Positions 1 to 21,551 of a stretch of 21,551 nt of DNA are shown in pieces (position 1 is the first letter of the stretch; every line of letters starts with the position of its first letter). The position numbers and the translations under genes were made by a program. This DNA is from a virus. The stretch spans positions 1 through 21,551 of the IMG/VR virus record IMGVR_UViG_3300044492_000111. The stretch is one strand, 5' to 3'. The notes under the pieces are model-generated. The model ran no database searches, was not told where the DNA came from, and saw only the letters and a program-made list of their open reading frames with translations.

Positions 1-800
1 GCACGCGGCGTCGAAGTCGCCGTCGAAGTCGCCGTCGCGTTCACGGCACCGTGAACATCGTCAGCCTCGCGCTCCTGCGTGAGGTGCTCCTCCAGATCCT
101 GCGAGAAGATGCCGCTCGACCGGGTGACCCCAATCACCGCGTCGATCTTGGCGCGCTTCTTCGCCATCTTCAGGACGGTGTTCTTCGTGCCCACGATGTC
201 CGGGTTCTCGACGCGCCCAATCTGTTGACTGGTGATCGCCGGGTCCGTGTCCGCGAACTTCGCTCCGCATCCGCCCTTGGTCTTCCAACACAACCAGCCG
301 CCGCCGTACTCGGCCTTGCCCCTGATGATGCCGTCCTTCTGGCACGAGGGGCAGACCCGCCGCGAGTCGCGCCAGCGGTACTTCGCCTCGAACGACGAGC
401 ACGACCCCAGTCCGGACCCGACAAACATCTCGTCGGTCTTGCGCACCAGTTCGCACTGGATGGTGTAGTCGAACAAGCCGCGATCGAAGTCTTCGACCTT
501 CGACAGGATGCGATACCGGTCGGCCAGTCCGTACACGTCGCACAGCTTCTCGGCCCCGGACTTCAGCAGCACCTTCTTCTGGCCTGCGCCGGGGATGATG
601 CCGTAGTCGCCACCGTCGGTGCCGCCGTCCTTCGACTCTTGCAAGTAGCCCGCGCAGAACTCCTGCAACTCCTCCATCCGCCGCTTGGCGAGTTGCACGT
701 TCATCACGGGCATCAGCACGACATCGCCCGGCGCTCGCCGCACCAGTGCGCGGCCGGTGTTGTCGTCCATCAGTTCCGCCTCCACCAGCGTCTGCGTCAA
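1..800 (-). CDS. Zinc-ribbon phage protein, possible recombination/ssDNA role (3' end outside window)
   Basis: About 266 residues are visible and the frame is still open at the window edge, so the C-terminus is missing. A zinc ribbon is seen at C150, C153, C171 and C178. Before it is a block around residues 64-92 (DYGIIPG, then SGAEKLCDVYGLADRY), and after it a Lys-rich stretch near 208-220 (NTVLKMAKKRAKIDAVIG). I recall this arrangement from a widespread phage and mobile-element family of unknown function that often lies among recombination genes; that link is recollection, not a search. The chosen start is TTG at 800, forming a TTGA overlap with the preceding stop and following GAGGTG; ATG at 770 is the alternative. 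The tail is a Thr/Ala/Ser repeat (NATATSTATST) containing a 12-base tandem repeat and one copy of the 16-base palindrome. Confidence 0.72.
   Translation of the reverse strand, partial: MTQTLVEAELMDDNTGRALVRRAPGDVVLMPVMNVQLAKRRMEELQEFCAGYLQESKDGGTDGGDYGIIPGAGQKKVLLKSGAEKLCDVYGLADRYRILSKVEDFDRGLFDYTIQCELVRKTDEMFVGSGLGSCSSFEAKYRWRDSRRVCPSCQKDGIIRGKAEYGGGWLCWKTKGGCGAKFADTDPAITSQQIGRVENPDIVGTKNTVLKMAKKRAKIDAVIGVTRSSGIFSQDLEEHLTQEREADDVHGAVNATATSTATSTPR
10..33. repeat. 12-base tandem repeat, two copies
   Basis: The unit GTCGAAGTCGCC occurs twice head to tail, with a partial third copy. It lies in the coding tail of the partial gene and encodes a repeating Ala-Thr-Ser-Thr pattern. It may be simple codon-level slippage. 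Confidence 0.7.
40..55. promoter_or_regulatory. 16-base palindrome, copy 1 (near-perfect)
   Basis: TTCACGGCACCGTGAA. Both 7-base arms are perfect and only the centre differs (CA instead of TA) from the copy at 21430-21445. It lies inside the reading frame of the partial gene. Candidate operator or other protein-binding site; function unknown. Confidence 0.5.
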
Positions 801-1024
801 ATCTTCACCTCGTCGGCATAGCGATCGATCAGGAGCGCAATCAGGTCAGCGCGCGTCAGGTTCAGCCGCTGCGTGGCCTTCCGCACTTTCTCGTGGTGGT
901 CCGGCGTCAGGGTCAGGCTCACGGGCGCGCGAACCTTGCCGCGAAACAGGGAAACGGCTCCCGGTAGCACGCGCTCTTTCTCGCTGCCCTGCCGGGGAAT
1001 ATCAATCGTCGCGTGTCTTGGCAT
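797..1024 (-). CDS. Ribbon-helix-helix DNA-binding protein
   Basis: This 75-residue basic protein has a beta-strand-like stretch near residues 33-40 (APVSLTLT). It is followed by two predicted helices, DHHEKVRKATQRLNLTRADLI ending in ALLIDRYADEV, the pattern of a ribbon-helix-helix (Arc/CopG-type) DNA-binding fold. Such proteins dimerise and bind short inverted repeats, so this is a candidate regulator of nearby promoters or of the 16-base palindrome; that link is inference. The ATG at 1024 follows GAGGAG. Its TGA stop overlaps the TTG proposed as the next start. The N-terminal 30 residues are basic and probably disordered. Confidence 0.72.
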   Translation of the reverse strand: MPRHATIDIPRQGSEKERVLPGAVSLFRGKVRAPVSLTLTPDHHEKVRKATQRLNLTRADLIALLIDRYADEVKI

Positions 1025-1028
1025 AGGG

Positions 1029-1406
1029 TTACTCCTCGTTCAAATCAATCCGTCTCGCTCCCGGCACCAGTGCCGTCACCGTCCTCCCGGCCGGAGCCGG
1101 GACCACAGGAACAGGAGCCACCGGCTCCGGGAAGGGACTCGCCGTGGGCACCGGCGGAATCGCATACACGCCTCGCTTCGCGGCCTCGGCATAAATCGCG
1201 GGTGCGGTCACAATCGACACCCGGATCAGCACATCGAGGTCGGCATCCGACCCGGTGCGCCCTTCATCGCGCCACTTCTTCCGGAAGTAGCGAATCCACC
1301 GGAACAGATGCGCGTCGGTCATGTCGGCAACCTTGATGGCCTGCATCTCGCCATCCGGTCCCTTCATGACCCACGTCGTCGCATCCGCTTGGAGCCGCGC
1401 CTTCAC
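1029..1406 (-). CDS. Conserved phage-type protein of unknown function
   Basis: A 125-residue protein. Residues 28-50 hold the most family-like block (DMTDAHLFRWIRYFRKKW), an amphipathic helix with aromatic and basic residues that I have seen in small phage proteins. The C-terminal third is Pro/Val/Ala-rich and probably disordered. No catalytic motif is visible. The gene starts at ATG 1406, after a 59-base gap holding an AT-rich tract that may be a weak extended -10 promoter, and lies 4 bases ahead of the ribbon-helix-helix gene, so the two are probably co-transcribed. Confidence 0.68.
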   Translation of the reverse strand: MKARLQADATTWVMKGPDGEMQAIKVADMTDAHLFRWIRYFRKKWRDEGRTGSDADLDVLIRVSIVTAPAIYAEAAKRGVYAIPPVPTASPFPEPVAPVPVVPAPAGRTVTALVPGARRIDLNEE

Positions 1407-1424
1407 GATTCGACCTCAATGATA

Positions 1425-1437
1425 TTGATAATAGCAC
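1425..1437 (-). promoter_or_regulatory. Possible extended -10 promoter (P0)
   Basis: On the minus strand the gap reads TGCTATTATCAATATCATTG, giving TGC-TATTAT, an extended -10 match, with no recognisable -35 box. An ATCATTG string resembling the -10 end of the seven other promoters follows it. It may be a decayed member of that family or simply an AT-rich gap. Confidence 0.3.
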
Positions 1438-1465
1438 GGACCCAGCGGTCCGTGCCGGTGGTCGC

Positions 1466-2440
1466 TTAGGCGGCCGACTCGTCGTCGTCCTCGAACGAGA
1501 TGAGCCGGTTGCCCTTGTCGAGAATGAGCGGGTCGAGGGCGGCCTTCAGGTCGGCCAGTTCCTGCGCCACCTTCTGGGCAATCAGGGTGTCGCTCTTGAG
1601 CGTCTTGTGATCCATCCCCTGCATGACCGCTCGCGCCTTGACCACGATGTCCCCGAGTTCGGCGTCATCCGTCACGTTGCGGAGTTCGAACATCGTCAGG
1701 AAGTCGTTCAGGTGCCCGATGGTCGTGTGCGCCAGCCGCTTCGGCTTGCCGTCCTCACCCGGTGTCAGACGTTCCGCGAGGTGATCCACCAGTTGGGCCA
1801 ACCCGGCGCGCATCGCCTGCTGGCACTCGCCTGCGACCGACTCCAGCCGTGCCCGCTGCTTCTCGACCTCGGCCTGAAAGAGGGCTGCACTGATGGCCTT
1901 CAGCCGCGACGGCGTGTCGAAGGTCACGTAGCTGTATTCCAGATAGAACGCCGCCCGGAACCGTTCCGCGCTCGGGTAGTCCCGCACGTTCGCCGCCGAC
2001 CCCAGCCGCTCCGTGGTTTCCTGCACGCGCATCGGGTAGTTCGCGACGGCCGCGTCCACCAGCACCTGTCGCCGGGTCTGCGCGTCCTGCAGCATCGTCT
2101 CGATGTCCGGGACCATCGCAATCGGAATCATGTAGACGCCGCCCTTGAACAGCGACGAGAAGGCGAGCCGACGAATCGCGGCGGCCAACGCCGAATCGTG
2201 CTTCTGAATCGCCACCAGTTCCGGCGAGACAATCAGCGTCTTCGACAACCGCAGCAACTTCTTGTCGGGTTCCTGCGTCGGGTCGTCGGCCGACAGCACT
2301 GCTCCGGCGAGCGGGGCCTGCTTCGTGTTGCCGAACTGGCCAATCTTCAGGACCAAGCAAATCGTCTTCGCCGCGACCAGCTGGCCTGCGGTCGGGGTGT
2401 CGAGTGCGGTGTCGGGCGTCGTCTCCATCGTCGTCGTCAT
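1466..2440 (-). CDS. DUF3150-like phage protein
   Basis: A 324-residue soluble, mainly helical protein. It has a variable Thr-rich N-terminus and a block near residues 95-112 (FSSLFKGGVYMIPIAMV). The central region is rich in R/E/A helices (FQAEVEKQRARL) and the C-terminus is acidic (FEDDDESAA). Overall order and length recall DUF3150 proteins, which are unknown in function but often lie near MoxR-type AAA ATPases and CobT/VWA proteins in phages and bacteria; the match is tentative. It starts at ATG 2440 after GGAG, only about 14 bases downstream of the start point predicted for promoter P1, so it begins its own transcription unit. The DUF1257/DUF2997 pair two units upstream fits the same kind of AAA-associated setting. 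Confidence 0.6.
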   Translation of the reverse strand: MTTTMETTPDTALDTPTAGQLVAAKTICLVLKIGQFGNTKQAPLAGAVLSADDPTQEPDKKLLRLSKTLIVSPELVAIQKHDSALAAAIRRLAFSSLFKGGVYMIPIAMVPDIETMLQDAQTRRQVLVDAAVANYPMRVQETTERLGSAANVRDYPSAERFRAAFYLEYSYVTFDTPSRLKAISAALFQAEVEKQRARLESVAGECQQAMRAGLAQLVDHLAERLTPGEDGKPKRLAHTTIGHLNDFLTMFELRNVTDDAELGDIVVKARAVMQGMDHKTLKSDTLIAQKVAQELADLKAALDPLILDKGNRLISFEDDDESAA

Positions 2441-2460
2441 GTCCTATCTCCTATGCCTCA

Positions 2461-2489
2461 ATGATACTGCCATCGTTCAGCGATGTCAA
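2461..2489 (-). promoter_or_regulatory. Promoter P1 (TTGACA-17-TATCAT)
   Basis: -35 TTGACA at 2489-2484, 17-base spacer, -10 TATCAT at 2466-2461. The spacer ends CGATGGCAG, matching the conserved TGG block of the family. It lies 4 bases after the previous gene's TAG stop and drives the DUF3150-like gene with a leader of about 14 bases. Confidence 0.82.
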
Positions 2490-2493
2490 GGGG

Positions 2494-2664
2494 CTACTTG
2501 CCCGTGACGGCTTTCAGCAGCGTCTTGAGCAGGAACCCGCCGACCTTGCGCTCGATGCCACTGCGCGTGGTCGGGATGCCGGTCTTCCGGGCGAAGTTCC
2601 GACGCGCCTGCGTGAGGCCGATGGCGCGCTTCCATGAAAAAGTGAGGCCGGGTCCGAGTTTCAT
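2494..2664 (-). CDS. Small basic phage protein
   Basis: This is a 56-residue, strongly basic protein. It carries the block FSWKRAIGLTQARRNFARKT followed by GIPTTRSGIERK. I recall very similar short proteins (SWKRALG, ARKTGIPTT, SGRQRK) from many tailed phages and mobile elements, none with a known role; basic charge suggests nucleic-acid contact, which is inference. The start at ATG 2664 is supported by an upstream AGGCGACGACGATG, a form of the ribosome-binding cassette used repeatedly here. It is the last gene of the unit begun by P2; P1 follows its stop codon at once. Confidence 0.72.
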   Translation of the reverse strand: MKLGPGLTFSWKRAIGLTQARRNFARKTGIPTTRSGIERKVGGFLLKTLLKAVTGK

Positions 2665-2673
2665 CGTCGTCGC

Positions 2674-3195
2674 CTACTGCGGCAGCTTCGCGCGATTCAT
2701 TGAGATCCAGTTCTCAATCCCGTTGGACGTGATGCCCGCCGCGTACACGACCGACGCCTCGCAACAGGCGAACCCGATGTCTTTCTCGACACTGGTCCCC
2801 ACGATCTCGGTCGAATACGTCCCGAACGTCAGTTTCAGCGTCAAGGTGAGGCTCTTGTTGGCCACCGCTTCCGGTGCGGCGAACGCCCGCTTCTCCACGT
2901 GCGTTGCGCCGGATAGGCCCCGCTCAATGCTGAGGACCTCCACGACCACCACCGCGTCTTCCGGGGCCATGACGAGGCGGACGACATCCTTGTGGTTCTT
3001 CTTCAGTAAAACCCGTTGCAGGTTGGCCCATGCCTGATGGCGCTCCCGCAACGCCGCATCCTGAAATTCAGCGGTCGGTTCCACCACGTACACCGCCACC
3101 GGCGCGGCCTTGGGTTTCTCAGCGGCAGTCACCGCTACGCTTGTCCATAGCACCGCCGCCGCCATCGCCAGTGTCTTCATCGTCGTCACCGTCAT
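2674..3195 (-). CDS. Secreted protein of unknown function
   Basis: A 173-residue protein with a classical signal peptide: positive start, hydrophobic core LAMAAAVLW and an alanine cleavage region (AVTAAEK) near residues 20-26. The mature part is beta-rich, with strands such as VVVVEVLSIERG and SLTLTLKLTFG, and two adjacent cysteines (ACCEAS). It should be exported across the host inner membrane. A role in the envelope or superinfection exclusion is possible but unsupported. The start ATG 3195 has GGAGG at correct spacing; ATG 3180 is an in-frame alternative. It is unusual among its cytosolic neighbours. Confidence 0.75.
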   Translation of the reverse strand: MTVTTMKTLAMAAAVLWTSVAVTAAEKPKAAPVAVYVVEPTAEFQDAALRERHQAWANLQRVLLKKNHKDVVRLVMAPEDAVVVVEVLSIERGLSGATHVEKRAFAAPEAVANKSLTLTLKLTFGTYSTEIVGTSVEKDIGFACCEASVVYAAGITSNGIENWISMNRAKLPQ

Positions 3196-3207
3196 CGTCG
3201 CCTCCGC

Positions 3208-3465
3208 CTAGTGTTTCTGTAAAAGCAGCACATCGAAGACGGTGCGACCCAGCGTCGTCAGCCGCCACACGTCCGCCTGCTGCACCGGCCCCGTGTAGGT
3301 ATCCAGCCGCGTGATCAGCCCGGCTCGCGACAGACTGATCGATGTGCGGCGTCCAATCTCGGTGGTCGTCATCCCCCGCCGCGTCAGAATCTCCAGCACG
3401 CGCTGTTGCGACACGCTGAAGCCCGAGGTCGTCGGGCCGCGATTCATGCGCGCGGTGCGGCTCAT
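3208..3465 (-). CDS. Winged-helix DNA-binding protein
   Basis: An 85-residue basic protein. After a short tail it reads SVSQQRVLEILTRRGMTTTE, then IGRRTSISLSRAGLITRL, a helix-turn-helix with a likely recognition helix. A wing follows, ending in WRLTTLGRTVFDVL. This is the common marR/arsR-like layout of small phage regulators, where the final LT..G pattern marks the wing and last helix. It overlaps the DUF2997-like gene by ATGA, so the two are translationally coupled. It may regulate this unit or bind elsewhere; the target is not visible. Confidence 0.75.
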   Translation of the reverse strand: MSRTARMNRGPTTSGFSVSQQRVLEILTRRGMTTTEIGRRTSISLSRAGLITRLDTYTGPVQQADVWRLTTLGRTVFDVLLLQKH

Positions 3466-3629
3466 TTCTGCGTCAGCTGTGCCGTGACCGGCCTCGTGCC
3501 GGTCTTGACCGACTTCGACACCTTGCCGATGGCTTTCTCGACATCGTGGGCAGTGTCACAGGACAGCTTTGTGCCGTCGGCCGTGACCACCGCTTCACCG
3601 TTTACGATCGTGACTGTCAGACTCGCCAT
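3462..3629 (-). CDS. DUF2997-like small protein
   Basis: The 55-residue product reads MASLTVTIVNGEAVVTADGT, then KLSCDTAHDVEKAIGKVSKS. Two beta strands with a Gly turn, a conserved Cys and a helix with EKAIG fit the DUF2997 pattern, in which a small strand-strand-helix protein holds a conserved C and ALG. DUF2997 genes are known to sit next to DUF1257 genes, and here it directly follows one, which strengthens both calls. Biochemical function is unknown. Start ATG 3629 lies 3 bases after the DUF1257 stop, so the two are surely co-transcribed. Confidence 0.66.
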   Translation of the reverse strand: MASLTVTIVNGEAVVTADGTKLSCDTAHDVEKAIGKVSKSVKTGTRPVTAQLTQK

Positions 3630-3631
3630 GA

Positions 3632-4075
3632 CTATGCGCTCGCTTTCAAAACGATTTCGCCTTTGGTGCCCGTGGTCCGCGTGACCCGGAATCCTTTGCG
3701 GGCCAGCACGCGCGTGCTCACCGCCGCCGCGTACTCGTCCTTGAATTTTGGCAGCGACAGGCCGCCGCACCGGTTCGCGATCTGCTGACCCGATCCCCAC
3801 GAGTCGTACACCGGGGTGTAGCTGCCATCCGCCTCGTGGCACAGCCCGATCTCGTAGTCGATACCGGGAAACGTGATGGCGTGCGTACATGTTCCGAACG
3901 TCTTTGGATCCCGCCGATTCGCCGCCGCTTCCTGCGCGTTCCAGTCGTTCATGAACTGGCCGAACCACCGGTGCGTCGTCTGGCCAATCACCAGTTCGCC
4001 GCCGCACGCCTTCGCTGCGGTCGCTGCCGCGTCGAGGTCCCGAATCTTGATGTCTACATCTGCGACGTGTGACAC
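3632..4075 (-). CDS. DUF1257 (Ycf35-like) protein
   Basis: This 147-residue protein begins VSHVADVDIKIRDLDAAATA, matching the typical DUF1257 opening (MSHF..V.T.IKDLEAL). It continues through DYEIGLCHEADGSYTPVYDS, and ends with FKDEYAAAVSTRVLARKGFR plus a final strand (GEIVLKA), the classic Y..A....L..KGF ending. Cyanobacterial and plastid relatives are called Ycf35. The biochemical role is unknown; in bacteria the family clusters with DUF2997 and a MoxR-like AAA ATPase. The start is GTG 4075, by homology with the family start; P2's predicted start point is about 20 bases upstream. No AAA ATPase is seen in this window, so the partner may lie beyond it. Confidence 0.82.
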   Translation of the reverse strand: MSHVADVDIKIRDLDAAATAAKACGGELVIGQTTHRWFGQFMNDWNAQEAAANRRDPKTFGTCTHAITFPGIDYEIGLCHEADGSYTPVYDSWGSGQQIANRCGGLSLPKFKDEYAAAVSTRVLARKGFRVTRTTGTKGEIVLKASA

Positions 4076-4101
4076 TCTGCTATCCAACCTTTCTAGGAAC
4101 A

Positions 4102-4130
4102 ATGATACGGCCAACGGACCCTGAAGTCAA
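4102..4130 (-). promoter_or_regulatory. Promoter P2 (TTGACT-17-TATCAT)
   Basis: -35 TTGACT at 4130-4125, 17-base spacer ending CGTTGGCCG, -10 TATCAT at 4107-4102. It lies in the 72-base gap before the DUF1257 gene and should drive the DUF1257, DUF2997-like, winged-helix, secreted and small basic genes. Confidence 0.82.
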
Positions 4131-4147
4131 GCCTGTGATGACGGCCC

Positions 4148-4489
4148 TCACAGGCCGCGATGTTCCGTCAGCCACGCACGCTCCGCCGCCAGTGCGTCTG
4201 CTCGCGTCTTGAAGGGTGCCAACGCTGCACCGATGACGGCTTTCTCGACCGACCCGAAGTGCTCCATCGGCAACTCGCTCTGCGGCGTGAAGGTCGCCCC
4301 GTCGGCTCCGAGAATCGGGCCACCGACCGGGCGCATGTCGGCTACCCAGCCCAGACCAGTCGCGGGATGCGGTTCGACGTGGCTGACCCGGCAGACCGCC
4401 ACGGTGCCTTCGTCCAACAGGTCGCCCAGCGCATCGTCGTAGACGAATTGCAGCTTGCCGTCCTGAATTTTGATGGTGTGGTCGCTCAT
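4148..4489 (-). CDS. Conserved phage-type protein of unknown function
   Basis: A 113-residue acidic protein. Key blocks are VAVCRVSHVEPHPATGLGWV, then ADMRPVGGPILGAD, and a final helix FKTRADALAAERAWLTEH. I recall a phage family with SHVEP, W.ADL.PVGGP.LGPF and EAL.AE..WL, annotated only as hypothetical; here an insertion between GPILG and the last helix splits the family's LGPF-T-R block. It is coupled to the preceding zinc microprotein gene by an ATGA overlap at 4489-4486 and is the last gene of the P3 unit. No enzymatic motif is visible. Confidence 0.72.
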   Translation of the reverse strand: MSDHTIKIQDGKLQFVYDDALGDLLDEGTVAVCRVSHVEPHPATGLGWVADMRPVGGPILGADGATFTPQSELPMEHFGSVEKAVIGAALAPFKTRADALAAERAWLTEHRGL

Positions 4490-4686
4490 GACGTCGCCCC
4501 CTTCAGCCGGGCCGCCATCAGGACGACCATGCAGGCCGGGCACTTCGGCGCGTTCCGGCCGTTGTAGGCCGAGGTCAGCACCGCGCCACAGACCGGCGGG
4601 TCGTTCGCATCGGGCGGGAGGCCCATGAAGGTGTTGAAGACGTGGAGTTGTGTATCGGGGTTGCCCTTCGTCGTCGCCGTCGTCAT
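4486..4686 (-). CDS. Zinc-binding microprotein, probable leaderless start
   Basis: A 66-residue protein with a Thr-rich start (MTTATTKG) and a possible zinc site at C33, C49 and C52 (KCPAC), perhaps completed by H15. Function unknown. The ATG at 4686 is placed exactly where transcription from promoter P3 is predicted to begin (7 bases after the -10 box), so the mRNA would have almost no leader and no Shine-Dalgarno site. It shares an ATGA overlap with the next gene. The two form a short unit between P3 and P2. Confidence 0.72.
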   Translation of the reverse strand: MTTATTKGNPDTQLHVFNTFMGLPPDANDPPVCGAVLTSAYNGRNAPKCPACMVVLMAARLKGATS

Positions 4687-4692
4687 GTCTTA

Positions 4693-4721
4693 ATGGTAAT
4701 TCCAATGCACCCGAAAGTCAA
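4693..4721 (-). promoter_or_regulatory. Promoter P3 (TTGACT-17-TACCAT)
   Basis: -35 TTGACT at 4721-4716, 17-base spacer ending CATTGGAAT, -10 TACCAT at 4698-4693. The predicted start point is about 4686, the A of the downstream ATG. The -35 box begins 3 bases after the upstream stop codon. Confidence 0.82.
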
Positions 4722-4724
4722 GGG

Positions 4725-4817
4725 TCATCGGAGCGCCTGATACAACCAGAGCACCAGCTGGAGTGCCATCACCGCCGCGATGGCCCGGAGCGCCCATCGC
4801 TCGATGGGATCGCTCAC
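4725..4817 (-). CDS. 30-residue single-pass membrane microprotein
   Basis: This very short product reads VSDPIERWALRAIAAVMALQ and then LVLWLYQALR, one amphipathic-to-hydrophobic helix long enough to cross a membrane. It is too short for family assignment. It starts at GTG 4817, just after the zinc-ribbon gene. An 11-base tandem duplication at 4811-4832 lies at the junction; removing one copy would restore the GTGA stop-start overlap used elsewhere here, which supports this start. It could be a small regulator of membrane proteins or non-functional; I cannot tell. Confidence 0.5.
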   Translation of the reverse strand: MSDPIERWALRAIAAVMALQLVLWLYQALR

Positions 4818-4832
4818 TGGTCGCTCACTGGT
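4811..4832. repeat. 11-base tandem duplication at a gene junction
   Basis: The unit CGCTCACTGGT occurs twice head to tail. It carries the stop codon of the zinc-ribbon gene in one copy and the GTG start of the microprotein gene in the other. Confidence 0.85.
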
Positions 4833-5316
4833 CGTCGCCGGGTACGGGCGTAGCGAGGAACGGGAACGGCAGGAGGCGGCCCGGCGTGGACGGAGACGCG
4901 TCCGCAGGCGCATCCGCCTCGCGGGGAATCAGGTCGGCCTCGGTGCAGATACCCATGCCCCAGAGCGCCCCCTGCACGAACGACAGGGCGCACAGCACGG
5001 CCTCGCGCTCGGCAGCATTCGGCTCCGGCACCCACTCGCATCCGCACGCGGTGCACTTCCACACCTCGCGCTGTTGTTCGTCGTTCTCCAGATACTCGCC
5101 CGTGCCCTCGATCTCGTTGTACGGAGCCGCACACTCTGGGCAGTGCTCCGGCTCGACCTCGTTCGGGTTGGGCAGGGCCACGATCATCCGCTGCACCTCG
5201 GTCATCATCGTCGCCAGCAGCGCCCACTTCGGATTCACCGGCGTGTGCGTGGCCGCGAACGCCGCGAGCATCGCCGCGTACCGGTCCAGCAAGGTCGTCG
5301 TCGGTTCAATGCTCAC
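4825..5316 (-). CDS. Zinc-ribbon protein of unknown function
   Basis: A 163-residue protein. The N-terminal 50 residues are helical (LLATMMTEVQRMIVALPNP). A zinc ribbon follows at C59, C62 and C88, C91 (HCPEC and KCTAC) with a Glu-rich loop between. A second helical part (AVLCALSFVQGALWGMG) and a Pro-rich tail end the protein. The fold suggests nucleic-acid or protein binding, not catalysis. It starts at GTG 5316, sharing GTGA with the HD-like gene's stop. The family is not one I can name. Confidence 0.7.
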   Translation of the reverse strand: MSIEPTTTLLDRYAAMLAAFAATHTPVNPKWALLATMMTEVQRMIVALPNPNEVEPEHCPECAAPYNEIEGTGEYLENDEQQREVWKCTACGCEWVPEPNAAEREAVLCALSFVQGALWGMGICTEADLIPREADAPADASPSTPGRLLPFPFLATPVPGDDQ

Positions 5317-5771
5317 GGCTCGACCTCGATCTGCTGCTTCAGCATCTCCACCGTGTTCTGGAACGCCCGCTCCAGCACCTCAGGACTCAGCGCCAGCGGG
5401 TAGACGCTGCCGCTCCGGCCCATTCCGGCACAAACACAATCCGCGATGAAGTCGAGCACGTCGATCAGGTTCACGTCGGCCGGGACGCCGTCGTCCTGCG
5501 TCAGATGGTGCCGGTTCAACGCCCGGTGCCGATCCCACCAGTCGTGCGTGTCGAACCCGGTCACGAAGTCCGCGTGGAAGCTATCGAGGTCCGAGAGCTT
5601 GTCCGTGTCGTGATTGATCGCGGACTCGATCAGGCAGCGTCGGAAGAACGACAGCGCAGCGGCCACGTCGCCAATGTGCTGGATCGAACTCTCCCGCAGC
5701 GTCTGCTTGGAGATGGTGGCGTAGTCACAGGTGCGCGTGTCGGCGGTCGCGCTCGTCTTGATCCGGATCAT
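5313..5771 (-). CDS. HD-like conserved phage protein (DUF5662-like)
   Basis: A 152-residue protein. Conserved-looking blocks are NHDTDKL at 53-59, FHADF at 65-69, RHHL at 87-90, then DVNLIDVLDFIADCVCAGMG and a C-terminal LERAFQNTVEMLKQQI. I recall a phage family with HD..K, F..DF, RHH and IDVLE.I.D....AG, called DUF5662 or similar. The H54-D55 pair plus H88, H89, D104 and D111 could form an HD-type metal site, as in nucleotide phosphohydrolases; that activity is inference. The start at ATG 5771 shares ATGA with the upstream gene. Placement near the deaminase would suit nucleotide metabolism. Confidence 0.72.
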   Translation of the reverse strand: MIRIKTSATADTRTCDYATISKQTLRESSIQHIGDVAAALSFFRRCLIESAINHDTDKLSDLDSFHADFVTGFDTHDWWDRHRALNRHHLTQDDGVPADVNLIDVLDFIADCVCAGMGRSGSVYPLALSPEVLERAFQNTVEMLKQQIEVEP

Positions 5772-6043
5772 CGGTACTTCGTTCCTCGGCCTCGCCGCCG
5801 TGTCGGGGGCGCAGGCTCCACAAAGCGTTCGTTGATGAGTGAGGGCGGCGACGTGCTCCGGTCCACGTCGTAGCCGTAGATGGCGCAGGGGTAGCCGTTC
5901 TCCAGCGCGTCCCGTCGCGCCCCCTCCAGCGTCCCGGCACAACTCAGCACGGTCGCATCCTCGGTCCCCTCGGTAATCGCACGGGCGTCGTAGACGACGA
6001 ATATCTGATCTGCGTCTGGCTTACTTGAGTCTGTTCTACTCAT
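5768..6043 (-). CDS. Small conserved phage-type protein
   Basis: A 91-residue protein with FVVYDARAITEGTEDATVLS, then EGARRDALENGYPCAIYGYD, then LINERFVE and a basic tail. The pattern GTEDA, R..A, A.Y.YD, NE.F is one I associate with small phage proteins of unknown function. No catalytic motif. It starts at ATG 6043, with an ATGA overlap to the deaminase stop. A copy of the 16-base palindrome lies 7-22 bases upstream of this start, overlapping the expected ribosome-binding region, so the site could affect expression of this gene if it is bound or folds. Confidence 0.7.
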   Translation of the reverse strand: MSRTDSSKPDADQIFVVYDARAITEGTEDATVLSCAGTLEGARRDALENGYPCAIYGYDVDRSTSPPSLINERFVEPAPPTRRRGRGTKYR

Positions 6044-6510
6044 ATTCCGTTCACGGTACCGTGATGAAGTCCCAGCCGGTCGGCCCCCAGTGAGAGCGCG
6101 TGGAACCGGTGCGCGTCGTACCACTCCCAGCCGGTATCGTGGAACAGCCAGACGCCGGAGATACCCGACACCAGCAGGAGCTTGCTGCACTGCACACACG
6201 AGGGTGGCCCAGACGGCACCAGTCCGGCCGGGCCGATCTTGACGTGGGCACAGTCGGCGCTCCGCACTGTCCCGCCGGTCGCCAGCGCCAGCATCAGGGC
6301 TTGCTGTTCGGCGTGGACGGCCTCGACCCGGCACGTGGCCTTGCACGCCTCCGTGCCGTCGCAATCGAAGCCACGAGGCTTGAAGTTGTAGCCGTGCCCC
6401 ATGATGCGACTGTCGCGGAAGATGACCGCCCCGCGCTGGCTCCGACAGGGCGAGAGCTTCGCCATGCTGATCGCGAACTGGATGATGTCCTCCGGCGGCT
6501 GCTGCCTCAC
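6040..6510 (-). CDS. CMP/dCMP deaminase-like enzyme
   Basis: The 156-residue sequence carries the zinc-dependent deaminase motifs: HAE at 66-68 (catalytic Glu E68) and PSCVQC at 103-108 supplying the two zinc cysteines C105 and C108. An upstream RGAVIF strand and G.N motif (GHGYNFKP) fit the family. It probably deaminates deoxycytidylate or a related cytosine nucleotide, feeding thymidylate synthesis; RNA- or DNA-level activity cannot be excluded. Extra cysteines C50, C56 and C60 lie in an insertion of the kind some phage dCMP deaminases use for a second zinc, which is inference. Start GTG 6510 shares GTGA with the previous stop. The last residues are encoded by a palindrome copy. Confidence 0.86.
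   Translation of the reverse strand: MRQQPPEDIIQFAISMAKLSPCRSQRGAVIFRDSRIMGHGYNFKPRGFDCDGTEACKATCRVEAVHAEQQALMLALATGGTVRSADCAHVKIGPAGLVPSGPPSCVQCSKLLLVSGISGVWLFHDTGWEWYDAHRFHALSLGADRLGLHHGTVNGI
6050..6065. promoter_or_regulatory. 16-base palindrome, copy 2 (15 of 16)
   Basis: TTCACGGTACCGTGAT. It is identical to the perfect copy at 21430 over 15 bases. It lies at the 3' end of the deaminase gene and immediately before the start of the next gene. Confidence 0.55.
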
Positions 6511-6914
6511 AAGGCTTCCTTCGCAATGAAGTCGCACAGGAGCACCCACGCGTTATAGGCCGGGTGCAGTTCCTGCGGAGGGATGCGATTCGCGTTCAGC
6601 CACTGCGCGAGGTTGTTCGCCACCGCGACGGCTTTCTCGTGGGCCTCCGGCGTGGTCCTCAACTGCGCCAGCGCAAACTCCAGCCGCGCCACCTTCTCGC
6701 GCAGGCCGCACGCCGTGCAGGGCGGAGCCGTCGAGGTCTTCAGGCCACACATGCTGGCGAAGCCGAAGACCGGGTGATGCACCATCTCGCGATCCACGCG
6801 CACCTGACACCGGGGGCATTCCTCCATGTCGCCGTGCGACGTGGTCGGCCCCCCTTCGCAGGCTCGCTTTGGAATGAACTGCGTCACGAAGTTCAGGCTA
6901 TCGATCTCGGTCAT
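6507..6914 (-). CDS. Zinc-finger phage-type protein
   Basis: A 135-residue protein with two CxxC pairs, C33/C36 (CPRC) and C66/C69 (CTAC), separated by 29 residues that include VDREMVHHP. A helix-rich C-terminal half follows (LEFALAQLRTTPEAHEKAVA), ending LCDFIAKEAL. A structural zinc is likely; role unknown. The start at ATG 6914 gives a 17-base overlap with the upstream gene and has only a weak GGGAC upstream, consistent with translational coupling. Confidence 0.66.
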   Translation of the reverse strand: MTEIDSLNFVTQFIPKRACEGGPTTSHGDMEECPRCQVRVDREMVHHPVFGFASMCGLKTSTAPPCTACGLREKVARLEFALAQLRTTPEAHEKAVAVANNLAQWLNANRIPPQELHPAYNAWVLLCDFIAKEAL

Positions 6915-7296
6915 CGTCCCAGTCTGCGGCCAAGAGCATCTCCTCCGGCGAATCGAACACAAGGGCGCGTTCCTCGGGCGTGTGCTGAAGTTGCGAGTAC
7001 CAGCCCTCGCGTTCTGCGAGCGCGACCAGCGCGTTCCGCCGTTCGAGCTTCGCGGCGAAGATCAAACCACCGGCGCACAGCACCTGTCCATCCTGCCACT
7101 CGGACCAGTCCGTGCGCGGGTCGTCCTTCGTCACCGACTTGTGGCAGGGGAACGTCGCGCCCTTTGGATGCAGGAAGTAGCTGATATAGCTCGCCGCCAT
7201 CTCTGGACTATGCCGCGCCCCGCCCTCCTTGCGAAAGGGACAGGACTCGCACGGGATGCGCTGCTTGAAGATCGCGGGCTTGATGCGCGGGTCCAT
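6898..7296 (-). CDS. Conserved four-cysteine protein (CxxCPFR family)
   Basis: A 132-residue protein. It opens with CESCPFRKEGGAR (C16, C19), followed by GATFPCHKSV (C51) and VLCAGGLIFAAKLERRN (C74), then a helical C-terminus. I recall widespread phage and bacterial proteins with CxxCPFR, GATF.CHKTV and CAG..IF.EK that are annotated as hypothetical. The four separated cysteines could hold zinc or an iron-sulfur cluster; neither is shown by sequence alone. The start ATG 7296 forms a TGATG junction with the preceding stop. Confidence 0.76.
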   Translation of the reverse strand: MDPRIKPAIFKQRIPCESCPFRKEGGARHSPEMAASYISYFLHPKGATFPCHKSVTKDDPRTDWSEWQDGQVLCAGGLIFAAKLERRNALVALAEREGWYSQLQHTPEERALVFDSPEEMLLAADWDDDRDR

Positions 7297-7511
7297 CAGC
7301 GCACGTAGCGGAAGACCGCGATGATCGTTTCGTTCAGCACGTCGGGACCAGTCATCTGCCGGTGCAGGGCGAACGTCTCCAATTCATAGCCACGCTCGGC
7401 GTTGACGTTGATCACGTGCTCGAACTGGACCGACAGCAACGGGGTGTTCGCCATCGACACGCCGTTCTTCCAGTTCTTCGACACCTCGGCCACGATGAAC
7501 GGCTGGCTCAC
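7296..7511 (-). CDS. Small DUF4177-like protein
   Basis: A 71-residue protein ending VNAERGYELETFALHRQM and then NETIIAVFRYVR. Small proteins with N..G.EL.SF......ETI.AVF.R are common in phages and resemble the DUF4177 pattern of two strands around a helix; the match is by memory. Function unknown. It begins at GTG 7511 with a GTGA overlap to the preceding gene and ends in a TGATG junction, so it is embedded in a coupled run of genes. Confidence 0.68.
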   Translation of the reverse strand: MSQPFIVAEVSKNWKNGVSMANTPLLSVQFEHVINVNAERGYELETFALHRQMTGPDVLNETIIAVFRYVR

Positions 7512-7720
7512 TTCGTCGTCTCCACTACCACGAACGGCCGCGCCTTGCGCTGATAGATACGGTCGGCCCGGCGGTAGTCCATGCCGTGCGCCAGCGCGAA
7601 CCCAATCCAGAGCGAGTGCCAGTACACGTCGCCTGTCTGCACGAACGCGTTGTGGCAGACCACCGACTGCCACTCCTTCAGAATCGTTTCCTCACGGGTC
7701 GTCGTCGCCGTCGCATTCAC
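7508..7720 (-). CDS. Small hypothetical protein
   Basis: A 70-residue protein, N-terminus Thr-rich (VNATATTTREE). The core is aromatic (VYWHSLWIGFALAHGMDYRR) and the end basic then hydrophobic (RKARPFVVVETTK). I do not recognise it. The start GTG 7720 shares GTGA with the upstream stop, and its own stop overlaps the next GTG. The coding of the N-terminus repeats GCG ACG ACG, the same low-complexity pattern found at several other starts in this window. Confidence 0.62.
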   Translation of the reverse strand: MNATATTTREETILKEWQSVVCHNAFVQTGDVYWHSLWIGFALAHGMDYRRADRIYQRKARPFVVVETTK

Positions 7721-7977
7721 TCTCGCCACAGGTGCTCCTTCAATAACTGATACGTCGCCGGGTGCATCATCAACGTGTCGTTGCCCATCTTGACGACATC
7801 GCGCCGGGGGACTTGCGGGATCACGATGCGCGAGCCGACCCACGGCCGCCACGGCCATGTCAGCAACCGCTCCCACCACGTGCGATGCACCGTGATAGGT
7901 TCGCCCTCCTCCGTCATCCAGACGCTCTGGATGATCCGCATACCCTCAAACTGTTCGGGTGGGAACATCGCCCGCAT
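7717..7977 (-). CDS. Conserved phage-type protein of unknown function
   Basis: An 86-residue protein with MFPPEQFEGMRIIQSVWMTE, a Trp-rich middle (TWWERLLTWPWRPWVGSR) and NDTLMMHPATYQLLKEHL. I recall phage proteins with R..ERL...PWRPW and T..MHP; function unknown. The start is uncertain: ATG 7977, 7968 or 7941 are all in frame. The first two lie inside the previous gene (32- and 23-base overlaps); 7941 follows GAGGGT and would avoid overlap. I keep 7977 but the true start may be later. Confidence 0.66.
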   Translation of the reverse strand: MRAMFPPEQFEGMRIIQSVWMTEEGEPITVHRTWWERLLTWPWRPWVGSRIVIPQVPRRDVVKMGNDTLMMHPATYQLLKEHLWRE

Positions 7978-8317
7978 CGATCCAGACGACCAACGCCGCG
8001 CCGGGGTCGCCCATCAGAATGTGAATCGTGGCCGGTTCAACCGTGTCGCGGGTGTAGTCCAACCAGCCGACCGGGATGAAGTCTGCCACCGGGAAGGTGC
8101 CGTGTGCGATGGTCGGATACGACTGCACGAGGCGTCCCGCCGCGCACAGCACGCGGTCGCCAAACCGGCGCAGGTTCTCTGCGCCCAGTCGGTTGCCTTC
8201 GTAATAGACCTCGACCTCGTCGCCGTCGGGATGCTGGGCAACGATGCCGGACCCGGCGTCGATCACCCGTGCGGCCTCCGTGCCCGGCTTCGGAATCAGA
8301 ATTGTCAGAGAAGGCAT
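7946..8317 (-). CDS. Hypothetical protein
   Basis: A 123-residue acidic protein beginning MPSLTILIPKPGTEAARVID, continuing EVEVYYEGNRLGAENLRRFG, then ADFIPVGWLDYTRDTVEPAT and a hydrophobic end (AALVVWIDAGDV). No motif I can name. The start ATG 8317 is supported by CGGAGACACGATG, a close form of the ribosome-binding cassette. It lies 10 bases after the preceding stop. Confidence 0.65.
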   Translation of the reverse strand: MPSLTILIPKPGTEAARVIDAGSGIVAQHPDGDEVEVYYEGNRLGAENLRRFGDRVLCAAGRLVQSYPTIAHGTFPVADFIPVGWLDYTRDTVEPATIHILMGDPGAALVVWIDAGDVPTRTV

Positions 8318-8327
8318 CGTGTCTCCG

Positions 8328-8819
8328 TTACGTAATTGGGAAGGACCGCATCGCGAGGCGCGGAACGAAGTACGCCGGAGTCCGGTTCGCCGCCCTCTCC
8401 AGATACTCAGGACGGACGCCCGCGCGACCAACAATCCATCCCGCCAGCGAGTAGTGCCGCTCGTCGCGTTGGATAACCAGCACCCACGGCGCGTCAATCG
8501 TGCGCCGGGCCGCATCCTCCGGCCGAATGAGCAGTCGCCCGCTCGCATGTCGAGTCATGCGGACTTGCTCGACGCCGAGGTCCATGTCCTCGTGGTAATC
8601 CGTCCCGGCTCCGAACCAATACCGGTTCAGCCCCTTCGCCGCCGCCATCTCTCCGAGACACCCGCGCACGTGCAACTCGAACTGAGACGCACCGGACGCG
8701 AGGCCATACTTCTCGGGGTTGGCGTTCGCCTCTCGCCCGGCATCGTTCCGCTGCACCGCCACGAATCGAGCGATCTCGTACTCGCGTTGCGTCAGTACCA
8801 CCTGAATCGGGATCACCAT
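8328..8819 (-). CDS. Conserved phage protein, possible nuclease-like fold
   Basis: A 163-residue protein with ARFVAVQRNDAGRE at 17-30, CLGEMAAAKGLNRYWFGAGT at 54-73, DMDLGVEQVRMTRHASGRLL and ending RTPAYFVPRLAM. I recall a widespread phage family with RN, G.LGE.A..K, D.G..QVR and PAYFVP, annotated only as hypothetical. Residues E57, D78 or D80 and the E84-Q-V-R strand are spaced as in a PD-(D/E)XK-type endonuclease core; that reading is inference and the usual Lys is absent. It begins 21 bases after the Ku stop codon, so it is probably in the Ku transcript. Confidence 0.7.
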   Translation of the reverse strand: MVIPIQVVLTQREYEIARFVAVQRNDAGREANANPEKYGLASGASQFELHVRGCLGEMAAAKGLNRYWFGAGTDYHEDMDLGVEQVRMTRHASGRLLIRPEDAARRTIDAPWVLVIQRDERHYSLAGWIVGRAGVRPEYLERAANRTPAYFVPRLAMRSFPIT

Positions 8820-8839
8820 GCGTGCGTCTGCTCCACTGG

Positions 8840-9634
8840 TTACGCGGCCTTGGCCGCAGCCAAGGACGCATTCAACATCGCCATCAGATCCACTGTTGCC
8901 GCCTGCGGCACCACGGCAGCGGGCACCGGCGCGGGCGCACCGTCCACGCGGCTCTGAATCAACGCCTTGACCGCCTCGGCGTAGCTGTCCGACTCCAGCA
9001 CCACGTCATCGAAACTGACGCGCTTGGCGTCCATCAGTTGCGCCATCAGGGCTAGATGCTGGGCGTTCGCCTGCTCCGGCACGGCCGCGTACTGGGGCAC
9101 GTCCGAGATGGTGCGGATGTCCGCGTGGTTGCGCAGGAAGTGCATTGCCAGCAGCTTGCCCGTGGACCGAATCACCACGACGCGCTCGCGGCCATACATG
9201 ACCACCTTGCCGACGGCCATCCGGTCCGCCAGCGCATCCCGGAAGGTGACGAACGTCGTGCTGTCCTTGCCGCCGGGCGACAGGTAGTAGACGGAGCCGT
9301 CGTAGTAGCTGTCCCCGACCGCGTCCTCTCCGACGTAGCCATCGACTTGCACGACGCCGAGACGGTCCGGGCGCAGCGCCTTCAGTTCATCCTCGGTGAA
9401 GGTCAGGAAGTTGCCGGGCGCGACTTCGTAGCCCTTGACCAGTTCGGCCTGCTGCACGTCGGCCGCGCACGTCTGGCACCGCTTCACCAGATTGATCGGC
9501 GTGCCGCACGCGCCGTGCACCTGTCGAAAGCTCACGCCTTCGGCCGGGTCGTTGATGGCCTTATAGACCTTGACCGGGAAGCCGAACAGGCCGAGGTTGA
9601 TGTCGAGATTCTGAAGTGAGCGCATCGAAGCCAT
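8840..9634 (-). CDS. ku: Ku DNA end-binding protein (bacterial type)
   Basis: A 264-residue protein of normal bacterial Ku length. Family signs are LDINLGLFGFPVKVYKAIND near the start (the Ku opening W.G.ISFGLV.IPVKLY.A), FRQVHGACGTPINL and RCQTCAADV, VKGYEVAPGNFLTFTEDEL, LKALRP, and VGKVVMYGRERVVVIRSTGK. The C-terminus VDLMAMLNASLAAAKAA matches the conserved bacterial end (DLM.AL..SL.AAK), but the basic tail of many bacterial Ku proteins is absent. Ku forms a ring dimer on DNA ends and recruits a ligase. Start ATG 9634 sits in a perfect GGAGACGACGATG cassette; an in-frame GTG at 9682 is less likely. It is first in the P4 unit, directly after the helicase. Phage Ku is known from mycobacteriophages Omega and Corndog. 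Confidence 0.93.
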   Translation of the reverse strand: MASMRSLQNLDINLGLFGFPVKVYKAINDPAEGVSFRQVHGACGTPINLVKRCQTCAADVQQAELVKGYEVAPGNFLTFTEDELKALRPDRLGVVQVDGYVGEDAVGDSYYDGSVYYLSPGGKDSTTFVTFRDALADRMAVGKVVMYGRERVVVIRSTGKLLAMHFLRNHADIRTISDVPQYAAVPEQANAQHLALMAQLMDAKRVSFDDVVLESDSYAEAVKALIQSRVDGAPAPVPAAVVPQAATVDLMAMLNASLAAAKAA

Positions 9635-9644
9635 CGTCGTCTCC
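9632..9644 (-). promoter_or_regulatory. Ribosome-binding cassette GGAGACGACGATG (ku)
   Basis: One of three identical 13-base copies in the window. GGAG is 6 bases before the ATG. It decides the ku start at 9634. Confidence 0.8.
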
Positions 9645-9771
9645 TGAAGGTTGCCGTCGTCACCGCCGCCGAAACGGGGCACCGTTGCGGCACCCGTGCT
9701 GGCGGTCGCGTTGCCGCCTCTCCGTTGGTGTCACCGGCCTCTGGTGTCGTCCACCGCCGACTGACACCTTA

Positions 9772-9800
9772 ATGGTAATCCCATTGTTCTCGTATGTCAA
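9772..9800 (-). promoter_or_regulatory. Promoter P4 (TTGACA-17-TACCAT), upstream of ku
   Basis: -35 TTGACA at 9800-9795, 17-base spacer ending CAATGGGAT, -10 TACCAT at 9777-9772. The helicase stop codon TGA (9799-9797) is inside the -35 box. The predicted leader to the ku ATG is about 130 bases, the longest in the window. I see no convincing gene in 9635-9771. Confidence 0.84.
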
Positions 9801-11005
9801 GGGCGACGGCGCTTGAATTTTCCGTCACCGAAGTAACGGTTGGTCAGGACTTTGGTCGCGCCGTTGGACTTCGACACCATCTCCCAGAGCGCGCCGTACG
9901 ACGAGGTGCCGCCGGGTTGCAGCCACAGGTCTTCGATGCGGCCGAACTGCCCCACCTGATCGACCATGTCCACGACCCATGCGGACGTCTTCGCCGGGTG
10001 CGGACGCAGGAGCCGCCCGACTTGCTGGTAGTAGAGCGCCAGCGAGATCGTCGGCCGCGCCAGCACCACCGTCTCCAGTTCCGGGTAGTCGAACCCGATG
10101 CCCAGCACGCCGACGTTCGCGACGACCTTGATCTCGCCTGCGCGGAACGCCGCGATGATCGCGGCTCGCACCTTGGGCTTCGTGTCGGACGTGACGACTG
10201 CCGTCCCCGCCACCTCGCTCGCCAGCCGGTCGGCATCCTCCACGAACCGGGTGAACACCAGCACGTTCTTCCGACCGACCTCCAGTAGCCGGAGCACGAC
10301 GCGCTTGACGCGATCGTTGAACCCAATCCGGTTGAAGTACCGCTTGATGGACTCGTCGGTGTAGTCCGCGCCGGTGGTGTTCACCTTGAGGTCGGCCGTC
10401 TTGAACCCCGAGACGATCTGGTATTCCGGCTTCACCAGATACCCGGCATCAATAAGGTCACCCACCTGTGCGTACGCCACGACTTCCCCGAACACGCGAG
10501 GCCGTGTGCGCGTGAGGAACTTCAACTGCGAGCCGCCATAGCCATCGGTGTGCAACCGGAACGGCGTGGCCGTCAGGCCCAGTACGCGCACCGCGCCCAT
10601 CGCCTCGATGAACTGCTGGTACATCCCGGCCTTCGCATTGACCAGATGCGCTTCGTCCACGATGACGTACGGCACATGGTCGAACAGACCGGGGTTGTCC
10701 TTCACGCTGCCGATGGTCGCGAGCGTGATGTCGCCAATCTCCTTCGTGCCCATCGATGCCGAATAGACCTTGGGGTCGTAGCCGTATGCGAGGAGCTTGT
10801 TCGCGTTCTGCTCCAGAATCTCTTTCGTCGGCTGAAAGATCAGGCACGGCCCGTCCAGCGCCTGCACGACGCCCGCAATGACAATCGACTTCCCGGCCCC
10901 GGTCGGCAGGACCACAAGCCCGCCACCGGAGTCCGGCTTGCCTTTCGTCAGGAAGTGGACGCTGCGAGCAATCGCATCCGCTTGGTAGTCGCGCGGCTGC
11001 AGCAT
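9797..11005 (-). CDS. DEAH-box superfamily 2 helicase
   Basis: A 402-residue protein with a complete helicase core. Walker A LPTGAGKS is at 33-40, DEAH at 117-120, motif III GLTATPFR at 143-150, and motif VI QQVGRLLRP at 327-335. Upstream RDYQADAI acts as the Q-like start (5-12). The single compact core resembles phage UvsW and bacterial RadD-type helicases that remodel branched DNA during recombination and replication; the exact substrate is not readable. It begins one base after the methyltransferase-like stop codon and is the last gene before P4, and its stop codon forms part of P4. Next to Ku it suggests DNA end or repair processing. Confidence 0.9.
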   Translation of the reverse strand: MLQPRDYQADAIARSVHFLTKGKPDSGGGLVVLPTGAGKSIVIAGVVQALDGPCLIFQPTKEILEQNANKLLAYGYDPKVYSASMGTKEIGDITLATIGSVKDNPGLFDHVPYVIVDEAHLVNAKAGMYQQFIEAMGAVRVLGLTATPFRLHTDGYGGSQLKFLTRTRPRVFGEVVAYAQVGDLIDAGYLVKPEYQIVSGFKTADLKVNTTGADYTDESIKRYFNRIGFNDRVKRVVLRLLEVGRKNVLVFTRFVEDADRLASEVAGTAVVTSDTKPKVRAAIIAAFRAGEIKVVANVGVLGIGFDYPELETVVLARPTISLALYYQQVGRLLRPHPAKTSAWVVDMVDQVGQFGRIEDLWLQPGGTSSYGALWEMVSKSNGATKVLTNRYFGDGKFKRRRP

Positions 11006-11926
11006 TTACGCGCCCGCCGCTGCTGCTGCGACCAGACGTTTCCGTGACGGAGGTCGCAGGAACGACAGACCCTGCTGCAGTTCCGGGCGACCGTAGCACG
11101 CCACGTATCGCCGCATCATGTGCGCGATTTCCATGCTGTCGAGCGCGGCCTTGTGCTCGCGATACCAGCGCCAGAAGGGCACCGCCCACTTCACGTACGG
11201 CGACTGCACCGTGTCATCGCAGAGCACATCGAGATCGCACCCGACGATCTGCTTCGCCATCGGATGATCGAGCCAGTGCAACCGCGACTCCATGCCTTGC
11301 AGTAGCTGGGCGCGCATGATGTCTTCGTTCCAACACTCGACCGTCCGCACCATGCCGTCGGCCAGTCCGCGCAACGGCACGACCGTCTGGTGGAACGTCG
11401 ATTCGCCGTCGCCCTGCCAGATGTCGAACAGGCCCCACGTGAAGAACGACTCGCGCGCCTTCAGGTACTTGAACAGGTCCGCCTTCACGATCGTGAGCTT
11501 TGACGGGTCCGGCACCTTCGCCAGCGTGGCCTCCCACACCAGATTGATAATGTGCTGGCTCCGCTCGACCACGACGATCTGCTTGACGCGCGGCCGGTGC
11601 GCCAGTGCGACCGCCGCGTAGCCGACGCCCAGCCCGCCCACCAGCACGCGCCCGGACGCCTTCTGAATCAGGTCGTCCATCTGCCGCTGCTCGATGGGGA
11701 GATCGGTCATCCAGACGCCGCGCTTCTCCTCGCTCAGTTCGTGCCAGCGCGTCTCGTGCGGGTAGCACAACGCCTCACCGCGCTGCCCGAACACCACCGT
11801 CCGCATGTTGTCGGAGCGCATCGCTTTCCCGGCTGGCTCGATCCGGTAACTGATCCGCACCGGCCCGGACTCGCCCTCGGGAATATCGAGCACGTGGTCG
11901 TACCACCGCTTGCGCCCGGCCCTCAT
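11006..11926 (-). CDS. Rossmann-fold SAM-dependent methyltransferase-like protein
   Basis: A 306-residue protein. Residues 93-108 (RVLVGGLGVGYAAVAL) form the Gly-rich loop and helix that bind S-adenosylmethionine, VVVERS with E121 is the acidic strand 2, and KADLFKYL with D150 the next conserved acid. WGLFDIWQGD at 164-173 fits the spermidine-synthase-like methyltransferase group, but no DPPY-type DNA-methylation motif is present, so DNA methylation is unlikely. The target is unknown. The C-terminal third is helical with an Ala tail. ATG 11926 shares ATGA with the previous gene, and the helicase follows at once. Confidence 0.75.
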   Translation of the reverse strand: MRAGRKRWYDHVLDIPEGESGPVRISYRIEPAGKAMRSDNMRTVVFGQRGEALCYPHETRWHELSEEKRGVWMTDLPIEQRQMDDLIQKASGRVLVGGLGVGYAAVALAHRPRVKQIVVVERSQHIINLVWEATLAKVPDPSKLTIVKADLFKYLKARESFFTWGLFDIWQGDGESTFHQTVVPLRGLADGMVRTVECWNEDIMRAQLLQGMESRLHWLDHPMAKQIVGCDLDVLCDDTVQSPYVKWAVPFWRWYREHKAALDSMEIAHMMRRYVACYGRPELQQGLSFLRPPSRKRLVAAAAAGA

Positions 11927-12195
11927 TTTTCGCTCCGCTTCTTTCTCCAGTACGCCTTCATGCGTTTCGACACGTCCGCGCGCTGCTCGTCGGTCATCCG
12001 GCGCTTGCCGCGATCCGACCGCACCGCCCGTCGCCGCACTGGGGTCGCGTCCGCTGCGTCCGCCTCCAACTCCGGGAACGTCTTGAAGATCGCCGCCCGC
12101 TCGGTCAGGCGCTCGTTGATCTCGCGCGTCAGTTCCACGATACGGGGCCGGGCACCAACCAGTGCCAGTCGCTGAATCAAATCACTCTGAGGCAT
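11923..12195 (-). CDS. Small basic phage-type protein
   Basis: A 90-residue protein: MPQSDLIQRLALVGARPRIV, a helical middle (LTEREAIFKTF-like: ERLTERAAIFKTFPELEAD) and a basic end MTDEQRADVSKRMKAYWRKK. The last block resembles the MS...R..IS..QK.RWA..K motif at the end of many phage and repeat proteins, thought to contact nucleic acid. Function unknown. It starts at ATG 12195, 2 bases after the preceding stop, and overlaps the next gene by ATGA. Confidence 0.68.
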   Translation of the reverse strand: MPQSDLIQRLALVGARPRIVELTREINERLTERAAIFKTFPELEADAADATPVRRRAVRSDRGKRRMTDEQRADVSKRMKAYWRKKRSEK

Positions 12196-12197
12196 CA

Positions 12198-12746
12198 CTA
12201 CTCCTGTGAAAGGTCGTCCGACTGGCCTGCTTGGTACTGGGCCACTGCCGCATCGACCGCCGCTTGATACTGCTCCGGGCCAAGGCAATCCGCCGGACGT
12301 TCACCCGGCGGGAACGGCCGCTGCACACTGTTCTGCCAGTTACCATCGCCCACCAGTCGCGTCTGGAACCCGAACGGGAGCTTGAGATCCCGGAAGACGA
12401 ACAGGTGGTATTGGTTCGCCGAATCCACCAGCTTCGACTCGGCTGGGAAGATTTCGACCGCATCGAACTCGGGGCCACAGATTTCGTTTTTGATGCGCTG
12501 CATGTCGCGCCAGTCATGGTGCGGCTGCTTGTCATGCACCTTGAACGAGAGATGCGCGATGACACCGAAGACCGACTGCTGTTCGTCTCGCGGTTCGCGG
12601 ACGTACACCGCCACCTGATACCGGGAGTTCCGAAGGATCGCGTCCGGCTTGTCGTACGCGTTCAGACCATCCGTGGGAATCTCGCACGGCTTGAATTCTG
12701 TCCAAGGAACTTTCGACCAGTCGATCTGCTTCTTGCGCTGCTTCAT
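12198..12746 (-). CDS. Conserved phage protein (DUF7694-like)
   Basis: A 182-residue protein whose core is highly conserved in phages as I recall it: RNSRYQVAVYV at 40-50, HLSFKVHD at 65-72, HHDWRDMQRIKNEICGPEF at 76-94, and PAESKLVDSANQYHLFVF at 101-118, then LPFGF. I associate it with the DUF7694 family; the number is from memory. Function unknown, but it is one of the most recognisable phage markers here. It begins at ATG 12746 after GGAGGCGACGACGATG and is the first gene behind P5, with a leader of about 60 bases. Confidence 0.8.
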   Translation of the reverse strand: MKQRKKQIDWSKVPWTEFKPCEIPTDGLNAYDKPDAILRNSRYQVAVYVREPRDEQQSVFGVIAHLSFKVHDKQPHHDWRDMQRIKNEICGPEFDAVEIFPAESKLVDSANQYHLFVFRDLKLPFGFQTRLVGDGNWQNSVQRPFPPGERPADCLGPEQYQAAVDAAVAQYQAGQSDDLSQE

Positions 12747-12776
12747 CGTCGTCGTCGCCTCCGTCGTCCGCGAGCT

Positions 12777-13034
12777 TTAGTGCTTCGTGGCGCTCGCCGG
12801 GTCCACGCTCCGAATGATAACACCATCGTTACCGGAGAGCAAGGCCAACAACCCGGAGCTATCCGCTAGCAGCACCGTCTGCTCCGCGACGTTGATACCG
12901 CCGATCTGTAAGAGCGCGATCTCGTCGGCGTCCGCCTGATCGAGCGGTGCGCCGGTGAGCGCCTTCTGCTCCATGCGCTGGAAGAACGTCACCGCTCGCG
13001 CGATGCGCTCCTCGGGTGGCAACAGGAACATCAC
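12777..13034 (-). CDS. Small hypothetical protein
   Basis: An 85-residue protein, MFLLPPEERIARAVTFFQRM then ALLQIGGINVAEQTVLLADS and LLALLSGNDGVIIRSVDPAS. I do not recognise it. It may start at GTG 13034 (GTGA overlap with the ParB-like gene) or ATG 13031. Promoter P5 lies within its last 25 codons, so its C-terminal sequence (GNDGVIIRS) is constrained by promoter bases. Confidence 0.64.
   Translation of the reverse strand: MMFLLPPEERIARAVTFFQRMEQKALTGAPLDQADADEIALLQIGGINVAEQTVLLADSSGLLALLSGNDGVIIRSVDPASATKH
12814..12842 (-). promoter_or_regulatory. Promoter P5 (TTGCTC-17-TATCAT)
   Basis: -35 TTGCTC at 12842-12837 (weaker than the others), 17-base spacer ending CGATGGTGT, -10 TATCAT at 12819-12814. 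It lies inside the end of the upstream gene and should drive the DUF7694-like, basic, methyltransferase-like and helicase genes. Confidence 0.65.
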
Positions 13035-13492
13035 ATCAGCCCCAGCGCCCGCAGTGTGGCAATGTGCGACGGAGCCATCACTTCCTCGTCGCTCGTCTGC
13101 GGCACATCTTCGATGATGAACGGCTGCGCGATGTCGTAGGGCACCACGTAGGCCCGCGCCGTCGGTATCTTGAGCGCGTAGAGGCAGACATACCGGTGCG
13201 TCCCGTCAACTAGCAGATGCGAGCCGTTTGGCATCCGCACGAACAGGATCGGCTTCTTCAGGAACTCGGGATGCTGCACGAACGCCGCGAACCGTTCCTG
13301 CTCGACGCCGCGATGCGTGAAACAGAAGTGCGCGTGCTCCTCGTCCACCGGCACCGTGCCCGGCTCCACCTTGTCCGGGTTATCCACGCAGAACTGGTAG
13401 AGCGCCCCAGCGGCCCACGTCGTATGGACCCCCGTCACCTCGTCCACGTGCGTGAAGCACTCCTCGACCAGACTGACATCCGCCATTTTCAT
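13031..13492 (-). CDS. ParB-like fold protein
   Basis: A 153-residue protein. Residues 80-101 carry KPILFVRMPNGSHLLVDGTH then RYVCLYALKIPTARAYVVPY, the strand-turn-helix of the ParB/Srx-like fold with its DG.HR motif (D96-G-T-H-R100). Phages encode many stand-alone ParB-like domain proteins of unknown role, some with NTPase or nuclease activity; nothing shows which applies here. No helix-turn-helix follows, so it is not a complete partition protein. Start ATG 13492 sits in a perfect GGAGACGACGATG cassette whose first G overlaps the previous TAG stop. Confidence 0.74.
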   Translation of the reverse strand: MKMADVSLVEECFTHVDEVTGVHTTWAAGALYQFCVDNPDKVEPGTVPVDEEHAHFCFTHRGVEQERFAAFVQHPEFLKKPILFVRMPNGSHLLVDGTHRYVCLYALKIPTARAYVVPYDIAQPFIIEDVPQTSDEEVMAPSHIATLRALGLM

Positions 13493-13502
13493 CGTCGTCT
13501 CC
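13490..13502 (-). promoter_or_regulatory. Ribosome-binding cassette GGAGACGACGATG (ParB-like gene)
   Basis: Second identical copy of the 13-base cassette; the upstream stop codon TAG runs directly into it. Confidence 0.78.
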
Positions 13503-13987
13503 TACTCGACCACCGGGCATTCCGCGATCTCCCAGACCGTCAGCCCTCCATGTGCAGACCACGCGCCCAGCGCCGGGTCGAACGGTTCATCCAGTATCGC
13601 CAAGGACTCGACGGCGTCATCGTCCGGGTTGTCGGAGATGTCCTTGTCGATGTCGGCCTTGATGGCCTCGATCACCACCAGCCGTGCCGTGCTCACCGCG
13701 ATCACTGTGACCTTGCCTTCGTTGTCCGTGTCCATCCGCGTGCCGACATACACCGTCATCGTGTCCTCGTCTCTGCGCCGGGCGGACTCGTCCGCCTGCT
13801 CGACCAGTGCGTTAATCTCCGCGACCCGTGCGGTCACGACGCCCTCGAACCCATCCAGCGCCTCCTCGCGAGACTGCCGGGCCGCGAGGAACGCCGTCGC
13901 GGTGTCGCACGCCTCCTTGAAGGTGCCCATCGCCAGCGCCAACGCCACGCGGAGCAATCCTGCTTCCGTGGGGAGGGTTGAGGTCAT
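13502..13987 (-). CDS. Hypothetical protein
   Basis: A 161-residue acidic protein. The first 70 residues are helical (LLRVALALAMGTFKEACDTA, then RVAEINALVEQADESARRRD). A beta-rich part follows (TMTVYVGTRMDTDNEGKVTV), then an acidic stretch (NPDDDAVESLAILDE). No recognised motif. The start ATG 13987 shares ATGA with the upstream microprotein. Confidence 0.63.
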   Translation of the reverse strand: MTSTLPTEAGLLRVALALAMGTFKEACDTATAFLAARQSREEALDGFEGVVTARVAEINALVEQADESARRRDEDTMTVYVGTRMDTDNEGKVTVIAVSTARLVVIEAIKADIDKDISDNPDDDAVESLAILDEPFDPALGAWSAHGGLTVWEIAECPVVE

Positions 13988-14106
13988 GCGTCCCTCCGGA
14001 GTCGCTCCGCGAGCTTCTGATCCCCTTGCCGGTCCCACTGCCACCGCGCCCATGCGCTGGGCAGGGTCACGAACAGGAACGTCAGCACGTCGCGCACAAC
14101 ATTCAT
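13984..14106 (-). CDS. 40-residue microprotein
   Basis: The 40 residues are MNVVRDVLTFLFVTLPSAWA followed by RWQWDRQGDQKLAERLRRDA. A short hydrophobic N-terminal half and a basic, charged C-terminal half suggest a membrane-associated amphipathic peptide. ATG 14106 follows a GGGAG sequence 10 bases upstream and starts 5 bases after the previous stop; the stop overlaps the next ATG. I cannot assign a role. Confidence 0.55.
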   Translation of the reverse strand: MNVVRDVLTFLFVTLPSAWARWQWDRQGDQKLAERLRRDA

Positions 14107-14110
14107 GGTG

Positions 14111-14263
14111 TCACTGCTCCCGGTAGAGGAGATCGATGTCGCTGTAGCGCGACAGGTACTGCTCGATCATTCGCACGAACTCGTTCATGTTCTTCAGGAT
14201 GATTCGGTCGGCTTGCTTCATGCCGGGACACTGAATCAAGTAGACCCGCTCGCGGTCAGGCAT
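14111..14263 (-). CDS. 50-residue hypothetical protein
   Basis: MPDRERVYLIQCPGMKQADR then IILKNMNEFVRMIEQYLSRY and SDIDLLYREQ. It is a compact helix-rich product without recognised motifs. ATG 14263 follows GGAGTAGAG and lies 3 bases after the preceding gene's stop codon, in a coupled run. Confidence 0.6.
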   Translation of the reverse strand: MPDRERVYLIQCPGMKQADRIILKNMNEFVRMIEQYLSRYSDIDLLYREQ

Positions 14264-14265
14264 CT

Positions 14266-14613
14266 CTACTCCGCGACCAACGGGGTCGTCGCGAACCGCG
14301 CCCGGAGCGCGGCCAGTTCCTCGACCTCGGTATCCAGCAGGGCACCGTTGTCCTCGTCCGTCTCCAAGTCGGCCAGCCGCTCCTTCGCGTACTGGTCCTC
14401 CTCCTGCGCCTGCCACGCCTGCCACGCGGCTACAAGTTCGGCGTCCGACAGATGCCGCACGTCACCGGGATGCCACTCCAGAAACGACTGGAGCCGCTCG
14501 TTGGCCTCGCGCTCGTGCTTCTCACCCGCCACCGGCCCGAAGGCCCAGTCCGTCGAGGAACAGTAGAGCGTGGCCACGTCGCGCTCCTGATCGTGCAAAA
14601 TCCTGACAGCCAT
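14266..14613 (-). CDS. Acidic helical hypothetical protein
   Basis: A 115-residue strongly acidic protein: MAVRILHDQERDVATLYCSS, FLEWHPGDVRHLSDAELVAA, then WQAWQAQEEDQYAKERLADL and LDTEVEELAALRARF. Probably largely alpha-helical, perhaps coiled. I do not recognise the family. ATG 14613 follows GAGGAGTAAAGACG and the ligase stop is embedded in that ribosome-binding region, so it is translated just downstream of the ligase. Confidence 0.63.
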   Translation of the reverse strand: MAVRILHDQERDVATLYCSSTDWAFGPVAGEKHEREANERLQSFLEWHPGDVRHLSDAELVAAWQAWQAQEEDQYAKERLADLETDEDNGALLDTEVEELAALRARFATTPLVAE

Positions 14614-14618
14614 CGTCT

Positions 14619-15785
14619 TTACTCCTCGGCCTCTCCGGCCAGATGATCCGTTTCAAATTTCTTCATCATCGGGTGCCTCGGCTTGTTGCTCCCGCGCACG
14701 CGCTGCTGGCATTCGACCACCAGCCGCCGCCCGATGTAGGCGTCCGGGTTCGCCACGGTCGCCGCCAGTAGTTCGCTGTTCCGGTTCTTGCAACGGCCCT
14801 TCGTGCCGTCATCGAACCGCACCAGCACGACCGCCGTCGGGCCGAACGACCCGGCTTCGAATCCGGTCACGGTCACCGTGTGCTGTTCCAGTCGCTTCAC
14901 CTTGAGCCAGTCCGCCGACCGGTGCCCCGGCCGATACTTACTGGACAGCTTCTTGAGAATGACCCCTTCACCCCCGTTGGCCCAGATGGCTTTGACCCCG
15001 TCCCATGACGGAGCTTGCTGGGCCACCACGCACACCGCGTTACCGGGCACGTGCTGGCCTGCCATCAGCAGGAGCGCCCGCCGGTCCACCAGTGGAAGGT
15101 GAATCACCGACTGGCCCATCACTTCCACGAGGTCGAACATCGCGAACACCAGTTCATCCCGGAGCGACAGATTTGGCACGTCGGTCGAGATGCCACCGGG
15201 CACGAGGAGTTCGCCATCGTAGACACCATCCGGCATCGCCGCGAGGTCCGCAAGTATCTGAGAAGGGAGAGAAGGAATCGATCGGAGCGTCGTGCTGACC
15301 ACGCCGTCCGCTTTGGTCACCAAGCAGCGATGGCCGTCGAGTTTCTCGTCCATCGTCCACTCGCCCGTGCCGAACGCCGCGTCGAATTTCGCCGGGACCA
15401 TGAAGCCCTCGACGTCGAACAGGTGGCCGAACTTGCCTTCCACCATCGCACTGGCCTTCATCGCGTCGAGTTCGCCTGCCGTCGTCACCGCCGTCGCCAC
15501 CGTCACCGCCTCCTCAGGGCGCATCGCCCCGACACCTTTAATGATAGTGGCAATCGAAGACGAAGTCAACTCCACATCTGGAGTCGCCGCGAACACGTAG
15601 CCGCCGCGCTCCTCCACGATCAGGCCGTGTCGCTCGACCACATCGCGCGTGTGCGAGCACCAGTGCGACCGGCCGCGCCCGGCCAGCAGCCAGCCTTTGC
15701 ACTCGCACCCGAGTAACCCGTTGTCCGCCAGCGTGACGACGTAGACGGCATCACTCGACAGAGAGTCATATCGCCACGTGGTCAC
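14619..15785 (-). CDS. SWIM zinc finger fused to ATP-dependent DNA ligase
   Basis: A 388-residue fusion. Residues 1-70 carry a SWIM zinc finger, C27-x-C29-x13-C43-x-H45. Residues ~88-388 form an ATP-dependent ligase: motif I KLDG at 148-151 (adenylated K148), FAMFDL at 214-219, DGELLVP at 190-196, EGVILKK at 273-279 and WLKVK at 293-297, then an OB-fold-like end. It should seal nicks or joined ends. The frame opens at GTG 15785 (GTGA overlap), but promoter P6 lies in the linker and an in-frame ATG at 15524 follows AAAGGTGTCGGGGCG. A shorter 301-residue ligase without the finger may therefore also be made. It is the natural partner of the phage Ku. Confidence 0.9.
   Translation of the reverse strand: MTTWRYDSLSSDAVYVVTLADNGLLGCECKGWLLAGRGRSHWCSHTRDVVERHGLIVEERGGYVFAATPDVELTSSSIATIIKGVGAMRPEEAVTVATAVTTAGELDAMKASAMVEGKFGHLFDVEGFMVPAKFDAAFGTGEWTMDEKLDGHRCLVTKADGVVSTTLRSIPSLPSQILADLAAMPDGVYDGELLVPGGISTDVPNLSLRDELVFAMFDLVEVMGQSVIHLPLVDRRALLLMAGQHVPGNAVCVVAQQAPSWDGVKAIWANGGEGVILKKLSSKYRPGHRSADWLKVKRLEQHTVTVTGFEAGSFGPTAVVLVRFDDGTKGRCKNRNSELLAATVANPDAYIGRRLVVECQQRVRGSNKPRHPMMKKFETDHLAGEAEE
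15541..15569 (-). promoter_or_regulatory. Promoter P6 (TTGACT-17-TATCAT) inside the ligase fusion
   Basis: -35 TTGACT at 15569-15564, 17-base spacer ending CGATTGCCAC, -10 TATCAT at 15546-15541. The same bases encode linker residues ELTSSSIATIIK. The predicted start point (about 15534) is 10 bases before an in-frame ATG, giving a separate message for the ligase core and downstream genes. Confidence 0.8.
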
Positions 15786-16057
15786 GGGGCGTCAGCCAAT
15801 ACCTGCTGAATGAACAGATAGATGGGCACCTTCGCCGCGTCAGCTTTCCCCTTCAACCGGTCAAAGTCCGCAACCGTCAGCCACGTCGCCACCCGACGCC
15901 CGGCCGTGTGCACCTTCGCACTGCGCATCGCTTCTTCGTTGCGGTCGTCACGGCACTTCCCGCAGCGCGGTGCCCCACGCGTCATCGGGCCACCACATTC
16001 CGGGCAGGGTCTGCGGTTGATCGACGCGAATGGATTCGGACTGGCCGAGAGCGTCAC
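15782..16057 (-). CDS. Zinc-ribbon plus ribbon-helix-helix-like protein
   Basis: A 91-residue protein. The N-terminal half has a four-cysteine ribbon at C18, C21, C32 and C35 (CPEC and CGKC). The C-terminal half, VATWLTVADFDRLKGKADAA then KVPIYLFIQQVLADAP, matches a ribbon-helix-helix strand and two helices. A metal-binding module joined to a DNA-binding module suggests a small regulator. Start GTG 16057 shares GTGA with the preceding gene, and its stop shares GTGA with the ligase fusion, so its level may be tied to that of the ligase. Confidence 0.7.
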   Translation of the reverse strand: MTLSASPNPFASINRRPCPECGGPMTRGAPRCGKCRDDRNEEAMRSAKVHTAGRRVATWLTVADFDRLKGKADAAKVPIYLFIQQVLADAP

Positions 16058-16233
16058 GTCGGCGTCACCGAGACGACCTCGTGCTCGTCCATCTCGGCCT
16101 CGGTGTGCCAGTCGCTCCAGTCCATCGCGTCCGTTCGGGCCGCGCGAGCGTTCGCCGCCTCCTGTGACTCCGCCTCGATCCAGCCCACCGACCGCGACGA
16201 ACTGCGATGCTCGATGACGACTTTGAACTTCAC
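16054..16233 (-). CDS. Small acidic hypothetical protein
   Basis: A 59-residue protein: VKFKVVIEHRSSSRSVGWIE, then AESQEAANARAARTDAMDWS and DWHTEAEMDEHEVVSVTPT. One beta strand and one helix with W-S-D-W; acidic tail. No family is recognised by me. It has GTGA overlaps at both ends (GTG 16233 and the next GTG 16057), which strongly support it as a real gene despite its size. Confidence 0.66.
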   Translation of the reverse strand: MKFKVVIEHRSSSRSVGWIEAESQEAANARAARTDAMDWSDWHTEAEMDEHEVVSVTPT

Positions 16234-16910
16234 GATGTCTCCCGCACGGCCTTGTCCGCGAGGTCCGCCCGGCGCTTGCCGGACTCGACATCCCTCAGGC
16301 CGTCATACCGGGCAACCGCCCACGGGATGGCGTAGCAGCACCACCAGAAGCGCGGCGTGTATTCCTCCATCGACGTGTCCCACAGTTCCGGGAACACCGG
16401 CAGGGTCCGCCCCTCGTGCGTAGCTGTCAGGTCGAGCGCGGCTCGCATCACCGACGAGTACCCTTCATCGAGGAACACCAGCACGCGGTCCTCGACCTCG
16501 GACCACAACTCTGCACGCTCCTCATCCGTCCACCCATCGGTGAATGTCGCGAAGTCTTCCTTGACGACAACCTTGAACCGCTCCTCGCTGAACTTCCGGA
16601 TGCCGTCGTGCTTGTCGGCCGCGACCGCCTTCTCCGCGAAGTACTGGCGATCCACCAGCGGCGACTCCTTGCCTCGGAAGAACTCGAACATATCCGGCAG
16701 ACGCGAGAACACGAAGCTGCCCATGTCTCCGGCGTAGGCGAGGTAGCCGGGCCACGTGATGATGTCGAACGAGTAGGTGTAGCCGTTCGCCCGGCACCGC
16801 AGATGCCGATACAACCCGTCGTCCCGGAGAACGGTCACGGTGTGTCCCGCCACGCGTGCGAGGAACTCGGCGTAGTCCTTCTCGCACTGCTCGCGATGCG
16901 TCAGAGCCAT
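16230..16910 (-). CDS. Conserved phage protein of unknown function
   Basis: A 226-residue protein. Conserved-looking blocks are GLYRHLRCRANGYTYSFDII at 32-51, TWPGYLAYAGDMGSFVFSRL at 52-71, DMFEFFR at 73-79, and late aromatic WWCCYAIPWAVARYD. I recall many phage proteins with YRH.RF, D..TWPGHL...GDMG.YVF and DMF.FFR that are annotated hypothetical. It is one of the clearest phage markers here. No catalytic residues can be named. It overlaps the previous gene by 10 bases; the next gene begins in its stop (GTGA). Confidence 0.82.
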   Translation of the reverse strand: MALTHREQCEKDYAEFLARVAGHTVTVLRDDGLYRHLRCRANGYTYSFDIITWPGYLAYAGDMGSFVFSRLPDMFEFFRGKESPLVDRQYFAEKAVAADKHDGIRKFSEERFKVVVKEDFATFTDGWTDEERAELWSEVEDRVLVFLDEGYSSVMRAALDLTATHEGRTLPVFPELWDTSMEEYTPRFWWCCYAIPWAVARYDGLRDVESGKRRADLADKAVRETS

Positions 16911-17305
16911 CGCTGCCAGCCCCAGATCAGGCTGTCCACTTTCCGGTACCGCTCCCGGAGCGGCTCCTGCATGTGCGCGGGGAGCTTCTCGATTACGACC
17001 TCGGTGGCGTACCGCACCAGTTCGGCGGATGCCTTCCGCAAGTGCGTGAGCGTCGAGCGCACGCCCTTCAACTGCGACTTCAGCGCGGCGATCTCGTCTC
17101 TCTGTTCCCGGATCAGCGCATCCCGTAACGCAAGGCTGTTTTCTCGCGCATCGATGACGGCCTCCAGTCTCACGATGGCCTCCGCTGGCGTTTCGTCCTC
17201 GTGCTGCGAGGGCACGTGCCCGTCGATCACGCGCCGTCTGAGTACGCGCTTCTTACTGAGCACACGCTTGATGGTGATAATCCGTGGTTCTACTGTCTCA
17301 GGCAT
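16901..17305 (-). CDS. Basic coiled-coil protein
   Basis: A 134-residue protein. The N-terminal 25 residues are strongly basic (IITIKRVLSKKRVLRRRVID). A long helix with heptad-like spacing follows (AIVRLEAVIDARENSLALRD, ALIREQRDEIAALKSQLKGV), then a second helix and a Trp-rich end (DSLIWGWQRWL). A DNA- or membrane-associated coiled coil is likely; function unknown. Start ATG 17305 shares ATGA with the small zinc-finger gene. Confidence 0.66.
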   Translation of the reverse strand: MPETVEPRIITIKRVLSKKRVLRRRVIDGHVPSQHEDETPAEAIVRLEAVIDARENSLALRDALIREQRDEIAALKSQLKGVRSTLTHLRKASAELVRYATEVVIEKLPAHMQEPLRERYRKVDSLIWGWQRWL

Positions 17306-17451
17306 CAGTCTTTCTCTCCCCACCCGTGCTCGCACTTCCTGCCGCCGGGAAGACGATCGAGGTGACGAACGAATCCCTTTCCGCTGGGATCCTTGGACAC
17401 ACGGCCCGTACAGTCCGGGCACGTATCGGCAACAGCCTCTGACGTTTTCAT
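17305..17451 (-). CDS. 48-residue zinc-finger microprotein
   Basis: MKTSEAVADTCPDCTGRVSK, then DPSGKGFVRHLDRLPGGRKC and EHGWGEKD. C11, C14, C40 and H42 form a plausible zinc site of a short finger. Start ATG 17451 follows GGAGACGCAG, a near-cassette that runs on from the TAG stop of the 606-residue gene. Stop shares ATGA with the next gene. Role unknown. Confidence 0.68.
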   Translation of the reverse strand: MKTSEAVADTCPDCTGRVSKDPSGKGFVRHLDRLPGGRKCEHGWGEKD

Positions 17452-17460
17452 CTGCGTCTC

Positions 17461-19281
17461 CTAACGAACAACCGCGAACACGGTCGTCTTGGTCCGAAGT
17501 GGCTTGTCTTCAGGGCCAGCGGGATGCGACTCGATCCAAATAAGTTTGCGATCTGCGCGGCCCGGCCCGCAGGCTTGCATGCGCGGATGGCCTTTCACGA
17601 TCCACCGCACGTGATACTGCCGCGAGCTACTCGACGCCGTGCCCTCGGTCGGCTCGACCGGCACGCGCACCGACTTGCGGAGCGCGACCACCGTCACCGT
17701 CGGTGTAGCCGGGAGCTTGAACTCCCGCTGCATCCGCTTCCGGGCGTGGCGTTCGATGTGTCCCGGCTGCTGCGTGAGCACCGGGTCCACCTTCTTCTTC
17801 GGCTGGCCCGGCACCGTCTGCCGGAACCACAGGCACGCCATCACGAAGAACAGGCTCAGGTCGGCAATCACCTTGATCGTCGCCTCCTCGCTGATGATGT
17901 TCGGGTCGCCATGCAGCGGCGTGCCCGGCCCGTAAGTTAGCCGCCAGCTTTTGGTGTTCAGCCCCAGCATCTCGTGGAAGGACATCGACAGCGGCCAGTA
18001 CCAGCGCGTCGAGGGCAGGAGCTTGTGCGACTCCCGCCCCTTCGTGTCGCGCACGTAGGCCGAGAACATTAGGGCTGCACTGTTCAACGTCTCGGCACCC
18101 GACGCGTCCGTGCCCTTCACGTTCGTCCACGCCCACAGCAGCGCGTTGGTATGGTCACTGGCCGCTGGACTCGCCGCGACCGCCAGCGGGTCGCTGAACC
18201 AGAACCAGCCGCACCCGGTGTTCGGCGTCTCAACGGACGACAGCGGTGCATCGTGCGGGATGCCCACGGCGGCCTCTTGGATCGCCGCCGCCGTCTCGCC
18301 GTTGAAGCTGTACGCCTGCGCCACCGGCAGCAACCGCAAGTCCTGATCGAACCCCAGATGGCGCAGGGACTTCCGCGCCTCCGCGAGCTTCACCATCTGC
18401 TTCACCGCCGCCTGATCGTTCAGGTCCACGGCGTCCGGGAAGTACTCCTCGTGCTGGTCGCTGTTCATCAACTTCTTCAGCAGCACCGCTGCTTCAAACT
18501 TCGCATCGAGGGCTTGTTGCCAGTGCGGGGTCTGATCCAGCGTGGCGGGCTTGTGGACACCCAGCAACAGGTTGCTGAAGGTCTGCGAGTCCAACTTGCC
18601 GACCCGGCGCACCCATGCCGCGAGTTTCACCAGCACCTCGGGCGGCATCGCCGTCATGTCCTCGGCGTTGATGAACGATTCGATCTCGGACGCCGACAGC
18701 CCGGTCACCCCCATCAGCGTCTGAATGCGTTTGCCGCGCGTCGTGGCCAGCGGTCCCATCGTCGCGAGGGACGTGCCCGCGTAGGGCAGGACGTCCGCCG
18801 GGAGCGTGTCGTCCGCGAACTCCCGGAGCCGGGACGCGAGTGCCAGCGTGCTCTGCGTGAACTCCAGCGCCTGCCAGAACCGGCCGTGCAGTTCTGCGAT
18901 GGCGTGCTTGGAAAACTTCGGGAACGACATCCCGCCCAGCGCACGGGCCAGCAAATCCTTCCGTCGGTTTGCGAGCACCAGTGCGTTGCATTCGTCGCAC
19001 GCCGCCCAGCCACCCTGACTGGTCCCGATGCCGCCCGGCATGTCGAAGTCCGGAACCGGGAAGCTGTGCGCGGCACCGGGTGAGGAACAGAAGTCGCAGA
19101 CCGCTGCGCCACCGATCATCGCGGCCTTCACCGTGGCCGCGTCGGCCGCGTGCAGGTTGCCCATCTCGCCGCTGATCACACCCTCAGCCAGTAGCCGCTC
19201 GGCCACCGGGCGGATGACGTTCATCAGACCCGTCGGCGTTTGAATCAGTTGGATGTGTTGACCGAGGTCCGGAGCAGTCAT
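17461..19281 (-). CDS. Large zinc-ribbon protein with conserved phage C-terminal domain
   Basis: A 606-residue protein, the longest here. An N-terminal zinc ribbon uses C62, C65 (CDFC) and C95, C98 (CDEC). The middle (about 100-500) is helical, with segments such as FWQALEFTQSTLALASRLRE. It contains a short Trp/Phe-rich region (CGWFWFSDPLAVAAS) and a hydrophobic stretch LSLFFVMACLWF that could be buried rather than a membrane span. The C-terminus (about 560-606) has YHVRWIVKGHPRMQ, GRADRKLIWIESHPAGPEDK and TVFAVVR, which recalls a phage and actinobacterial domain with RW.V.GH, IWI.PH..GP and KPL. No enzymatic motif is visible. The start ATG 19281 follows GGGAG and overlaps the previous gene by ATGA. 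Confidence 0.78.
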   Translation of the reverse strand: MTAPDLGQHIQLIQTPTGLMNVIRPVAERLLAEGVISGEMGNLHAADAATVKAAMIGGAAVCDFCSSPGAAHSFPVPDFDMPGGIGTSQGGWAACDECNALVLANRRKDLLARALGGMSFPKFSKHAIAELHGRFWQALEFTQSTLALASRLREFADDTLPADVLPYAGTSLATMGPLATTRGKRIQTLMGVTGLSASEIESFINAEDMTAMPPEVLVKLAAWVRRVGKLDSQTFSNLLLGVHKPATLDQTPHWQQALDAKFEAAVLLKKLMNSDQHEEYFPDAVDLNDQAAVKQMVKLAEARKSLRHLGFDQDLRLLPVAQAYSFNGETAAAIQEAAVGIPHDAPLSSVETPNTGCGWFWFSDPLAVAASPAASDHTNALLWAWTNVKGTDASGAETLNSAALMFSAYVRDTKGRESHKLLPSTRWYWPLSMSFHEMLGLNTKSWRLTYGPGTPLHGDPNIISEEATIKVIADLSLFFVMACLWFRQTVPGQPKKKVDPVLTQQPGHIERHARKRMQREFKLPATPTVTVVALRKSVRVPVEPTEGTASSSSRQYHVRWIVKGHPRMQACGPGRADRKLIWIESHPAGPEDKPLRTKTTVFAVVR

Positions 19282-19412
19282 CGCCAGTCTCCCTGTGACG
19301 CATTGAGCGCGATCAGCACGCCGACCATGATGGCGACCCAGAGAAAGAACAGGACGCCCAGCCAGTCGATGCCCAGCCCGCCCGTGTCGGTGTAATTACG
19401 CTTCATCGTCAT
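19278..19412 (-). CDS. 44-residue single-pass membrane protein
   Basis: MTMKRNYTDTGGLGIDWLGV, then LFFLWVAIMVGVLIALNASQ and GDWR. One clear transmembrane helix (about residues 16-37) with a short basic N-terminus. Start ATG 19412 shares ATGA with the preceding microprotein; ATG 19406 is a second option. Possible small membrane regulator or lysis accessory; not assignable. Confidence 0.66.
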   Translation of the reverse strand: MTMKRNYTDTGGLGIDWLGVLFFLWVAIMVGVLIALNASQGDWR

Positions 19413-19555
19413 TCCTCCGCGTGCTCGCACAGGCGGTCGCAGATGTCGATGCCGCGTGCCAGATAGCACTGCGGACAGCAGGCGCAGGATTCGTCGCAGT
19501 CGCGGTCGGTGTGCTTCGTCGGGGGAGCCGTCGTCGCCGTCGTCGTCATCGCCAT
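19409..19555 (-). CDS. Cys-rich 48-residue microprotein, near-leaderless
   Basis: MAMTTTATTAPPTKHTDRDC, then DESCACCPQCYLARGIDICD and RLCEHAEE. Seven cysteines in 24 residues (C20, C24, C26, C27, C30, C39, C43) make metal binding likely; H45 could take part. The N-terminus is a Thr/Ala repeat seen in other genes here. ATG 19555 lies at about the second base after the predicted start point of promoter P7, so the message would be almost leaderless; ATG 19549 is a second in-frame start. Confidence 0.68.
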   Translation of the reverse strand: MAMTTTATTAPPTKHTDRDCDESCACCPQCYLARGIDICDRLCEHAEE

Positions 19556-19562
19556 AGGTCCA

Positions 19563-19592
19563 ATGATAATCCCATCACGGGATCGAAGTCAA
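19563..19592 (-). promoter_or_regulatory. Promoter P7 (TTGACT-18-TATCAT)
   Basis: -35 TTGACT at 19592-19587, 18-base spacer ending TGATGGGAT, -10 TATCAT at 19568-19563. The stop codon of the upstream gene (19591-19589) lies in the -35 box. It heads the long unit containing the Cys-rich microprotein, the 606-residue protein and the SWIM-ligase fusion. Confidence 0.78.
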
Positions 19593-19837
19593 GGGTGCAC
19601 GTTCGCCTCGTGCTGACGACGCGCGGCCTCGGCCTCCACCTCCGCGCACGCGCACAGCCAGTGCTCCTGACCGGGTTGTTGAATGAACGTCGCCCACCCG
19701 CGCAGGGCGAGGAGCACCGCCGCCTCGGAGTCCTCGGGATGCCGACAGTCGGCCGCGTGGCGCAAGGCCGTCCACACCGTCTCGTGATCGGTGTGACGTT
19801 TCCACCGATGCCACGCGGCCAACCAGCAACCCATCAC
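19589..19837 (-). CDS. Small Trp/His-rich hypothetical protein
   Basis: An 82-residue protein: MGCWLAAWHRWKRHTDHETV, then HPEDSEAAVLLALRGWATFI and WLCACAEVEAEAARRQHEAN. Helical, with scattered C and H that do not form a clear zinc site. Start GTG 19837 (GTGA overlap) or ATG 19834. Its stop codon forms part of promoter P7. Family not recognised. Confidence 0.62.
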   Translation of the reverse strand: MMGCWLAAWHRWKRHTDHETVWTALRHAADCRHPEDSEAAVLLALRGWATFIQQPGQEHWLCACAEVEAEAARRQHEANVHP

Positions 19838-20040
19838 TCCATCTCAGGCGACAGCGGTCGCGCCGTCCGCGCCGGGCCGACCAGCACGGTGTCCCCGAAC
19901 GCGCGGCAGTTCGGACAGCCTGCTTGCACGGCTCCCTTCATCACCTTCACGGCACGAGAGATCGGCATCGGCATGATGACTTCCCACTGGTGCGCGCACT
20001 GCTTGCAGTGGACGGTCATCGTCTTCTGGGTCACGTCCAC
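19834..20040 (-). CDS. Zinc-ribbon microprotein
   Basis: A 68-residue protein with C12-x2-C15 (HCKQC) and C42-x2-C45 (GCPNC), a typical small zinc ribbon with a basic linker (ISRAVKVMKGAVQAG). Probable nucleic-acid or protein adaptor; function unknown. The start may be GTG 20040, directly after the preceding stop, or ATG 20019 (MTVHCKQC), which follows AGAAGACG. Confidence 0.7.
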   Translation of the reverse strand: MDVTQKTMTVHCKQCAHQWEVIMPMPISRAVKVMKGAVQAGCPNCRAFGDTVLVGPARTARPLSPEME

Positions 20041-20331
20041 TTACTGCTGGACCGCTTCGGCTTCATCGAACAGCGTCGGCTCGGTAGGTGGCTGCCCATC
20101 CTCCGTAAACGGCGACGGGATCCCGGTGAACCCGTTCTCGTCTTCGGCCGACACCGGCGCGAGCTTCACCTTCACGCTCTTGAGCGTGGCCAGTTGCACG
20201 TCGTACTCAGCCTTCTGCCGGGCCAGTTCCGTCACCTCGGTGTTCAGGCTCACCAGTGACGCCTCCACCTGTGCGATCTCTTTGTCCAGCCACTGCTCAA
20301 ATTGCACTATCGACCGACGCTTAATCGCCAT
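20041..20331 (-). CDS. Coiled-coil protein of unknown function
   Basis: A 96-residue protein. Residues 8-55 form a coiled coil (FEQWLDKEIAQVEASLVSLN, then TEVTELARQKAEYDVQLATL), followed by a Pro/Glu-rich tail. Scaffold- or chaperone-like shape; no motif. ATG 20331 follows GAGGAGGC, one of the strongest ribosome-binding sites in the window. Confidence 0.68.
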   Translation of the reverse strand: MAIKRRSIVQFEQWLDKEIAQVEASLVSLNTEVTELARQKAEYDVQLATLKSVKVKLAPVSAEDENGFTGIPSPFTEDGQPPTEPTLFDEAEAVQQ

Positions 20332-20347
20332 CCAGCCTCCTCGTTGT

Positions 20348-20506
20348 TCACATCAACAGCGCGGCAATCAGAAAGAGCACCGCCACTGCCACCAGCACCC
20401 GCACGGTCGCACGGGGATCCGTCGGAATCGGCCGCGTCATCGGATGCAACGCGAACGCCGCGCCGAGACACACGCCGACCAGCCCAATCATCACGCGCTC
20501 GATCAC
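20348..20506 (-). CDS. 52-residue two-pass membrane protein
   Basis: VIERVMIGLVGVCLGAAFAL, then HPMTRPIPTDPRATVRVLVA and VAVLFLIAALLM. Two hydrophobic segments joined by a short polar loop. GTG 20506 shares GTGA with the upstream membrane protein, so the two are coupled. A holin or antiholin role is possible for such a pair but no lysis enzyme is nearby, so this is only a suggestion. Confidence 0.62.
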   Translation of the reverse strand: MIERVMIGLVGVCLGAAFALHPMTRPIPTDPRATVRVLVAVAVLFLIAALLM

Positions 20507-20742
20507 TGCATCCACCGGCCGAGGGCGGTCACGACCCACTTGCTGCCGCGCGGAGAGAACAGCACGGTCAGATACACGGCCACGAGCAGACTCGTCACAA
20601 CGAACAGGACAACGAAGCCGAGGGCGAGATTCTGCGTGAAGTGATCGATCACCGCCGACGCGCCCCAGACCGCCAGTAGCATCGGCACCATCAGCGCCGA
20701 CAGCAGCAGCATCCCGACCCAGTGCCGCAGGAACGCCTTCAC
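20503..20742 (-). CDS. 79-residue two-pass membrane protein
   Basis: VKAFLRHWVGMLLLSALMVP, then MLLAVWGASAVIDHFTQNLA and GFVVLFVVTSLLVAVYLTVL. Two transmembrane helices, short basic N-terminus and a basic C-terminal tail (SPRGSKWVVTALGRWMQ). GTG 20742 shares GTGA with the upstream gene, and its stop overlaps the next GTG. It may act with its membrane neighbour. I cannot assign a family. Confidence 0.66.
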   Translation of the reverse strand: MKAFLRHWVGMLLLSALMVPMLLAVWGASAVIDHFTQNLALGFVVLFVVTSLLVAVYLTVLFSPRGSKWVVTALGRWMQ

Positions 20743-21158
20743 GTGGGCGGCTCCGTCTCCTCCGCCCGAAACACCACGCGTGACCCGTGTCCGCACAGGG
20801 CGAGGTACGCCGGATCCCATGGACCGTACGTGCCCTTCTCCCAGTTCTTGTGGACCGCTTCCTCAACGGTGTAGACGGTGGAGACTTGCACGCGCATCTT
20901 CAGGTAGAACTCCTTGCGGAGACAGCCGAACCAGATCGGCTCGCCGTCGAGCAACGCACACTGAATCACCACGCGCCGATCTTGTTCGACCCATGCGTGA
21001 GAAAAAGGACGATCCTTCTCCGGTCCTTCAGGGGCAAGGCATATCCCGTGAACGAGCCGCAGATGTAATATCGCCTCGTCCTTGTCCTCTAAGACGGCGT
21101 CAGAGATGTATTGGAGAGAATCGTCAAAGCAGGAATGTGTGGGCATCAGCACACTCAT
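20739..21158 (-). CDS. Conserved-looking protein with HAWVE motif
   Basis: A 139-residue protein: LHLRLVHGICLAPEGPEKDR at 31-50, HAWVE at 54-58, then a beta-rich run (RRVVIQCALLDGEPIW) and YGPWDPAYLALCGHGSRVVF. LVHG plus HAWVE is a pairing I recall from phage and bacterial hypothetical proteins; a papain-like or transglutaminase-like core is conceivable but the catalytic set is not demonstrable. ATG 21158 shares ATGA with the preceding gene. Confidence 0.62.
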   Translation of the reverse strand: MSVLMPTHSCFDDSLQYISDAVLEDKDEAILHLRLVHGICLAPEGPEKDRPFSHAWVEQDRRVVIQCALLDGEPIWFGCLRKEFYLKMRVQVSTVYTVEEAVHKNWEKGTYGPWDPAYLALCGHGSRVVFRAEETEPPT

Positions 21159-21412
21159 GGTTCGTCACTCCTCACGCGCGGGTGCGATTGCACGAACACC
21201 TTGAGCACGGCTCCGAGGTCACGCGCATACGCCTCGTCCGCATCGCGCTTGCGCTCCAGCCGGGACGCCTTCTGGAGCAATGCATTCACCTGTTGCTGGA
21301 GTCGGGCCGCGCCCGTCGGCTTGGGACCATCCTTGTACACCTTGGGGCCATGCTTCCGGGGCTTCGGGTGCCCGGAGGGGTCGAAATACATCGGTTGGTC
21401 AGTCGTCGCCAT
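21155..21412 (-). CDS. Basic coiled-coil protein
   Basis: An 85-residue protein: basic, Pro/Lys/Gly-rich start (SGHPKPRKHGPKVYKDGPKP) and a helix AARLQQQVNALLQKASRLER. No known motif. ATG 21412 sits in a perfect GGAGACGACGATG cassette. A perfect 16-base palindrome lies 18-33 bases upstream, overlapping the stop codon of the preceding gene, so it is a candidate control site for this and the following genes. Confidence 0.66.
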   Translation of the reverse strand: MATTDQPMYFDPSGHPKPRKHGPKVYKDGPKPTGAARLQQQVNALLQKASRLERKRDADEAYARDLGAVLKVFVQSHPRVRSDEP

Positions 21413-21422
21413 CGTCGTCTCC
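21410..21422 (-). promoter_or_regulatory. Ribosome-binding cassette GGAGACGACGATG (coiled-coil gene)
   Basis: Third identical copy of the 13-base cassette, fixing the start at ATG 21412. Confidence 0.78.
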
Positions 21423-21429
21423 GGAGTCC

Positions 21430-21445
21430 TTCACGGTACCGTGAA
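21430..21445. promoter_or_regulatory. 16-base perfect palindrome, copy 3
   Basis: TTCACGGTACCGTGAA is a perfect inverted repeat. It overlaps the stop codon of the partial gene to the right and lies just upstream of the 85-residue gene. Candidate operator. Confidence 0.6.
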
Positions 21446-21550
21446 CGGTGACACGTCCTCGGCCACCTCGTTCATCATCGCGGTCGCAGCGGGCAACAAC
21501 TGGCGATTGCCATAGAACTTCCGCGACTTCCCACAGGCCACCACGTAGTA
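21431..21550 (-). CDS. C-terminal end of an unknown protein (5' end outside window)
   Basis: The last 39 residues, YYVVACGKSRKFYGNRQLLP then AATAMMNEVAEDVSPFTVP, are readable before a TGA stop that lies inside the 16-base palindrome. The frame is preferred because the other two frames give low-complexity Arg/Gly or Ser/Cys sequence. Too little is visible to classify. Confidence 0.55.
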   Translation of the reverse strand, partial: YYVVACGKSRKFYGNRQLLPAATAMMNEVAEDVSPFTVP

Positions 21551-21551
21551 G

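What the first reader, a model, noticed from the sequence alone, without database searches (positions are those of the whole stretch)
8840..9800. Phage-type genome encodes its own bacterial Ku behind a dedicated promoter
Seen: a 264-residue protein with Ku opening, LKALRP and VVVIRSTGK blocks and a conserved DLM..L..SL.AAK end, just behind promoter P4. Known: Ku is rare in phages; mycobacteriophages Omega and Corndog carry it and use it with host LigD to circularise short cos ends. Here the basic C-terminal tail is absent, so contact with a host ligase may differ. Inference: this phage may use Ku for genome circularisation or repair.
Basis: partly seen in the sequence, partly recalled or inferred. 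Interest (0 to 1): 0.72.

Follow-up and report, generated by a model that had tools for sequence, protein, structure and literature searches.

The report
Phage carrying Ku and DNA ligase
A group of uncultured bacterial viruses carries its own copy of Ku, a protein that grips broken DNA ends, together with its own DNA ligase, so these viruses may be able to rejoin or circularise DNA without borrowing the host's repair ligase as the known Ku-carrying phages do.

Summary
The Ku gene is real. Window 8840-9634(-) encodes 264 aa that pass Pfam PF02735 (93 bits) and the NCBIfam bacterial-Ku equivalog cut-off (167 vs 150). It models with pLDDT 91 onto DNA-bound M. tuberculosis Ku (Z 18.8). It lies in a tailed phage: a 122-kb relative with matching ends (Ku 91% identical) and an 83-kb relative (60%) carry portal, capsid and tape-measure genes and the same Ku neighbourhood. 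The promoter is real and conserved.

Its best matches are NHEJ (LigD/LigC-type) ligases. No LigD nuclease or polymerase domain was found. Two unrelated Ku-bearing phage contigs also carry a ligase; in one, Ku and ligase overlap as an operon. Three cultivated Ku mycobacteriophages checked whole have none.

Best reading: a phage-borne Ku + stand-alone ligase end-joining pair, for circularisation or break repair (about 0.6). Pairing and function are inferred. This is a new variant of a known kind.

The parts
8840..9634 (-). Ku, 264 aa, beta-barrel core (residues ~12-177) plus minimal C-terminus, no extended basic tail
   Evidence: PF02735 93 bits; TIGR02772 over cut-off; AlphaFold pLDDT 91, Z 18.8 to Mtb Ku-DNA 9i91; dN/dS 0.13 against G001
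9772..9800 (-). sigma70-like promoter 'P4' TTGACA-N17-TACCAT, 137 nt before the Ku ATG
   Evidence: one of 6 conserved sites, 0 on the other strand; same-family site before Ku in G001 (94805+) and L015 (9907+)
14619..15785 (-). ATP-dependent DNA ligase, 388 aa: SWIM-type zinc finger (res. ~1-55), linker, nucleotidyltransferase (139-297), OB-like C-terminal part
   Evidence: PF01068 57 bits; motifs I KLDGHR, III DGE, IIIa FD, IV EGV, V KVK: key residues invariant in 5 phage ligases; best PDB hits Mtb LigD ligase domain; best NCBIfam model TIGR02779 NHEJ ligase, below its cut-off
15606..15785 (-). SWIM-like domain of the ligase (C27-x-C29 ... C43-x-H45)
   Evidence: invariant in 3 phages; BLASTP homology to the PF04434-positive SWIM domain of the G002 PrimPol, E 7e-7; dN/dS about 0.14
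15541..15569 (-). promoter-like site of the same family inside the ligase ORF, just after the SWIM domain
   Evidence: conserved position in window, G001 (89200+) and L015 (2364+)
9797..11005 (-). SF2 helicase (RadD-like) directly upstream of Ku
   Evidence: PF04851/PF00271; best NCBIfam RadD/YejH 192 bits, below cut-off; present at this place in G001 and G002
11006..11926 (-). methyltransferase-like protein, part of the conserved Ku neighbourhood
   Evidence: phrog_15480; 55% identical protein in G002

Best explanation
The phage encodes a bacterial-type Ku that, as a homodimer, threads onto double-strand DNA ends and brings them together, and its own stand-alone ATP-dependent ligase that seals them: a minimal two-component end-joining system without the LigD polymerase and phosphoesterase modules. 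It most likely serves the infecting phage DNA itself, by circularising or protecting its ends after entry and mending breaks made by host nucleases. Shown: Ku identity and predicted fold, ligase identity with intact catalytic motifs, phage origin, purifying selection on both, conserved promoter, no LigD-type accessory domain found. Inferred: that this Ku and this ligase act together, that the SWIM domain brings the ligase to DNA or partners, and the purpose.
For: Ku. Ligase. Phage origin: portal, protease, major capsid, tape measure, tail fibres and primase in the 122-kb relative G001, terminase large-subunit match, colinear G002 with capsid protein 85% identical. Both genes conserved in G001 and G002 under purifying selection (dN/dS 0.13 and 0.17). 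The same gene pair occurs in two other Ku contigs, G005 (2.9 kb apart) and G007; in G007 Ku stop and ligase start overlap, with portal and capsid genes on the contig. Three cultivated Ku mycobacteriophages have no such ligase. No LigD_N or LigD Prim-Pol domain in any of the 15 records. For Mtb Ku the minimal C-terminus suffices to stimulate ligation, while the extended tail is tied to the LigD polymerase domain (PMC9638933); this phage Ku has the first and lacks the second, and its ligase lacks the polymerase domain.
Against: Ku and ligase are 5 kb apart with separate promoters in this lineage, so co-function rests on co-occurrence, not on an operon. ATP-dependent ligases are common in large phages for replication. 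Only one other lineage (G007) has a true Ku-ligase operon. G005 has a ligase and a tailed Ku; G006 has a nearly tail-less Ku and no ligase found, so tail and ligase do not correlate perfectly. The ligase model was poor (pLDDT 47). No biochemical data.
Confidence: 0.6

Rival explanations
1. The phage Ku works as in mycobacteriophages Omega and Corndog: it recruits the host's LigD to circularise a genome with very short cohesive ends, and the phage ligase is only a replication ligase.
For: Known precedent (Pitcher et al. 2006, cited in PMC7719229, PMC3706429 and PMC4351075). The minimal C-terminus DLMAMLNASL is conserved, and in Mtb the Ku core also binds LigD.
Against: The extended tail critical for Ku-LigD interaction in Mtb is missing. 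The phage carries its own ligase whose closest models and solved structures are NHEJ ligases. The host is unknown and may lack LigD.
Confidence: 0.2
2. Ku is an end protector (like Mu Gam): it shields linear phage DNA from host exonucleases, and joining is incidental.
For: Mu Gam, a Ku relative in a phage, protects DNA ends (PMC1378119). A RadD-like repair helicase sits next to Ku.
Against: The protein is bacterial-type Ku with the ligation-stimulating minimal C-terminus, not Gam. A ligase accompanies Ku in three Ku-bearing lineages.
Confidence: 0.17
3. The contig is bacterial chromosome or a prophage remnant with ordinary NHEJ genes.
For: Ku is common in bacterial genomes (454 relatives in the capped scan).
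Against: The same locus lies in a 122-kb record with matching ends and a full set of virion genes, and in a colinear 83-kb record. No tyrosine integrase in the window, G001 or G002. Ku is only about 30% identical to bacterial Ku and sits on a long separate branch.
Confidence: 0.02

Closest known systems
Ku of mycobacteriophages, cluster J (Omega, WXIN, Dove) and cluster O (Corndog, Catdawg)
   Same: Phage-encoded bacterial-type Ku of about the same length; the window Ku matches the phage Ku family PHROG 4873; 24-31% identity
   Different: Those have a basic or Lsr2-like tail and no PF01068 ligase in the three records checked whole (Lsr2 tail already described in PMC3706429). The window Ku does not group with them in the tree.
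Bacterial two-component NHEJ, Ku + LigD (M. tuberculosis, B. subtilis)
   Same: Ku core fold and minimal C-terminus; ligase domain nearest to LigD/LigC-type ligases
   Different: No polymerase or phosphoesterase domain on the ligase or elsewhere in the records; ligase carries a SWIM-type finger; Ku lacks the extended tail
Mu Gam
   Same: Phage DNA-end binder related to Ku; reported to promote joining with a host ligase (cited in PMC8136500)
   Different: The window protein is a true bacterial-type Ku by curated model
Phage replication ligases (SPO1, SPbeta and others)
   Same: ATP-dependent ligase core; 24-29% identity
   Different: None of the hosts or phages listed for this ligase overlaps with the Ku-positive records; in the listed matches the alignment begins after residue 106, so the N-terminal SWIM-type part is not shared

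Membership tests
Bacterial Ku (PF02735 / TIGR02772) | Curated profile score over cut-off | tested here: met
   93.3 bits vs 25; 166.9 vs 150
Bacterial Ku (PF02735 / TIGR02772) | Ku ring/beta-barrel fold | tested here: met
   pLDDT 91; Z 18.8, 2.4 A over 223 residues to 9i91
Bacterial Ku (PF02735 / TIGR02772) | Conserved minimal C-terminus (DL..L..S) | tested here: met
   DLMAMLNAS present
Bacterial Ku (PF02735 / TIGR02772) | Extended basic C-terminal tail (usual, not universal, so not defining) | tested here: not met
   7-residue tail, 1 K/R; a few bacterial Ku are also tail-less, e.g. L039 and L085
Bacterial Ku (PF02735 / TIGR02772) | Homodimer binding double-strand DNA ends | not testable with these tools
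   needs protein
Omega/Corndog-type phage circularisation by Ku | Short (4-base) cohesive virion ends | not testable with these tools
   metagenome assemblies; G001 assembled as a circle with 126-bp overlap
Omega/Corndog-type phage circularisation by Ku | Reliance on host LigD | not testable with these tools
   host unknown
NHEJ ligase LIG domain (LigD/LigC type, TIGR02779) | Score over the curated equivalog cut-off | tested here: not met
   best-scoring NCBIfam model, but 77.9 bits vs 227.75
NHEJ ligase LIG domain (LigD/LigC type, TIGR02779) | Intact ATP-dependent ligase motifs I, III, IIIa, IV, V | tested here: met
   K148-D150-G151-R153, D190-G-E192, F217-D218, E273-G-V275, K295/K297 invariant in five phage ligases
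LigD | Phosphoesterase and polymerase domains | tested here: not met
   no PF13298 or PF21686 match in the window or relatives
SWIM zinc finger (PF04434), ligase N-terminus | CxC...CxH pattern and profile match | tested here: inconclusive
   pattern invariant in three phages and homology to a PF04434-positive domain, but no direct PF04434 hit on the ligase

The most novel reading that the evidence does not exclude
Uncultured phage lineages encode a self-sufficient, host-LigD-independent end-joining system: a tail-less Ku plus a stand-alone (here SWIM-fused) ATP-dependent ligase, used to circularise or repair incoming phage DNA. A conserved promoter inside the ligase gene may also make a shorter, SWIM-less ligase.
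Probability: 0.45. Interest if true: 0.7.

Novelty: new variant of a known kind. Interest (0 to 1): 0.55.

Why it matters
Phage Ku is known mainly from cultivated mycobacteriophages that are thought to borrow the host's LigD. A phage that brings both Ku and ligase could perform end joining in hosts without NHEJ. That would give a route to circularise or mend cut phage DNA (for example after restriction or CRISPR cleavage), a possible source of horizontally spread NHEJ genes, and a two-protein toolkit for end joining in bacteria. No report of a phage-encoded Ku-ligase pair was found in the held literature, which excludes most subscription papers.

Tried and rejected
Bacterial chromosome or host contamination: rejected by the virion genes of G001 and colinear G002. 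'Bacteriophage sp.' MT838252 as a further Ku phage: rejected, its ORFs (Ku, a formamidopyrimidine-glycosylase-like protein, a Clp-like N-terminus) read as an actinobacterial chromosome fragment (the last two named by eye). LigD-type polymerase/phosphoesterase elsewhere in the phages: none found. Prim-Pol (PF09250) as a third NHEJ part: present in G002 (SWIM-fused, just before the ligase), G005 and the mycobacteriophages, but not in the window or G001, so probably a replication protein. Ligase structure prediction: too few relatives, pLDDT 47, not used. Single-protein scans for close relatives found one Ku locus in viral contigs and none in bacterial genomes. Origin of the window Ku: the tree places it on a long branch next to other phage Ku with weak support (93/49 with L020), and phage Ku arose or moved several times; no donor can be named. 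Terminase: not hit by PF03354 in G001, found as a weak Terminase_6 match at the contig start. Cos ends: not testable. Defence-system library: no hit for Ku or ligase.

Full report
OBSERVATION. It is a bacterial-type Ku by three libraries (PF02735, 93 bits; PHROG 4873; TIGR02772 equivalog, 166.9 over the cut-off of 150), by similarity to solved B. subtilis and M. tuberculosis Ku, and by fold: the AlphaFold model (mean pLDDT 91) aligns to DNA-bound Mtb Ku with Z 18.8, 2.4 A over 223 residues, and to eukaryotic Ku at Z near 16.

PROMOTER. 'P4' is TTGACA-N17-TACCAT at 9800-9772(-), overlapping the end of the helicase gene. Six such sites lie on the coding strand of the window and none on the other; a Markov model of the window gives 0.003 per strand, and the independent consensus scan also ranks five of these six highest. 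The pattern was fitted after seeing the sites, so the number is only indicative, but the family recurs in G001 (10 sites on the coding strand, none on the other) and in the G002 locus L015. One precedes Ku in all three. Ku is the first of a run of same-direction genes, so 'dedicated' is an overstatement.

PHAGE ORIGIN. The window is a 21.5-kb virus record. A scan of viral contigs found a 122,115-bp record, G001, with Ku 91% identical and identical 126-bp ends, most simply a circular assembly. G001 encodes portal, head protease, major capsid, tape-measure, tail-fibre and primase proteins and a weak terminase large-subunit match. A second relative, G002 (83 kb; Ku 60%), is largely colinear with G001: major capsid 85%, portal 65%, helicase 76% in the best segment, Ku 60%, ligase 37%. 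No tyrosine integrase was seen in the three.

THE MISSED PARTNER. At 14619-15785(-) the phage encodes an ATP-dependent DNA ligase (PF01068, 57 bits). The key residues of the motifs KLDGHR, DGE, FD, EGV and KVK are invariant across five phage ligases. Its best solved relatives are led by the Mtb LigD ligase domain, and its best NCBIfam model is the NHEJ ligase TIGR02779, though far below that model's cut-off, so I call it NHEJ-like, not an NHEJ ligase. Its first ~55 residues carry a CxC...CxH pattern conserved in three phages and are homologous to a SWIM-positive N-terminus of a Prim-Pol encoded just before the ligase in G002. dN/dS is about 0.13 for Ku, 0.17 for the ligase and 0.14 for its SWIM part.

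CO-OCCURRENCE. Of 15 Ku-bearing records examined, five carry a PF01068 ligase: the window, G001, G002, G005 and G007. Window, G001 and G002 are one lineage, so this is three independent cases. Distances from Ku are about 5 kb (window, G001), 7 kb (G002) and 3 kb (G005), and in G007 the ligase start overlaps the Ku stop, on a contig with portal and capsid genes. WXIN, Catdawg and Dove, searched whole, have none. No LigD phosphoesterase or polymerase domain was found in any. Several of the other records are fragments, so absence there is weak.

C-TERMINUS. The window lineage and G007 have the minimal Ku C-terminus but a tail of only 5-9 residues; most bacterial Ku and all the mycobacteriophage Ku examined have basic or Lsr2-like tails. 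In Mtb the minimal C-terminus stimulates ligation, the Ku core contacts the ligase domain, and the extended tail is tied to the LigD polymerase domain (PMC9638933). A tail-less Ku with a polymerase-less ligase fits that division, but G005 (tail and ligase) and G006 (short tail, no ligase found) are exceptions.

PHYLOGENY. In a 61-sequence tree the window, G001 and G002 Ku form one fully supported clade on a long branch, apart from the mycobacteriophage Ku, which fall among actinobacterial Ku. The phage label needs at least five changes, so phages gained Ku repeatedly. Long branches make the deeper placement unsafe.

MECHANISM AND VERDICT. The best-supported account is a phage-borne Ku plus stand-alone ligase that holds and seals DNA ends, for circularisation or repair of the phage genome. 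Ku identity, ligase identity, phage origin, conservation and promoter are shown; partnership and purpose are inferred. Rivals are recruitment of host LigD as in Omega/Corndog, and end protection as in Mu Gam. Phage Ku itself is known (81 cultivated mycobacteriophage records; PMC11936186 also lists Streptomyces phage BillNye). A phage Ku-ligase pair was not found in the held papers. I therefore rate it a new variant of a known kind.

Noticed in passing
window 15569-15541(-); G001 89200+; L015 2364+: A promoter of the phage family lies inside the ligase ORF just after the SWIM domain in all three phages, followed in L015 by AGGAGG and an ATG: a shorter, SWIM-less ligase may be made. A terminator-like hairpin overlaps it in the window.
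   Followed up: partly
L015:1020-1832(+) (G002): Prim-Pol fused to a SWIM zinc finger, directly before the SWIM-ligase; absent from the window and G001.
   Followed up: partly
G007, L126:9522-11185(-): Ku and a 286-aa LigC-like ligase overlap as an operon in an unrelated phage contig that also has a tyrosine integrase.
   Followed up: partly
G007, L125:8211-11573(-): A 1120-aa protein in the structural-gene region contains a PF01068 ligase-like domain; function unclear.
   Followed up: no
MT838252.1 (L013): Record labelled 'Bacteriophage sp.' reads as an actinobacterial chromosome fragment with an ordinary Ku.
   Followed up: partly
window 9797-11005(-): RadD-like SF2 helicase immediately upstream of Ku, kept in all three phages; could be part of a repair module.
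   Followed up: partly
window 6040-6549(-): dCMP-deaminase-like protein.
   Followed up: no
window 3-800(-): Cut-off conserved protein of phrog_10048 (unknown function), 62% identical in G001 versus G002.
   Followed up: no
L004:15339-16283(+) (G001): Phosphoadenosine phosphosulfate reductase-like gene.
   Followed up: no
L011 and L014, C-terminus of Ku: Omega-type Ku ends in an Lsr2-like tail; already described in PMC3706429.
   Followed up: yes
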